A stretch of 64,000 bases of DNA from Pseudomonas marvdashtae. Its GTDB lineage: Bacteria; Pseudomonadota; Gammaproteobacteria; Pseudomonadales; Pseudomonadaceae. Both the position numbers and the translations under genes were made by a program. Location: NCBI RefSeq assembly GCF_014268655.2, contig NZ_JABWQX020000001.1:1704001-1768000 (forward strand), written 5' to 3'. Below are positions 1 to 64,000 of the stretch, in pieces; the stretch's first letter is position 1, and each line of letters begins with the position of its first letter. Below the pieces are notes generated by a model. It did not search any database and was not told the DNA's origin. It was given only the letters and a program-made list of their open reading frames with translations.

Positions 1-1
1 G

Positions 2-958
2 GACATCAGCTATGACAGCTTGATCAACAGCCCGACTGGCCGGGGCGTCCTCAGCAAGTATGACATCCGTCAAAAAGGCCTGTACGGCACCTGGCGCGTC
101 AAGCCGGTGGACGATCTGACGCTGATCCTGGGCTCGCGGGTCAGTTGGTATGACTTCAGCTACAAATCGAAAATCCAAAACTCAGCCGGTATCACACGCG
201 TCGACCCAAGCACCGCAACCGAAACCGGGGTGGTCACGCCCTATGCCGGCATCGTCTATGACCTGAGCCGCGAATGGGCGGTGTACGCCAGCTATACGGA
301 TGTATTTCAGCCCCAGACCAACCTAGATCCTAGCGGTTCGGTGCTCAAGCCCATCGTTGGTACCAACTATGAGGTCGGCCTCAAGGGTGAGTTGATGGAT
401 GGTCGGGTCAACACTTCGTTGGCTGTCTTCCGCTACGATCATGAAAACCGTGCCGTCAGAATTCCAGGCTGTACTGACTTGAACTGCTCCAGTGCCTCTG
501 GGACCGTGCGCAGCCAGGGTATCGAGGCTGAAATCAGCGGTGAAGTGGTAGACAACTTGCAGTTGTTCGCCGGCTACACCTACAACACCACCCAGTACCT
601 GAAAGACACCGCCAGTAACGAAGGCAAAGTCTTCAGCACCTGGACGCCAAAACACATGCTGCGCGTGTGGGGCAACTACCAGTTCACCGGCGACTGGAGC
701 CGTGTCAGCACCGGCTTGGGCTTCACCACCCAAAGTCACACACTGGTTTACGACTATGATCGTGAAATCCCAGGTTACACCGTATGGAATGCCCGTGTCG
801 GCTACAAGTTGACGTCGGAAATCGATTTGGCAGTCAATGCCAACAACCTGTTCGACAAGACCTACATCACGCCGGCTTACAACCAGCTCAACGGCAACAA
901 TAACTTTGGTGATCCGCGTAACTTGATGTTCACCGTGAAGTACACGCCGCAGTTCTGA
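2..958 (+). CDS. fpvA: Ferripyoverdine TonB-dependent receptor, C-terminal part (5' end outside window)
   Basis: The reading frame is open from base 2 and gives 318 residues that look like the last strands of a TonB-dependent outer-membrane beta barrel: alternating aromatic strands (WAVYASYTDVFQPQ, LQLFAGYTYNTTQY), the NLFDKTY motif near the end, and a terminal phenylalanine (KYTPQF) as expected for Bam-dependent insertion. The plug domain and signal peptide lie upstream of the window. Its identity as the pyoverdine receptor rests on context: it sits beside the terminal pyoverdine NRPS and pvdE, as fpvA does in P. aeruginosa. The barrel fragment alone cannot prove ligand specificity; another ferrisiderophore receptor is possible. 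A strong bidirectional terminator follows. Confidence 0.85.
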   Translation, partial: DISYDSLINSPTGRGVLSKYDIRQKGLYGTWRVKPVDDLTLILGSRVSWYDFSYKSKIQNSAGITRVDPSTATETGVVTPYAGIVYDLSREWAVYASYTDVFQPQTNLDPSGSVLKPIVGTNYEVGLKGELMDGRVNTSLAVFRYDHENRAVRIPGCTDLNCSSASGTVRSQGIEAEISGEVVDNLQLFAGYTYNTTQYLKDTASNEGKVFSTWTPKHMLRVWGNYQFTGDWSRVSTGLGFTTQSHTLVYDYDREIPGYTVWNARVGYKLTSEIDLAVNANNLFDKTYITPAYNQLNGNNNFGDPRNLMFTVKYTPQF

Positions 959-971
959 TCATCGCGAGCAC

Positions 972-1009
972 AAAAAAACCGACCCGCCATGTGCGGGTCG
1001 GTTTTTTTA
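972..1009. terminator. Bidirectional Rho-independent terminator after fpvA
   Basis: A 9-bp GC-rich stem (CCGACCCGC / GCGGGTCGG) is flanked by seven A on the left and seven T on the right, so it can end transcription on both strands. It begins 14 bases after the fpvA stop and also lies downstream of the leftward pvd operon. Confidence 0.9.
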
Positions 1010-1047
1010 TTGGGTTCACCACCAAATATCCGAGCGTACACAAAACC

Positions 1048-1235
1048 CGTGGCGAGGGAGCTTGCTCCCGCTGGGCCGCGCAGCGGCCCTGAAACCTGGC
1101 AACTCGGTGTGCCGATCGTTCCCACGCTCTGCGTGGGAATACCGCCAGGGACGCTCCGCGTTCCGCTTCTGGGGGGTGACGCAGAGCGTCACGGGATGCG
1201 TTCCCACGCAGAGCGTGGGTACGATCAGGCCGTGG
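1048..1235. repeat. REP palindrome cluster between fpvA and the NRPS gene
   Basis: Two different repeat families lie side by side. The first (about 1048-1095) is the GTGGCGAGGGAGCTTGCTCC type, followed by GCGCAGCGGCC. The second (about 1113-1229) is the GATCGTTCCCACGC type, in two inverted copies around an inner GACGC(A)GAGCGTC palindrome. With the terminator this fills the 299 bases between the convergent genes; no coding sequence is credible here. Confidence 0.8.
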
Positions 1236-1257
1236 CCACAGTATCGGTGCGTGGGTG

Positions 1258-5415
<4,158 letters not shown>

Positions 5416-5452
5416 GGTGTTCTCGCGGTCAACAAACATTGCGTCGGCAGGT

Positions 5453-7111
5453 TCAGGCGAAGGCTGCCGGGGTCTTTTCACTGATGACCTGGCCGGCCTG
5501 CATCCGGACCAGTTGGTCGGCGATGTCGAAGTAACGGTCATCGTGGGAAATGACGATGATGGTTTTGCCCAGGGCCTTCAGCTCCGGCAGCAGCTCGGTG
5601 TAGAAAACCCGCCGGAACACCGGGTCCTGGTCGGCGGCCCATTCGTCGAAGACCAATACCGGGCGCTCTTCCAGCCAGGCGTTGAGCAGGGCCAGGCGCT
5701 TGCGCTGTCCGGTGGAAAGATCGGTGGTGCTGAACACACCGTCGTGAATGCTGACCTTATGGGCGATCTCCAGGCGCTGCAGGTAGCGGTTGGCGTCTTC
5801 AGGCACCTGTTGATCGCCTTGCACCAGTTCATCGAACAGGTAGTAGTCGGCGAAAATCGTCGTGAACAATTGGCGGTAATCGTCGCGGCCGGCAGCCAGT
5901 ACCGGCTTGCCGTCCAGGAGAATCTCGCCGCCCTGGGGCGAATAAAGCCCCAGCAGCAATTTGATCAGCGTGGTCTTGCCTCCACCGTTCTCGCCGACTA
6001 TGAACACAATCTCGCCCTGGGCGATGGACAAGTTGATCGGTCCGAGGGCGAAGGCCTGGCTGCCATCGACCGCTGGGAAGGCGTAATGCACGTCACGCAA
6101 TTCCAGCTGCTGGAGCGCAGGCTTTGGGACGCTCTTGTCGTTGAGCAGCAGGTGCGGCTCCGGCGAAGAGAATTGCTCGGCCAGCTCGGCGATGCGCTTG
6201 AAGGCAATGTTGGCGCGGCTGACCACCGGCAGGGTCATCACCAGGTATTCCAGCGGCCCCTTCATGTACAACAACACCAGCACGAAGCCGCTGAGCACCG
6301 CTTTGTCAGTGCCCAACCACAGCGATTGCAAGGCCAGGACCAAGCCGATGACCACGAAAAACAGCATCGAGCCGAAGGTCTTGGCGATCACGAAAGTGTT
6401 GACCGAGCGGATGTTGGTGTCGCATATCTGGTCGGCGGTGGCTTCGATACGCTGGCTGAACATGCGCTGGCGGCGTGGGCGATGGATGCGCAATTCCTTG
6501 GCGCCGGCGGCGATTGCGCTGTAGTGCTTTTGCAAGGCGTCTTCGGCCTCGCGGGCCGCTTCGAACCCCCGGATGCCACGGGCCCGCGCCACGTATTGGA
6601 TGACAGTGCCGATCACCAGCGCGACCAGCAACAGCGCAAACATCGGTAACGACAGGTAGGCCAGGTAGCCCAGGCAACCAAGGGTGACGGTGAAGGCGAT
6701 GGCCAGTGGCGCAAAGGAAAACGCGAAGTTGCTGACCATGTTGACGTCGTGGGTCAGTATCGGGATGAGCCGATGACTGCGGAATCGCTCGATCTGCTCG
6801 ATGGGCGCCAGCAGGACTTTCTGGCCGAGGGATTTGCGCAGGCTGGCGATGATGTTCTGGCCGACGTGATTGGTGCCGATGTCCGACAGAATCGACGTCA
6901 GCAGCGCCGCCACGCACAGGCCGGCGAAGGTTGCCAACACCTGGGGCGTCGGCCCGGCGTCGGCGTTCAAGGCGTCGTTGATGGTTGCCAGCAGGGCGGT
7001 GATGCTCAGTCCGCCCAGCATGCCCAAGAGGATGGAGCCTACGACAATCAGCCGGAACGGCTTGAGCAGGCTGAGCACTTCACGCAGGGCACCGCGGGAG
7101 TTCGAGATCAT
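5453..7111 (-). CDS. pvdE: PvdE, ABC exporter of the pyoverdine precursor
   Basis: A 552-residue fused ABC half-transporter (cyclic-peptide/SyrD type). The N-terminal region (about 15-300) has six hydrophobic segments. The nucleotide-binding domain (about 330-550) shows Walker A GENGGGKTT, signature LSTGQRKRLA and Walker B VLVFDEWAADQD. PvdE is known to move acylated ferribactin from cytoplasm to periplasm, where the chromophore is made. An AAGGGAA ribosome site lies upstream of the ATG. It is 77 bases after pvdO, with no promoter box between them, which points to one operon. In P. aeruginosa pvdF lies between pvdO and pvdE; it is absent here. Confidence 0.95.
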   Translation of the reverse strand: MISNSRGALREVLSLLKPFRLIVVGSILLGMLGGLSITALLATINDALNADAGPTPQVLATFAGLCVAALLTSILSDIGTNHVGQNIIASLRKSLGQKVLLAPIEQIERFRSHRLIPILTHDVNMVSNFAFSFAPLAIAFTVTLGCLGYLAYLSLPMFALLLVALVIGTVIQYVARARGIRGFEAAREAEDALQKHYSAIAAGAKELRIHRPRRQRMFSQRIEATADQICDTNIRSVNTFVIAKTFGSMLFFVVIGLVLALQSLWLGTDKAVLSGFVLVLLYMKGPLEYLVMTLPVVSRANIAFKRIAELAEQFSSPEPHLLLNDKSVPKPALQQLELRDVHYAFPAVDGSQAFALGPINLSIAQGEIVFIVGENGGGKTTLIKLLLGLYSPQGGEILLDGKPVLAAGRDDYRQLFTTIFADYYLFDELVQGDQQVPEDANRYLQRLEIAHKVSIHDGVFSTTDLSTGQRKRLALLNAWLEERPVLVFDEWAADQDPVFRRVFYTELLPELKALGKTIIVISHDDRYFDIADQLVRMQAGQVISEKTPAAFA

Positions 7112-7188
7112 GGGAGTTCCCTTTTCTGGGCCGGTGATGGCAATGGTTCAAGGCACGGGCTAAGTGGCGCTAGGCGGGTAGGCACGGC

Positions 7189-8064
7189 TTACATATCCCG
7201 GGCGACCCGGAACCCCAGCCAATCGCCGCGTGCGTCGGCATACACCGCATTGCGGTTGCCCGAACGGGAAAACACCGGCGCTTCGCCCCAATCGTTGCCA
7301 CGAATGCGCCGTATCTTGCAGTTGCCTGTCAGCGCGGCGCTGCCATCGCTTGGGGCGCCGGCGTAGTTCTCGTTGAAGCAGTCGGCGGTCCATTCGTAGA
7401 CGTTGCCGTGCATGTCGTACACCCCGAAGGCGTTGGGTGCGAAGCTGCCGGCCGGGGCGGTGAAGTTGTAGCCGTCGGCCGCGCCATAGGTGTTGGCGTG
7501 CTGAGCGATGCTGTAGTCCTTGCCTTCGTCGAAGGGGAAGGGGAACGGGCCGGAGCTGCCGCCGCGTGCCGCGTATTCGCGCAGGGACTCGCTGACCAAC
7601 CGGTACTGCTTGCCGGTCTTTTTCGACAACCACGCCACGTAGGCATTGGCCTCGGCGAAGTCCATGCACACCGCCGGGTGCCGGTCGGTGTACTGCTTGC
7701 GCGGGTCGCTGCCCTGGTAATCCGGGACGCCGGCCTTGCAGGCGCGACCGGGACGCTTATCGCCATCGGGCATCACGTAGCCGCTGTCTTGAAGGAAAGC
7801 GAACCACTCGCCTTCAAGCACTTGGAAGCGGCTGATCGCCAGCGGCTTGGCGAACGTCACCGGATGCATCGGCCCCTCGTCGGGCTCGCGTCCCACTTCG
7901 TCTTCCGGGGTGCCCATCTGGAAGGTCCCAGTGGGCAGCACGACCATTTCCGGGCAATCCTTGCAGTCGCGAAAGACCTGGCCCGGTTGCGCGGCCTGGG
8001 CGCCGGAGGGCAGCAGGGCGGCGAGGGCCAGTGTCGGGAGTAGCTTCAACGAAAAACTGTTCAT
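7189..8064 (-). CDS. pvdO: PvdO, periplasmic pyoverdine maturation protein (FGE-sulfatase fold)
   Basis: A 291-residue protein with a Sec signal peptide (cleavage about residue 25, GAQAAQ). The rest is a formylglycine-generating-enzyme-like domain, recognisable from GTFQMGTPEDE near the start, VYDMHGNVYEWTAD in the middle and the closing RGNDW...LGFRVARDM. PvdO is needed in the periplasm to oxidise dihydropyoverdine while the chromophore is built. A GAGAGA site precedes the ATG, and pvdN ends only 23 bases upstream, consistent with co-transcription. Confidence 0.95.
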   Translation of the reverse strand: MNSFSLKLLPTLALAALLPSGAQAAQPGQVFRDCKDCPEMVVLPTGTFQMGTPEDEVGREPDEGPMHPVTFAKPLAISRFQVLEGEWFAFLQDSGYVMPDGDKRPGRACKAGVPDYQGSDPRKQYTDRHPAVCMDFAEANAYVAWLSKKTGKQYRLVSESLREYAARGGSSGPFPFPFDEGKDYSIAQHANTYGAADGYNFTAPAGSFAPNAFGVYDMHGNVYEWTADCFNENYAGAPSDGSAALTGNCKIRRIRGNDWGEAPVFSRSGNRNAVYADARGDWLGFRVARDM

Positions 8065-8087
8065 CCGTCTCTCTCGATAAGTCAGGT

Positions 8088-9368
8088 TCAGAGTGTCTTG
8101 CCCAGCAAGGTCATGAAGCGATCGATCTCGGCTTCGCTGTTGAGCAGCCCCGGCGCGGTGCGCACCACCGGCCCCGCATCGCGATGCACGGCGTCGGCAA
8201 TCACGCGGTTCTGCATCAGGTAGGCAGCGATTTCGTCGCTCTTGCGCTCCTTGACGCGGAAGAAGGTGAAGCCCGCCGACAGCTCGGGGCTCAGCGGCGT
8301 GACCAGCTCGATCTGCGGCAGTGCCAGCAGTTGTTTTTTCAAGTAGCCGTTGAGGGCGCGGATGCGCGCCTGCACCTCGGCCTTACCCAGTTGCAGGTGC
8401 AACTTGAAGGCCTCGTCCGCCGCCCAGCGATGTTCGAAGGCGTGGTAACCGCCAGGCGTCATGGTGGTGGAAAACGCCGTGGCCTCGGAGAAGGTCGGGA
8501 TGATCGGCGTGACGTACTTGAGCTCTTCGCTGCGGCTGCACACCACACCGGTACCGCGCGGACCGAACATCCATTTGTGGGTGCCGGCGATGAAGAAATC
8601 GCAATTCATCGCCGGAAAATCCAGGTCCTCGACGCCGAAACCGTGCACGCCGTCCACCACATAAATGATTCGCTGTTCATCGCTGCGGCCCTGGTTGTGC
8701 TTGTCCACCAGGGCGCCGATCTTGCCGATCGGCAGCTTCACGCCGCTGCCCGAATGCACCCAGGTCATGCCCAATACGCGGGTTTCAGGGCGAATGTTGC
8801 GGTCGATGGCCGCGAGGATTTCCTCATGGCTGGCGCTGTGGGCGTTTTCGAACAGTTTGATCTTGCGCACCCGGGTGCCGTCCCGTTGCTTGCGCAAATC
8901 TAGAATGGTGTGGGTGGCGTAGTGTTCGTGGGAGGTGGTGAGGATTTCCTGGTCGGGCCGTACTTGGACGCCGCCGTAAATCATCGCCAGGCCTTCGGTG
9001 GTGCTGCCGGTGAGGGCGATCTGCTTCGGGCTCGCTTGCAGGTAGCGGCCGGCCCAGGTGCGGACGTTTTCTTCGCGCTCTTCGGTCACGCCCAGGTCCC
9101 AGTCCATCAACAGCCCCGGGTTTTTATCCAGCGCGGCACGGTGCCGTTCGATGGCCTCGCGCACGGGGCGCGGGTGGGTGGTGATCAGGAAGTTGGAGAA
9201 GTGCAGGTAGTCCGGGTCCTGGTTGAACAACGAGCGCAACTGCGCCCATTTGTCCCGGGACAGCGGCGGCAATGGATCGGCAACGGCAGTGGATGGCAGG
9301 CTGGCGGCTAACGGCAAGCCAGCGGCGAGAATCCCGGCTTGCTTGAGAAACGTGCGGCGTTCGTTCAT
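8088..9368 (-). CDS. pvdN: PvdN, periplasmic PLP enzyme acting on the pyoverdine side chain
   Basis: A 426-residue aminotransferase class V (cysteine-desulfurase-like) protein. It starts with a twin-arginine export signal, RRTFLKQAG followed by a hydrophobic stretch and an Ala-rich cleavage region. The PLP-binding region contains FFIAGTHKWMFGPRGTG with the expected lysine. PvdN is known to convert the chromophore's glutamate side chain to succinamide after Tat export. The start at 9368 gives an ATGA overlap with the pvdM stop, implying translational coupling; longer open frames upstream only read through pvdM. Confidence 0.95.
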   Translation of the reverse strand: MNERRTFLKQAGILAAGLPLAASLPSTAVADPLPPLSRDKWAQLRSLFNQDPDYLHFSNFLITTHPRPVREAIERHRAALDKNPGLLMDWDLGVTEEREENVRTWAGRYLQASPKQIALTGSTTEGLAMIYGGVQVRPDQEILTTSHEHYATHTILDLRKQRDGTRVRKIKLFENAHSASHEEILAAIDRNIRPETRVLGMTWVHSGSGVKLPIGKIGALVDKHNQGRSDEQRIIYVVDGVHGFGVEDLDFPAMNCDFFIAGTHKWMFGPRGTGVVCSRSEELKYVTPIIPTFSEATAFSTTMTPGGYHAFEHRWAADEAFKLHLQLGKAEVQARIRALNGYLKKQLLALPQIELVTPLSPELSAGFTFFRVKERKSDEIAAYLMQNRVIADAVHRDAGPVVRTAPGLLNSEAEIDRFMTLLGKTL

Positions 9369-10735
9369 GGCTGGCCGACCTTTTGGGTCGAGGCGATGGC
9401 GGGGCGGGCGGCTTTCTGGACCTGATCCCAGACCCGCAGGAAGTTGCCGCCCCACAGCTTGGCGATGTCGGCCTCGGAGTAGCCACGCGTCAGCAGTTCG
9501 GCGGTGACGTTGCGAATGTCGCCGACGTTCTCCCAGCCCTTCACGCCGCCGCCTTCGTTGAAGTCCGAGCTGATGCCGACGTGGTCGATGCCAATCTTGC
9601 GCACGGTGTAGTCGATGGCATCGCCCAGGTCCTTGAGGCTGGCCTTGGGTTCCTCCTCGAGGATGCCGTAGAGCTGGCCGGCGTACTCGCCGAACTTCTG
9701 TTCCGGCCATGCGGCAATGATCGGGTCGCCCGGCATCAGCGCCATCGCCAGGTTGGGCAATGGCGGCAGATCGAAGCGTGCGCGCAGGGTGTTGAGTTTG
9801 TCCTGGGTCTTTTGCGTCAGCGGGCGCAGGTATTGGGAAAAACCGACAATTTGCACCACGCCGCCGCTGGCCTTGATCAGCTGCATTTCCTTGTCGCTGA
9901 GGTTGCGCGGGATGTCGACCATCGCCCGTGGCGCCGAATGGGAGGCCACCAATGGCGTACGGCTCAGTTGCGCGACTTGCTCAAGGGCCGGGGTCGACAT
10001 CTGCGACACGTCGATGATCACCCCCAGGTCGTTCAGGCGTTTCACCGCTTGCTTGCCAATGTCGGAGAGACCGCCGAGGGCGTCCGGCGAATCATTGAAG
10101 AACGGCAGCGGCCGCGAAGAATCGGCCCAATCGTTATTGCCGATGTAGCTGAAGCCGAACATGCGCATGCCCCGCGCCGTCCACAGGTCGAGCAGGCTCA
10201 GGTCGTTGCCCAGTGGATAGGCGTTGAGCATGCTGATGAAGATCGCGAACTTGCCTTCGCCGTGCAGGCGTCGGAAGTCATCCGGGGTGTAGGCGATGGC
10301 GACCTGGTTGGGGAAGTCCCGGACCATGCCGGTGATGATTTTGTAACGCACTTCCTGCTGGTTGCGCGCCTCCTCGACGAAGCCGGCGGTGGGCTTGTGC
10401 GGCGCGTTGGGGCCGTTCCACAGCTCGGGCCAGCCGAAGATGGTCAGGGCCGCGCCAGACAAGTGGCCACGATTGGCTTTCACCAGGTCGAACTGGCCGC
10501 TGCCGTCCTTGTCGGCTTCATTGCCGGCGGTGCCGAAATCCAGCGGCACGGTGATGTGGCTGTCGAAGGACAGCAGGCGTTCGTGCAATTCCCTGGCCTC
10601 TTTCATCACTTTGACCGGGTAGCCTGGATTGTCCCGCCACCAATGGTCCCAGGCCGCGAGCCCGCCACCGACGACCAGCGCCAGGGCCAGGGGCACGCCG
10701 ATGAACAGAGCCTTTTTCGAACGTGGTGTTGTCAT
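9365..10735 (-). CDS. pvdM: PvdM, membrane dipeptidase-like protein of pyoverdine maturation
   Basis: A 456-residue M19 (renal dipeptidase) family protein with an N-terminal membrane anchor or signal (about residues 8-28). Family features include LLSFDSHITVP near residue 55, VVQIVGFSQYL and GIDHVGISSDFNEG. The usual metal-binding DGHND motif is altered to DSHIT, so classical dipeptidase activity is doubtful; the known role is in periplasmic ferribactin maturation. It is the first gene of the leftward operon and is preceded by an exact PvdS-type box at 10799-10822. Confidence 0.93.
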   Translation of the reverse strand: MTTPRSKKALFIGVPLALALVVGGGLAAWDHWWRDNPGYPVKVMKEARELHERLLSFDSHITVPLDFGTAGNEADKDGSGQFDLVKANRGHLSGAALTIFGWPELWNGPNAPHKPTAGFVEEARNQQEVRYKIITGMVRDFPNQVAIAYTPDDFRRLHGEGKFAIFISMLNAYPLGNDLSLLDLWTARGMRMFGFSYIGNNDWADSSRPLPFFNDSPDALGGLSDIGKQAVKRLNDLGVIIDVSQMSTPALEQVAQLSRTPLVASHSAPRAMVDIPRNLSDKEMQLIKASGGVVQIVGFSQYLRPLTQKTQDKLNTLRARFDLPPLPNLAMALMPGDPIIAAWPEQKFGEYAGQLYGILEEEPKASLKDLGDAIDYTVRKIGIDHVGISSDFNEGGGVKGWENVGDIRNVTAELLTRGYSEADIAKLWGGNFLRVWDQVQKAARPAIASTQKVGQP

Positions 10736-10798
10736 TGCCGATCTCAGTCTGGTTCGCCTTGGAAGAACAGGCTCGAGGGCCTTTGCTATCTGGGGGGA

Positions 10799-10822
10799 AC
10801 GAGCGGTCGGGCGGGAAATTTA
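10799..10822 (-). promoter_or_regulatory. PvdS/FpvI-type promoter box (IS box) for the pvdM operon
   Basis: On the minus strand TAAAT (10822-10818), 16 bases, then CGT (10801-10799) match the iron-starvation box read by the pyoverdine sigma factors. It lies 64 bases upstream of the pvdM start and back to back with the pvdP box. Confidence 0.88.
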
Positions 10823-10870
10823 GGCGCCTGCATCATCGCCATCGTCAGCAGCCGAGCGGTTTTCTTGCCT

Positions 10871-10894
10871 TAAATTTGTCCGCTCAGCCTACGT
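10871..10894 (+). promoter_or_regulatory. PvdS/FpvI-type promoter box (IS box) for pvdP
   Basis: TAAAT (10871-10875), 16 bases, CGT (10892-10894). It ends 45 bases before the pvdP ATG. With the opposite box at 10799-10822 it makes a divergent pair in the 204-base pvdM-pvdP gap. Confidence 0.88.
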
Positions 10895-10939
10895 TCTAGC
10901 TTGGATAAAGCCCGTCCCAGGGTGAACACAGGTAAGGCA

Positions 10940-12556
10940 ATGACGATTTCTCGACGATGGTTCATGGCAGGCCTGGCGCTGACCGGTGCCGCCGTGCCTG
11001 CGGTGTATTACGGGCACCGTGAACTGACCCGGCCGGACCCGACCATCACGCCCGGCGAGGCTTCGTTCGAGGTGGCGGACGTGGCGGGTCAACGCCGCGC
11101 CAATACACTGCGCGGCATCTGGACGATCCGTTTTACCGGACGCGATGCCGGGCTCGACGGGCTGCCGGACGATGGCCTGCAGGTGTTTCTCGACATTGCC
11201 CACAAGGGCCGTGGCCTGGTGGGTTGCCTCGACACCGCCGAGCGCCTGCGCGCCGGGGACGAACCGCGCTACCGCGTATTGGGCGACCTGGCCGGCAGCG
11301 ATCCGAAGCAGCTGAGCTGGCGATTGATCGGCGCCGAGCATGACGCGCCGGATTACGAATTCATCATGACCCTGGACGAAGTCTGGGCCGGCTTTGGCAA
11401 TGCCGGCACGGCCACGCTCAGCGGGCGGGTGTTGCGCCTGGATCGTCCGTTGGGGTTGCCCGAACTCGATCATCAGTTTGTTGCGGTCAAGCAGCGTTTC
11501 CCCGAAGCCCGGGAACGCATACCGCTGAGCCCGGCGTTGCTGGCCTGGCTGGTGTCACCCGAGCACCGGCTGTTCCATCAGCTCTGGCATGCCTCGCGGG
11601 ACAAATGGCACACCTTGGACGAAGACAAGCGTGATGCCTTGCGTGGCATCGGCTGGCAGCCCGGCCCGAGAGGTCAGGAACGTGATGCTCGCGGCAAGCG
11701 TAAGGACCGCAATGGCTCGGGCGTGGACTTCTTTTTCATGCACCGGCACATGCTGGGCACGGCCCGTTCGTTCCAACCGCTACCGGCGTGGCCACGCTTT
11801 CCGTTGCCGCAACCGGAGCTGGAACGTGATCGCCTCGGGTTTGCCCGGTATTTCGACAACCTCGATGGCACGGCGCTGCCGCCGACCTGGCTGGCCCGTG
11901 GTGATGAGCAGTACGCCCAGTGGGTCAGCGACATCAAGACCGCCGAGACCTATCACAGTAATTTCCAGGTTTGGGAATCGCGCTATCGCGACCCGCGCTA
12001 CCTGTCGAAATTGACCTTGGGCCAGTTCGGTTCGGAAGTGGAACTGGGCCTGCACGACTGGCTGCACATGCGCTGGGCCTCGGTACCGCGTGACCCGTCC
12101 AACGGCCACCCGGTGCCGTTCGCCCGCGACCAGGCGGACTTCGCCCAGCGTTGGTTCGAGCCGGAAAACGACTTTCTCGGTGACCCGTTTTCCTCCCATG
12201 TGAGCCCGGTGTTCTGGGCTTTCCACGGTTGGATCGACGATCGCCTCGAAGACTGGTACCGCGCCCACGAGCGCTTCCATCCGGGCGAAGTGAGCCGGCT
12301 CGAGGTCAGCGGCGTGCCTTGGTTCGCGCCCGGTCGCTGGGTCGAAATCGCCGACCCCTGGCTGGGACCGGACACCCACGGTTGCAGCACCACGCCGGGG
12401 TTGCAGAGCGGACGCTCGGTAGAGATGGACCCGGAAACCATGAAACTGGCGTTGCGCATCACGTTTGGCAGCGACGATGACAAGCTGTCCCAACTGTTCC
12501 GCCGCGTGCCGCAACGGCCGTGGTATGCGCGTAATCTGAAGTCCAAGCCGGTTTAA
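10940..12556 (+). CDS. pvdP: PvdP, periplasmic tyrosinase forming the pyoverdine chromophore
   Basis: A 538-residue copper tyrosinase. The chosen ATG gives a twin-arginine signal at the very start (SRRWFMAGLALTG) and has GGTAAGG just upstream; the in-frame start 39 bases earlier would bury the signal. Candidate copper-site histidines are in HQLWHASRDKWH, FMHRHMLG, HDWLHMRW and FWAFHGWIDDR, the last being the typical CuB helix. PvdP hydroxylates the D-Tyr of ferribactin and closes the dihydroxyquinoline ring in the periplasm. It is transcribed alone, away from pvdM. Confidence 0.95.
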   Translation: MTISRRWFMAGLALTGAAVPAVYYGHRELTRPDPTITPGEASFEVADVAGQRRANTLRGIWTIRFTGRDAGLDGLPDDGLQVFLDIAHKGRGLVGCLDTAERLRAGDEPRYRVLGDLAGSDPKQLSWRLIGAEHDAPDYEFIMTLDEVWAGFGNAGTATLSGRVLRLDRPLGLPELDHQFVAVKQRFPEARERIPLSPALLAWLVSPEHRLFHQLWHASRDKWHTLDEDKRDALRGIGWQPGPRGQERDARGKRKDRNGSGVDFFFMHRHMLGTARSFQPLPAWPRFPLPQPELERDRLGFARYFDNLDGTALPPTWLARGDEQYAQWVSDIKTAETYHSNFQVWESRYRDPRYLSKLTLGQFGSEVELGLHDWLHMRWASVPRDPSNGHPVPFARDQADFAQRWFEPENDFLGDPFSSHVSPVFWAFHGWIDDRLEDWYRAHERFHPGEVSRLEVSGVPWFAPGRWVEIADPWLGPDTHGCSTTPGLQSGRSVEMDPETMKLALRITFGSDDDKLSQLFRRVPQRPWYARNLKSKPV

Positions 12557-12573
12557 CTCTTTCTGTCTGGACT

Positions 12574-12682
12574 GATCGTTCCCACGTTTTGCGTGGGAAT
12601 GCAGCCAGGGACGCTCCGCGTCCCCAAGAGCCGAACGCAGAGCGTCCGTAGAGGCATTCCCACGCGGAGCGTGGGAACGATC
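12574..12682. repeat. Inverted pair of REP elements after pvdP
   Basis: GATCGTTCCCACG at the left end and its inverse CGTGGGAACGATC at the right end enclose GACGCTCCGCGTCC and ACGCAGAGCGTCC. This is the same family as the repeat at 1113-1229. It fills most of the 161-base gap between the convergent pvdP and the first DUF3077-like gene. Confidence 0.8.
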
Positions 12683-12717
12683 GAAAATGTCACTTGGCTT
12701 GAGGTTAGTGTGAGGTT

Positions 12718-13044
12718 TCAGCGCGGCGCGGCGATGTCCAGGGCGCGGTTTGCCAGTAGCTCGCCGAGTTCGATCATCTGCTGGATCGCCAGCGCGAAAC
12801 TCCGTCGCGAGCCTTCCAAATCAAACGCCAATTCGCTGGCCATGACGTTGACCGAGGCGAGGGTTTCGCTGAGGTTGGCCAACAGGCATTCCATGTCCGC
12901 GCCTTCTGCCACGGTGAATAGCTGGCCCGGCGGTGGACTGGGTTTTTCAGGTTTGGGATCGAGGTAAAAGGCGAGGGCGCGGTCGGCGGCTTCGTCGAGT
13001 TTCCTGGAATCGTCTTCGGGGGGAATGGGGGTGATCTTGAACAT
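12718..13044 (-). CDS. DUF3077/DUF6124-like protein, copy 1
   Basis: A 108-residue cytoplasmic protein of the Pseudomonas family that begins MFKITPxPP and ends with a conserved helical part (SETLASVNVMASELA, IQQMIELGELLANRALD). Function is unknown to me. The start has AGGAG eight bases upstream, which rules out the longer open frame. The neighbour at 13565-13891 is a near twin: I count only four differences in 108 residues (I7N, D17N, K34T, S36N). The gene sits inside the pyoverdine cluster but has no pvd-type box. It follows a long structured leader (13081-13270), so RNA-level control is likely. Confidence 0.8.
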   Translation of the reverse strand: MFKITPIPPEDDSRKLDEAADRALAFYLDPKPEKPSPPPGQLFTVAEGADMECLLANLSETLASVNVMASELAFDLEGSRRSFALAIQQMIELGELLANRALDIAAPR

Positions 13045-13080
13045 TCTGCAGCTCCTGGTTATTTCAAGGCGCTGCCAGAC

Positions 13081-13270
13081 ATCACTTGCAGATGATGGGT
13101 GGTAGCTATGTGCAGGTCTGCAAGACCGGGAAACCAGGAACCCGGCAGACCCGAAGGTCTCCCGCACACAGCCGCCATTGAGCGACACGGATGTGTCGAT
13201 TGGCTTGTGGCTATGCGCCTGGTATTTCGTCGAGCTTGCAGACCCGATCACTGATGGGCAGTGGCGGAAA
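13081..13270 (-). ncRNA. Candidate structured mRNA leader of DUF3077-like copy 1
   Basis: This 190-nt stretch holds nested stems that recur in the leader of copy 2 with changed sequence. They are 13115-13124 with 13235-13244 (10 bp), 13126-13130 with 13141-13145, 13147-13151 with 13156-13160 (loop CGAA), 13183-13188 with 13193-13198, and 13249-13253 with 13259-13263. Loop bases ACCAGG (13133-13138) can pair with CCTGGT (13218-13223), which would be a pseudoknot. CTTGCAG at 13085-13091, close to the ribosome site, is a second possible partner for 13118-13124. I infer the minus strand from the adjoining gene. The RNA itself is unproven. Confidence 0.6.
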
Positions 13271-13289
13271 ACAAGTTATCGACAGGTGG

Positions 13290-13466
13290 CCAGACGCACA
13301 AGCCGGCGGATTCTGGCGTAGTTGTAGGCAATGACGCAAGGCAACGTAGCCTCGATCGGGAGTCCTACATGGCCCGATAAACAGAACCAAAGCCGAACAC
13401 TATTTTTGACGAGACGAATTACCCGTGGCGAGGGAGCTTGCTCCCGCTGGGCTGCGCAGCGGCCCC
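13290..13466. repeat. 177-bp direct repeat, copy A (putative promoter region plus REP)
   Basis: This block recurs at 14141-14317 with the same length and only about six base differences. It lies just beyond the variable leader, so relative to the gene it is the 5'-most conserved part and probably holds the promoter; I see no convincing -35/-10 pair. Its right end runs into the GTGGCGAGGGAGCTTGC REP. Confidence 0.8.
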
Positions 13467-13535
13467 AAGATTTTGCGGTCGCTGCGCACTGGAGCGCCAG
13501 CCCGCCCGAGCGGGAGCAAGCTCCCTCGCCACGGG
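13423..13535. repeat. REPIN (inverted REP pair) between the two DUF3077-like units
   Basis: CGTGGCGAGGGAGCTTGCTC at the left is answered by GAGCAAGCTCCCTCGCCACG at the right, with a short GC-rich spacer. With the 177-bp block and the leader this accounts for the 520 gene-free bases between copies 1 and 2. Confidence 0.85.
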
Positions 13536-13564
13536 TTCACTTGGCTTGGGATTTTCTCTGAGTG

Positions 13565-13891
13565 TCAGCGCGGCGCGGCGATGTCCAGGGCGCGGTTCGC
13601 CAATAGCTCACCGAGTTCGATCATCTGCTGGATCGCCAGTGCGAAACTCCGTCGCGAGCCCTCCAGATCAAAGGCCAATTCGCTGGCCATGACGTTGACC
13701 GAGGCGAGGGTTTCGCTGAGGTTGGCCAACAGGCATTCCATGTCCGCTCCTTCTGCCACGGTGAATAGCTGGCCCGGCGGTGGATTGGGTGTTTCAGGTT
13801 TGGGATCGAGGTAAAAGGCGAGGGCGCGGTCGGCGGCTTCGTTGAGTTTCCTGGAATCGTCTTCGGGGGGATTGGGGGTGATCTTGAACAT
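13565..13891 (-). CDS. DUF3077/DUF6124-like protein, copy 2
   Basis: A 108-residue near-duplicate of the 12718-13044 protein; the C-terminal 70 residues are identical. AGGAG nine bases before the ATG at 13891 supports this start over an in-frame ATG at 13912. Gene, leader and upstream block form a unit repeated about every 850 bases, so this is a recent tandem duplication. No signal peptide or membrane segment is visible. Function unknown. Confidence 0.8.
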   Translation of the reverse strand: MFKITPNPPEDDSRKLNEAADRALAFYLDPKPETPNPPPGQLFTVAEGADMECLLANLSETLASVNVMASELAFDLEGSRRSFALAIQQMIELGELLANRALDIAAPR

Positions 13892-13929
13892 GGTGTAACT
13901 CCTAGTATTCATTTTCAGGAGCCGACACC

Positions 13930-14122
13930 ATCGCTACCAAACGATTGGGTGGCGGCCGCACGCGGGTTGGTAGACCGGAGCACTAGGAACCCGGCGCGCC
14001 CGAAGACGCCCTGCGCACGGCCACCATGAAACAGATGCCCAGACAGCATCTGCGAAGGGTGGCGCTTGCGCCTAGTTGACTCGCGGGCTACCAAACCCGA
14101 TCGCTGAAATCAGCGACCCGGA
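13930..14122 (-). ncRNA. Candidate structured mRNA leader of DUF3077-like copy 2
   Basis: It has the same architecture as 13081-13270 but different bases. Stems are 13964-13973 with 14088-14098 (one bulged A), 13975-13978 with 13991-13994, 13996-14000 with 14005-14009, 14020-14025 with 14058-14063, 14032-14038 with 14046-14052, and 14102-14106 with 14111-14115. Loop ACTAGG (13982-13987) matches CCTAGT (14071-14076), a compensated version of the pseudoknot pair in copy 1. CTACCAA at 13934-13940 is an alternative partner for TTGGTAG at 13967-13973. The one mismatch in the 13996-14009 stem is C/A on the plus strand and therefore G-U on the minus strand, which favours transcription with the gene. 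Confidence 0.6.
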
Positions 14123-14140
14123 AACAGTAAAAGCCACGAG

Positions 14141-14317
14141 CCAGACGCACAAGCCGGCGGATTCTGGCGTAGTTGTAGGCAATGACGCAAGGCAACGTAG
14201 CCTCGCTCGGGTGTCCTACATAGCCCGATAAACAGAACCCGAGCCGAACACTATTTTTGAAGAGACGAATTACCCGTGGCGAGGGAGCTTGCTCCCGCTG
14301 GGCTGCGCAGCGGCCCC
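14141..14317. repeat. 177-bp direct repeat, copy B (putative promoter region plus REP)
   Basis: Second copy of the block at 13290-13466, about 97% identical and colinear. The strong conservation here contrasts with the diverged leader beside it. Together with the leader and REPIN it explains the 529 gene-free bases before opmQ. Confidence 0.8.
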
Positions 14318-14408
14318 AGAACCAGCCGCCTCAAAACACCTGGCCCACCGATGCGCTTGCCATTGGGGCTGCTACGCAGCCCAGCGGGAGCAAGCTCCCT
14401 CGCCACGG
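14274..14408. repeat. REPIN between the DUF3077-like pair and opmQ
   Basis: An inverted pair of the CGTGGCGAGGGAGCTTGC family (left arm 14274-14317, right arm about 14365-14408) sits just downstream of the opmQ stop. Confidence 0.85.
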
Positions 14409-14420
14409 TGGTGCTCGGCT

Positions 14421-15821
14421 TTAGATCGGCGCCACCCGCCAACCCCCACCCAACGCCTTGTACAACGCCACGCTCGCCTGCACCCGCGCCAACCGCAGTT
14501 GCACGTTCATGTCCTGTGCCGCGTACAACGTGCGTTGGGTTTCGAGCACGGTGAGCAGGTCTTCGGCGCCGGCCTGGTAGCGGCTTTGGGCAATGTCGAA
14601 GGCGGTCTGGGCCTGGTGCAGTTCTTCGGTCTGCCATTGCCGTTGCTGATCCAATCCGTTGATGCTGTTCAGGGCTTTTTCGACGTCGGCGAAGCCGTTC
14701 ACGATCGCCGCGCGATAGGTTTCCAGCAATTCTTCTTGCCGGGCGCTGGCCCTGTCCCGTTCGGCCCGCAGGCGGCCGTTGTTGAAGATCGGTGCGGTCA
14801 GGCCGGCGCCGAGGTTGTAGACGTTGTTGCGCAGCAATTGATCGGCGATGTCGGCGCCAGTGGCCAAGCTCAGGCCCAGGGTGACCGAGGGCAGCATGGC
14901 GGCGCGGGCCACGGTGATATCAGCCTGAGCGGCGGCGAGGCGTGCTTCGGCGGCGGCGATATCGGGGCGGCGGCGCAGCAGCTCGCTGGGCACGCCGGCG
15001 TTGATGGCGGGCCAGTGCAAGCGGTCGAACGGTTCATCGTCGAGCTGGAGCGACTGCACCGGTTGGCCCAGCAACGCCGCGAGGGTGATCAACGCTTCGC
15101 GGGCTTGTTGTTGCACTTGCGGCACGCGGCGTTGTTGGGTCGCCACCAGGCTTTTTTGCTGGGACAGCTCCAGGGCAGTGGCGCTGCCGGCGTCGTAGCG
15201 GGTTTGCACCAGCTTCAAGACGTTTTGTGCGTTGGCCAGGTTCAGTTCGGCGATCCGCTGTTGTTCGCGCAGCGATAAGGCTTGGGTGTAACTGTTGGCG
15301 ACGCCGCTGAGCAAGGTCAGCTCCACCGTCGCCCGGTCGAACTGGCTGGCCGACAGCGAGCTCTGCGCGCTGTCCCGGGCCGCCCGCTTGCCGCCCCAGA
15401 AATCCAGCTCATAGCTGGTGCTGAGGTTGGCGTCGTAGTAATCGATGGTGCGGTTGTCCCGGTCGACGTCCAGTTGGCTGTAGCCTTTGCCGCGCAACAA
15501 TTCCTGGCGATTGCCGTTGAGCCCGGCCGTGACCGCGGGCAGCAACGGCGCGCCGGCGATCACCGCGCTGGCCTGGGCCTGGCGCACCCGGGCCATGGCC
15601 GCGGCCAAGTCGAAGCTACCCAAGCGTGCCTGTTCGATCAATTGATCGAGTTGCGGACTGCCGAAATGCGTCCACCATTGTTGGTTATCCGCTCGGCTGC
15701 CAGGGGTGTCGAGGCTCTGCCAGGCCTGGGGCGGCTGGATGCCGCTGTCCGGTGCCGACGCAGGAGTGGCGCAGGCCGCCAGCAACAGGCTGGCGGCCAG
15801 AAGGGTCAGGTGCGCTTTCAT
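14421..15821 (-). CDS. opmQ: OpmQ, outer-membrane factor of the PvdRT-OpmQ efflux system
   Basis: A 466-residue TolC/NodT-type outer-membrane lipoprotein. The signal MKAHLTLLAASLLLAAC ends in a lipobox cysteine at about residue 17. Paired OEP repeats follow, with LGAGLTAPIFNNGRLRAERD and DLLTVLETQRTLY typical of the family. With PvdT and PvdR it forms a tripartite pump that exports or recycles pyoverdine from the periplasm. A GTG at 15839 inside the pvdT stop region would add six residues; I prefer the ATG because it places the signal at the N-terminus, though neither start has a clear ribosome site. Confidence 0.93.
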   Translation of the reverse strand: MKAHLTLLAASLLLAACATPASAPDSGIQPPQAWQSLDTPGSRADNQQWWTHFGSPQLDQLIEQARLGSFDLAAAMARVRQAQASAVIAGAPLLPAVTAGLNGNRQELLRGKGYSQLDVDRDNRTIDYYDANLSTSYELDFWGGKRAARDSAQSSLSASQFDRATVELTLLSGVANSYTQALSLREQQRIAELNLANAQNVLKLVQTRYDAGSATALELSQQKSLVATQQRRVPQVQQQAREALITLAALLGQPVQSLQLDDEPFDRLHWPAINAGVPSELLRRRPDIAAAEARLAAAQADITVARAAMLPSVTLGLSLATGADIADQLLRNNVYNLGAGLTAPIFNNGRLRAERDRASARQEELLETYRAAIVNGFADVEKALNSINGLDQQRQWQTEELHQAQTAFDIAQSRYQAGAEDLLTVLETQRTLYAAQDMNVQLRLARVQASVALYKALGGGWRVAPI

Positions 15822-15831
15822 AGGGTGGGGT

Positions 15832-17802
15832 TCATTCACTGGTGAGGGCCGCGACCGGGTCGAGGCGAGCCGCCTTGCGGGCGGGCATGAAACCGAAGAC
15901 GACGCCAGTGATCAGCGCGCAACCGAAGGCGCCGAACACCGCCAGCCATTCGAAGGCCACGGCGATCTTGCCCAGCAGCAATGCGCCGCCCACCAGCAAG
16001 GCCAGGCCGATGCCGGCCAATCCACCGACCACGGAGAGCATCACCGCTTCAGTCAGGAACTGGCGCAGGATGTCGCGCTGGCGGGCGCCGGTGGCCATGC
16101 GGATGCCGATCTCCCGAGTCCGTTCGCGCACCGTCATGAGCATGATGTTCATCACGCCGATGCCGCCCACCAGCAGTGAAATCGCCGCAATGGCCCCGAG
16201 CATCAGCGACAGCGTGCCTTGGGTGCGGGCCTCGGCCTGGATCATCGCGGCGTTGTTGGTCAGCTCGAAATCCTGCTTGCCGTCATGCAGGCGCAACAGG
16301 GTGCGGGAAACGGCGTCCTCGGCTTCCTTGACCTTGCCGGCGTCCCGCGCCGCGATCACTACGTATTCCGGATGACGTGTGCCGAACAAGCGCACGCTGG
16401 CGGCGGAATAGGGCACCGCGATGCGATTGTCGGCGTCCGAGTCGCCAGAGCTGGCGCCTTTTTCGGCCAGCACGCCGACGACCTGGAACGGTACGTTTTC
16501 GATCAGGATGTAGCGGCCGATGGGATCGACGACATCCTTGAGCAACTTCTGCCGGACCTTGTAGCCGATCACGGCTACCGCTGCTGCGCTGCGTTCGTCG
16601 GCTTCGCTGAAGTAACTGCCCTGGGCCACCGGCCAATTGAAAATGGTCGGGAAGTTGGTGTCGTTGCCGCCCACATAGCTGGTGTGGTCGAGGTTGCCGA
16701 AACGCACGTTGGCGTTGTTGCCGTTGACCGGCATGATGCGCTGCACTTCGGGCAGGGCGGCGAGGGCGGCAATGTCGTGTTCGCTGATGATGCCCTTGGT
16801 GGCGCGCGGATTGGGTGCCGTGCCGTTGAGGTAGATAATGTTCGAGCCGAAGGCGCCCATCTGGGCCATGACCTGGCGCTTGCTGCCTTCGCCCACGGCC
16901 AGCATCACCACCACCGAGGCCACGCCGATGACGATGCCGAGCAAGGTCAGGGCGGTGCGAAAGCGGTTGATCCACATCACTCGCCACGCCGCTTGTACCG
17001 CGTCGATCAGCTCACCTTTCCAGGCACCGTTGTGCTCGCTGCCGGCGCTCAGGCGCTGGCGCAGGTCCACCGCTTGCAACGCGTTCGGATTGGCTTGTGG
17101 GGCGGTCGGCGAAGCGGTGGCGCTGTCGCTGATGATCAGCCCATCGCGGATTTCGATGATGCGTTTGGCCCGCGCGGCCACGTCGCGATCGTGGGTGATC
17201 AGGATCACCACATGACCCTGGCTCGCCAGTTCGTCGAGTAGCGCCATGACCTCGATCCCGCTCTGGCTGTCGAGCGCGCCGGTGGGTTCGTCGGCGAGGA
17301 TGATGTGCCCGCCGTTCATCAAGGCCCGGGCAATCGATACCCGCTGTTGCTGCCCGCCGGACAGCTGGTGGGGACGGTTGCCGGTGCGGCTTGCCAAGCC
17401 GAGGCGTTCGAGCAGGGCGCTGGCCCGGGCGTGGCGCTCGGCGGCCGAGGTGCCGGCGTAGATGGCCGGCATCTCGACGTTTTCCTGGGCGCTGCCGGAG
17501 GGGATCAGGTGGTAGCCCTGAAACACAAAGCCAAACGCTTCGCGCCGCAGCCAGGCGAGTTCGTCGCTGCCCAGGCCGGCGACGTCTTCGCCGGCGAAAA
17601 GATACTCGCCACGGGTGGGACGGTCGAGGCAGCCGAGGATATTCATCAGCGTCGATTTACCGGAGCCGGACGCCCCGACAATCGCCAGGAACTCCCCCGC
17701 ATGGATCGACAAGTCGATGCCACGCAAGACTTCCACCCGTGGGCTGTCGCCGCCGCCGTAGGCCTTGCGAATGTCCCGCAGTTCGATCAGGGGCGTATCC
17801 AT
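15832..17802 (-). CDS. pvdT: PvdT, MacB-type ABC transporter of pyoverdine export
   Basis: A 656-residue MacB-like fusion. The N-terminal ATPase (about 1-225) has Walker [10 protein letters not shown], signature [10 protein letters not shown] and Walker [12 protein letters not shown]. One membrane segment near 275 precedes a large periplasmic domain, and three segments follow at the C-terminus (the last from about 600). It couples ATP use to periplasmic substrate transfer through PvdR into OpmQ. Only one base separates the pvdR stop from its ATG, so the genes are tightly coupled. Confidence 0.95.
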
Positions 17803-17803
17803 T

Positions 17804-18952
17804 TCAGCCCCCGCTGCCGCTGGCCGGTCCGATCAGCACCCGGTCGCCTTCGTTCAGACCCTCGATAATTTGCGTGCGCAGGCGGTCGCTGACGCCGGTG
17901 CGAACAGTGCGCGGCTGGACGTCGCCATTGTCGGCCAGCACCCGTACCTGACCGGCGTCCTGCAAGGCGGCGATGGGCACGGTCAGCACGTCCTTGGCTT
18001 GGGCGGCGACGAAAAATACCTGGGCGGTCATGTCGGTCATCAGCGCGCGGTCGGCGTTGTCGACGTCCAGCAACACGGTGTAGAGCACCACCCGTTCGCT
18101 GCCGCTGCGGCCACCGGTAGGGCCGCCGCCCTGGCTGGCTTCCAGCGGGCGTGGCGGCACCGGTAGGACCTGCCGCACGGTGCTGCTCCAGCGCCGGCTG
18201 CCACCGGCCAATGTCGTGAAGTAGGCGGTCATGCCCGGCTTGACGTGGCCGATGTCGGCTTCCGAAACTTCGGCCCAGACCGTCATCGGCGACAGCCGCG
18301 CAATGCGCAGGATCAGCGGGGTTTGCTGCTGGGCGTTGAGGGTCTGGCCTTCCCGGGCACCGATGGCGACGACGGTGCCGCTCATCGGCGCATAAATGCG
18401 CGTGTAGCCCAACTCGGCCTCGTCGCTGCGCAAGCTGGCCTGGGCCTGGCGGATCTGCGCCTGGAACATGTCGATGCGCGCCTGGGTCGCCCGCACTTCG
18501 GCCTGGGCGGTCTGCACATCTTCTTCGCGAGTGGCGCCGCCGGCCTTGAGTTGCTGCTGGCGACGGAATTTCTGCTGTGCCAGGTCGTGTTGGGCGCGCT
18601 GTTCCTGGAGCTGGGCCTTGAGGTTCTCAATGGAAAAGCGCCCGGCGTCGAGCCTGGCTTTTTGCGTGGACGGGTCGATTTCTACCAATAGCTGGCCTTC
18701 GTGGACCTCGTCACCGGCTTCGACATGGATCTTCTGGATCTGCCCGGACGCTTGAGCGCCCACATCCACGTAACGCCTTGGTTGCAGGGTGCCAAGGGCG
18801 GTGACGCTGTTTTCGATATCGCCACGGGTGACGGCGACGGTGGCCATGGGGGCACGGTTCGGCGCAACCGCTTGCCACGCAGCGAAAGCCACGGCCGGCA
18901 AGAGGGCGAAGGTCAGGAGCCAGGCGGGTCGGGTGAGGCGGGGACGATTCAT
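17804..18952 (-). CDS. pvdR: PvdR, periplasmic adaptor of the PvdRT-OpmQ efflux system
   Basis: A 382-residue membrane fusion protein: N-terminal signal or anchor (about 8-28), a split lipoyl domain ([28 protein letters not shown]), a central coiled-coil hairpin rich in Q, A and R (about 95-175), then a beta barrel. It bridges PvdT and OpmQ. It is the first gene of the pvdR-pvdT-opmQ operon, with an exact PvdS-type box upstream. In P. aeruginosa the anti-sigma gene fpvR lies directly upstream of pvdR; here it does not. Confidence 0.95.
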
Positions 18953-19020
18953 GCAGGGTTCCGGCCAATGATATCGGGCCCCGTCGCAGGAGCAGCAGGG
19001 ACGGGGGGGTGTTCTGGTAG

Positions 19021-19044
19021 ACGAGCGTTACGGGCGGGAATTTA
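19021..19044 (-). promoter_or_regulatory. PvdS/FpvI-type promoter box for pvdR-pvdT-opmQ
   Basis: Minus-strand TAAAT (19044-19040), 16 bases, CGT (19023-19021), 69 bases upstream of the pvdR start. Confidence 0.88.
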
Positions 19045-19071
19045 GCGGGTGCCAGTTGAACGACACTAACC

Positions 19072-19195
19072 CCGTGGCGAGGGAGCTTGCTCCCGCTGGG
19101 CCGCGAAGCGGCCCCAAAACTGAGCCCCAGTTTTAAAAATGTCGCCTGCCTTGGGCCTGCTGCGCAGGCCAGCGGGAGCAAGCTCCCTCGCCACA
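19072..19195. repeat. REPIN between pvdR and fpvI
   Basis: Inverted REP pair, CGTGGCGAGGGAGCTTGC on the left and GCAAGCTCCCTCGCCAC on the right. The 423-base gap between pvdR and fpvI holds only this element, the pvdR promoter box and the Fur-like site; I find no fpvR remnant. Confidence 0.85.
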
Positions 19196-19261
19196 AAAGC
19201 AAATACCTGGCGCTACTGGGAATAAACGAAGCCGCCTTGATACAAACCAAAGCTTTAAATC

Positions 19262-19282
19262 TATATGAGAATTACTATAAAT
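19262..19282 (+). promoter_or_regulatory. Probable Fur box upstream of fpvI
   Basis: An AT-rich stretch, TATATGAGAATTACTATAAA, resembles the Fur consensus (GATAAT repeats) in a GC-rich genome and lies 94 bases before the fpvI ATG. Iron-dependent repression of fpvI by Fur is known in P. aeruginosa. Confidence 0.6.
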
Positions 19283-19375
19283 TACGCTATTGAATCTGCC
19301 ACTATCGTGCCATGCGATTTTTCGGCATGCCGGTTGGCACAGGGATAGTTGTCGCAGACATTGCGCACGGGAGTC

Positions 19376-19858
19376 ATGTTGGAAAACTACTATCGCGAAC
19401 TGGTGTGTTTCCTGAACGCCAGGCTAGGCAACCGCCAGGCGGCCGAGGATGTGGTGCATGACGCCTACGTGCGGGTACTGGAGCGCGCCAGTGATACGCC
19501 CATTGAGCAACCCCGGGCGTTCCTTTATCGCACCGCATTGAACCTGGTGATCGACGGCCATCGGCGCAATACGCTGCGTCAGGTCGAATCGCTCGACGTA
19601 TTGGACAGTGAGGAACGCTTCTTCACCCCATCGCCCCATACCAGCCTCGACCACGGCCAGCGCCTGGGCATGCTGCAACGGGCCCTGGCCGAGTTGCCAC
19701 CGCTGTGTCGCGAGAGCTTCCTGCTGCGCAAGCTCGAAGGCTTGTCCCATGCGCAGATCGCCGAGCGCCTGGGCATTTCCCGGGCGTTGGTGGAGAAGCA
19801 CATCGTCAACGCCATGAAGCATTGTCGGGTGCGCGTGCGGCAGTGGGACGCGCCTTGA
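19376..19858 (+). CDS. fpvI: FpvI, ECF sigma factor for pyoverdine uptake
   Basis: A 160-residue iron-starvation ECF sigma factor. Region 2 shows LGNRQAAEDVVHDAYVRVLE, and region 4 shows LPPLCRESFLLRKLEGLSHA and the helix-turn-helix RALVEKHIVNAMKHC. The ATG at 19376 has GGGAG just upstream and gives the normal family length; an upstream TTG is less likely. FpvI drives fpvA when ferripyoverdine binds the receptor. It normally works with the anti-sigma FpvR, which is not encoded next to it here. Order pvdR<- fpvI-> pvdA-> otherwise matches P. aeruginosa. Confidence 0.92.
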   Translation: MLENYYRELVCFLNARLGNRQAAEDVVHDAYVRVLERASDTPIEQPRAFLYRTALNLVIDGHRRNTLRQVESLDVLDSEERFFTPSPHTSLDHGQRLGMLQRALAELPPLCRESFLLRKLEGLSHAQIAERLGISRALVEKHIVNAMKHCRVRVRQWDAP

Positions 19859-19883
19859 TTCACCTTCACTGATCGCGCAGCGG

Positions 19884-19907
19884 TAAATTTCCCCACACCG
19901 TCCTCGT
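19884..19907 (+). promoter_or_regulatory. PvdS/FpvI-type promoter box for pvdA
   Basis: TAAAT (19884-19888), 16 bases, CGT (19905-19907), 94 bases before the pvdA ATG. pvdA therefore has its own promoter although fpvI lies just upstream. Confidence 0.88.
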
Positions 19908-20001
19908 TCCTCTCAACAGACGACTTGACGGCCTTACGCGGGCCGAGCGAGTCACCAGGCTTTCGCGCCCTGTTGAGGGGCTTCTCCAGAGGACACTGGA
20001 C

Positions 20002-21336
20002 ATGACTCAGGCAATTGCTGCGCCCAACGTTCACGACTTGATCGGCATCGGCTTCGGCCCCTCGAACCTGGCGCTGGCCATTGCGCTCCAGGAGCGCGGC
20101 CAGGTCCAGGGCGAGCTGGATGTGCTGTTCCTCGACAAACAGGCCGACTATCGCTGGCATGGCAACACCCTGGTGACCCAGAGCGAGTTGCAGATCTCGT
20201 TCCTCAAGGACCTGGTGACCCTGCGCAATCCCACCAGCCCGTATTCGTTCGTCAATTACCTCAAGCACCATGGCCGCCTGGTTGATTTCATCAACCTTGG
20301 AACCTTCTACCCGTGCCGCATGGAGTACAACGATTACCTGCGTTGGGTCGCGGCGCAGTTTGCCGGGCAAAGCCGCTACGGCGAAGAAGTGCTGCGCATC
20401 GAACCGGTGCTGCACAACCAGCAAGTCGAAGCGCTGCGGGTGATTTCCCGTAGTGGCCAGGGTGAGGAATTCGTACGCATCACCCGTTCGGTGGTGGTCA
20501 GTGCCGGTGGCACGCCGCGTATTCCCGAAGCGTTCAAAGGCTTCAAGAATGACGCCCGGGTCTTCCACCATTCTCAATACCTGGAGCGCATGGCGACCCA
20601 ACCCTGCGTGAGCGGCCAGCCAATGAGCATCGCCATTATCGGCGGCGGGCAAAGCGCGGCGGAGGCCTTTATCGACCTCAACGACAGCTTCCCGTCGGTG
20701 CAGGTCGACATGATCCTGCGCGGCTCGGCCCTCAAGCCGGCGGACGACAGCCCGTTCGTCAACGAAGTGTTCTCCCCGGAATTCACCGACCTGGTGTTCC
20801 AGCAACCCCATAGCGAGCGCGAGCGCTTGGTCAACGAGTACCACAACACCAATTATTCAGTGGTGGACATTGACCTGATCGAACGCATCTACGGGATTTT
20901 CTACCGGCAGAAGGTATCGGGCGTGGCGCGCCACGCCTTCCGCACCCTCACTACGGTGGATCAAGCCACCGCCACTGACGCCGGCGTGGAACTGGCGGTG
21001 CGCAACAATGCCACCGGTGAACTGACGGTGCGCCGCTATGACGCGGTGGTGCTCGCCACCGGTTACGAGCGGCAGATGCACCGTACGTTGCTCGAGCCGC
21101 TGGCGCCGTACCTGGGAGATTTCGAGGTGGATCGCAACTACAAGTTGATCACCGACGAGCGCTGCAAGGCCGCGATCTACATGCAGGGTTTCTGCCAGGC
21201 CAGCCATGGCCTGAGCGACACCTTGTTGTCGATCCTGCCGGTGCGCGCCGATGAAATCGCCGGCTCTCTCTATGAGCATGGCAACCATCGCGGGCAGGGG
21301 CATTCGGTGGGCGACTTGAAGCTGGCCATGGCGTAG
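20002..21336 (+). CDS. pvdA: PvdA, L-ornithine N5-monooxygenase
   Basis: A 444-residue flavin N-hydroxylating monooxygenase. FAD-binding GIGFGPSNLALA lies near residue 15 and the NADPH site IIGGGQSAAEA near 213; the C-terminal DAVVLATGY motif is family-typical. It makes N5-hydroxyornithine, the hydroxamate iron ligand of pyoverdine, in the cytoplasm. It closes the pyoverdine block in this window. With pvdF missing locally, the formylation step must be encoded elsewhere or this pyoverdine uses acetylated or cyclic hydroxyornithine. Confidence 0.96.
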   Translation: MTQAIAAPNVHDLIGIGFGPSNLALAIALQERGQVQGELDVLFLDKQADYRWHGNTLVTQSELQISFLKDLVTLRNPTSPYSFVNYLKHHGRLVDFINLGTFYPCRMEYNDYLRWVAAQFAGQSRYGEEVLRIEPVLHNQQVEALRVISRSGQGEEFVRITRSVVVSAGGTPRIPEAFKGFKNDARVFHHSQYLERMATQPCVSGQPMSIAIIGGGQSAAEAFIDLNDSFPSVQVDMILRGSALKPADDSPFVNEVFSPEFTDLVFQQPHSERERLVNEYHNTNYSVVDIDLIERIYGIFYRQKVSGVARHAFRTLTTVDQATATDAGVELAVRNNATGELTVRRYDAVVLATGYERQMHRTLLEPLAPYLGDFEVDRNYKLITDERCKAAIYMQGFCQASHGLSDTLLSILPVRADEIAGSLYEHGNHRGQGHSVGDLKLAMA

Positions 21337-21537
21337 GTCTCAGCAACGAAATAGTCCCAATCCCACGCTCGCCGGGAAATTCCTCAGAAACTTCCTACAC
21401 TCTCAACGTGCCTCCTGGTTTCGGCTGGCGGGTACGTTGACGGTTCGCTGTTCCCTCGCTTTGGCAGTTCGAACCTATCAGCCGGTCGCTAGCCTGTAGC
21501 GCTCCGGGCCGATTTCGCCAAGCGAAACCCTGATCCA

Positions 21538-24500
21538 ATGATGCTGTTTCTGCGCACAGGCCTGGCGGCGATATGGCTGGGCTTAGCATGTGTGGCGCCA
21601 CAGGTGGGTGCCGAACCCGAGTCGCTGCGCGTGCTCGGGCGTTCCACCGTGAGCGACTATTCCGTGTCCCTGGACGAGGCCGATCGGCGCTGGCTGCGGC
21701 AAAAGGGCCGGTTGCTGCTGGGTGCCTCGGCGCCGGATTATCCGCCGTTCAGTATCACCGCAAATGACCGGGATTATGAGGGATTGACGGCTGATTACGC
21801 CCAATTGCTGGGGCAGCTGCTGCATGTCGAGATCCAAGTGCGGCGCTACGCGTCACGGGACGCATCGCTCCAGGCGCTGCGCGACGGGGAGATCGATCTG
21901 CTCGGCACCGCCAACGGCTTCGAGGCCAGCGATCCCGCGCTAGTCATGTCCCAAGCCTACGCCGATGACCTGCCCACCCTGGTGGCCCGCGTCGACGACA
22001 GCGAGGATGTGCCCACGGACCTGGCGGGCAAGCGGGTAGCGATGCTTTATCACTACTTGCCACCGGACCAGGTCGAGGCGTTCTATCCCGACGCCACTTT
22101 GCAGTTGTTCCCCTCGACCTTGAGCGCCATTGGCGCCGTAGCGTTTGGCCAGGCCGATGTCTACCTGGGAGATTCGATCAGCGCCCATTACCTGATCAGC
22201 AAGAACTACCTGAACAACGTCCAGTTGGTGGATTTTTCTCGCATGGAAGTGCAACCCTTCGCCTTCGCGGTCAGTCGCGACAATGGGCGGCTGTTGCGCA
22301 TCGTCAATGCCGCCCTGCAAGCCATTCCCGTTGGCGAGCGCATGGGTATCCTGCGGCGTTGGAGCGCCGGCGGGGCGAGCGTGGCGGGTCAGCCAGCGGT
22401 GCATTTCAGTGTCAATGAACAGCGTTGGCTCGACGCACATCCGCGGATCAAAGTGGCGGTCAGCGAACATTTCCTGCCGCTGACTTTTTTTGACGAGCAG
22501 GGCCATCTGCGCGGTATCGGTGCCGACGTGCTGGCCAGGATCAGCCTGCGTACCGGCCTGAAATTCGACATCCAGCGTGGCGACTCGGTGGACGCACTGA
22601 TCGGCCTGATCACCAGCGGCAAAGCCGACGTGCTGGCGACCGCCATCCCCAGTTCCGAGCTCGAGGATGAGTTGCGTTTTACCCGACCGTACCTGACGAA
22701 CCCGTTCGTGCTGGTGGTGCCCATCAAGGCCAGGGACGCGTTGACGGTGGATCGGATGGCTGGCAAGCGACTGGCGTTGGTGCGAGGCAACGTACTGCGT
22801 GACTACCTGCTGGAGCAGTTTCCCGGCGTGCAACTGGTATCGGCGCAAAACGCCGCCGACGCCATGGCCATGGTCGCTGCGGGCACGGCGGATGGCGCGA
22901 TCAATTCGTTGATCAGCGCCCGCTATATGATTTCTCGCCAGTATCGCGGCTCGCTGCAAGTCACCAGCACCGTGGGCACGGTGCCCGCGCGCGTTGCCCT
23001 GGCAACGAACCGGGACGCGCCGCAACTGTATTCAATCCTGGACAAGGCGCTACTGAGCATTTCCCCCGAGGAAATGGATGAGCTGACCAACCGTTGGCGC
23101 AGTGAAGTGGTGATCGACGACAGCTACTGGCTGCGCAACCGCACCACCATCGTCCGAGGGTTTGCCATCGCCGCGCTGCTGTTGTTGTTGACGTTGGGCT
23201 GGGTCATCTACCTGCGGCGGCTGCTGGAGCAGTTGCGCGTGGCCAAGGCCAGCGCCGACGATGCCAACCGGGCCAAGACCACGTTCCTGGCGATCATGAG
23301 CCATGAAATCCGCACGCCGATGAACGCCGTGATCGGCATGCTGGAACTGGCGTTGAAAAAAGCCGATCGGGGCGTCATGGACCGGCCCGCCCTCGAAGTT
23401 GCGTCGAGTGCTGCCCAAGGCTTGTTGGATTTGATCGGCGACATCCTCGACATCGCTCGCATCGAATCGGGACGGCTGTCGCTGGTGCCCGAGCGGGCCA
23501 ACCTGCGGGCCTTGACCGAGTCGGTAGCGAGAATGTTCGAAGGCCTGGCCCGGCAGAAACAGCTGCGTCTGCAACTGGACCTGGATGCGGCAAGCAATCA
23601 TGACGTGTCGATTGACCCGCTGCGCTTCAAGCAGATTGTCTCGAACGTTCTGAGCAATGCCATCAAGTTCACCGACCAAGGCTGCGTGCGCCTGGGCTTG
23701 AGAACCGAACCGACGCGTGACGGCAAGCGTCTGGACATTCACCTGCGGGTCGAAGACACCGGCGCCGGAATATCCGCCCAGGACCAGCGACGGCTGTTCA
23801 GCCCGTTTACCCAAGTTGGCGACAATACCGAAGCTGCTCGCGGCGGTTCCGGGTTGGGGTTGGTCATCAGTCGCACCTTGTGCGAAATGATGGGAGGCAG
23901 CCTGCGGCTCAGTAGCGTGCCGGGGCAGGGCACGCAGGTCGAAATCCTGCTGGAGTTGCCGTTGCTCGAAGCCGTGACCCAAGCGCCAGCGGTCCAGGAC
24001 GAGACGCTGGCGCCGGCCCAGGTGCTCAACGTCCTGGTGGTTGACGACTACCCGGCCAACCGCTTGTTGTTGTCCCAGCAGATGAATTACCTGGGCCACG
24101 TTGCGCATGAAGCTGAAGACGGCGCCGAGGGTTTGCGTGTGTGGCGCGCCGGGCACTTCGATGTGGTCATCACTGACTGCAACATGCCGCTGATGAGCGG
24201 CTACGAACTGGCGCGCGCCATTCGCAACGAAGAGCGGGTCCAAGGCTTGTCGCCAACGAAAATCCTCGGGTTCACGGCCAATGCCCAGCCCGAGGAAAGA
24301 GACCGTTGTCTTGCGGCGGGCATGGACGATTGCCTGTTCAAACCCATCAGCCTCAAGCAACTGGATGCCTGCCTGGTATTGATCACGGCCGGTTCCGCCG
24401 TGGAGCCGGCCGCCGCCGCTGACGACTTCGATTTGACCAGCCTGGAACAACTGACGGGCGGCGACAGGATTTCACTCGGCAAGTTGTTGCAGGAGCTGAT

Positions 24501-24813
24501 CGATAGCAATGCGTTGGACAAGGCTCGGTTGCAGCCATTGTTTTCGCGTCACGACTTGCCCGGGTTGTCCGATCTGGCGCATCGGATCAAGGGCGGGGCA
24601 CGGCTTATCCAGGCACAGCGGCTGATCGCGGCCTGCGATGCACTGGAAAGCGCCTGTCGGGCGGGCGCCGTTTCGTCACTCGCCGAAGCGGTAGACCTAT
24701 TGCGCCAGGCGATGGAACGCCTGGCCGAACGGCTGGAAATTCATATGGCGAGCGCACGCTTCGTCACCGGGTCGCAACGAGGTGCGATTGAACCTTCAGG
24801 CAACCAGGACTGA
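21538..24813 (+). CDS. BvgS-like unorthodox hybrid sensor histidine kinase
   Basis: A 1091-residue kinase. Order: signal peptide (to about 25), two tandem periplasmic solute-binding domains of the SBP_bac_3 type (about 45-280 and 290-525), one membrane segment (about 540-560), HisKA with SHEIRTPMNAVIGM (His589), HATPase with NVLSNAIKFTD and GSGLGLVIS, a receiver with ITDCNMPLMSGYE (Asp880), and an HPt domain with LAHRIKGGARL (His1015). This is the BvgS/EvgS plan for a four-step phosphorelay. The likely target is the LuxR-type regulator at 25517. The signal is unknown; paired Venus-flytrap domains suggest a small ligand. It starts 201 bases after pvdA without a pvd box, so it need not belong to that regulon. 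Confidence 0.93.
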   Translation: MMLFLRTGLAAIWLGLACVAPQVGAEPESLRVLGRSTVSDYSVSLDEADRRWLRQKGRLLLGASAPDYPPFSITANDRDYEGLTADYAQLLGQLLHVEIQVRRYASRDASLQALRDGEIDLLGTANGFEASDPALVMSQAYADDLPTLVARVDDSEDVPTDLAGKRVAMLYHYLPPDQVEAFYPDATLQLFPSTLSAIGAVAFGQADVYLGDSISAHYLISKNYLNNVQLVDFSRMEVQPFAFAVSRDNGRLLRIVNAALQAIPVGERMGILRRWSAGGASVAGQPAVHFSVNEQRWLDAHPRIKVAVSEHFLPLTFFDEQGHLRGIGADVLARISLRTGLKFDIQRGDSVDALIGLITSGKADVLATAIPSSELEDELRFTRPYLTNPFVLVVPIKARDALTVDRMAGKRLALVRGNVLRDYLLEQFPGVQLVSAQNAADAMAMVAAGTADGAINSLISARYMISRQYRGSLQVTSTVGTVPARVALATNRDAPQLYSILDKALLSISPEEMDELTNRWRSEVVIDDSYWLRNRTTIVRGFAIAALLLLLTLGWVIYLRRLLEQLRVAKASADDANRAKTTFLAIMSHEIRTPMNAVIGMLELALKKADRGVMDRPALEVASSAAQGLLDLIGDILDIARIESGRLSLVPERANLRALTESVARMFEGLARQKQLRLQLDLDAASNHDVSIDPLRFKQIVSNVLSNAIKFTDQGCVRLGLRTEPTRDGKRLDIHLRVEDTGAGISAQDQRRLFSPFTQVGDNTEAARGGSGLGLVISRTLCEMMGGSLRLSSVPGQGTQVEILLELPLLEAVTQAPAVQDETLAPAQVLNVLVVDDYPANRLLLSQQMNYLGHVAHEAEDGAEGLRVWRAGHFDVVITDCNMPLMSGYELARAIRNEERVQGLSPTKILGFTANAQPEERDRCLAAGMDDCLFKPISLKQLDACLVLITAGSAVEPAAAADDFDLTSLEQLTGGDRISLGKLLQELIDSNALDKARLQPLFSRHDLPGLSDLAHRIKGGARLIQAQRLIAACDALESACRAGAVSSLAEAVDLLRQAMERLAERLEIHMASARFVTGSQRGAIEPSGNQD

Positions 24814-24966
24814 TCGATGGCTGCAGAACCGCAGGTCGTTTGGCGATTTTTCCGCCTGCTTTTGGGATTCGTCCTACAGCGTCGCTAAAAACCTTCCTCT
24901 AGCCTGACGCGACTTAACGTTCCCAAGCCGGTTCGTACCTGTCGCGTCGCCATTGGAATGCCTGCC

Positions 24967-25401
24967 ATGCCAAATAAAGCATTACGTATCATGATTGCCG
25001 ACCCGTTGCATTTTCACCGAATGCAGTTGGAACGCCTGTTCAATCACCTGGGCTATTTCCGCATTGCGCCGGTGAGTGACGTGCATGAGTTCCTGACGTT
25101 GGTGGACTATGGCTGCGAGCCGTTCGACCTGGTTGTCGTCAACGCCATCTTGGCAGAGGGTGCGCTGGACCTGCCTGGGTTCTGTCTCGATAACCCGCAA
25201 GTCCGTCATGGCCTGATCTATAACACTCAGGAAGCTGCGCTGGGGACGTTGCCCGCCAGTGGACGAGCCAGTTTGCAAATGACTACCGCCCAGTTACCCG
25301 ATGCTGTTTCGCTGCGGCGCCTGATGAAGGGCGTCGATCCCGAGGCCAGCGAGTCGGCCCAACCCTGGGGAGGCACCGTCAGACAAGGGCACGGCGGCTG
25401 A
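24967..25401 (+). CDS. Pseudo-receiver protein between sensor kinase and response regulator
   Basis: A 144-residue protein whose first two thirds follow a receiver-domain pattern (KALRIMIADPLHFHRMQLER, then FDLVVVNAIL). The residue at the phospho-acceptor position is Asn59 rather than Asp, and no clear DNA-binding domain follows, so it cannot be phosphorylated in the usual way. The C-terminus is Gly-rich. It probably modulates the neighbouring BvgS/BvgA-like pair. An ATG nine bases earlier (24958) is an alternative start. Confidence 0.75.
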   Translation: MPNKALRIMIADPLHFHRMQLERLFNHLGYFRIAPVSDVHEFLTLVDYGCEPFDLVVVNAILAEGALDLPGFCLDNPQVRHGLIYNTQEAALGTLPASGRASLQMTTAQLPDAVSLRRLMKGVDPEASESAQPWGGTVRQGHGG

Positions 25402-25410
25402 TGCGCGCCG

Positions 25411-25449
25411 TTGGTCGGCACTGTCAGATCTGACAGGTGGCGCGACCAA
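25411..25449. promoter_or_regulatory. Nested perfect inverted repeat upstream of the LuxR-type regulator
   Basis: CTGTCAGATCTGACAG (25421-25436) is a perfect 16-bp palindrome, framed by TTGGTCG (25411-25417) and CGACCAA (25443-25449). It lies 68 bases before the TTG start of the regulator and 10 after the stop of the pseudo-receiver. There is no T tract, so an operator is more likely than a terminator. Confidence 0.5.
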
Positions 25450-25516
25450 TTACCTGTGTAACAGTCCGGTGCAGTCATGGCGTCGGCGCCGTTTGCATTG
25501 ACTCCGGGGAGCTGTA

Positions 25517-26128
25517 TTGAAAAAAGTACTGATTGTCGATGACCACCCTGTCATCCGAGGGGCGCTGCGGCTTGTCTGCCAGAACGAAGGATTCGCTGTC
25601 ACGGATGTCAGCGGCGCGACCGAGGCCAGGACCCGCATCAAGGACGATGTTCCGGAGCTGGTGATCCTGGACCTGGTGATGAACGGTTTCGATGGCCTGG
25701 ACCTGTTGGTCTGGATCACTGGCCAGTATCCGGGGTGCGCCGTGCTGGTGTTCACCTCCCAGGATGCCCAGCATTTCTGCAATCGCTGTATCTCGGCCGG
25801 GGCCAGGGGGTTCGTGACCAAGAAAAGCGATTTGAAAGAGCTGATCAAGGCCATTCACGCCATGAAGTCCGGCTATTCCTATTTCCCCCAGATGCCCGTC
25901 AGGCTGGATTTCCAACAACAATCCGAGCAGCAGGCGCTGGAGAGGCTGTCCACGCGCGAGCTTTCCATTTTACGGATGCTGGAGATGGGCATGCGAGGCA
26001 AGGACATCGCCGAGGCGTTGTTCCTGAGCCCCAAGACAGTCAGCACCTACAAGACCCGCCTGTTGGAAAAGCTTGGGTTGAATTCCCTGGTGGGCCTGTC
26101 AGAGTTTGCCAAGCGCAATCAGCTTTGA
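25517..26128 (+). CDS. LuxR/FixJ-type response regulator (BvgA/EvgA-like)
   Basis: A 203-residue regulator: receiver domain (about 1-120) with paired acidic residues VDDHP, phospho-acceptor Asp52 in LVILDLVMNG and conserved Lys in FVTKKSD, then a LuxR helix-turn-helix (about 140-200) with LSTRELSILRMLE and KDIAEALFLSPKTVSTY. The start is TTG, supported by CGGGGAGC just upstream; there is no in-frame ATG nearby. It should receive phosphate from the HPt domain of the kinase at 21538. Confidence 0.9.
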   Translation: MKKVLIVDDHPVIRGALRLVCQNEGFAVTDVSGATEARTRIKDDVPELVILDLVMNGFDGLDLLVWITGQYPGCAVLVFTSQDAQHFCNRCISAGARGFVTKKSDLKELIKAIHAMKSGYSYFPQMPVRLDFQQQSEQQALERLSTRELSILRMLEMGMRGKDIAEALFLSPKTVSTYKTRLLEKLGLNSLVGLSEFAKRNQL

Positions 26129-26242
26129 AAATCACCGTTCTGTGAATAGAACGCTAAGACCGATTTTTGCAGTCTGGTGAACTAACGTCGTGGGTTTTAA
26201 GCTGTGTTCATCGAATCGCATTACCTGATTTGGAGACGCAGC

Positions 26243-27109
26243 TTGAAACAGATTATTGGCCTCTACACCAGTCCAAGGCCGCACTGGGTCGGCGACGGCT
26301 TCCCGGTTCGCACGCTATTTTCCTACGATAACCTGGGCAAGCACATCAGCCCATTTCTGCTGCTGGACCATGCGGCCCCCACCGAATTTGCGCCCACCCA
26401 TGAACGTCGTGGCGTCGGCCAGCACCCGCATCGCGGTTTCGAGACCGTGACCATCGTCTACCAGGGCGAGCTGGAACACCGGGACTCCACCGGCAGCGGC
26501 GGCAAGATCGGCCCCGGAGATGTGCAGTGGATGACCGCCGCTTCTGGGATCATCCATGAAGAGTTTCATTCCGAAGCTTTTGCCCGGCAGGGTGGTTTCA
26601 TGGAAATGGTCCAATTGTGGGTCAACCTGCCAGCCAAGGACAAAATGGCGCCGGCCGGCTACCAGACCCTGCTCAAGGGAGACATCCCGAACATCGCCCT
26701 GAAGGACGCCGCCGGCAGCCTGCGCCTGATTGCGGGTACGTTCGAGGGCCATCAAGGCCCGGCGAAGACCTTCACCCCCATCGACGTCTGGGATATCCGC
26801 CTGAATGCCGGCAAGGACCTGACGCTCGACCTGCATGAAGGCCACAGCACCGCGTTGGTCGTGCTGCGTGGCTCGGTCCAGGCCAATGGTCGCGAGCGGG
26901 TGGAGGCGGGGCAATTGGCCCTGTTCGAGCGCGCCGGTGATCAATTGAACCTGCACGCCGACACCGACGCGGTATTGCTGCTGCTCAGCGGCGAACCGAT
27001 CGATGAACCCATCGTCGGCCATGGTCCGTTCGTGATGAACAGCGAGCAGGAAATCCACCAGGCCTTCGAGGATTTCCATTCCGGGCGCTTCGGGGGTATG
27101 GACGGCTGA
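26243..27109 (+). CDS. Pirin family protein
   Basis: A 288-residue bicupin. The N-terminal cupin carries the pirin metal ligands in QHPHRGFETVT and IIHEEFHSE; the C-terminal part has the pirin_C pattern (TFTPIDVWDIRLNAG, VLRGSVQANG). Some bacterial pirins are quercetin dioxygenases or redox-sensing regulators; which applies here cannot be told. The start is TTG at 26243, with TTTGGAG eight bases upstream; a longer reading frame from 26204 lacks a ribosome site and homologous sequence. Confidence 0.88.
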   Translation: MKQIIGLYTSPRPHWVGDGFPVRTLFSYDNLGKHISPFLLLDHAAPTEFAPTHERRGVGQHPHRGFETVTIVYQGELEHRDSTGSGGKIGPGDVQWMTAASGIIHEEFHSEAFARQGGFMEMVQLWVNLPAKDKMAPAGYQTLLKGDIPNIALKDAAGSLRLIAGTFEGHQGPAKTFTPIDVWDIRLNAGKDLTLDLHEGHSTALVVLRGSVQANGRERVEAGQLALFERAGDQLNLHADTDAVLLLLSGEPIDEPIVGHGPFVMNSEQEIHQAFEDFHSGRFGGMDG

Positions 27110-27206
27110 GGCGCAGCGCGCTCCTACAAGGTTCTTTCGGCGATCTCTACAGCCGGCTGATTCTGTGCCAATCTTCTCGCCAATGACCTTCTGGAGCTGT
27201 CCCCTG

Positions 27207-28649
27207 ATGCTGTCCCTGATCACCGATCACCCGCTGCTCAGTGCCCTGGCGTTGCTTGTGCTCGACTTGCTGTTGTGGCGGCTGGTCAGTGTTGATCGGA
27301 CCTATTGGAAAATCGGCGGGCGGCTGGTGATTTTTTCGTTGTTCAGCATGCTGCTGTTCAACGAAGGGCTCAATCCCATGGAGCCGGCGCAGTGGGTCGA
27401 CGATGTGCCACGGCACTTGGCCGCGACCGGTTTGCAGATTGCCTGGTGGCTGTTCGCCGCGCGGACCCTGACGGTCATGATCGGCGCGGTCATGATGCAA
27501 CGGGTCGGCCATACCGGGCGATTGCTGCAGGATCTGCTCGGCGCGGTGATCTTCCTGGTTGCTGTCATCGCGGCGTTGGCCTACGTGCTGGATCTTCCGG
27601 TCAAGGGCGTGCTGGCGACGTCCGGTGCGATGGCGATCATCGTCGGCCTGGCCTTGCAGAGCACGCTCAGCGATGTGTTCTCCGGGATCGTGCTCAACAC
27701 CACCAAGCCCTATCAAGTCGATGACTGGATTTCCATCGATGGCACCGAAGGCCGGGTCACCGACATCGACTGGCGGGCGACACGGTTGCAGACTTCCCAG
27801 GGCAGTATGGCGGTGATTCCCAACTCACTCGCGGCGAAGGCCAAGATCGTCAACTTCAGCCGGCCCAGCGATATGCATGGCTTGTCCGTGAGCTTGCAGG
27901 TCAGTCCTCACGCGCGTCCGCAAAAGGTAATCGACGCGCTGGAGCGGGCAATGATCGGCTGCCGCGCGCTGCTCGCCAGCCCGGCGCCTTGCGTGACGCT
28001 GAAAAGCACGGGAAGCGCTGGCGCGGAATACGAGATCAGCGGGTTCGTGGCTTCAATGGGGCAGAAGCGCGAAGTACGCAATCAATTGTTCGACTTGGCG
28101 TTCCGGCATTTGCAGGCGTCAGGCGTCAGCCTGTTGTCCACCGGCGAAAGCACCGCGGCGATGGGGGCATCGCGTCCCCGGGCGCTGTTGGAGAGCTCCA
28201 GCATTTTCTCTACGCTGCGCCCGGATGAAAAGGATACCTTCAGCCAGAACATGACGTTGCAGACCTTTCGCGCCGGTGACATGATCCTGCCCGCCGGTGA
28301 GGTCAGCGATCATTTGTTCATCATCGAAACCGGCGTGATCAGCGTCACCCTGATTCGCAACGGCCAACCATTCGAAGCCGCGCGCATGGGGCCGGGCGAG
28401 GTGATTGGCGAAGCTGGAATCGTCTCCGACCAGGCCACCCTGGCAAGTTTCTCGGCCAAGACTTTCTGTACCCTTTATCGCATCGAGAACAGTTACCTCA
28501 GGCCCTGCCTGGATGCCCGCCGCGACATCAGCGACGCGATGAAAAACCTGCTGGACGTGCGCATGCACTTGGCCCAGAACCTGACGCGCGACGTGCCCAA
28601 GCCGATCGCCAAGAAGCGTTTTTTGCAGTGGCTGCGCAGTCGGGTCTGA
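27207..28649 (+). CDS. MscS-type mechanosensitive channel with C-terminal cyclic-nucleotide-binding domain
   Basis: A 480-residue inner-membrane protein. Four hydrophobic segments (about 5-25, 40-58, 75-100, 115-150) lead into the MscS pore and beta domain (GLALQSTLSDVFSGIVLNTT, PYQVDDWISIDG). After about residue 330 comes a CNMP/Crp-like domain (FRAGDMILPAGEVSDHLFII, MGPGEVIGEAGIVSDQATLA). Such MscS-CNB fusions are thought to be gated or tuned by cyclic nucleotides. The ATG at 27207 has GGAG ten bases upstream; two earlier in-frame starts add non-conserved residues. Confidence 0.88.
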   Translation: MLSLITDHPLLSALALLVLDLLLWRLVSVDRTYWKIGGRLVIFSLFSMLLFNEGLNPMEPAQWVDDVPRHLAATGLQIAWWLFAARTLTVMIGAVMMQRVGHTGRLLQDLLGAVIFLVAVIAALAYVLDLPVKGVLATSGAMAIIVGLALQSTLSDVFSGIVLNTTKPYQVDDWISIDGTEGRVTDIDWRATRLQTSQGSMAVIPNSLAAKAKIVNFSRPSDMHGLSVSLQVSPHARPQKVIDALERAMIGCRALLASPAPCVTLKSTGSAGAEYEISGFVASMGQKREVRNQLFDLAFRHLQASGVSLLSTGESTAAMGASRPRALLESSSIFSTLRPDEKDTFSQNMTLQTFRAGDMILPAGEVSDHLFIIETGVISVTLIRNGQPFEAARMGPGEVIGEAGIVSDQATLASFSAKTFCTLYRIENSYLRPCLDARRDISDAMKNLLDVRMHLAQNLTRDVPKPIAKKRFLQWLRSRV

Positions 28650-28784
28650 CACAAAAGCGTGCGGTCATTTCCATCGGTAAACCCGGTCTCCATTGGCCAC
28701 CCGAACTTCCCAACAATTGGCTATTTGTCCCGCGCCTGTGCAGGGCTAACGTAGCGCCACACCCCAATTGTCCAGGAGTTCAAG

Positions 28785-29225
28785 ATGCAACCACGTATCG
28801 ATTTCCACGCCGCTTCCCCAGATGCCTACAAAGCCATGCTGGCCCTGGAAACCGCGGTCTCGAAACTGGGCCTGGAAAAGTCCCTGCTCGAACTGGTCAA
28901 GCTGCGCTCTTCGCAAATCAACGGCTGTGCGTTCTGCATCGACATGCACACTGCCGACGCGCGCAAGAGCGGCGAGACCGAACGTCGACTGTATGCGGTG
29001 ACTGCCTGGCGCGAGGCGCCATTCTTTACCGGCCGCGAACGCGCCGCCCTGGCCTGGACCGAAGCACTCACACGCCTGAGCGAGACCCATGCTCCCGACG
29101 CAGACTACGCATTGCTGAGCGAGCACTTCACGCCCAAGGAAATGGTCGACCTGAGCGTGGCAATCAACGCCATCAACGGCTGGAACAGGTTGGCGGTGGG
29201 CTTCCGGAAAATGCCCGAGGCTTGA
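28785..29225 (+). CDS. AhpD-like carboxymuconolactone decarboxylase family protein
   Basis: A 146-residue all-helical protein with the CxxC redox motif in INGCAFCIDMHTADA (about residues 45-60), as in AhpD-like alkylhydroperoxidases. It probably has a peroxidase or thiol role. CAGGAG precedes the ATG and a strong terminator follows, so it is monocistronic. Confidence 0.88.
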   Translation: MQPRIDFHAASPDAYKAMLALETAVSKLGLEKSLLELVKLRSSQINGCAFCIDMHTADARKSGETERRLYAVTAWREAPFFTGRERAALAWTEALTRLSETHAPDADYALLSEHFTPKEMVDLSVAINAINGWNRLAVGFRKMPEA

Positions 29226-29246
29226 GGCGCTCAATCGCGCATTGGA

Positions 29247-29288
29247 AAAAAAAGCGGGAGCGCTTCGCAGCGCTCCCGTTTTTTTATT
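29247..29288 (+). terminator. Rho-independent terminator after the AhpD-like gene
   Basis: GCGGGAGCGCT...AGCGCTCCCG stem flanked by an A run on the left and seven T on the right, 22 bases after the stop. It separates this gene from the HPF-like unit. Confidence 0.9.
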
Positions 29289-29407
29289 CATCGCCGCTGC
29301 GTTTGGCCAGGGCATTGGCCAGTCATCCCGCGCCGGGAACTTCGCCCGCTGGATCTTCTTCTACCTACAACAGGCGGCGTCAGCCGTCTTTTGCAAAGGA
29401 GTCGATC

Positions 29408-29830
29408 ATGCAAGTTCAAGTCAACAGCAACCATATCGAAGGCAGTGCCCGATTGCAGGAATGGGTCGGCAGCACGGTGGTGGACGCGCTGCAGCGTTTC
29501 GAAGATCAACTGGCCCGCGTCGAAATCCACGTCAGCGACGAGAACGCCCAGAAGGGCGGCGCCGCTGACAAACGCTGCCAGATCGAGGCGCGCCTGCAAG
29601 GCGTTGCGGCCATTTCCGTTAGTCACAAGGCTGAAAGCCTGGAGCTGGCGGTGGAGGGCGCCGCCGAGAAAATGCTGCATGCGCTCGATCATCAGATCGG
29701 CAAACTCAACCCCGCCGTCGAATCCATGGGACGCGTGACTGCCCCTGTGGATGAAGCTCCGCCGGAAATGGTAGACGCCATGTTGGAGGAGGATTTCCTC
29801 GAAAACCAAGAGGCTCGTGGCAAAGAATAA
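29408..29830 (+). CDS. HPF/RaiA-family ribosome-associated protein
   Basis: A 140-residue protein with the short HPF/YfiA fold in the first 100 residues: MQVQVNSNHIEG, RVEIHVSDENAQKGG, CQIEARLQG and EKMLHALDHQIGK. The tail (100-140) is acidic and unlike long HPF. Family members bind the small-subunit decoding centre and silence ribosomes in stationary phase. AAGGAG precedes the ATG. It lies ten bases before a release-factor-like gene with which it surely forms an operon. It is probably not the main hpf, which in Pseudomonas sits by rpoN. Confidence 0.82.
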   Translation: MQVQVNSNHIEGSARLQEWVGSTVVDALQRFEDQLARVEIHVSDENAQKGGAADKRCQIEARLQGVAAISVSHKAESLELAVEGAAEKMLHALDHQIGKLNPAVESMGRVTAPVDEAPPEMVDAMLEEDFLENQEARGKE

Positions 29831-29840
29831 GGAGACAATC

Positions 29841-31016
29841 ATGACCGCTCATCAACCCTTCAGCCAACAAGTGCTGGCCGAGCTCCTGGCGTTCGACGAA
29901 CAGCCGAGCCTTTCGTTGTATATGCCCACACACCGCACATTCCCGGAGCGCAGCCAGGACCCGATTCGCTACAAGAACCTGGTGCGCGAACTGCAAACCC
30001 AACTGGAAAACCAGCACCCTGGCCTCGATTGCACGCCGTTGCTCGAGCCTTTTCATGCGCTGGTGGACGACCAGGATTTCTGGAACTCCAATCGCGACGG
30101 CATCGCGGTGTTTGGTGCACGTGACTATTTCAAAGTCATCGCCGTGAACCAGCGTTTGCCGCAATGCGCCTTCGCCAATAGCCATCCTTACCTCAAGCCG
30201 CTGCTGCGGCTGGTCCAGTCAACCGAACGATATCAAGTGCTGTGCCTGACCCGTAATGAAGTCTGGTTGTACGAGGGCTCTTGCGAGCAGCTGGAAAAAG
30301 TCGAGTTGGCCGAACAGGTTCCGCGTAACCAGAACGAGGCCTTGGGCGACGACCTGACCTCGGGCGACCAGCAAGGCTTTCCCAACGGTTTCAGCCGCAG
30401 CAGCGAGCGCGGCGATCCGATGATGCATGAGTCCGCCGGCGGCGGTAAGCAAGATGAAATCAACCTGGACCGCGAGCGCTTTTTCCGTGCTGTGGACAAA
30501 GCCATCCTGCAATACCATTCGCAACCTTCAGGGCTGCCGATGATTGTCGTGGCCCTGCCGGAAAACCAGGCGGTGTTCCGTGCCGTCAGCCATAACCCGA
30601 ACGTGCTGGCGCAGGGCATCGAAGGGGATCCTTCGCGGTTGGGCCTGGAAGAGTTGCGGGTCCAGTGCTCGAAACTCATGGCCCACAGCCACGCCGACCG
30701 AGTGGTCGACAGCCTGAATCGTTACGGCGTCGCGGTGGGGCAGGGACGGGCGTTGGACAACCTGGCCAACATTGCCAAGGCCGCTTGGGAGAGTCGTGTC
30801 GCGTTGCTGCTGGTAGAGGCCGAACGGCAGGTTCCCGGTCAGCTCGACCCGGACAAGGGCAGGCTCATCATCGACGAAACCGGCGACGAACAAGCCCCGG
30901 ATGTGCTGGATGAACTGATCCTGGCCGTGACCCGGCAAGGCGGTGAAGTGATCGTCGTACCACCCGAGCATGTCATGCCGACCGATAGCGGAGCGGCGGC
31001 GGTGTGTCGGTTCTGA
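29841..31016 (+). CDS. baeRF-like (eRF1/Pelota-related) putative ribosome-binding protein
   Basis: A 391-residue protein recognised as a bacterial archaeo-eukaryotic release-factor-like (baeRF family 3) protein from LSLYMPTHRTFPERSQDPIR at the start, an AESTERYQVLCLTRNEVWLY-like middle region and the C-terminal LIIDETGDEQAPDVLDELI / QGGEVIVVPPEHVMP segment. No GGQ tripeptide is present; the middle loop instead has ESAGGGKQDE, so peptide release is not expected. The hibernation factor Balon belongs to this wider superfamily. Coupling to the HPF-like gene suggests a ribosome-protecting pair. AAGGAG precedes the ATG. Assignment to a subfamily is by eye. Confidence 0.7.
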   Translation: MTAHQPFSQQVLAELLAFDEQPSLSLYMPTHRTFPERSQDPIRYKNLVRELQTQLENQHPGLDCTPLLEPFHALVDDQDFWNSNRDGIAVFGARDYFKVIAVNQRLPQCAFANSHPYLKPLLRLVQSTERYQVLCLTRNEVWLYEGSCEQLEKVELAEQVPRNQNEALGDDLTSGDQQGFPNGFSRSSERGDPMMHESAGGGKQDEINLDRERFFRAVDKAILQYHSQPSGLPMIVVALPENQAVFRAVSHNPNVLAQGIEGDPSRLGLEELRVQCSKLMAHSHADRVVDSLNRYGVAVGQGRALDNLANIAKAAWESRVALLLVEAERQVPGQLDPDKGRLIIDETGDEQAPDVLDELILAVTRQGGEVIVVPPEHVMPTDSGAAAVCRF

Positions 31017-31028
31017 CCCGACATCCGT

Positions 31029-31091
31029 TGTGGTAGCGAGCTTGCTCGCGATAGCGCACTGGCAGTTGCCATCGCGAGCAAGCTCCACGGG
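31029..31091. repeat. REP-like inverted repeat after the baeRF-like gene
   Basis: TGGTAGCGAGCTTGCTCGCGAT and its near inverse ATCGCGAGCAAGCTCCACGG face each other around a 16-base spacer. This is a variant REP family, different from the GTGGCGAGGGAGC type. Confidence 0.75.
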
Positions 31092-31148
31092 CTGATGCTC
31101 GATTTCAAGCTTCGGATGACAGGTGCCGTAATAGGTTTGCTTCATATT

Positions 31149-31167
31149 AATAGGAAGCATTACTATT
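31149..31167 (+). promoter_or_regulatory. Probable Fur box upstream of fecI
   Basis: A 19-base AT-rich element with symmetric ends AATAG...CTATT, 28 bases before the fecI start, in the position expected for iron repression of a fecIRA operon. Confidence 0.6.
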
Positions 31168-31194
31168 CACGCCCCGTTCCCACAGCGCGCCGCG

Positions 31195-31695
31195 ATGATC
31201 CCCAAGCTGCCTCGCAGACCCGGCTTTTTCGAACACTACGAAGAGTTGATCGGCACCTGGACCCGTCGCCTGCGCAATCGCCAACAGGCCGAGGACCTGG
31301 CCCACGACACCTTTGTGCGGGTGCTCGAGTCCGATTCGGCGCAAGTTGAACAGCCACGCGCTTATCTGCACCAGACAGCGCGCAACATTGCAGTGGATGG
31401 TTATCGGCGTGAAGAGCGACGGGGCGCCCTGGAGGAAGTGGCGTTCGACACCTGTCATTCGCTTGCCGGCGACCCGGAGCATTACATGCACGCGATCCAA
31501 CTGGCCGACTCCATCGAGCGGGCACTCGCCGAGCTGCCGGCCAACTGCCGCACGGTGTTTATCTGGCAGAAGATCGAAGGCCTGACCCAGGCGGAAATCG
31601 CCGAACGCCTGGGCCTGTCAAAAAACATGGTGGAAAAGTATATGATCCGCACCCTGCGCCATCTGCGTGATCGCCTGGACGGGACCGATCAATGA
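31195..31695 (+). CDS. fecI: FecI-type ECF sigma factor
   Basis: A 166-residue iron-starvation sigma factor. Region 2 has RNRQQAEDLAHDTFVRVLE; region 4 has LPANCRTVFIWQKIEGLTQA and LSKNMVEKYMIRTLRHL. With fecR and fecA directly downstream it forms the complete surface-signalling set for ferric citrate: ligand-bound FecA signals through FecR to release FecI, which transcribes fecA. It is a paralogue of the FpvI at 19376. Confidence 0.92.
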   Translation: MIPKLPRRPGFFEHYEELIGTWTRRLRNRQQAEDLAHDTFVRVLESDSAQVEQPRAYLHQTARNIAVDGYRREERRGALEEVAFDTCHSLAGDPEHYMHAIQLADSIERALAELPANCRTVFIWQKIEGLTQAEIAERLGLSKNMVEKYMIRTLRHLRDRLDGTDQ

Positions 31696-31732
31696 CCGGT
31701 CGTCATCTTCCACCTGAGCCACAGGACCTTCC

Positions 31733-32716
31733 ATGATGGATAGCCGTGAATGCGCCTGCGGGCAGAGCAGGGTTCGCGACGAGGCGGCACAATGGTTCGT
31801 GCGCCTGCAAAGTCCCGTCATGGGTGTCGACGAGCGTGAGCGTTTCGAGGCCTGGCTGGGCGAACACCCCAACCACCGTGACGAAATTCAACTGCTGCAG
31901 GGAATCTGGAGCGCAACGGACTTGCTGCCCAGGGAGCGGTTGCAAGCGTTGTGCGAGCCACCCGCCGAACGCCCGAGGCGCCGACCGCTGCTGCGCTATG
32001 CCGTGGCCGCCGGGTTGCTCGTGGTCGCGGTCGGGCTGGGGCTGTTCAGCGGCTTGGGTGCTTCAGGTGACTACAGCGGTGAATTTGCCACGGCCCTGGG
32101 TGAGCGCCGGCATGTCGCGTTGCCGGACGGCTCGCTGATCGACCTCAACAGCCGTAGCCATGTGCGCATTCTGTTCGAGCATCGCGTGCGACGGGTGGAA
32201 CTGGTCGAGGGCGAAGCACTGTTCAGTGTCGAGCATGATACCGCGCGCCCGTTTACGGTCGATGCGGGCAGCGGCCAGGTGACGGTGACCGGTACGCGCT
32301 TCGATGTGCGCCGCGATGCCGACAGCACTCGCGTCGCCGTGGAAGAGGGCAGCGTCAAGGTCCGGGGGCGCGACGCCCCGGCGTCCGGGGGCGTCAGCCT
32401 CACGGCGGGCCTGGGCACGCGGATCGATGCCCAAGGCAAGGTTGCCGCGCCTTACGCCGTCAATGCTGATGAACTCACCGCGTGGCGCAACGGCAAGCTG
32501 GTGTTCAATAACGCGCCACTGAGTGAAGTGGCTGAGGAAGTCTCCCGTTATCGCGCCAAGCCCATCAGGGTCGCAAACGCTGCCGTGGGCAACTTGCGCC
32601 TGACCAGCGTGTTTCGCTCGGACAACCCCGAGGCGCTGCTCAAGGCCTTGCCGAACGTCCTGCCGGTGGCCGTGCGCACGCTGGATGACGGCAGTCAGGA
32701 AATAACTGCGAAATAA
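31733..32716 (+). CDS. fecR: FecR-type anti-sigma/signal transducer
   Basis: A 327-residue protein: DUF4880 N-terminal cytoplasmic part (EAAQWFVRLQSP-like, about 15-60), one membrane segment (LLRYAVAAGLLVVAVGLGLF, about 85-105), then the FecR periplasmic domain (ALGERRHVALPDGSLIDLNS, GQVTVTGTRFDVR) and a DUF4974-like end. It sits between fecI and fecA. A second ATG three bases later is equally possible as start. Confidence 0.92.
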   Translation: MMDSRECACGQSRVRDEAAQWFVRLQSPVMGVDERERFEAWLGEHPNHRDEIQLLQGIWSATDLLPRERLQALCEPPAERPRRRPLLRYAVAAGLLVVAVGLGLFSGLGASGDYSGEFATALGERRHVALPDGSLIDLNSRSHVRILFEHRVRRVELVEGEALFSVEHDTARPFTVDAGSGQVTVTGTRFDVRRDADSTRVAVEEGSVKVRGRDAPASGGVSLTAGLGTRIDAQGKVAAPYAVNADELTAWRNGKLVFNNAPLSEVAEEVSRYRAKPIRVANAAVGNLRLTSVFRSDNPEALLKALPNVLPVAVRTLDDGSQEITAK

Positions 32717-32814
32717 ATTCAGGTTTTTTTCGAGTTCTTCGTCTTCTTGTCCAACTGCAACTGGTTTGCATTAACAGACGCGTATTCTTGCGATTCGACA
32801 GGACAAGGTTCGAC

Positions 32815-35253
32815 GTGAAAACTTCCGCCAAAAACAACAACCGCACCCCCGCCCGCTGGCTGCCGCTAGCCCTTGCCCTGGCCGTCAGTGCCGGCTTGTC
32901 CCAGGCCTATGCCGATCAGGCCGCCACGGCCATCCATATCCAGGCGCAACCGTTGGGCCAAGCGCTGAGCCAACTCGGCCAGCAGACGTCTTTGCAGGTT
33001 TTTTTCAGCCCGGAACTGGTGAGCGGCAAACAAGCCCCGGCGGTAGAAGGCAACCTGTCCCCAGAGGCTGCCTTGCGTCAGTTGTTGCAGGGCAGCGGCC
33101 TGCAATACCAGGTCGATGAAGGCTCAGTGACCGTCCTGCCGGCACCATCGGCATCCGCCGCCGGCCCGTTGGAGCTGGGAACCACCGACATCCAAGTGGT
33201 CGGCGACTGGCTCGGCGACGCCAACGCCGAAGTCGTGCAGAACCACGCCGGTGCACGGACAGTGATCCGCCGTGAAGCGATGGTGGAGCAGGGCGCCATG
33301 AACGTGGGCGACGTGTTGCGCCGCGTGCCCGGTGTGCAGGTGCAGGAGGCCAACGGCACCGGTGGCAGTGACATTTCCCTGAACGTTGGCGTGCGCGGGC
33401 TCACCTCGCGCCTGTCGCCGCGCTCCACGGTGCTGATCGACGGCGTACCGGCGGCATTCGCGCCCTATGGCCAGCCGCAGCTGTCCATGGCGCCGATTTC
33501 TTCGGGTAATCTGGACAGCATCGACGTGGTCCGTGGCGCCGGTTCCGTGCGCTACGGGCCGCAAAACGTCGGCGGCGTGATCAACTTCGTGACCCGCGCC
33601 ATCCCGGAAAAAGCCACCGGTGAGATCGGCAGCACCCTGGAAACGTCCCAGCGCGGCGGTTGGAAGCTCATCGACACGGCTTTTCTCGGCGGCACCGCTG
33701 ACAACGGCATGGGCGTGGCGCTCCTCTATTCGGGCGTCAACGGCAACGGTTATCGCCGCAGCAACAATGACAACGACATCGACGACGTGATTCTCAAGAC
33801 TCATTGGGCGCCAACCGATGTCGATGACTTCTCGCTGAACTTCCACTATTACGATGCCAAGGCCGACATGCCCGGTGGCTTGACCCAGGCCCAATACGAC
33901 GCGGACCCGTACCAGTCCGACCGCGACTGGGACAACTTCAGCGGTCGGCGCAAGGATGTGTCGTTCAAGTGGATCCGCGAGATCAGCGAGCGCACCCAGG
34001 CCGAAGTGCTGACCTACTACTCCGACAGCTACCGCGGCAGCACCATCGCCTCTCGGGACCAGCGCAACCTGGTGTCGTACCCGCGCACGTATTACACCTT
34101 CGGTATCGAGCCTCGGGTGTCCCATGTGTTCGACCTGGGGACGACCACCCAGGAAGCCAGCGTCGGTTATCGCTACCTCAAGGAAGGCATGCACGAAGAG
34201 GCCAGTCGACTGGCATTGCGCAACAACGAACCCGTGGTGCGTCCGGGGTCCGATGGCCACGTGTATCAGGATCGCACCGGCGGCACCGAAGCTCACGCGG
34301 TGTACATCGATGACAAGATCGACGTCGGCAAATGGACCATTACTCCAGGCATTCGCTTCGAAAGCATCAGCACCGAATGGCACGACCGCCCGGTGCTCGA
34401 CACCGCCGGCCGTCCTGTGCAGGAAAAGCGCCGCAGCATCGACAGCAACGAGCCGCTGCCGGCCTTGAGCGTGATGTACCACCTGTCCGATGCCTGGAAA
34501 GTGTTCGCCAACTACGAGACCTCGTTCGGCAGCCTGCAGTATTTCCAACTGGGCCAGGGCGGCGATGGCAACAACACCGCCAACGGCCTGAGCCCGGAGA
34601 AGGCCAAGACCTATGAAATCGGCACGCGTTACAACGATGACGTGTGGGGCGGGGAAGTGACGCTGTTCTACATCGATTTTGACGACGAGTTGCAGTACAT
34701 CAGCAACGATGTCGGCTGGACCAACATGGGCGCCACCAAGCATCAGGGCCTGGAAGCTTCGGTGCATTACGACATGGCCGCGCTGGATCCACGCCTCGAC
34801 GGCCTGACCGCCAGCGCCGGTTTCACCTACACCCGCGCGACCTATGAAGGCGAAATCCCCAGCTTCAAGGGCCGTGACCTGCCGTTCTATTCCCGCCAAG
34901 TAGCCACCGTGGGCCTGCGCTATGAGGTCAACCGCTGGACCTACAACCTCGACGGCTTCGCCCAATCCAAGCAGCGCTCACCGGGCAACAGCGTGAATCC
35001 CGACGGCAGCTTCAGCGACAACTACATCACCGACGGCAGCGCCGATGGGCAGTACGGCGACATGCCGGGCTACATGCTTTGGAACGTACGGGCCGGCTAT
35101 GACTTCGGCGAGCAGCTGTCAAACCTGAAAGTCGGTGCTGGGGTGAAGAACCTGTTCGACCACCAGTATTACACCCGTTCCAGTGACAACAACTCGGGCA
35201 TCTACGTCGGCGCGCCGCGTACGTTCTTCGTGCAGGCGAGTGTGGGGTTTTGA
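32815..35253 (+). CDS. fecA: FecA, TonB-dependent ferric citrate receptor with signalling domain
   Basis: An 812-residue outer-membrane receptor. It has a signal peptide (about 1-34, ending SQAYADQA), an STN/secretin-like signalling domain (about 38-115, IQAQPLGQALSQLGQQT), a plug (HAGARTVIRREAMVEQG, STVLIDGVPAAFAPYGQPQL, RYGPQNVGGVINFVTRAIP) and a 22-strand barrel ending in ASVGF. Stretches such as VVGDWLGDA, GPQ.VGGV.NFVTRAIP, TEAHA.Y.DDKID.G.WTITPG and the ending match E. coli FecA as I remember it. The start is GTG at 32815 after ACAAGG; a TTG 27 bases earlier is less likely. Confidence 0.93.
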   Translation: MKTSAKNNNRTPARWLPLALALAVSAGLSQAYADQAATAIHIQAQPLGQALSQLGQQTSLQVFFSPELVSGKQAPAVEGNLSPEAALRQLLQGSGLQYQVDEGSVTVLPAPSASAAGPLELGTTDIQVVGDWLGDANAEVVQNHAGARTVIRREAMVEQGAMNVGDVLRRVPGVQVQEANGTGGSDISLNVGVRGLTSRLSPRSTVLIDGVPAAFAPYGQPQLSMAPISSGNLDSIDVVRGAGSVRYGPQNVGGVINFVTRAIPEKATGEIGSTLETSQRGGWKLIDTAFLGGTADNGMGVALLYSGVNGNGYRRSNNDNDIDDVILKTHWAPTDVDDFSLNFHYYDAKADMPGGLTQAQYDADPYQSDRDWDNFSGRRKDVSFKWIREISERTQAEVLTYYSDSYRGSTIASRDQRNLVSYPRTYYTFGIEPRVSHVFDLGTTTQEASVGYRYLKEGMHEEASRLALRNNEPVVRPGSDGHVYQDRTGGTEAHAVYIDDKIDVGKWTITPGIRFESISTEWHDRPVLDTAGRPVQEKRRSIDSNEPLPALSVMYHLSDAWKVFANYETSFGSLQYFQLGQGGDGNNTANGLSPEKAKTYEIGTRYNDDVWGGEVTLFYIDFDDELQYISNDVGWTNMGATKHQGLEASVHYDMAALDPRLDGLTASAGFTYTRATYEGEIPSFKGRDLPFYSRQVATVGLRYEVNRWTYNLDGFAQSKQRSPGNSVNPDGSFSDNYITDGSADGQYGDMPGYMLWNVRAGYDFGEQLSNLKVGAGVKNLFDHQYYTRSSDNNSGIYVGAPRTFFVQASVGF

Positions 35254-35284
35254 TCCAGTACCCGGCGGCTTGAAACGCAAATCT

Positions 35285-35314
35285 CGTGGCGAGGGAGCAA
35301 GCTCCCTCGCCACG
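35285..35314. repeat. REP hairpin between fecA and the MFS gene
   Basis: A perfect inverted repeat, CGTGGCGAGGGAGC / GCTCCCTCGCCACG, almost without loop. It sits 31 bases after the fecA stop and 17 before the end of the convergent MFS gene, so it may also end transcripts. Confidence 0.8.
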
Positions 35315-35331
35315 GGTGAATCTACAAGGCT

Positions 35332-36483
35332 TCAGACCTTCAACACCTTCCCACTGGCCGCCACCGCTACCAACGACATCGCAATCAAACCGAACGCGAT
35401 GCTCAAGCTGCTGCCATGGGCAACGAACCCTATCAGCGCCGGGCCGGCGAGGATGCCGGCGTAGCCGATGGTGGTGATGGCCGGGACGGCAATGGCTTCC
35501 GGCATCAGGGTCTGTTTGCCGACGGCGGTGTAGAGCACTGGCACGATGTTCGAGCACCCGGCGCCGACCAGCGCATAGCCGAGCAGCGCCGCTTGCCACA
35601 TTGGGGCGAGAGTCGCCATGAAAAAGCCCGCTGCGGCGATCGAGCCGCCATAGATGATCACGCGCCTGGCACCCAGGCGATGCACCACGGAATCGCCCGT
35701 CAACCGGCCGACGGTCATGGTCAGCGCAAACGCGGCATAACCCAGCCCGGCGTAGGCGGTATCCACCGCGCGCTCGGTGGTCAGGAACACCGCGCTCCAG
35801 TCCAGTACCGCACCTTCGGCCAGGAACACGATAAAGCACAGGATACCGATAAACAGCACCACGCCATGGGGGATGGCAAACGCCGGCCCCGAGCTTTCAC
35901 TGCCGTAGGGCAACAGGTGCGGCGCAGCCTTGAACAACGCCACCAGCAACACCGCGTTGACCACCAGGGTCGCCGCCAGCGGCGACAGCCCCAGGCCGAG
36001 CAGGGCGCTCACACCCGCCGCGCCGATGATCCCGCCGAGGCTGAACATGCCGTGGAAGCCCGACATCATGGTCTTGCCACTGGCCCGCTCGACGATCACC
36101 GCCTGCAGGTTCACGGTCGAGTCCACGGTCCCGAGCCCGGCGCCGAACAGGAACAGTGCCGCCACCAGCCAGGGTAGCGAGGTCATCGTCGCCAGCAGCG
36201 GCAAGGCCAGGCAGATCAGGATCGTGCCGCCACTGAGCACCCGACGGCAGCCGAACCGCGTCGCCAGCGCGCCGGAAATCGGCATCGCCAGGATCGACCC
36301 GACCCCAAGGCACAGCAGCAGCAACCCGAGGGTGCCTTCGTCCAGATTCGCCCGCGCCTTGGCGTAAGGCACCAACGGCGCCCAGGCGGCGATGCCGATA
36401 CCTGCGATGAGATAGGCGATGCGGGTGGACATCTGTTCCAGGCGTCCGGGAACAAATGTGGGAGGGGGTGTAATTGCAGTCAT
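35332..36483 (-). CDS. MFS transporter (YbjJ-like)
   Basis: A 383-residue permease with about 12 hydrophobic segments. The loop 2-3 motif is GALATRFGCRRVLSGG, and GFHGMFSLGGIIGA in segment 5 is typical of the YbjJ/fucose-permease-like branch. The substrate is unknown. AAGGA precedes the ATG. It is divergent from the DapF-like gene with a 181-base gap. Confidence 0.88.
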   Translation of the reverse strand: MTAITPPPTFVPGRLEQMSTRIAYLIAGIGIAAWAPLVPYAKARANLDEGTLGLLLLCLGVGSILAMPISGALATRFGCRRVLSGGTILICLALPLLATMTSLPWLVAALFLFGAGLGTVDSTVNLQAVIVERASGKTMMSGFHGMFSLGGIIGAAGVSALLGLGLSPLAATLVVNAVLLVALFKAAPHLLPYGSESSGPAFAIPHGVVLFIGILCFIVFLAEGAVLDWSAVFLTTERAVDTAYAGLGYAAFALTMTVGRLTGDSVVHRLGARRVIIYGGSIAAAGFFMATLAPMWQAALLGYALVGAGCSNIVPVLYTAVGKQTLMPEAIAVPAITTIGYAGILAGPALIGFVAHGSSLSIAFGLIAMSLVAVAASGKVLKV

Positions 36484-36664
36484 GAAACGTCCTTGGCTTT
36501 CGTGCGGTGCGGTGATGCAGGTGGGGGCCTATGCTTGCATATCCACTGACCTCGCTGCGACCCCAAGGTGCCGACGCGATGTTCGCACCCACCACAAGCT
36601 TTGCCCCTGTGGGCCCAGCCGGCATAAAGTGGCGATTCTTTCGCTGGTTGACCGGATCAGGTGC

Positions 36665-37654
36665 ATGACACGATTTTATGATGCGCGTGGCAATATTTAT
36701 GGCGTGGTTTCACCGCAGCAGGTCCGTGCCCATGGCATTGACTTGCCGCTGTCTGCCGCCCAGGCCGCACAAACGCGAGAAGCCTGGAGCACCGCCGCCG
36801 TGCAGGCCTTCTGCGGTTGGGCACCGGGAAAGGCACCGCCGGACGCCAAGGCCCATCGCAGTGACGGTTTATTGATCGGCCCGTTCCAGGACGAGCCGCC
36901 CTTTGATCTGCTGATCGTCAATACCGACGGCACACTGGCCGAGCGCAGTGGCAATGGGCTGACGATTTTCTCCCTGTCGCTGCAAGAACGAGGATGGCTG
37001 CCGGAGGATGATGACTGCCTGCTACAGGTTCATCACGACAAGCACGGCGGCTCACCACTGCAAACATCGGTTCGCGCCGCTGAATTCGAAGGTGTCAAAG
37101 GCTTTTGGCTGGACTTGGGCGCACCGTCGTTCGGTCCCTTGGCCGTCGATGCCGAAGGCACGGAAAGCGTGACGTTCAACCAGTGCGACGTGAGTCGCGT
37201 TCCACCGCTTCATGCATTGAACCTGGCCTGGTGCTACAGCCAGTTCGTGCGCATCGGCAATCCTCATTGCGTGACCTTGGTGGATGACGCGGCCGCGCTG
37301 CCGAGCCTTGCACAGATGCGCGCCGAGCCGCTGTCGCAAAACCTGGCTCGTATTGCCTATGCGGCGCCCGGCGGGACGGGGATGCCTTGTTTGGCGGGGG
37401 TAAACCTGCAGTGGGCATCGCCCACGGCCGAGGGACGGATCGACGCCCGGGTGTTCGAGCGGGGCGAAGGTCCCACCGCGTCGTCTGGCACCAGCGCCAG
37501 CGCCGTGGCCAGCGCTGCGTGGCGGGTGGGCTGGGTGAAGGCCGGGCCGGTGCGCGTCGTGATGCCCGGCGGCACTGCGCCGATCCTGCTGGAGGAACAG
37601 GCGGGTGAATTGGTCCGGGTCAGCCTGTTCGGCACGGCGCGGCTTCTGCCATAG
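36665..37654 (+). CDS. Diaminopimelate-epimerase-like protein lacking both catalytic cysteines
   Basis: A 329-residue protein of the DapF fold. Matches to DapF are the start (FYDARGNIYGVV), NTDGTLAERSGNG, RIGNPHCVTLVDD and RVFERGEGPTASSGTS. The two cysteines that act as acid and base in DapF are replaced by Ser95 (RSGNG for QCGNG) and Ser274 (SSGTS for ACGTG/ACGSG). Normal diaminopimelate racemisation is therefore unlikely, and this is not the housekeeping dapF. It may be a dehydratase, isomerase or binding protein. It is longer than DapF (about 275) with an insertion near 20-70. Confidence 0.8.
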   Translation: MTRFYDARGNIYGVVSPQQVRAHGIDLPLSAAQAAQTREAWSTAAVQAFCGWAPGKAPPDAKAHRSDGLLIGPFQDEPPFDLLIVNTDGTLAERSGNGLTIFSLSLQERGWLPEDDDCLLQVHHDKHGGSPLQTSVRAAEFEGVKGFWLDLGAPSFGPLAVDAEGTESVTFNQCDVSRVPPLHALNLAWCYSQFVRIGNPHCVTLVDDAAALPSLAQMRAEPLSQNLARIAYAAPGGTGMPCLAGVNLQWASPTAEGRIDARVFERGEGPTASSGTSASAVASAAWRVGWVKAGPVRVVMPGGTAPILLEEQAGELVRVSLFGTARLLP

Positions 37655-37712
37655 CGTATCAGCGCGCCAATGACGTTTCCACTGGCAAGCTCCCGCTCGC
37701 CGATTTTGCGCT

Positions 37713-38960
37713 TCAGCCCAACTGCGGGCCAAATTCCACCACCGGCATCTGCCGTTTCATCAGCACTTCGCCGTTGCGGATCGAGTAGATCGGCAGGCCT
37801 TGGCTGCGGATCACTTCGTAGTCGCTGTCAGCCGAGAGGATCAGCAGGTTCGCCGGGCGTCCGGGTTCCAGCCCGTAGCGTTCGCCCAGGGCCATGGCCT
37901 TGGCGCTGTTGTCAGTGACCAGGTCCAGCGCGCTTTGCAGGTTGCGGTAGCCGAGCATATGACAGATATGCAGGCCGGCTTCGAGCACTCGCAGGATATT
38001 GCCGTTGCCCAGTGGATACCACGGATCGACGATGGAGTCCTGGCCGAAGCACACGTTCATCCCGGCTTCGAGCAGCTCATTGACGCGGGTGACGCCGCGG
38101 CGTTTGGGGAAGTTGTCGAAGCGTCCTTGCAGGTGAATGCTTTCGGTGGGGCAGGATACGAAGCTGATGCCCGAATGCCCCAGCAGGCGGAACAGTTTGG
38201 CGCAGTAGGCATTGTCGTAGGAACCCATGGCCGTGGTGTGGCTGGCGGTCACCCTGGCGCCCATGTCGCGGCTGCGGGCTTCTTCGGCGAGCACTTCCAG
38301 GAAGCGCGAATGCGGGTCGTCGGTTTCGTCGCAATGCACATCCACCAGGCAGCCGGTGCGCTCGGCCAGGTCCATCAGGAACTTCACGGAGCTGACGCCC
38401 TGGTCGCGGGTGTATTCGAAATGCGGAATGCCGCCCACCACGTCGGCGCCCATGCGGATGGCTTCCTCCATCAGCTCGCGGCCGTTGCGGTAGGACTCGA
38501 TGCCTTCCTGGGGGAAAGCCACGATCTGCATGTCGACCAGATGACGGCTTTCCTCGCGCACTTCCAACATCGCCTTGAGCGCGGTGAGCGCCGGATCGGT
38601 CACGTCGACGTGGGTGCGCACATGCTGGATGCCATGGGCGGCAAGGGCCTGCAGGGTTTTCTTGGCGCGGGTCTTGGTGTCTTCCTCGGTGATGGTGGCC
38701 TTGCGTTCGCCCCAGCACTCGATGCCCTCGAACAGCGTGCCGCTCATGTTCCAGCGCGGCTCACCGGCGGTGAGGGTGGCGTCCAGGTGGATGTGCGGCT
38801 CGACGAAGGGCGGCACCACCAGGTTGCCGCCGGCGTCGAGGTCTTCGGGCCCCAGGGTGGGGGCCTCGGTCTGGCGGGCGATGTTGGCGATCAGGCCGTT
38901 TTCCAAGTGCAGTTCATGCAAGCCTTCGCGGTTGCGCAGGCGGGCGTTGATGATGTGCAT
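37713..38960 (-). CDS. codA: Cytosine deaminase
   Basis: A 415-residue amidohydrolase. Metal and catalytic residues are visible: VEPHIHLDAT (metal His pair), DVHCDETDD (His and catalytic Glu), TASHTTAMGSY and CFGQDSIVDPWYPLGNGN (Asp). It converts cytosine to uracil and ammonia for pyrimidine salvage. It lies 11 bases after codB in the same operon, with AAAGGA before the ATG. Confidence 0.95.
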   Translation of the reverse strand: MHIINARLRNREGLHELHLENGLIANIARQTEAPTLGPEDLDAGGNLVVPPFVEPHIHLDATLTAGEPRWNMSGTLFEGIECWGERKATITEEDTKTRAKKTLQALAAHGIQHVRTHVDVTDPALTALKAMLEVREESRHLVDMQIVAFPQEGIESYRNGRELMEEAIRMGADVVGGIPHFEYTRDQGVSSVKFLMDLAERTGCLVDVHCDETDDPHSRFLEVLAEEARSRDMGARVTASHTTAMGSYDNAYCAKLFRLLGHSGISFVSCPTESIHLQGRFDNFPKRRGVTRVNELLEAGMNVCFGQDSIVDPWYPLGNGNILRVLEAGLHICHMLGYRNLQSALDLVTDNSAKAMALGERYGLEPGRPANLLILSADSDYEVIRSQGLPIYSIRNGEVLMKRQMPVVEFGPQLG

Positions 38961-38971
38961 CGGACAATCCT

Positions 38972-40243
38972 TTATAGGTCTTGGAGTGGCGCGGTGGCGG
39001 TGCGGCTACCCAGTACGCCGATCAATAGCACATACGTTAGCGCGCCGGTGGCGATTCCTACCAGTGGCGCGATCCATGGCGAGTTGAATGCCGCGAGGGT
39101 GCCGACGCCGTAGGCACATAAGCCTGGCCAATTGAACGCCGGCAGTTGCGCCTCGGCCAATCGAGGATAGCGACCACGCCAGCGGAAGAAGAAATCGGCC
39201 ATGATCACGCCGCCAATGGGCGGGATGACCGTGCCAAGCAGGATCAGATAAGGCACCAGCATGTCGTACATGCCCAGTAGCGCCAGCAATGTGCCGATCA
39301 CCGCGCCAGCCAGTGTGACCGTCCTGCGGCGACGGGTGCGCAGCAGGTTGCAGCCGGCCACGGCGAAGTTGTAGATGGTGTTGTCCTGGGTGCTCCAGAT
39401 ATTGAGCAGCAGCATGGCCATCGCGGCCATGGCGAAACCCTGCAACAACAGGACTTCGACCACGTCCGGCTGCTGATAGACGATGGCTCCGTAGGCACCG
39501 ATCAGGACCATCAGGCCGTTGCCGATAAAGAAGCCAATCAGGCTGGCCAGGACCGCGACCTTCGCTGAGCGGGAAAAACGTGTCCAGTTGGTCGCCTGGG
39601 TAGCACCGCTGACAAAGGTGCCAAATACCAGCGTGATCGCGGTCGACCAGTCCAGGCTGCCCGTGGGTACCACCGCCAGCAGGCCATCAAGGCCGCCGAC
39701 CTTATCCGTCGCTACCCACATGGACAGCATCAGCAGCAACATCATCGCCGGGACGGCGATGTACGAGAGGATTTCCAACCCTCGATAGCCAATGTAGGCC
39801 GTGGCGCAGAACCCCAGCCCGAACAGCACCATCAGCCCCAGCACCGTGCCTTGGTTCAGTTCGAAATACTTGCCCAGCACCACCGCCGCGGTGGCCGTGC
39901 CCCAGGCATACCAGCCGATCTGAGTGAAACCCAGGATCAAGTCGCTGAGCTTGCTGCCCACCTCGCCGAAACACAAGCGCCCCATCAACACCGAATTGAG
40001 CCCGCTCCTGAAGGCGATGTAACCCAGGCCTGCGGCATACAGGCCCAGCAGCAGGTTGCCAATGACGATGACGCTGAGCATCTCGGCGAAACCGAACGCC
40101 ACGCCCAGCTTGCCTCCGGCAAACATGGTCGCGGTGAAAAAGGTGAAGCCCAACAGCACCATGGCCGTGGAGGCCAAACCCTTGCGCGCATGCATCGGCA
40201 CTTCGCTCAAAGGATAGTCGTTGCCCGGATCGTTCTGAGTCAT
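38972..40243 (-). CDS. codB: Cytosine permease
   Basis: A 423-residue NCS1-family transporter with about 12 membrane segments and a short N-terminal cytoplasmic tail (NDYPLSEVPMHARKGL). Typical features include FAEMLSVIVIGNLLLGL and TQIGWYAWGTATAAV. Coupling to codA fixes cytosine as the likely substrate. AAGGA precedes the ATG at 40243; the longer frame upstream lacks homology. Confidence 0.94.
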   Translation of the reverse strand: MTQNDPGNDYPLSEVPMHARKGLASTAMVLLGFTFFTATMFAGGKLGVAFGFAEMLSVIVIGNLLLGLYAAGLGYIAFRSGLNSVLMGRLCFGEVGSKLSDLILGFTQIGWYAWGTATAAVVLGKYFELNQGTVLGLMVLFGLGFCATAYIGYRGLEILSYIAVPAMMLLLMLSMWVATDKVGGLDGLLAVVPTGSLDWSTAITLVFGTFVSGATQATNWTRFSRSAKVAVLASLIGFFIGNGLMVLIGAYGAIVYQQPDVVEVLLLQGFAMAAMAMLLLNIWSTQDNTIYNFAVAGCNLLRTRRRRTVTLAGAVIGTLLALLGMYDMLVPYLILLGTVIPPIGGVIMADFFFRWRGRYPRLAEAQLPAFNWPGLCAYGVGTLAAFNSPWIAPLVGIATGALTYVLLIGVLGSRTATAPLQDL

Positions 40244-40430
40244 GTGGCGTTCCTTGCGGAAAATAGGAAAAACGCAAGCGTGCAGCGGCCGTGCCAAACC
40301 AGCGATCCCCGGTTATCTATAGCCAAGTTGTGGATCCGATGGGGTTCAAGGAACAAAAGCGGAGCAGGGATGGGGCAAGTTGGAACACGGACCGTCCGGC
40401 TCAGAGGCCCGCTTCCACGAAACGATGCGT

Positions 40431-41261
40431 TCAGGTCTGAACGTGCACCAATAAAAATCGCAACAGCGCCGCGACGACGGCTTCCGGCGCGTCTTCCTGA
40501 ACCAAGTGCCCGGCGTTCGGTACCGGGTGAAACTGCGCGCCCGGAATCATGTTGTGCAGCGCCCGGCCGCGCTCGATGGGGATCCATTGGTCATCCTCGC
40601 CCCAGAGGATTTGCGTCGGGCAGCGCACTTGCGGGTACAGGTCCTGGACCTGATGGGTGTAGCACTCGTCCATCTGCGCAATCTGCCGATAGAGCGCGGC
40701 CTGGCCGGTCTCGCCGAGCCATGGCTGCACATAGGGCGCCAGTTCTGCGTCCGGGATGTCTCGTTTGATTGCGCCGCGGATATACGCCGGCACGATGGCT
40801 CGCTGAATGTAATCGGGCAAGCCGCTGAACGCCGCTTCATGCTGGCGCACGTGCTGGACAAAAGGTGAACCCCAGGGCGACAAAGCCACCGGGTCGATCA
40901 GCGTAAGGCTTCGGTAGTCCTTGCCATCGAGCAGATGCGCACGCAAGGCGGTGGCACCGCCGAAGTCATGGGCCACGACGTCTGGACAGTCCAGGCCCCA
41001 ATGCTCAAGCAGCCGTGCGAACAAGCGGTTCTGCACGCCGAGAGACACATCGGCGTCAGGTTGCGCGGACTGGCCGTAACCCAGCAGGTCGAAGTAATGG
41101 ACTTTATGCGTGGTGAAGAACAGCGGGGCGATCCGGTGCCATACATAAGAAGAGAATGGCGTGCCGTGCACAAACACCAGCGACGGGCCGTCGCCTTGGA
41201 CGGCGTAGCGGATGGGGTATCCGTCGAAGTTGTAGACCTGATCCAGCGGCCAGTGGGTCAT
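40431..41261 (-). CDS. Alpha/beta hydrolase with Asp nucleophile (haloalkane dehalogenase-like)
   Basis: A 276-residue alpha/beta hydrolase. The oxyanion region is VFVHGTPFSSYVW. At the nucleophile elbow it has VVAHDFGGATAL, that is, Asp instead of Ser, the hallmark of haloalkane dehalogenases, fluoroacetate dehalogenases and epoxide hydrolases. Catalytic acid ILWGEDDQWIP and His PNAGHLVQEDAP are in place. Substrate unknown. AGAGGAC lies before the ATG. Confidence 0.85.
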   Translation of the reverse strand: MTHWPLDQVYNFDGYPIRYAVQGDGPSLVFVHGTPFSSYVWHRIAPLFFTTHKVHYFDLLGYGQSAQPDADVSLGVQNRLFARLLEHWGLDCPDVVAHDFGGATALRAHLLDGKDYRSLTLIDPVALSPWGSPFVQHVRQHEAAFSGLPDYIQRAIVPAYIRGAIKRDIPDAELAPYVQPWLGETGQAALYRQIAQMDECYTHQVQDLYPQVRCPTQILWGEDDQWIPIERGRALHNMIPGAQFHPVPNAGHLVQEDAPEAVVAALLRFLLVHVQT

Positions 41262-41353
41262 GATTGTGTCCTCTTGGCATGTTCGAGCCAGAAAGCATAG
41301 ACACAAAACCCTGACGCGAGTCTGCAGACAACAACCTGTGCGAGGGGATTTAT

Positions 41354-41710
41354 TTACTCGCCGTGATAGATGCAACCGCTGGTGCAGGTCTCATGGATAC
41401 GAATGGCGCTGAGTTCCGGCAGCAACGGCTTCAACTCGTTCCAGATCCACTTGGCCAAGACTTCGCTGGTGGGATTTTCCAGGCCCGGAATGTCATTAAG
41501 GTAGTTGTGGTCCAGGCGCTCGTAGAGCGGCTTGAAGATCGCCTTGATTTCCGAGAAGTCGCGAATCCAGCCGGTGTGCGGATCGATGTCGCCACTGAGG
41601 TGGATTGCTACCTTGAACGAGTGACCATGAAGGCGACCGCACTTATGGCCATCCGGCACGTGAGGCAGGCGGTGGGCGGATTCGAATGTAAATTCCTTGA
41701 AGATTTCCAT
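41354..41710 (-). CDS. queD: QueD, 6-carboxy-5,6,7,8-tetrahydropterin synthase
   Basis: A 118-residue member of the 6-pyruvoyl-tetrahydropterin synthase family. Zinc ligands are in ESAHRLP and RLHGHSFKV; the catalytic Cys is in [18 protein letters not shown] closes the protein. QueD acts in the queuosine (preQ0) pathway. Some Pseudomonas paralogues serve pterin synthesis, so QueD is the best but not the only reading. Confidence 0.9.
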
Positions 41711-41792
41711 AGATTTGGCTCTTTGAATGGGCGGGCGCGAGGCAGGCGGCGCAGTTTATCAGTTTGATCCAGGTGTTGCGCGAGCGTGCTGA

Positions 41793-42872
41793 CTAAAGGG
41801 TCAGCAAACGCTCGCCCAATCCGCCATTGGCGGCCAGCTCGAGGAACTCGTCGCCCAGCCGGCGGCTTTCGTCCATCGCGGTGCTCCAGTATTTGCGACG
41901 GCTCGCGTCATCGCCCATGAAACGCTTGAAGTCGTTGCGGTCCGGCAGTTTGCCGAACGGCAGGCGGGACAGGTATTCGCGCGACGGCGCCAGCAGCAAC
42001 ACGTCCTGCAGGCGCTCGACGTTGCCGCGACGCCACGGCAGGCCCTTGTCGAACCAGCCGGGGATGACCCGATCGGTAAAGTGCGGATACAGGACGATGT
42101 CTTCGCCGCTGTAGGGAAGGTCGAGGTGGTAATCCAACAACCCGCCATCGCGGAAGGTCCCGGCACCGGCGCCAGGCAAGTCGCGCACGCCTTCCATCAC
42201 CATCGGGATCGAGCCCGACGCCAGCAACGCCTGGCGCAGGTTGCCGGCCACCAGCGGCACGAAGCGCGACGGGAAGTCGGTGAGCGGATGCAGCGGCGGC
42301 GCCAAGCGGGGATCGTGCACGATCAGCCGTTCGAAATGCCGCGACAACCGCGCCCGGCCGCGCAGGTTGTCGGCGATCACCGACGACAGGCCCAGACCCA
42401 GCCGTGCGCGGTGATCCAGTGCAAGGCTGCCGTGGCTCTTGACCACCATGATGTTGAGCCGGTAATGCGGGTTTTCGAGAATGCTCAGGTCGCGCCCGTC
42501 AAGCAAGTCATTGAGCATGCGTTGCGAACTCTGGCTGACCCCAGCCATGGTCACGCCTTTGGCAAAGCTCTGTTCGTTATACAAGCTACCCAGGCGGCGG
42601 ATTCCTTCTGCAGCGTCCGGCAGGCAGGCGCTAGCAAAGCGCCAGGAACCCACCGAAGCGCCGATCAACGAACGCTCTCGCGGGGCGGCGGGCAGCCATT
42701 CGCCGAACAATGCCAAGTCCAGCCCCTGGATACCCAAGGCCTTCGGACCACCGGCGGCGCCCGGAAGGATGCCGACGTCGGCGGGCTTGAGGCCGGCCTG
42801 GCGGATGCGCTGGAAGGCGCGAGGGCCGGCCTTGAGCGTGAGGGCAGGATACTTGATGTGAATGGCGGTCAT
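41793..42872 (-). CDS. Patatin-like phospholipase family protein
   Basis: A 359-residue patatin-type acyl hydrolase. It has the GILPGAAGGPKALG oxyanion region, the nucleophile motif SLIGASVGSWR (GxSxG) and the Asp of the Ser-Asp dyad in FRDGGLLDYHLD. Probably a cytoplasmic lipase or esterase; no signal peptide. The ATG at 42872 is preferred to an upstream TTG. Confidence 0.85.
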   Translation of the reverse strand: MTAIHIKYPALTLKAGPRAFQRIRQAGLKPADVGILPGAAGGPKALGIQGLDLALFGEWLPAAPRERSLIGASVGSWRFASACLPDAAEGIRRLGSLYNEQSFAKGVTMAGVSQSSQRMLNDLLDGRDLSILENPHYRLNIMVVKSHGSLALDHRARLGLGLSSVIADNLRGRARLSRHFERLIVHDPRLAPPLHPLTDFPSRFVPLVAGNLRQALLASGSIPMVMEGVRDLPGAGAGTFRDGGLLDYHLDLPYSGEDIVLYPHFTDRVIPGWFDKGLPWRRGNVERLQDVLLLAPSREYLSRLPFGKLPDRNDFKRFMGDDASRRKYWSTAMDESRRLGDEFLELAANGGLGERLLTL

Positions 42873-43013
42873 ACCGATCTCGAATACAGGCAAGCGGGTG
42901 ATTATAACGACACACCTCGCAGATTTGACTTGGGTCCAATGATGGCAATTCAGTTTCAGTTAAGTTCCTGCCGATACAGTTGTCCGGTGAAGATTATAAG
43001 AAGGAGATAACCC

Positions 43014-43322
43014 GTGAACCGTCTGACTGCCTTTTCCATCGTGACGCTTCTGGTGATCGGTGCCGGGCTGGCTCAAGCGCGAGACCTCAGCGCCGCCGAA
43101 GCCCAAAACCTTTTGGACGCTGGTACCATCCTGCCTTTCAAAAAACTCAACGCCACCGCCCTGGCCGAACACCCTGGCGCCACCCTGACCGATACCGAGC
43201 TGGAGGAAGAGTATGGCAAGTATCGTTACAAGGTGGACCTGCGGGATGCCAAGGGCATCGAGTGGGACCTGGAGCTCGACGCCGTCACCGGCAAGGTGCT
43301 CAAGAATCATCAGGATACGTAA
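43014..43322 (+). CDS. PepSY-domain periplasmic protein 1
   Basis: A 102-residue protein with a signal peptide (about 1-22, ending AQARD) and one PepSY domain (ELEEEYGKYRYKVDLRDAKG, VTGKVLKN). The start is GTG behind a perfect AAGGAG. Its stop shares one base with the next start (TAATG). It heads a four-gene unit PepSY-PepSY-regulator-kinase. Confidence 0.88.
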   Translation: MNRLTAFSIVTLLVIGAGLAQARDLSAAEAQNLLDAGTILPFKKLNATALAEHPGATLTDTELEEEYGKYRYKVDLRDAKGIEWDLELDAVTGKVLKNHQDT

Positions 43323-43633
43323 TGAAGTTTAATCAACGCACCCGGGGCCGCTGGGCGCTGGTGCTGCTGACATTTTGTTCGCTGGCCGTGGCGCGGGACC
43401 TGGATCAGGACGAAGCCTTGCAATTGCGCCAGCAGGGCGTGATCTTGCCGCTCGAGCAGCTGTTGCAGCAGGCGCTGGACCGGCATCCGGGCGCGAAACT
43501 GTTGGAGGCCGAGCTGGAAGAAAAAAACGGCGTCTACATTTATGAAGTCGAGCTGCTGGACACCGATGGCGTTGTGCGCGAATTGGACCTGGAGGCCGCG
43601 ACCGGCCGTTTACTCAAAGATAAGGAAGACTGA
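43322..43633 (+). CDS. PepSY-domain periplasmic protein 2
   Basis: A 103-residue paralogue of the preceding protein: signal peptide (about 1-24), [20 protein letters not shown] and [11 protein letters not shown]. It overlaps both neighbours by one base (TAATG, TGATG), so all four products should be made in fixed proportion. PepSY proteins next to kinases are thought to be sensory partners or to bind metal or peptide; the role here is open. Confidence 0.88.
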
Positions 43634-44301
43634 TGCGCCTGCTATTGGTGGAGGATCACGTTCCCCTGGCCGACGAGCTGATGGCCGGGCTTGCCCGTCA
43701 GGGCTACGCCGTCGATTGGCTCGCCGATGGTCGCGACGCGATTTACCAGGGCAGTAGCGAGCCCTATGACCTGATTATCCTCGACCTTGGCCTGCCAGGG
43801 GTGCCCGGGCTTGAGGTCCTGGCCCAATGGCGTGCCGGAGGCTTGACCGCCCCGGTGCTGATTCTCACCGCCCGCGGATCCTGGGCGGAGCGTATCGAAG
43901 GGCTCAAGGCCGGCGCCGATGACTACCTGACCAAGCCGTTCCATCCAGAGGAACTGCACCTGCGGATCCAGGCGCTGTTGCGTCGTTCCCACGGCCAGGC
44001 GAACCAACCGACGCTCCAGGCGGCGGGGCTGCACCTGGACGAAGGCCGGCAGTGCGTGATTCGTGACGGCGCGGAAATCCAGCTGACCGCGGCGGAGTTT
44101 CGCTTGTTGCGCTATTTCATGCTCCACCCCGAACAGATCCTCTCCAAAAGCCATCTCGCCGAGCACCTGTACGACGGCGAGACCGAGCGCGATTCCAATG
44201 TGCTGGAAGTCCACGTCAATCACCTGCGGCGCAAACTGGGGCGCAGCGTGATCGAAACCCGTCGCGGCCAGGGGTACCTGTTCGGCGGGCAGGCGCAGTG
44301 A
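43633..44301 (+). CDS. OmpR-type response regulator
   Basis: A 222-residue regulator: receiver domain with VEDH near the start, phospho-acceptor Asp51 in [10 protein letters not shown], and Lys in YLTKPF; C-terminal winged helix with [16 protein letters not shown] and [15 protein letters not shown]. Nearest in style to PhoP/QseB/CarR-type regulators; I do not assign a name. Confidence 0.92.
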
Positions 44302-45611
44302 GATCCATCCAGCGGCGCTTGAGCCTGGGCTTGATCGGCGTGATGGTCGTGGTCGGCCTGGTCCTGGCGCAGACCAGCCTGTGGCTGTTCGAACTGGGTT
44401 TGCAGCGCTACCTGGAGGCGGGATTGCGCAACGACAGCGAGAATCTGCTGGTGGCGTTGGTCCGTGGTCCGCAAGGTTTGCAACTGGACGAGCGACGTTT
44501 GTCGCCGGCTTATCTCCGGCCGTTTTCCGGGCATTACTTCCGCATCGATTTTGCCGACACGCATTGGCGCTCCCGCTCCCTCTGGGACCAGGAGCTGCCG
44601 CGGCTCGATCATCCGGGCCTGCACAGCAATCTGCAGCTGGGGCCTGAGGGTCAGAAACTGCTGGTGCTGCGCACCGACTATCGGCGCCTGGGCCAGGCGA
44701 TTTCCATCAGCGTGGCCCAGGACTACACGCCGGTCCGTGACAGCTTCCTGCGGATGCAGCAGATTGGCGTTGGCCTCGGCTTGGCGGGGTTGCTGCTGAT
44801 CCTGTTGTTGCAGCGCTTCACCGTGCACCGTGCCCTGCGTCCTTTAGAGAGGGCCCGGGAGCAGATTGCCCAATTGCAGCGCGGGCAGCGCTCGCAACTC
44901 GACGAACAAGTGCCCAGGGAACTGGAGCCGCTGGTGGCGCAGATCAACCATTTGCTGGCCCATACCGAAGACAGTCTCAAGCGTTCACGCAACGCCCTCG
45001 GCAACCTGGGCCATGCCTTGAAGACGCCGCTGGCGGTGCTGCAAAGCCTGGCTTCGAACGAGAAGCTCGATCCATATCCCGAGTTGCGCAAGCTGCTGCT
45101 GGAACAACTTGAGCAGGTTCGCCAGCGCCTGAACCGCGAACTCAACCGCGCCCGGCTGTCCGGCGATGCCTTGCCTGGCGCGCACCTGGATTGCGACGCC
45201 GAACTGCCGGGGCTGCTGGCGACCCTGAACATGATCCATGGCGAGCATCTGCATCTGGCTTACATCGCACCGCCCGGCTTGCACCTGCCTTGGGATCGCG
45301 AAGACCTGCTGGAGTTGCTGGGCAACCTGCTGGACAACGCCTGCAAATGGGCCGACGCCGAAGTGCGCCTGAGCGTGATCGAAACGGCCGAGGGCTTTAG
45401 CCTGGTGGTGGAAGATGACGGTCCCGGTATCCCCGAGGATCGCCGCGACCAGGTCTTCAGCCGCGGCACGCGCCTGGATGAGCAGACCGACGGCCATGGC
45501 CTGGGGCTGGGCATCGTGCGCGACATCGTTGATACCTGGGGCGGCACGCTGGCGTTGGACAACAGCGAGTGGGGCGGGTTGAAGGTCGTGATCCAACTGC
45601 CTCGGCGCTGA
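44298..45611 (+). CDS. Sensor histidine kinase (PhoQ-like)
   Basis: A 437-residue kinase: membrane segment 1 (about 8-32), periplasmic sensor (about 33-155), membrane segment 2 (about 156-175), HAMP, HisKA with [14 protein letters not shown] (His239), HATPase with [19 protein letters not shown] and [20 protein letters not shown] is the H-box form of PhoQ-like kinases. The start is GTG, overlapping the regulator stop (GTGA). The signal is unknown; the PepSY proteins upstream are likely periplasmic partners. Confidence 0.92.
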
Positions 45612-45772
45612 TCCGGGTGCGGGGCGCCTTTGGGTGAACAAGCAAGCCCGCACACGGCACATCTGGAATGAATGCAAAACCCGCCGCTTGACCCTTGCAG
45701 CTTGCCGCCGCTTGCTGCAAAGTCGCGACCTTTTTGTCCGGTGGCTTTCCATCGCTGTGCTCTGAGGTAACG

Positions 45773-47092
45773 ATGATAAATGCAGTAATTGCCGCGGTTG
45801 GCGTCATGCTGGTGCTCAGCCTGTCCCGCGTGCATGTGGTGATCGCGCTGATTGTCGGCGCACTGGTGGGCGGCTTGATGGGCGGCCTGGGCATCGAGGC
45901 GACGCTCAAGGCGTTCAATGCCGGGCTTGGCGGCGGCGCGACAGTGGCGTTGTCCTACGCCTTGCTCGGCGCTTTCGCGGTGGCAATCGCCAAGTCAGGC
46001 ATGGCCCATGCCCTGGCCGACAAAGCCCTGGCCATGGTCGATCGTCAGGACGCCGCGGGTGGTTCGGGCGTCAAGTGGGTACTGATTGGCCTGCTGGGCA
46101 CGGTTGCGGTCGCTTCGCAGAATATCCTGCCGATCCACATCGCCTTCATCCCGCTGCTGGTGCCGCCACTGCTTTATGTGCTGACCAAGCTGCAACTGGA
46201 TCGTCGATTGATCGCCTGCGTCATGACCTTCGGCCTGATCACGCCCTACATGTTCCTGCCGGTGGGCTTCGGCAACATCTTCCTCAACGAAATCCTCTTG
46301 GCCAATATCGCCCGCAGCGGTGTGGACGTCAGTGGCATCAACGTCACCCACGCCATGGGCATCCCGGCGCTGGGCATGGTGTTTGGCCTGGTGCTGTCGT
46401 TTATCACGTATCGCAAGAAGCGCGTCTATGACCTGAAGAAAATTGCCAAGGCCGAGCAAGTGGCCGTGCGCTACAACCCGCTGAGCCTGCTGGTGGCGGG
46501 TCTGGCGATTGCGGCGGCGTTCGCCATTCAACTGTTGCTGGATTCGATGATCATCGGCGCCTTGGCTGGCTTCCTGATTTTCTCGGTATCGGGCGTGGTG
46601 CGCTGGCGCGAGACCGACGATCTGTTCACCGAAGGCATGAAGATGATGGCGATGATCGGCTTCATCATGATCGCCGCCTCGGGGTTCGCCGAAGTGATGA
46701 AGGCCACCGGTGAAGTCCAGAGCCTGGTGGAAACCTCAGCGGCCTGGATCGGCCACAACAAGGGCGTCGGGGTATTGCTGATGCTGTTGGTGGGCTTGCT
46801 GGTGACCATGGGCATCGGCTCATCGTTTTCCACCGTGCCGATCCTGGCGACGATTTTCGTGCCGTTGTGCCTGCAACTGGGCTTCAGCCCATTGGCGATC
46901 GTCTGCATCGTCGGCACCGCCGGCGCCTTGGGCGATGCTGGCTCGCCTGCGTCGGACTCGACCCTCGGCCCGACCTCCGGCCTGAACATCGACGGCCAGC
47001 ATCACCACATCTGGGATACCGTGGTCCCAACCTTCATCCACTACAACCTACCGCTGCTGGCGTTTGGTTGGGTGGCGGCGATGGTGTTGTAA
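45773..47092 (+). CDS. Na+/H+ antiporter family permease
   Basis: A 439-residue polytopic protein with about 11 hydrophobic segments. The internal part matches NhaC/YuiF-type permeases ([56 protein letters not shown]). Some homologues carry amino acids rather than sodium. TGAGGT before the ATG supports the start; the longer frame from 45695 begins in non-conserved sequence. Confidence 0.85.
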
Positions 47093-47106
47093 CACCAGTT
47101 GCAGTC

Positions 47107-47138
47107 GGCTCCTTCGCGACCAGGCTCGCGAAGGAGCC
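47107..47138. terminator. Hairpin after the antiporter gene
   Basis: GGCTCCTTCGCGA and TCGCGAAGGAGCC form a 13-bp stem with a short loop, 14 bases after the stop. There is no T tract, so it may be a REP-type element or a weak terminator. Confidence 0.5.
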
Positions 47139-47260
47139 TTCAAACTCAGCGTCCCGGTTTCTCGTCCGCTCGGCGTACCGTCTCACCTTGTCCTACAGTT
47201 TTCCCGCGTAGTGCCGTTAACACGTCTAACCACGCCATAAAACCTACAAGAGTGAACAGC

Positions 47261-48940
47261 ATGCGCCTGAGCTTGAAGGCTAAAGTCCTGTCCCTGGCAA
47301 TACTGCCGGTATTGCTGTCCGCGGTGATCATCAGTCTGACCACTGCGTTCATCTTGAAGGAACAGGCCAGCAAAGAAGTCCAGCAGACCCGCGAACGCCT
47401 GCTCAGCGAGGCCAAGGCCACGCTGCAGAATTATGTCGCGGTCGGGCTTACCGCCATCAAACCGCTGTACGATGCCGCCGCACCCGGTGATAACGAGGCG
47501 CGCGCCCAGGCGATCAAGCTGCTGTCGAATATCAGCTACGGCAAGGACGGCTACTTTTTCGGCTACGACTCCGAGACCATTCGCCTGTTCAAGGCCAACA
47601 GCCCGGATGGCGTGGGCAAGAGTTTCAAGGACAACCGCGACCCGAACGGTGTCTACGTCAACCGTGACCTGGTGAAAGTCGCCAAGGACGGGACGCATTA
47701 CCTGGAATACAGCTCGCCGCTGCCCGGCAGCAAGGACCTGGTGCCCAAGCTCGGCTACACCGACTACCTGTCCAAATGGGACATGGCGGTCGGCAGCTCG
47801 GTCAACCTGGACGGCATCGAAGCCCAGGTGGCGCTGGTGGAAGCCAAGGTCCATGATCGCCTGCAAGGCGTGATCCTGAGCATCGTCGGGATCGCCGCCG
47901 TGGTGTTGCTGGTGATCGCGGTGGTGGGCCTGGTGCTCGCCAATACGATCCTGCGTCCTCTGCACTTGATGAAAGCCAACCTCGATGACATCGCGGCGGG
48001 CGAGGGCGACCTGACCCGGCGCTTGACCATCACCAGCCAGGATGAACTGGGCCAACTGGCCGGTTCGTTTAACCGCTTCGTCGACAAGATCCACGGCCTG
48101 GTAAGGCAGATCACCGACATGACCTCGCAACTGACCGGGCTGGTAACGCAAGTGTCCGAACAGGCCCAGCGTTCCGAGCAGGCCATGGAGCGCCAGCGCC
48201 ACGAAACCGACCAGGTCGCCACGGCGATCAACGAGATGTCCTCCGCTGCCCAGGAAGTCGCTCGCAGTGCCCAGGGCGCCGCCGTCGCGGCCCAGCAGAC
48301 CGACGAAGAAGGGCAATCGGCCAAGCGCGTGGTCGCCGGCAGCATCCAGCAGATCCATGCGCTGGTAAACGACATCCGCAGCAGCGGCGTATCTTTGGAC
48401 AGCCTGCAGCAGGACGTGGCGTCGATCGTCAGTGTGCTTGGCGTGATTCGTTCGATCGCCGAGCAGACCAACCTGCTGGCGCTCAACGCTGCTATCGAGG
48501 CCGCGCGTGCCGGCGAGGCGGGCCGTGGTTTTGCGGTGGTCGCCGACGAAGTCCGCGCCCTGGCCAGCCGAACCCAGCAAAGCACCCAGGAAATCCAGGG
48601 CATGATTGACCGCCTGCAATCGGGCACGCATGCGGCGGTGGAGGCCATGCGCCGGTCCAGCGAGGCGGGCGACGGCACGTCATTGCAGGCCAACGAGGCG
48701 GGCGCGTCGCTGGACACCATGGCGCAGTTGATCGGTACCATCAATTCGATGAACGCCCAGATCGCCAGCGCGGCCGAAGAGCAGACCGCCGTGGCCGAGG
48801 AAATCAACCGCAGCGTGCACCAGATTGCCGTGGCGGTGGACAGCGTCGCTGACGAAACGCAGCTTGGCGCCCAGACCTCCCGCAGCCTGGCCGAGCTGGG
48901 CCAGCGCTTGGGCAAACTGGTGGGGCAGTTCCGGATCTGA
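47261..48940 (+). CDS. Methyl-accepting chemotaxis protein (Cache sensor)
   Basis: A 559-residue chemoreceptor: membrane segment 1 (about 10-31), periplasmic Cache-type sensor (about 35-190, [20 protein letters not shown]), membrane segment 2 (about 200-225), HAMP ([19 protein letters not shown]), and a signalling domain whose hairpin tip reads [20 protein letters not shown]. Ligand unknown; small organic acids are common for this sensor type. Confidence 0.93.
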
Positions 48941-48951
48941 CCTCGGCGCGG

Positions 48952-49058
48952 CAGGAGCTGCCGAAGGCTGCGATCTTTCGCTTTCGATCCAGATGTTTTC
49001 ACCCGGGCAACCGGGTCCTATCGGGAAAGAAGGATCGCAGCCTTCGGCAGTTTCTGCC
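48952..49058. repeat. REP pair between the chemoreceptor and trhP genes
   Basis: CAGGAGCTGCCGAAGGCTGCGATC and its inverse GATCGCAGCCTTCGGCAG face each other around ACCCGGGCAACCGGGT. A third REP family for this window, sitting between convergent genes. Confidence 0.8.
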
Positions 49059-49069
49059 GGCCCGCGCAA

Positions 49070-50404
49070 TTACCTTGCATCAGCGAGGCGCACATCGCGC
49101 ATCAACAACCCAAACCGCAAATCCACCGCATCCGGGATCGGCACGTAAACCACGTGTCCATCCCCCGGCGCCACGTCGATGCCTTGGCCTTTGACGTCCT
49201 GCAACTGGTGCAGGTCGAAGTGGAAGTTGCCCTTGGGCGTCATCAGTTCCATGTGATCCCCCAGGCCGAAGCGGTTCTTCACCTTTATCTCCGCCATGCG
49301 TTCGCGGCGTGCGCCGGTCAGTTCGCCGACGAACTGCTGGCGCTCCGAGACCGAGCTGCCGTTCTGGTAGTTCTGATATTCGTCGTGCACATGACGCCTC
49401 AGGAAACCCTCGGTATAGCCACGTTGGGCAAGGGATTCCAAGTCGGCCATCAGGCTGCGGTCGAACGGCCGGCCGGCGACCGCGTCGTCAATGGCGCGGC
49501 GGTACACCTGGGTGGTCCTGGCGCAATAAAAGTGCGATTTGGTCCGGCCTTCTACCTTCAAGGAATGCACACCCATGCGCGTCAGTCGCTCGACGTGTTG
49601 CACCGCACGCAGGTCCTTGGCATTCATGATGTAGGTGCCGTGCTCGTCCTCGAAGGCCGGCATGGATTCCTCCGGGCGATTGGCTTCCTGGAGCAAGAAC
49701 ACCTGGTCGGTGGGCGCGCCGAGACCCAGGGTCGGTTCGGGCTGGTACGCCTGCACAATGTCTCCCGCCGCGTTCTCCATTGCCGGTTGCGCCGAGTACT
49801 TCCAGCGGCAAGCATTGGTGCAGCTGCCCTGATTGGCGTCGCGCCTGTTCAGGTAACCGGATAGCAGGCAGCGCCCGGAATAGGCCATGCACAGCGCGCC
49901 GTGAACGAACACTTCCAGCTCCATGGCCGGCACTTGCTGGCGAATCTCGTCGATTTCTTCCAGCGACAGTTCGCGAGACAGAATGATCCGGCTCAAGCCC
50001 TGTTGCTGCCAGAACTCGACGCTGGCCCAGTTCACCGTGTTGGCCTGCACCGACAGATGGATCGGCATGTGCGGGAAATGCCGGCGAACCAGCATGATCA
50101 GCCCAGGATCGGACATGATCAAGGCGTCCGGCGCCATGGCGATCACCGGTTCGAGATCCTTGAGGAACGTGCGCAGCTTGGCGTTGTGCGGGGCGATGTT
50201 CACCACCACATAGAAGCGCTTGCCCATGGCATGGGCCTCTTCAATTCCCAGCGCCAGGTTGGCATGGTCGAATTCATTGTTGCGCACCCGCAGGCTATAG
50301 CGGGGCTGGCCGGCGTATACCGCGTCGGCGCCGTAGGCAAAGGCGTAGCGCATGTTTTTCAGGGTGCCGGCGGGGGCGAGCAGTTCGGGGGCTACGAGGG
50401 GCAT
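49070..50404 (-). CDS. trhP: U32 family protein, TrhP/YegQ-like tRNA hydroxylation factor
   Basis: A 444-residue peptidase-U32-family protein. It has PELLAPAGTLKNMRYAFAYGADAVY at the start and the cysteine signature ELEVFVHGALCMAYSGRCLLS, with NQGSCTNACRWKY close behind (iron-sulfur ligands). The length and the C-terminal beta domain (VKNRFGLGDHMELMTP) fit YegQ, now TrhP, which helps make 5-hydroxyuridine at tRNA position 34. ATG at 50404 is used; an upstream TTG is possible. Confidence 0.85.
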   Translation of the reverse strand: MPLVAPELLAPAGTLKNMRYAFAYGADAVYAGQPRYSLRVRNNEFDHANLALGIEEAHAMGKRFYVVVNIAPHNAKLRTFLKDLEPVIAMAPDALIMSDPGLIMLVRRHFPHMPIHLSVQANTVNWASVEFWQQQGLSRIILSRELSLEEIDEIRQQVPAMELEVFVHGALCMAYSGRCLLSGYLNRRDANQGSCTNACRWKYSAQPAMENAAGDIVQAYQPEPTLGLGAPTDQVFLLQEANRPEESMPAFEDEHGTYIMNAKDLRAVQHVERLTRMGVHSLKVEGRTKSHFYCARTTQVYRRAIDDAVAGRPFDRSLMADLESLAQRGYTEGFLRRHVHDEYQNYQNGSSVSERQQFVGELTGARRERMAEIKVKNRFGLGDHMELMTPKGNFHFDLHQLQDVKGQGIDVAPGDGHVVYVPIPDAVDLRFGLLMRDVRLADAR

Positions 50405-50550
50405 GGTGGCGTCGAATCGCAAAAAGCGCCGAGGGTACGCCGAGGCCTGCCGGACGGTATTGATCTGGATCAGTGTGGCGCAACAGACGCGACGGCACTC
50501 CGGCGAATCCTGGCTGACTAACGTTTATCTGCCAAGGACATGGAAAGCAA

Positions 50551-51612
50551 ATGAACCGCAAGAATCTCCAAGATAAATCCCAGATGCTGTTGCTGATCCT
50601 GGTCAGCATCGCCTTCGTCTGGATCCTGCTGCCATTTTATGGAGCGGTTTTCTGGGCGGTCATCCTGGGCATCGTCTTCGCGCCGCTGCAGCGACGCCTG
50701 CAGCTGAGACTCAATTGGCCGCGCAACCTCACCACACTGCTTACCCTGACCATCTGCATGCTCATCGCTATCTTGCCGGTGATCGTCATCAGTACCTTGC
50801 TGGTTCAGGAAGGTGCGGCGCTGTACAAGAGCCTGGAAAGTGGCGAACTGGACGTCGCCGATTACCTGGCCCGCTTCAAGGACGCGCTGCCGCCTTATTT
50901 TCAACATTTGCTGGACCGTTTCGGCCTGGGCAACTTGAGCGGGCTGCGGGACAAAATCGTCAAGAGCGCGATGCAGGGCAGTGAATTCTTCGCCACCCAG
51001 GCTTTCAGTTTCGGCCAGGGCACGTTCCAGTTCCTGGTGAGCTTCTTCGTCATGCTCTATCTGTTGTTCTTTTTCCTGCGCGACGGTCCTGAACTGGTGC
51101 GCAAGGTCCGTTCGGCCATTCCCCTGGCGGAGCACCAGAAGCGCCGTCTTCAACTGAAATTCAACCGGGTCGTCCGGGCGACCGTAAAGGGCAACCTGCT
51201 GGTAGCAATCACCCAAGGCGCCTTGGGCGGCTTGATTTTCTGGATCCTCGGCATTCCGACGGTTCTGCCCTGGGCGGTGCTGATGGCATTCCTGTCGCTG
51301 TTACCGGCCGTGGGGGCGGGCATCGTCTGGGCGCCGGTTGCGGTGTATTTCCTGTTGGCGGGTTCGATCTGGCAGGGCGTGGTGCTGACGTTGTTCGGCG
51401 TATTCGTGATCGGCCTGGTGGACAATTTCCTGCGCCCGATCCTCGTGGGCAAGGACACCAAGATGCCGGACTACATGGTTCTGGTCTCGACCTTGGGCGG
51501 CTTGGCGGTGTTCGGGTTGAACGGCTTCGTCATCGGGCCGCTGATTGCGGCATTGTTCATGTCCTGCTGGGCCTTGTTCGTCGAAGGCAAGCCGCGGGTG
51601 CAACTGCCTTAG
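50551..51612 (+). CDS. AI-2E family transporter (PerM/YdiK type)
   Basis: A 353-residue membrane protein with about eight hydrophobic segments: two pairs in the first 90 residues, a soluble stretch (90-150), then four more, ending in the signature VDNFLRPILVGKDTKMPDYMVLVSTLGG. Family members export AI-2 or ions; the substrate here is unknown. GGAAAG before the ATG. Confidence 0.9.
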   Translation: MNRKNLQDKSQMLLLILVSIAFVWILLPFYGAVFWAVILGIVFAPLQRRLQLRLNWPRNLTTLLTLTICMLIAILPVIVISTLLVQEGAALYKSLESGELDVADYLARFKDALPPYFQHLLDRFGLGNLSGLRDKIVKSAMQGSEFFATQAFSFGQGTFQFLVSFFVMLYLLFFFLRDGPELVRKVRSAIPLAEHQKRRLQLKFNRVVRATVKGNLLVAITQGALGGLIFWILGIPTVLPWAVLMAFLSLLPAVGAGIVWAPVAVYFLLAGSIWQGVVLTLFGVFVIGLVDNFLRPILVGKDTKMPDYMVLVSTLGGLAVFGLNGFVIGPLIAALFMSCWALFVEGKPRVQLP

Positions 51613-51791
51613 GCAGTCAGCACATAAGGACCGATACGTTGCGACAAAGCCTGGGCGGCGGGCAGCGAAGTCAGCGGGCCGCTGATCGTCACGCCGTCCT
51701 GCACCAGATACCAGCAAGCCAGTAGGCCACGCTCCCTGAGCGGGGCGGGTACGGCACTGCCAATCACAGACATGATTTGAACCTTGGGCAT
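51609..51791 (-). CDS. Small conserved protein, 60 residues
   Basis: The ATG at 51791 follows a perfect GGAGG, which makes it a real gene despite its size. The sequence (MPKVQIMSVIGSAVPAPLRE...) is mildly hydrophobic, without a clear membrane segment. The middle repeats the pattern WYLVQDGVTISGPLTSLPAA. Its stop overlaps by four bases the stop of the convergent AI-2E gene. Family unknown to me. Confidence 0.7.
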   Translation of the reverse strand: MPKVQIMSVIGSAVPAPLRERGLLACWYLVQDGVTISGPLTSLPAAQALSQRIGPYVLTA

Positions 51792-51879
51792 GGGAACCTC
51801 CATCAATCGATGGGGTTACCTTACGACTCAACCGGGATGACGAAAAATCAACCGCTTCAATAGTAGGAATCGATGCCGC

Positions 51880-52074
51880 TCAATCGACGACCAGATCGAG
51901 CATGTGCACCACTTCCTGCTCATTGAGCACGCCCTTGCGCACCAGGTTTTCCGCCAGCAGGGAAAGGAACTTGGCAGTGCGGTGGCCTTCCAGCTGCTTG
52001 AGTTCGGTCAGCACGTTGTACACCTTGCTGGAGGTGCAGATTCCAACAATGCGATGGGGATTTTGTGTTGGCAT
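51880..52074 (-). CDS. Small helical protein, 64 residues
   Basis: Starts with ATG after AAGGAC. The sequence is rich in charged helices (VYNVLTELKQLEGHRTAKFLSLL, then VVHMLDLVVD). It could be a small regulatory or adaptor protein; no family recognised. It lies 88 bases upstream of the 51609-51791 gene on the same strand. Confidence 0.65.
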   Translation of the reverse strand: MPTQNPHRIVGICTSSKVYNVLTELKQLEGHRTAKFLSLLAENLVRKGVLNEQEVVHMLDLVVD

Positions 52075-52271
52075 GGCTTCGTCCTTGTTGTTATGAAGCT
52101 GTTCGGCGGACAGCGACAGTGTGCGGCACTGCCATGACGCTCGGGTGACAGCTCGGTTTTTTGGAAAAAGGAAGCAGGATTCAGACCATAGTGCCTTGTT
52201 GGCGCCAAACTATTGTCCCGTTAGCGACCTCAGGCAGGCGGGTATGCGGCCACTCATCGAAAAATGCCCAC

Positions 52272-52303
52272 AAAAAAGCCCCTGGACCTTTCGATCCAGG
52301 GGC
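52272..52303 (-). terminator. Terminator of tRNA-Asn
   Basis: A GCCCCTGGA/TCCAGGGGC stem followed, on the minus strand, by six T (A at 52272-52277), 18 bases after the tRNA end. Confidence 0.88.
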
Positions 52304-52320
52304 TTTGATTTGTTGCTATC

Positions 52321-52396
<76 letters not shown>

Positions 52397-52632
52397 ATGG
52401 CGCGTATGTTACTGATTGGAAAAGAGAAGTCAAGCGTCCGTTGCCCGGCGGCACATTCCTTTCGCCTATCGAGGTACTCAACAACGATTGGCTGTTACCG
52501 CAATGGCGAGAGAGGACTACCATGGTTGCCCGGAAGTGGCAGGATGCGCTGCCGGCCATTCGCCGACTTTAAGGTACGCGCCATGAACCACCTGTTACCC
52601 CTTCACCCAGCCCACCGCACCGAGGTGTGCCT

Positions 52633-52860
52633 GTGAGCACCGCCCAGATCAGCTTGCCCAAGGGCGTGGGGCCTCACGCCGAGAAACTCTACGACGCCAT
52701 CACCCAGGCCAGCACCGCCGAGGAACTGAACCGTGCCGGTGGCAAGGCCGAGGGTTTTGTCCTGGGGCTGGAAAGCACCAAGGCTATCAAGAGCCAGGTG
52801 GCCGAGTCGTTGTATGTCATCTACGACGATGCGGCGAGCCAGCGGGCGACGGAGTTATAG
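52633..52860 (+). CDS. Small hypothetical protein, 75 residues
   Basis: GTG start with GAGG seven bases upstream; another in-frame GTG lies six bases earlier. The product is a compact helical protein (GPHAEKLYDAITQASTAEEL, QVAESLYVIYDDAASQR) without signal or membrane segments. A terminator follows directly. Function unknown. Confidence 0.65.
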   Translation: MSTAQISLPKGVGPHAEKLYDAITQASTAEELNRAGGKAEGFVLGLESTKAIKSQVAESLYVIYDDAASQRATEL

Positions 52861-52892
52861 CCTCACAGAAGCAGTCACAAAAGCATCAGGCC

Positions 52893-52926
52893 AAAAAAAG
52901 GGAAGCCCAATGGCTTCCCGTTTTTT
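52893..52926. terminator. Bidirectional terminator
   Basis: GGGAAGCC-caat-GGCTTCCC with an A run on the left and a T run on the right, between the convergent 75-residue gene and the aminotransferase gene. Confidence 0.9.
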
Positions 52927-52943
52927 CATCCGGCCCGAAACCG

Positions 52944-54140
52944 TCAGATCACCTGGACGATGGCCTTGGTCACCGCGTCGATGTTGTTCTGGTTCAGCGC
53001 GGCCACGCAGATGCGGCCGGTGTCCAGGGCATAGATGCCGAACTCGTTGCGCAGGCGCGTCACTTGCTCAACGGTCAGGCCGGAGTAGGAGAACATCCCG
53101 CTCTGGCGTGCGACGAAGCTGAAATCGTGATGCGGTGCGGCCTTGGCCAGCATGTCGACCATCTGGTCGCGCATGCCGCGAATGCGCAGGCGCATCTCGG
53201 CCAGTTCGGCTTCCCACTGCGCCCGCAGCTCAGGGCTATTGAGCACGGCGGCGACGATGCTGGCGCCGTGGGTCGGCGGGTTGGAGTAGTTGGTGCGGAT
53301 CACGCGCTTGACCTGGGACAGTACGCGGGCACTTTCTTCCTTCGACTCGCTGACGATCGACAGGGCGCCAACGCGCTCGCCGTACAACGAGAACGATTTG
53401 GAAAACGAGCTGGAGGCGAAGAAGGTCAGGCCCGACTCGGCGAACAGGCGCACGGCCGCGGCGTCTTCGTCAATGCCTTCGCCAAAGCCCTGGTAGGCCA
53501 TGTCCAGGAATGGCACGTGGTTCTTGGCCTTGACCACCGCCAGCACGTTTTTCCAGTCTTCCGGGCTCAGGTCCACGCCAGTCGGATTGTGGCAGCAGGC
53601 GTGCAATACAACGATCGAGCGGTCGGGCAGGGCGCTAAGGTCTTCCAGCAGGCCGCTGCGATTCACGTCGTGAGTGGCGGCGTCGTAATAACGGTAATTC
53701 TGCACCGGGAAACCGGCGGTTTCGAACAGGGCGCGATGGTTTTCCCAGCTTGGGTCGCTGATGGCCACGACGGCGTCAGGCAGCAATTGCTTGAGAAAGT
53801 CGGCACCGATTTTCAGTGCGCCGGTGCCGCCCACGGCTTGGGTGGTAATGACGCGACCGGAAGCGATGAGCGCGGAGTCCTTGCCAAACAGCAGGGTCTG
53901 GACGGCCTGGTCGTAGGCGGCGATGCCATCGATTGGCAGGTAACCACGGGAAACGTGCTGAGCCACGCGAATCGTCTCGGCTTCAACCACGGCGCGCAGC
54001 AATGGAATACGCCCCTCCTCGTTGCAGTAAACACCCACGCCCAGGTTGACCTTATTGGTACGAGGGTCGGCGTTGAAAGCTTCGTTGAGGCCCAGGATGG
54101 GGTCGCGTGGTGCCAATTCGACAGCAGAAAACAGGCTCAT
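52944..54140 (-). CDS. Aromatic amino acid (aspartate-type) aminotransferase
   Basis: A 398-residue class I aminotransferase of the TyrB/AspC/PhhC type. PLP lysine is in ASSSFSKSFSLYGERVG; HACCHNPTG and FLDMAYQGFG are typical, and the late arginine is in RQSGMFSY. It exchanges amino groups between aromatic amino acids or aspartate and 2-oxoglutarate. Start ATG 54140 gives the family length; longer frames lack homology. PhhC or TyrB are the likely names, but sequence alone does not decide. Confidence 0.93.
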   Translation of the reverse strand: MSLFSAVELAPRDPILGLNEAFNADPRTNKVNLGVGVYCNEEGRIPLLRAVVEAETIRVAQHVSRGYLPIDGIAAYDQAVQTLLFGKDSALIASGRVITTQAVGGTGALKIGADFLKQLLPDAVVAISDPSWENHRALFETAGFPVQNYRYYDAATHDVNRSGLLEDLSALPDRSIVVLHACCHNPTGVDLSPEDWKNVLAVVKAKNHVPFLDMAYQGFGEGIDEDAAAVRLFAESGLTFFASSSFSKSFSLYGERVGALSIVSESKEESARVLSQVKRVIRTNYSNPPTHGASIVAAVLNSPELRAQWEAELAEMRLRIRGMRDQMVDMLAKAAPHHDFSFVARQSGMFSYSGLTVEQVTRLRNEFGIYALDTGRICVAALNQNNIDAVTKAIVQVI

Positions 54141-54471
54141 TATTGCTCGGCTCTGAATGGAGAGTGAGGGGACGTGTCGCGCTCCAGCCGAATGCACTAG
54201 AGCGGTGCACAAACGGGGAGCTAGTATAGAGGCCATCACGGGGCAGGGCGACAGGCTATTCGGTGTTTGCGGTAAGTATTTTCGATTTTTTTCGACCGTT
54301 AGTCCCTTCCGCGCATCAAAGTCTTCAAAGGGTGTAGGACGTTCGTCTTGAAAGCGAAGGCATTCACCTCCACATTGAGTGCATTCCAGCTTTTTCCTCG
54401 GGCGACGTCAGTCGTTTCGGTCTTTCTCGTTCCCGTCGCTTGATCGACAGGAGTGAACCAGGGGTTATGTC
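54141..54471. other. Intergenic region between the aminotransferase gene and uvrB
   Basis: About 330 bases with the divergent promoters of both genes. I see no clear LexA box (CTG-N10-CAG) before uvrB, no repeat and no credible small gene. Confidence 0.5.
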
Positions 54472-56487
54472 ATGTCTGAATTCCAGCTAGTTACCCGATT
54501 CCAGCCCGCCGGCGATCAGCCGGAAGCCATCCGCCTGATGGTCGAAGGCATCGAGGCCGGCCTGGCGCACCAGACGCTGCTCGGTGTGACCGGCTCGGGC
54601 AAGACCTTCAGCATCGCCAACGTAATCGCCCAGGTGCAGCGCCCGACGCTGGTGCTCGCTCCGAACAAGACCCTGGCGGCGCAGTTGTATGGCGAATTCA
54701 AGGCGTTTTTCCCGAATAACGCGGTGGAGTATTTCGTCTCCTACTACGACTACTACCAGCCCGAGGCCTACGTGCCATCGTCGGACACCTTCATCGAGAA
54801 GGATGCCTCGATCAACGACCACATCGAGCAGATGCGGCTATCGGCGACCAAGGCGTTGCTCGAGCGCAAGGACGCGATCATCGTCACCACGGTGTCGTGC
54901 ATCTATGGCTTGGGCAGCCCGGAAACGTACCTGAAGATGGTGTTGCACGTGGATCGCGGCGACAAACTCGACCAGCGCGCCTTGCTGCGTCGCCTGGCGG
55001 ACTTGCAGTACACGCGCAACGACATGGATTTCGCCCGGGCAACGTTCCGGGTCCGCGGCGATGTGATCGACATCTACCCGGCGGAATCCGACCTGGAAGC
55101 GATCCGTATCGAGCTGTTCGACGACGAAGTGGAAAGCATCTCGGCCTTCGACCCGCTGACCGGCGAGGTCATCCGCAAGCTGCCGCGCTTCACCTTCTAT
55201 CCCAAGAGCCACTACGTGACCCCGCGGGAAACCCTGCTGGACGCCATCGAAGGGATCAAGGTCGAGTTGCAGGAACGCCTGGAGTACCTGCGTTCGAACA
55301 ACAAACTGGTAGAAGCCCAGCGCCTGGAGCAGCGGACCCGCTTCGACCTGGAAATGATCCTCGAACTGGGTTACTGCAATGGTATCGAGAACTACTCGCG
55401 CTACCTGTCGGGCCGTCCGTCCGGCGCGCCGCCGCCGACCTTGTATGACTACCTGCCGGCCGATGCCTTGTTGGTCATCGACGAATCCCACGTCAGCGTG
55501 CCGCAGGTCGGCGCGATGTACAAAGGCGACCGTTCCCGCAAGGAAACCTTGGTGGAATACGGTTTCCGCCTGCCATCGGCCCTGGACAACCGGCCGATGC
55601 GTTTCGATGAATGGGAGAGCGTGAGCCCGCAGACGATTTTCGTCTCGGCCACCCCCGGCAACTACGAAGCCGAGCATGCCGGCCGCGTCATCGAGCAATT
55701 GGTCCGGCCGACCGGGCTGGTCGACCCGCAGATTGAAGTGCGCCCGGCGCTGACCCAGGTCGACGATCTGCTCTCGGAAATCAGCAAGCGCGTGGCACTG
55801 GAAGAGCGAGTGCTGGTCACTACGCTGACCAAGCGCATGTCCGAGGATCTCACCGATTATCTGGCCGACCATGGCGTGCGGGTGCGTTACCTGCACTCGG
55901 ACATCGACACGGTGGAGCGGGTCGAGATCATCCGCGACCTGCGCCTGGGCACCTTCGATGTGCTGGTGGGGATTAACCTGCTGCGCGAAGGCCTGGACAT
56001 GCCGGAAGTGTCGCTGGTGGCAATTCTCGACGCGGACAAGGAAGGTTTCCTGCGCTCCGAGCGCTCGTTGATCCAGACCATCGGTCGCGCCGCGCGTAAC
56101 CTCAACGGCCGGGCGATTCTGTACGCCGATCGCATCACCGGCTCCATGGAGCGGGCCATCGGCGAGACCGAGCGCCGTCGCGACAAGCAGATCGCCTTCA
56201 ACCTGGCCAATGGCATCACCCCCAAGGGCGTCTTCAAGGATGTCGCCGACATCATGGAAGGCGCCACCGTGCCCGGCTCGCGCAGCAAGAAGCGCAAGGG
56301 CATGGCGAAGGCCGCCGAAGAAAGCGCGCGCTACGAGGCCGAACTGCGCTCACCGAGCGAAATCGCCAAGCGTATCCGGCAACTGGAAGAGAAAATGTAC
56401 CAGCTGGCCCGGGACCTCGAGTTCGAGGCGGCGGCACAGTTGCGCGATGAGATCGGCAAGTTGCGTGAACGCTTGCTGACGGTCTGA
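54472..56487 (+). CDS. uvrB: UvrB, excinuclease ABC subunit B
   Basis: A 671-residue helicase-like repair protein of normal length. Walker [10 protein letters not shown] lies near residue 40, the beta-hairpin [12 protein letters not shown] near 95, the DEAD-like box [11 protein letters not shown] near 340, [13 protein letters not shown] and QTIGRAARN further on, and the UvrC-binding UVR domain at the end ([18 protein letters not shown]). It loads on damaged DNA with UvrA and recruits UvrC. Confidence 0.98.
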
Positions 56488-56502
56488 GTTCGCGGCAGCT
56501 TC

Positions 56503-56538
56503 GATGGTCCTGCCGCGAGCGTGCTTGCGGCAGGGCCA
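56503..56538. terminator. Hairpin between uvrB and gltX
   Basis: ATGGTCCTGCCGC pairs with GCGGCAGGGCCAT (one mismatch) around a 10-base loop, 16 bases after uvrB. It lacks a long T run, so it is a terminator or a REP-like element. Confidence 0.5.
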
Positions 56539-56652
56539 TTCGGTCTGAGGGTTGCCCACTCATATCCGCTCTCACTGGAGCCCGCCCGCCATCGCCTGTT
56601 ACCATTCGCCCCCTGTTTCATCTTCGCTTTTATATTCTTTTCGAGACATGCC

Positions 56653-58134
56653 ATGACCACCGTCCGTACCCGCATCGCGCCGTCGCCCACTGGCGATCCT
56701 CATGTCGGCACCGCTTATATCGCCTTGTTCAACTATTGCTTTGCCAAGCAGCACGGCGGTGAGTTCATCCTGCGGATCGAGGACACCGATCAATTGCGTT
56801 CGACCCGCGAGTCCGAACAGCAGATTTTCGACGCGCTGCGCTGGCTCGGCATCGACTGGAGCGAAGGCCCGGACGTCGGCGGTCCACACGGTCCGTACCG
56901 CCAGAGCGAACGGGGTGAGATCTATAAGCAGTATTGCCAGCAACTCGTGGACATGGGGCACGCGTTCCCGTGCTTCTGCACCGCTGAAGAGCTGGACCAG
57001 ATGCGCGCCGAGCAAATGGCTCGCGGTGAAACCCCGCGCTACGACGGCCGTGCGCTGCTGCTGTCCAAGGAAGAAGTCGCCCGTCGCCTGGCCGCTGGCG
57101 AGCCTCACGTGATCCGCATGAAGGTGCCGAGCGAAGGCGTCTGCGTGGTGCCGGACATGCTGCGTGGCGATGTCGAGATCCCATGGGATCGCATGGACAT
57201 GCAAGTGCTGATGAAGACCGACGGCCTGCCGACGTACTTCCTGGCCAACGTGGTCGACGACCACTTGATGGGTATCACCCACGTCTTGCGCGGTGAAGAG
57301 TGGCTGCCGTCGGCGCCGAAACTGATCCTGCTTTATGAATACTTCGGCTGGGAGCAACCGCAGCTGTGCTATATGCCGCTGCTGCGTAACCCGGACAAGA
57401 GCAAGCTGTCCAAGCGCAAGAACCCGACCTCGGTGACGTTCTACGAGCGCATGGGCTTCATGCCCGAGGCGATGCTCAACTACCTGGGGCGCATGGGCTG
57501 GTCGATGCCGGACGAGCGCGAGAAGTTCTCGCTGCAGGAAATGGTCGAGCATTTCGATCTCTCGCGCGTCTCCCTGGGCGGGCCGATCTTCGACGTCGAG
57601 AAGCTGTCCTGGCTCAACGGCCAGTGGCTGCGCGACTTGCCAGTCGAAGAATTCGCCACGCGGGTGCAGAAGTGGGCGTTCAACCCTGAATACATGATGA
57701 AGATCGCTCCTCATGTGCAGGGCAGGGTGGAGACGTTCAGCCAGATTGCGCCATTGGCCGGCTTCTTCTTCGCCGGTGGCGTGACCCCGGACGCGAAGCT
57801 GTTCGAGTCCAAGAAGCTCTCGGGCGATCAGGTCCGCCAGTTGATGCAACTGATCCTGTGGAAACTCGAAAGCCTGCGGCAGTGGGAGAAAGACAGCATC
57901 ACCGCGACCATCCAGGCGGTGGTCGAATCGTTGGAATTGAAATTGCGTGACGCCATGCCGCTGATGTTCGCTGCGATCACCGGCCAGGCCAGCTCGGTCT
58001 CGGTGCTCGACGCGATGGAAATCCTCGGGCCGGACCTGACGCGTTTCCGCCTGCGCCAGGCCATCGACCTGCTCGGTGGCGTGTCGAAGAAGGAGAACAA
58101 GGAGTGGGAAAAACTGCTGGGTGCGATCGCCTAA
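56653..58134 (+). CDS. gltX: Glutamyl-tRNA synthetase
   Basis: A 493-residue class I synthetase. It has the HIGH-equivalent in [14 protein letters not shown], the DTDQLRS region and the KMSKS-equivalent KLSKRK. The ATG at 56653 puts the catalytic domain at the N-terminus. tRNA-Glu genes lie 300 bases downstream. Confidence 0.98.
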
Positions 58135-58150
58135 GCGGTCGGTGAGGCTG

Positions 58151-58178
58151 GACATACCCCGGTTTTGCGGGGTATGTC
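58151..58178 (+). terminator. Hairpin after gltX
   Basis: GACATACCCCG / CGGGGTATGTC with a four-T loop, 17 bases after the gltX stop. No T tract follows. Confidence 0.65.
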
Positions 58179-58230
58179 GGTAAGTGATTGTTATCCCGGC
58201 AAAAAACTTTCAATTTCTTTGAAAATAAAT

Positions 58231-58259
58231 TTGACAGCCCTCCGATACGCCCTTAAGAT
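58231..58259 (+). promoter_or_regulatory. Sigma-70 promoter of the tRNA-Ala/Glu operon
   Basis: A perfect -35 TTGACA (58231-58236), a 17-base spacer, and -10 TAAGAT (58254-58259), 22 bases before the first tRNA. An AT-rich, UP-like stretch precedes the -35. Confidence 0.85.
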
Positions 58260-58280
58260 TCGCCCCGTCCTCAGCGATGA

Positions 58281-58356
<76 letters not shown>

Positions 58357-58435
58357 ATTTACACTTCAAGGCCTGGCCACACCGGCCTTGAAGCGATCAG
58401 CACTCAGTGTTGATCAGTTGTATAGAAGGGTTTGC

Positions 58436-58511
58436 GTCCCCTTCGTCTAGTGGCCTAGGACACCGCCCTTTCACGGCGGTAACAGGGGTTCGAGTCCCCT
58501 AGGGGACGCCA
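58436..58511 (+). tRNA. tRNA-Glu (UUC), copy 1
   Basis: A 76-base cloverleaf: GTCCCCT acceptor, anticodon TTC in CCGCC-CTTTCAC-GGCGG, GGGTTCGAGTCCC T-arm, encoded CCA. Confidence 0.97.
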
Positions 58512-58563
58512 GTTTTACAGAAGTGATGTTGCAAGATGTCGCTCCGCCGCGAGGCGAAAATCC

Positions 58564-58639
<76 letters not shown>

Positions 58640-58715
58640 ATTTACACTTCAAGGTCTGGCCACACCGGCCTTGAAGCGATCAGTCCTCAGCGCTGATCAT
58701 GTTCAGAAGGTTTGT

Positions 58716-58791
58716 GTCCCCTTCGTCTAGTGGCCTAGGACACCGCCCTTTCACGGCGGTAACAGGGGTTCGAGTCCCCTAGGGGACGCCA
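58716..58791 (+). tRNA. tRNA-Glu (UUC), copy 2
   Basis: Identical to 58436-58511; last tRNA of the operon, followed by a terminator. Confidence 0.97.
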
Positions 58792-58819
58792 CGATTACCC
58801 GCTCTGCGGGATTTTATAA

Positions 58820-58851
58820 GGGTCATTCAATTCTTGAATGGCCCTTTTGTT
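58820..58851 (+). terminator. Terminator of the tRNA operon
   Basis: GGGTCATTCAA-ttc-TTGAATGGCCC followed by TTTTGTTT, 28 bases after the last tRNA. Confidence 0.88.
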
Positions 58852-58970
58852 TGTCTGGCGTTCAGCCAATTTCCCATCCTCAATGAATATGTCTGACCGG
58901 CGGTTGAAGATTTCGCTTGCAGAAATTTATTATGGGAATAATATTTCAATCGTAATATTCGGAGGCAACG

Positions 58971-59510
58971 ATGAACGATAAAAAGGCACAAACCCGTGAA
59001 CGCATTCTCAAGGCCGCCAGCGATGCGCTGATCCAGCGCGGGCCGGCCGAGCCGAGCGTCGGCGAGGTGATGGGCGCGGCGGGGCTGACGGTGGGCGGTT
59101 TCTATGCCCATTTCGAAAGCAAGGATGCCTTGATGCTGGAGGCGTTCAAGCAATTGCTCAGCCGCCGCCGTGGCTTGATCGCCGATATGGACTCCGAACT
59201 CACCGGTGAAGAGCGGCGCGCGTTGGTTGCGGCGTTCTACCTGTCGCGCAAGCACCGCGACTCCACCGAGCAAGCGTGCCCGATCCCGGCGTCGGTCGGC
59301 GAGCTCGGGCGGCTGCCGGATGCGTTTCGTGAAGTCCTCAATGAACACATCGAGCTGATGGTCGCGCAATTGGCCGCCAGCCCGGAAGACGCCGACAAAG
59401 CGTTGTCCGACATCGCCTTGATGGTCGGTGGCCTGGCCCTGGCCCGGGCGTTGGGCCCGGGCGAGTTATCGGATCGTTTGCTGCGCGCCGCCAAGTCGGC
59501 GGTGCGCTGA
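58971..59510 (+). CDS. TetR family transcriptional regulator
   Basis: A 179-residue repressor. The N-terminal helix-turn-helix (about 8-54) has RERILKAASDALIQRG and GLTVGGFYAHFESKDAL; the C-terminal ligand domain has a cysteine at TEQACPIPAS. CGGAGG precedes the ATG. An imperfect dyad, GAATA...TATTC, at 58936-58960 just before the start could be its own operator. It probably controls the hydrolase 27 bases downstream. Confidence 0.9.
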   Translation: MNDKKAQTRERILKAASDALIQRGPAEPSVGEVMGAAGLTVGGFYAHFESKDALMLEAFKQLLSRRRGLIADMDSELTGEERRALVAAFYLSRKHRDSTEQACPIPASVGELGRLPDAFREVLNEHIELMVAQLAASPEDADKALSDIALMVGGLALARALGPGELSDRLLRAAKSAVR

Positions 59511-59537
59511 GCTAAGGCGCAAGCCCTGGAGATGAGC

Positions 59538-60371
59538 ATGGACAGGTTGAGCTGGATTCGTGGCGTCAATGGCACGCTTGGCCGGATAGCACCGAGCCTG
59601 GTGGCGAAGAAAATGCGCAAGGTGTTCATGCATCCCCGCAACCTGCCGCCGCGGGACTGGGAATTGCCCTTGCTGGTCACGTCCGAGCGCATCACCTTGC
59701 GCTTCGGCCTGTCCGCCTTGCGCTGGGGCAAAGGCCCGGCTGTCCTGCTGATGCACGGTTGGGAAGGGCGGCCCACTCAATTCGCGGCGCTGATTACCGC
59801 GCTGGTAGACGCCGGTTACACCGTGGTGGCGCTGGATGGACCGGCCCATGGTCGTTCGCCGGGGCGCGAGGCCAATGTCCTGCTGTTCGCCAGGGCGATG
59901 CTCGAAGCTGCCGCCGAGCTTCCGCCGTTGCAGGCAGTCATCGGCCATTCCATGGGCGGTGCCAGTGCCATGCTTGCAGTGCAGTTGGGCTTGCGTACCG
60001 AGACGCTGGTCAGCATCGCCGCGCCGGCACGTATTCTTGGTGTCCTGCGTGGATTCGCGCGGATGATGGGCCTGCCGCCTCGGGCACGTTCAGCCTTCAT
60101 TCGCCAGGTGGAACAGGACGTGGGCATGCAGGCGTCGAAGATGGATGTCGCGCAATACCAGTTGGATATTCCAGGGCTGATTGTCCACGCCGAAGACGAC
60201 AATTCAGTCTCGGTCAAGGAGTCGCAATTGATCCATGAAGCCTGGTTCGACAGTCGCTTGCTGCGCTTGCCCCAGGGTGGGCATCAGCGAGTGCTGGCCG
60301 ATCCCCGTGTTATTGATGGTGTGTTATCACTGTTGGCCGGGCGCAGCCTGCAGGCGCGGCAATCGGCCTGA
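59538..60371 (+). CDS. Alpha/beta hydrolase
   Basis: A 277-residue serine hydrolase: oxyanion region VLLMHGWEGRPTQF, nucleophile elbow VIGHSMGGASA (GHSMG), Asp in VHAEDDNSVS and His in PQGGHQRVLADP. No signal peptide. GGAG six bases before the ATG at 59538 decides against the ATG at 59532. Substrate unknown; the TetR gene upstream suggests inducible detoxification or ester use. Confidence 0.87.
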   Translation: MDRLSWIRGVNGTLGRIAPSLVAKKMRKVFMHPRNLPPRDWELPLLVTSERITLRFGLSALRWGKGPAVLLMHGWEGRPTQFAALITALVDAGYTVVALDGPAHGRSPGREANVLLFARAMLEAAAELPPLQAVIGHSMGGASAMLAVQLGLRTETLVSIAAPARILGVLRGFARMMGLPPRARSAFIRQVEQDVGMQASKMDVAQYQLDIPGLIVHAEDDNSVSVKESQLIHEAWFDSRLLRLPQGGHQRVLADPRVIDGVLSLLAGRSLQARQSA

Positions 60372-60414
60372 GCTTCCGTTACACTGCCCCGATCCATTTT
60401 GACAGGAGACGGGC

Positions 60415-60849
60415 ATGGGTTGGGATCGCGCAACGCCGTTCATCATTGATCTTCAAGTGAGTGCCGAAGACATCGATGGGCTGGGCCACGCCAATAACGC
60501 GGTGTACGTCACCTGGCTGGAACGCTGCGCCTGGCGGCATTCCCAGCGCCTTGGCCTGGATCTGGTGGAATACCGGCGGCTGGACCGGGCCATGGCGGTG
60601 GTGCGCCATGAAATCGATTATCTGGCGGCGGCCTACGAGGGCGACGAGCTGCAGTTGGCGACCTGGATCGTCGATTGGGACCAGCGCCTGAAAATGTCTC
60701 GGCATTTCCAACTGGTCCGCCCCAGTGATAACGCGACGTTGTTGCGCGCCCAGACTACATTTGTCTGCATCGAACTCTCCACCGGCCGCCCCAAGCGCAT
60801 GCCGCCGGAGTTCATCGAAGGCTATGGCCCCGCGCTTATCGCTTGTTGA
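60415..60849 (+). CDS. Acyl-CoA thioesterase (4HBT hot-dog family)
   Basis: A 144-residue single hot-dog domain. The catalytic region is SAEDIDGLGHANNAVYVTWLE, with Asp and His as in 4-hydroxybenzoyl-CoA-type thioesterases. ACAGGAGAC before the ATG. The acyl substrate is unknown. Confidence 0.9.
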   Translation: MGWDRATPFIIDLQVSAEDIDGLGHANNAVYVTWLERCAWRHSQRLGLDLVEYRRLDRAMAVVRHEIDYLAAAYEGDELQLATWIVDWDQRLKMSRHFQLVRPSDNATLLRAQTTFVCIELSTGRPKRMPPEFIEGYGPALIAC

Positions 60850-60913
60850 ATTGCCGATTTGGTAAGCGAAATCCGCTAAACTGCCGCACGTTTTTTCGTT
60901 GAGTGTGTTTTCC

Positions 60914-61873
60914 ATGCAAATTGCCCTGGCGCCCATGGAGGGGTTGGTCGACAACATCCTGCGGGACGTCCTGACCCGTGTTGGCGGTATCGATTGGTGC
61001 GTCACCGAGTTCATCCGTATCAACGACCGTCTGCTCACACCGGCTTACTTTCATAAGCTCGCCCCGGAATTGTTGACCGGCGCTCGAACGGCGGCAGGCG
61101 TACCGCTGCGGGTGCAGCTGCTGGGTTCCGACCCGGTGTGCCTGGCGGAAAATGCCGCGCTGGCCTGCGAGCTGGGCTCCGAAGTGATCGACTTGAATTT
61201 TGGTTGTCCGGCCAAGACCGTGAATAAATCCCGAGGCGGCGCGGTGCTGCTCAAGGAGCCGGAGCTGCTCAACCAAATCGTCGAGCATGTACGTCGTGCC
61301 GTCCCCAGGCATATCCCCGTCACCGCCAAGATGCGCCTGGGTTTCGACAGCCCGGACGGCGCGCTGGTCTGCGCCACGGCGCTGGCCGAAGGCGGTGCGG
61401 CACACATCGTCGTGCATGCGCGGACCAAGACCGACGGCTACAAGCCACCGGCGCATTGGGAGTGGATTCCGCGCGTCCAGGAAGTGGTCAAGGTGCCGGT
61501 GTTCGCCAATGGTGATATCTGGAGCGTGGAAGACTGGCGCCGCTGCCGCGAAATCAGCGGTGTCGAAGACATCATGCTCGGACGCGGCCTCGTTTCCCGT
61601 CCCGACCTGGCCCGGCAGATCGCCGCTGCCCGGGCCGGTGAGCAAGTGACGCAGATGTCCTGGGCCGAGCTGCAACCGATGCTCCAGGATTTCTGGATGC
61701 AAGTGGTCGAGCAACTGACCCCGCGCCAGGCGCCCGGCCGATTGAAACAATGGCTGGCGATGCTGACCCGTAATTACCCCGAGGCGGTTGAGCTATTTAC
61801 CGCCCTGCGCCGGGAAACCGATCTGGACGCAGTGGGGCATTTGCTGGGTGTGAAACGCACCGAAGCGGCCTGA
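60914..61873 (+). CDS. dusC: tRNA-dihydrouridine synthase C
   Basis: A 319-residue FMN-dependent reductase. It has [14 protein letters not shown] at the start, [21 protein letters not shown] with the catalytic Cys, [16 protein letters not shown] and [12 protein letters not shown]. The PMEG start and C-terminal helical domain fit DusC, which modifies U16 of tRNA. Confidence 0.93.
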
Positions 61874-61892
61874 AAAAAATTCAGAAAAAGCT

Positions 61893-61921
61893 CTTGAAAA
61901 GTTTTTGGCGGTCCCTAGATA
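61893..61921 (+). promoter_or_regulatory. Sigma-32 heat-shock promoter of ibpA
   Basis: CTTGAA (61893-61898), a 14-base spacer and CCCTAGATA (61913-61921) match the RpoH consensus (CTTGAA, CCCCATNTA) and stand in front of a small heat-shock gene. Confidence 0.75.
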
Positions 61922-61924
61922 AGG

Positions 61925-61992
61925 GTTACGCGATGCCGAATTCGGGTCGCGGAGACAAAAAACCTTGCTGAACTTTTCAGGAGATTTGAATC
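61925..61992 (+). promoter_or_regulatory. ROSE-like RNA thermometer in the ibpA 5' UTR
   Basis: Just before the ATG, CTTGCTGAA can pair with TTTCAGGAG, which contains the ribosome site. The pairing is complete except for one bulged G in the TTGCT motif, the hallmark of ROSE elements. A second hairpin upstream (GCCGAATTCGGGT region) fits the multi-stem layout. ROSE control of ibpA is established in other Pseudomonas. Confidence 0.75.
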
Positions 61993-62445
61993 ATGAGTAC
62001 TGCATTTTCCCTGGCCCCTCTGTTCCGTTCCTCGGTGGGCTTCGACCGTTTCAACGACCTGTTCGAAACCGCGCTGCGTAACGAACCGGGCAGCAGCTAT
62101 CCACCCTACAACGTGGAAAAACATGGCGATGACGAGTACCGCATCGTAGTCGCCGCCGCCGGGTTCCGGGAGGAAGATCTCGACCTGCAAGTGGAAAAAG
62201 GTGTGCTGACCATCAGCGGCGGCAAGCGCGAGGCCAGCAACGACAGCGTGACCTTCTTGCACCAGGGCATCGCCCAGCGTGCGTTCAAGCTGTCCTTCCG
62301 GTTGGCGGATCATATCGAGATCAAGTCCGCTGGCCTGAGCAACGGTCTGTTGAGCATCGACCTGTTGCGCGTGGTACCGGAAGAGGCGAAAGCCAAGCGC
62401 ATTCCAATCAACGGTGCGCAGCAGAAACCTGCACTGGAGAATTGA
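61993..62445 (+). CDS. ibpA: Small heat-shock protein IbpA
   Basis: A 150-residue Hsp20-type chaperone. The alpha-crystallin domain (about 38-130) has YNVEKHGDDEYRIVVAAAGF and GLLSIDLLRVVPE; the C-terminal IPI-type anchor is RIPING. It holds unfolded proteins at high temperature. Synthesis should be controlled by sigma-32 and the upstream thermometer; a terminator follows. Confidence 0.95.
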   Translation: MSTAFSLAPLFRSSVGFDRFNDLFETALRNEPGSSYPPYNVEKHGDDEYRIVVAAAGFREEDLDLQVEKGVLTISGGKREASNDSVTFLHQGIAQRAFKLSFRLADHIEIKSAGLSNGLLSIDLLRVVPEEAKAKRIPINGAQQKPALEN

Positions 62446-62459
62446 TCCAACGCCAATGA

Positions 62460-62491
62460 AGAAGGGCGCCGAAATGGCGCCCTTTTTCATT
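62460..62491 (+). terminator. Terminator of ibpA
   Basis: GGGCGCC-gaaat-GGCGCCC stem followed by TTTTTCATTTT, 14 bases after the stop. Confidence 0.9.
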
Positions 62492-62512
62492 TTGTATCGC
62501 TAGAGGATTAAG

Positions 62513-62652
62513 TTGTGGCGAGGGGATTTATCCCCGCTGGGTTGCGAAGCAGCCCCAAAAAAGAACAGACGACGCTGTTCAGCCTGACACACCGAGGCGA
62601 CGGTTTTTAGGGCCGCTTCGCTGCCCAGCGGGGATAAATCCCCTCGCCACAA
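62513..62652. repeat. REPIN between ibpA and the GGDEF-EAL gene
   Basis: TTGTGGCGAGGGGATTTATC and its inverse GATAAATCCCCTCGCCACAA flank a spacer with a mirrored GCTGCC/GGCAGC pattern. This is the GGGGATTTATCCCC sub-family, distinct from the GGGAGCTTGCTCCC one. Confidence 0.85.
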
Positions 62653-62678
62653 AAGCCTGTCTTGTATCGCGGTCCAAA

Positions 62679-64000
62679 TTACGGCAACAACCGCTCAAAC
62701 GCCTCCAGCGGCAACGGTCGGCTGTGCAGGTAACCTTGGTACAAATGGCATTCAAGCCCCTGCAAAAACTGCAATTGGTCCAGCGTCTCAACCCCTTCGG
62801 CGATCATTTCCAGGTTCAGGCTGCGGGCCATGGCGACGATGGCGCGGATGATTTCGGCGTCGTTGGGGTCGCTGGTGGCATCGCGTACGAAGGATTGGTC
62901 GATTTTCAGCGTGTCCACCGGCAGCCGCTTGAGATAGGTCAGCGATGAATAACCGGTGCCGAAATCGTCCATGGCGAAGCTCACGCCCATTTTCTTGAGA
63001 CGGCGCATCTTGCCGATGGTGTCGTCCAGGTTCTGGATCACGATGCCTTCGGTGATTTCCAGTTTCAGCATGGCGTAGGGCAGGCCGTGGCTGGCGAGGC
63101 AGTTTTCGATGCGCTCGACAAAATCGCTCTGGCGGAACTGCCGTGGACTGATGTTCACGCACAGCTTGAACCGTTGCGGGTCAACCTTGCCCTTGGCGAT
63201 CAGTTGCTTGAAGCCATCGCAGGCCTCGTCGAGGATCCAGGTGCCGACCTCCAGGATCAAGCCGCTGTCTTCCAATACCTTGATGAACTCACTGGGCGAC
63301 TGCGCGCCCAGGTCCGGGTGATGCCAGCGCACCAAGGCTTCGGCGCCGATGATGCGGTTGTCGCGGGCGTCGACCTGGGGCTGGAAATGTACGCTGAATT
63401 CGTTACGGGCCAGGGCCTGGCGCAAATCGGTTTCCATGCGCAGCCGTTCGCTGGCGGCTTTTTGCATGGTGGCGTGGAACATCTGCGAGGTGTTGCGTCC
63501 CGAGTCCTTGGCGCGGTACAGGGCTATGTCGGCGCGCTTGAGCAGGTCGGTAGGCGTGGAGCCGTGGTCCGGAATCAACGCCATGCCGATGCTCGGGGTG
63601 ACTTGCAGCCGTTGGCCGTCGAGGAACATCGGTTCCGAGAGTAATTCACGCAGGGTATCGGCGAGGGTCTGGACCTGTTGTGTGACCGCGCCGCGCGTAC
63701 CTTCCAGGCCGCTGAGCAGTACCACGAATTCATCACCGCCCAGTCGCGCTACGGTGTCTTCGAGGCGGACGCTGGCTTCGAGGCGCGCGGTGATGATTTT
63801 CAGCACCGTGTCGCCGACCGGATGACCGAGGGAGTCATTGATGTGCTTGAAGTGGTCCAGGTCGAGGAACAGCAAAGCCCCGCGCAGGTTATGGCGCTTG
63901 AGCAAGGCGATCTGCTGGCTCAACCGATCCAGCAGCAGCGCCCGGTTAGGCAGATTGGTCAGTGGATCGTGGTAGGCCAGGTGGCGGATCTGCGCTTCGG
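62679..64000 (-). CDS. GGDEF-EAL cyclic-di-GMP protein, C-terminal part (5' end outside window)
   Basis: The frame is open to the right edge. Visible are a diguanylate cyclase domain (LAYHDPLTNLPNRALL at the edge, intact RLGGDEFVVLL) and an EAL phosphodiesterase domain (AEALVRWHHP, NISPRQF, DDFGTGYSSL, KIDQSFVRD). EAL residues needed for metal binding appear intact, so c-di-GMP hydrolysis is likely. The N-terminal sensor part is missing, so the signal cannot be read. Confidence 0.93.
   Translation of the reverse strand, partial: EAQIRHLAYHDPLTNLPNRALLLDRLSQQIALLKRHNLRGALLFLDLDHFKHINDSLGHPVGDTVLKIITARLEASVRLEDTVARLGGDEFVVLLSGLEGTRGAVTQQVQTLADTLRELLSEPMFLDGQRLQVTPSIGMALIPDHGSTPTDLLKRADIALYRAKDSGRNTSQMFHATMQKAASERLRMETDLRQALARNEFSVHFQPQVDARDNRIIGAEALVRWHHPDLGAQSPSEFIKVLEDSGLILEVGTWILDEACDGFKQLIAKGKVDPQRFKLCVNISPRQFRQSDFVERIENCLASHGLPYAMLKLEITEGIVIQNLDDTIGKMRRLKKMGVSFAMDDFGTGYSSLTYLKRLPVDTLKIDQSFVRDATSDPNDAEIIRAIVAMARSLNLEMIAEGVETLDQLQFLQGLECHLYQGYLHSRPLPLEAFERLLP

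Follow-up and report, generated by a model that had tools for sequence, protein, structure and literature searches.

The window, the whole 64,000-nucleotide stretch of Pseudomonas marvdashtae DNA that was analysed, carries two tandem units on its minus strand. Read 5′ to 3′, each unit consists of a shared promoter-like element, an upstream pair of sites (a1b1), a C4 RNA, two downstream sites and a 108-codon DUF6124 gene, and the stretch from start codon to promoter-like element occupies 13042-13321 in copy 1 and 13889-14172 in copy 2. By position in the window, the features are:

12718-14172, minus strand: two tandem units, copy 1 and copy 2
14144-14172, minus strand: copy 2 promoter-like element (CTACGCCAGAATCCGCCGGCTTGTGCGYC), common to units
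14071-14095, minus strand: copy 2 upstream candidate decoy sites a1b1, with junction target at 14088-14095 and hairpin-loop target at 14071-14076
13945-14031, minus strand: copy 2 C4 antisense RNA, with hairpin loop at 13979-13990 and junction at 13967-13973
13934-13940, minus strand: copy 2 downstream junction target TTGGTAG, in the position of P1 a2
13900-13906, minus strand: copy 2 hairpin-loop target ACTAGGA, in the position of P1 b2 and overlapping the Shine-Dalgarno sequence
13565-13891, minus strand: copy 2 DUF6124 protein, 108 aa (PF19619, 104.4 bits, cut-off 27)
13293-13321, minus strand: copy 1 shared promoter-like element
13218-13244, minus strand: copy 1 upstream candidate decoy sites a1b1, with junction target at 13235-13244 and hairpin-loop target at 13218-13223
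13095-13182, minus strand: copy 1 C4 antisense RNA, with hairpin loop at 13130-13141 and junction at 13117-13124
13085-13092, minus strand: copy 1 downstream junction target TCTGCAAG
13053-13060, minus strand: copy 1 hairpin-loop target AACCAGGA, overlapping the Shine-Dalgarno sequence
12718-13044, minus strand: copy 1 DUF6124 protein, 108 aa (PF19619, 104.3 bits, cut-off 27)

Both leaders are C4 antisense RNAs of the phage type, encoded on the minus strand. The Rfam C4 model (RF01695, cut-off 45) matches 13945-14031 in copy 2 with 80.0 bits and 13095-13182 in copy 1 with 73.8 bits, and the E-values of 4.4e-15 and 1.5e-13 are beyond chance. A preliminary description of this locus, made from the sequence, had seen two structured, covarying leaders ahead of twin DUF3077/DUF6124-like genes and guessed that they might belong to an RNA family already catalogued. 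The guess was right, and the PF19619 scores above bear out the twin genes; its remark that no function had been described does not hold for the C4 family, since the phage P1 record annotates C4 sites that repress icd/ant translation. The related c4-a1b1 model (RF03163) stays below its cut-off of 46.7 in both copies (42.4 bits at 14080-14130 in copy 2, just 17.6 bits at 13227-13278 in copy 1), and neither can be counted a member of that family. Beside the a1b1 region of copy 2, the isrK model matches at a sub-threshold 27.8 bits (cut-off 50). No catalogued riboswitch is among the 13 Rfam matches with E up to 5 in the interval 11000-17000, and microRNA-family matches, which lie on inverted repeats and fall below their cut-offs, were set aside.

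The structural claim of the preliminary description is well supported. Both 191-nt leaders fold better than their shuffles (z -4.0 and -3.6, with no shuffle equal). The minus-strand C4 segments, set against dinucleotide shuffles, give z -4.0 in copy 1 (0/200 equal) and z -3.1 in copy 2 (2/200 equal); folded as the plus strand, the segments give z -3.1 and -0.04, respectively. When 23 of this genome’s 31 detected C4 RNAs are aligned, 18 of the 27 base pairs of the RF01695 family are changed on both sides, a number that none of 500 shuffles reaches and that compares with 1-5 in slid controls, and the three-stem C4 fold has 96.3% of its cells paired. The expected 5′ end reads ATGG in most of the genome’s C4 RNAs. 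Folded alone, the copy 2 C4 has a predicted lowest-energy structure whose third hairpin differs from that of the family. The two copies thus show the model score, the three-stem covarying fold, the downstream two-site target and the upstream sites of a C4 RNA.

What has to change is the way the stems are read. The leaders do differ markedly between copies (59.5% identity in the a1b1 part, 67.8% in C4 and 61.1% from C4 to the start codon), and the elements named earlier are all present: GGTCTGCAAG/CTTGCAGACC and TTGGTAG/CTACCAA, which had been drawn as a closing stem, and ACCAGG/CCTGGT and ACTAGG/CCTAGT, which had been drawn as a possible pseudoknot. The former, however, is really the C4 junction with its upstream site, and the latter the C4 hairpin loop with its upstream site. 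Each also has a third partner that had been overlooked, at 13085-13092 and 13053-13060 in copy 1 and at 13934-13940 and 13900-13906 in copy 2, and closing stem and pseudoknot are two halves of one antisense-target interaction. The CGAA/TTCG hairpin is the second stem of C4, and the small CACTG/CAGTG and CGACAC/GTGTCG hairpins are located in the upstream part of the unit. A structured, covarying RNA therefore stands, but not as a single intramolecular fold: the variable ‘stems’ are an antisense-target pairing code. The fold as first drawn may, from these structure predictions, be a real alternative conformer of the precursor.

In P1 naming, the hairpin loop that pairs with the ribosome-binding site is b′ and the junction is a′. 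The copy 1 C4 favors its own target over that of copy 2 with both (duplex dG -16.5 vs -10.1 for the hairpin loop and -11.8 vs -5.9 for the junction). The hairpin loop of the copy 2 C4 hardly discriminates (-11.1 for its own target vs -10.0 for that of copy 1), whereas its junction does (-8.5 vs -3.2), and its discrimination is therefore via the junction.

These two units belong to a large set. In the 5.9-Mb P. marvdashtae genome (18 contigs), 34 DUF6124 genes and at least 31 C4 RNAs exceed their respective cut-offs; the C4 count is a lower bound, since scoring covered 150 of the 1810 first-look candidates. A same-strand C4 lies 93-215 bp upstream of the domain in 26 of the 34 genes, and 26 of the 31 detected C4 RNAs have DUF6124 downstream, including the broken unit L020. 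The remainder lie ahead of other small open reading frames (L011, L014 and L016; the two submitted to Pfam, from L011 and L016, gave no match), ahead of a short open reading frame only, in the likewise broken unit L001, or at a contig end (L029). Eight DUF6124 genes are without C4, and therefore C4 is not needed by every member: L032 has no ATG or GTG start, L035 and L036 seem to have lost their 5′ ends, a contig end cuts another, L033 is open and keeps a1b1-like sites and a ribosome-binding site with C4 absent, the leader of L034 is altered and includes a1b1-like sites, and the last two, L037 and L038, are apparently intact and divergent. The distance from the end of the C4 model to the start codon is 45-56 nt in 30 units. 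The 29-bp promoter-like element has 23 genomic copies at up to 3 mismatches (0 for a reversed-pattern control), 22 of them 89-123 bp ahead of a C4, and occurs in 25 of 59 Pseudomonas genomes including this one (control 0). A promoter-consensus scan made no call at this element, which presumably serves as a shared promoter or operator.

By loop-target complementarity, the C4 RNAs of this genome mostly prefer their own leaders. Each C4 loop, trimmed of stem bases, was scored against the leaders of 30 units, taking 30 of the 31 C4 RNAs: L020, with its disrupted leader, was excluded and L001, with its short open reading frame, was included. In 28 of the 30 cases the own leader outscores every other as a two-site target (mean score 38.2, against 22.9 for other leaders), and none of 100,000 permutations reaches the observed sum (z 18.3). 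The hairpin loop alone picks the own leader in 26/30 cases (25 without ties), and all 31 hairpin loops are distinct. The junction alone is uniquely best for the own leader in merely 7/30, because several units share junctions (10 types). Raw duplex energies with stem bases kept rank the own leader first in 13/30 (hairpin loop) and 14/30 (junction), and no permutation reached the observed sum despite these weaker ranks; these energies are confounded by the common stem bases CCGG, and so trimmed loops replaced them.

A form of the test free of start codons and including L020 gives 27/31 in this genome and, in a second genome, G010, 24/28 with z 16.7 (35 C4 RNAs over the cut-off there, 30 loci taken, 28 parsed). 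The upstream sites, which are an independent stretch of sequence, show the same preference in both genomes, with z 12.4 and 13.3 and the own unit uniquely best in 18/31 and 17/28, respectively. G061, a third genome, has mostly genes other than DUF6124 downstream of C4; there, 19 of the 21 parsed C4 RNAs (24 found) pick their own leader, and the hairpin loop alone does so for 14/21. Among the 28 G010 units, two share both loops and two others share a hairpin loop. The C4 identity, the geometry, the own-target complementarity and the own-over-other preference are thus computed directly, and the pairing codes are, judged by sequence complementarity, largely private with a specificity that is not absolute.

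Specificity and coding sequence have separate histories. Identity between copy 1 and copy 2 is 96.3% in the coding sequence and 93.2% in the promoter-side flank (89.6% over another stretch), with the control region, cut differently from above, at 72.0%. We scanned 20 of 26 loci in relatives, of which 17 have a C4 above the cut-off. The same flanking genes enclose just one unit in three other species: of the copy-1 type in P. thivervalensis (L116), and of the copy-2 type in P. zanjanensis (L118) and in P. frederiksbergensis (L119, its gene frameshifted). In P. brassicacearum subsp. neoaurantiaca, both types occur once each (L117 and L123), some 55 kb apart on one contig. Control regions across species are 94.3-98.6% identical within a type and 59.4-63.9% between types. 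Coding sequences do not follow: copy 1 of P. marvdashtae shares only 86.9% with its type partner L116 against the 96.3% with its own neighbor, and L116 and L118, of different type and different species, share 94.2%. This comparison rests on the two own copies, L116, L117 and L118, as the coding sequences of L119, L120 and L123 are shortened by a contig end or frameshift and their identities are therefore unreliable. Two specificity types thus persist across species, and coding sequences have been exchanged or homogenised with the two specificities kept apart. Likewise, near-identical coding-sequence pairs within the P. marvdashtae genome (98.6%, 96.4% and 96.3%) carry different hairpin loops, and over all its pairs control-region and coding-sequence identity are nearly uncorrelated (r 0.12).

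The protein itself is under purifying selection, with dN/dS of 0.09-0.15 (five of eight sequences, full-length coding sequences only); this selection and the separate inheritance of specificity and coding sequence are again computed results. In the predicted structure of DUF6124 (mean pLDDT 79.7, pTM 0.53), an N-terminal helix is followed by a two-helix hairpin. This model has no significant structural match in the PDB (best E 0.54), and BLASTP of DUF6124 against P1 Icd gave no alignment. A sequence match to an engineered protein (E 0.0014) was discarded as not informative. Our guess is that DUF6124 might be a protein-binding regulator.

C4 is found across the genus. In a survey with stricter filters, where at most the best 27 candidates per genome were scored, C4 was present in 137 of 149 Pseudomonas genomes, P. 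marvdashtae included, and at least 27 copies were found in 33 of them. DUF6124 is present in 112 of the 149, and 11 of the 12 genomes without C4 are likewise without DUF6124; the counts of the two have a Spearman correlation of 0.83 over the 149 genomes, 33 of which enter with at least 27 C4. Elsewhere in the class, a sample of 228 genomes yielded no DUF6124 and, with at most the best 18 candidates scored per genome, C4 in at least 11, at 1 to 4 copies each. DUF6124 is one of several linked families: in other genomes, DUF3077 and unassigned families of small proteins lie directly downstream of C4, and one C4-linked protein type has a BRO N-terminal domain. For six genomes chosen as rich in C4 and poor in DUF6124, genome counts, as distinct from gene-by-gene linkage, give 14-21 DUF3077 genes in four and 5 and 7 in the other two. 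C4 is found in each of the four Pseudomonas phage records fetched, and one of them, DVM-2008, has a C4-DUF6124 unit oriented divergently from the prophage repressor gene prtR. Searches for the DUF6124 protein returned one record in phages and none in plasmids.

Taken together, these observations make it very probable that each copy is a self-silencing C4 module, with the P1 mechanism operating on a chromosome; its processing, its repression, the conditions of its release and the role of its protein we infer. A single minus-strand transcript would run from the decoy a1b1 through C4 and the target sites, one of them on the Shine-Dalgarno sequence, into the DUF6124 gene. By homology with P1, C4 would be cut from this transcript, with RNase P acting at the 5′ side, to give an RNA of about 77 nt. 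Its hairpin loop and junction would then pair with the two-site target on other transcripts of the same unit, and this pairing would block ribosome access and shut off DUF6124 translation. The a1b1 sites would compete for the same C4 loops and, in some units, may trap the C4 of the precursor in a different fold. The gene would be expressed only at low levels of C4, as when a unit enters a C4-free cell, in a burst of transcription, or when processing fails. The loops being mostly privately coded, some 30 paralogous units would silence themselves and largely not each other.

Four other explanations bear on parts of this evidence. The leader could act in cis, the intramolecular a1b1:C4 fold alone controlling the gene and no free antisense RNA being made. 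The lowest-energy folds of both 191-nt leaders do include a1b1:C4 pairing, the gain on joint folding is larger for cognate than for swapped segments (mean -4.4 vs -2.1 kcal/mol, z -8.0 over 31 loci), and an alternative-structure mechanism is reported, in the main text of PMC4825925, for the Salmonella Gifsy-1 isrK-orf45-anrP locus. The gain is mostly small, though, the cognate upstream segment is the single best in joint folding for just 5 of 31 loci, and the refolded precursor is the predicted optimum in merely 14/31. The own-leader test, moreover, finds a second complementary site on the ribosome-binding region, which in P1 is the annotated C4 target, and according to the accessible text of PMC5320573, Acinetobacter RNA-seq reads fall far more on the C4 part than on the upstream part. 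We therefore judge a cis-acting switch improbable and keep the single pseudoknotted leader, or cis riboswitch, merely as a possible conformer of the precursor; the folding results suggest that a1b1 may be a competitor. That the C4 RNAs act mainly on one another’s targets or on unrelated mRNAs, with private pairing a by-product, might be argued from the junctions common to several units (10 types among 30), from the shared hairpin loops of some G010 units and from the other bacterial targets proposed for Acinetobacter C4-like RNAs in PMC5320573, as far as its accessible text goes. Against targets within C4 units, the two-site score nevertheless picks the own leader in 28/30, 24/28 and 19/21 cases, and such a shared network is very unlikely.

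Another view is that the units are decayed prophage remnants without present function, for which one could cite that C4 is a phage element, seen in every phage record fetched, and that L001 and L020 are broken. The dN/dS of DUF6124, the maintained loop-target complementarity, the compensatory stem changes and the genus-wide presence leave that view with hardly any credibility. Harder to dismiss, yet still doubtful, is an addiction or selfish module resembling a type I toxin-antitoxin system, in which the DUF6124 protein is harmful and C4 is the RNA antitoxin. Antisense control of a small protein across many dispersed paralogs would fit, as would the state of the eight DUF6124 genes without C4, among which one shows no ATG or GTG start, two appear 5′-truncated and a contig end cuts another; the positional counterpart in P1, Icd, carries an annotation as inhibitor of cell division. 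Yet the C4-less L037 and L038 appear intact and L033 is open with a1b1-like sites, the protein is under purifying selection, and its predicted helical hairpin has no significant match in the PDB.

If the units are self-silencing C4 modules, there is a mechanism-level identity for a large and little-described control layer in a major bacterial genus. The chromosomal C4 family gains linked target genes, and DUF6124 and DUF3077 are placed in a regulatory context that can be tested. The units would also offer a ready set of natural, largely orthogonal translational repressors in which the rules of RNA specificity and of paralog coexistence become measurable. More tentatively, Pseudomonas chromosomes may hold a natural library of antisense RNA/target pairs, several dozen in number and largely orthogonal, with selection against cross-silencing keeping them apart and with types that are trans-species. 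Were this true, the codes would behave like phage immunity groups or plasmid incompatibility groups: an incoming unit with a new code would be expressed and one with a resident code silenced, so that C4 codes would define immunity classes of DUF6124/DUF3077.

Published accounts cover parts of this picture. Weinberg et al. 2010 predicted c4 and c4-a1b1 widely and listed c4-a1b1 for gamma-Proteobacteria and phages (PMC2864571, main text), and their C4 predictions include Pseudomonadales, as related in PMC5320573. The accessible passages and table rows of the 2010 paper give no copy number, no DUF6124/DUF3077 linkage and no private coding, some of which its supplement may hold. A literature search outside subscription papers and supplements returned no paper for DUF6124 and one study, on furfural tolerance, for DUF3077. 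No description of C4-DUF6124 units was found in the literature, covered mostly as listings and, for the 2010 paper, as main text.

The Gifsy-1 isrK-orf45-anrP locus resembles the Pseudomonas units in that an upstream RNA pairs with the leader of a small open reading frame and an antirepressor-like gene; it differs in that IsrK, acting in trans, activates translation, and the terms ‘C4 RNA’ and ‘RNase P’ are absent from the main text on that locus (PMC4825925). A second comparison is with the Group 1 sRNAs of Acinetobacter baumannii, for which the accessible text of PMC5320573 gives 21 similar C4-like sequences in one genome. They too form a large chromosomal C4-like family with a variable loop and apparent RNase P-type processing, but no targets were identified for them there, whereas the Pseudomonas C4 RNAs mostly pick their own linked gene. 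The closest comparison is with P1 and P7, which share with the Pseudomonas units the C4 family and fold, the order of decoy, C4, target and gene, and the target on the ribosome-binding site. In the P1 record (AF234172) the annotated order is a1, b1, c4, a2, b2, icd; a2 (48423-48429) comes just past c4 and b2 (48452-48459) just ahead of icd (48470). Our complementarity test, run on it as a positive control, recovers all four annotated sites. In P1, 50 nt (48419 to 48470) separate C4 from the start codon; the 45-56 nt in 30 P. marvdashtae units are measured from the Rfam model end, a few nt past the end of the mature P1 RNA. In P1, c4 represses synthesis of the Ant proteins (PMC8546580, as far as the accessible text goes). 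In P. marvdashtae, C4 is chromosomal, with at least 31 in the genome and codes mostly unlike each other, and DUF6124 lies downstream where the P1 immI operon has icd/ant. C4 itself and a C4-like family in Acinetobacter were thus already known; dozens of largely privately coded C4-gene modules on one chromosome appear to be new.

The twin C4-DUF6124 units are bordered by pyoverdine genes on one side and efflux genes on the other, a neighbourhood spanning window positions 8088-12556 and 14421-18952, respectively. The pyoverdine side includes matches to PvdP (10901-12556, E 5.6e-238) and PvdN (8091-9413). On the efflux side, an outer-membrane gene is followed by ORFs that by appearance are MacB-like and MacA-like, and we take this group to resemble the pvdRT-opmQ efflux cluster. 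The features next to the units are:

12575-12690, long inverted repeat flanking the twin units
13420-13537, long inverted repeat flanking the twin units
14274-14404, long inverted repeat flanking the twin units
14421-15839, outer-membrane efflux gene with an OEP domain

The inverted repeats start with GTGGCGAGGGAGCTTGCTCCCGC, with a GATCGTTCCCACG type also seen, and are REP-like in appearance; those at 13420-13537 and 14274-14404 drew sub-threshold matches to microRNA families. One such REP-like inverted repeat also lies immediately 3' of the C4 of L020, the broken unit of the same genome.

Elsewhere in this genome, a C4 unit (L001, G000:C2:635415-635501) and a repressor gene of the Cro/CI, Peptidase_S24 type are divergently oriented, and in the phage record EU982300.1 (DVM-2008) so are the C4 unit L072 and a gene annotated prtR. 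C4 units may be linked to tailocin or prophage repressors.

C4 RNAs can also occur in close succession. Genome G061 has two tandem pairs with no obvious gene directly behind them, one at G061:C1:1136623-1136875 (~80 bp between the RNAs), in which the hairpin loops are identical, and one at 868644-868881 (~64 bp). The neighbouring units L099 and L107 of genome G010 (G010:C1:741014-741820) have both C4 loops in common, an exception to the private coding by which a C4 mostly picks its own leader; the L107 leader seems to be without a proper gene start.

Several other protein families follow C4. A ~90-aa family with a start like MNRYMPITGHDC is found at L011, L047, L049, L177, L180, L190 and L195, and the two members submitted, L011 and L049, had no Pfam match. 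At L039, L040, L045, L048, L055, L065 and similar loci, a HALNPSKIRA-type ORF of 52-57 aa (no Pfam match for the one submitted) comes first after C4, in the position of icd in phage P1 or orf45 in Gifsy. At those of the loci where translation was extended beyond this ORF, DUF3077-like genes or other small ones come next. A single protein type lies behind the C4 RNAs of L051, L053, L056, L057, L059, L060 and L063, and its one tested member, that of L051, has a BRO N-terminal domain, an arrangement nearer to phage antirepressor control.
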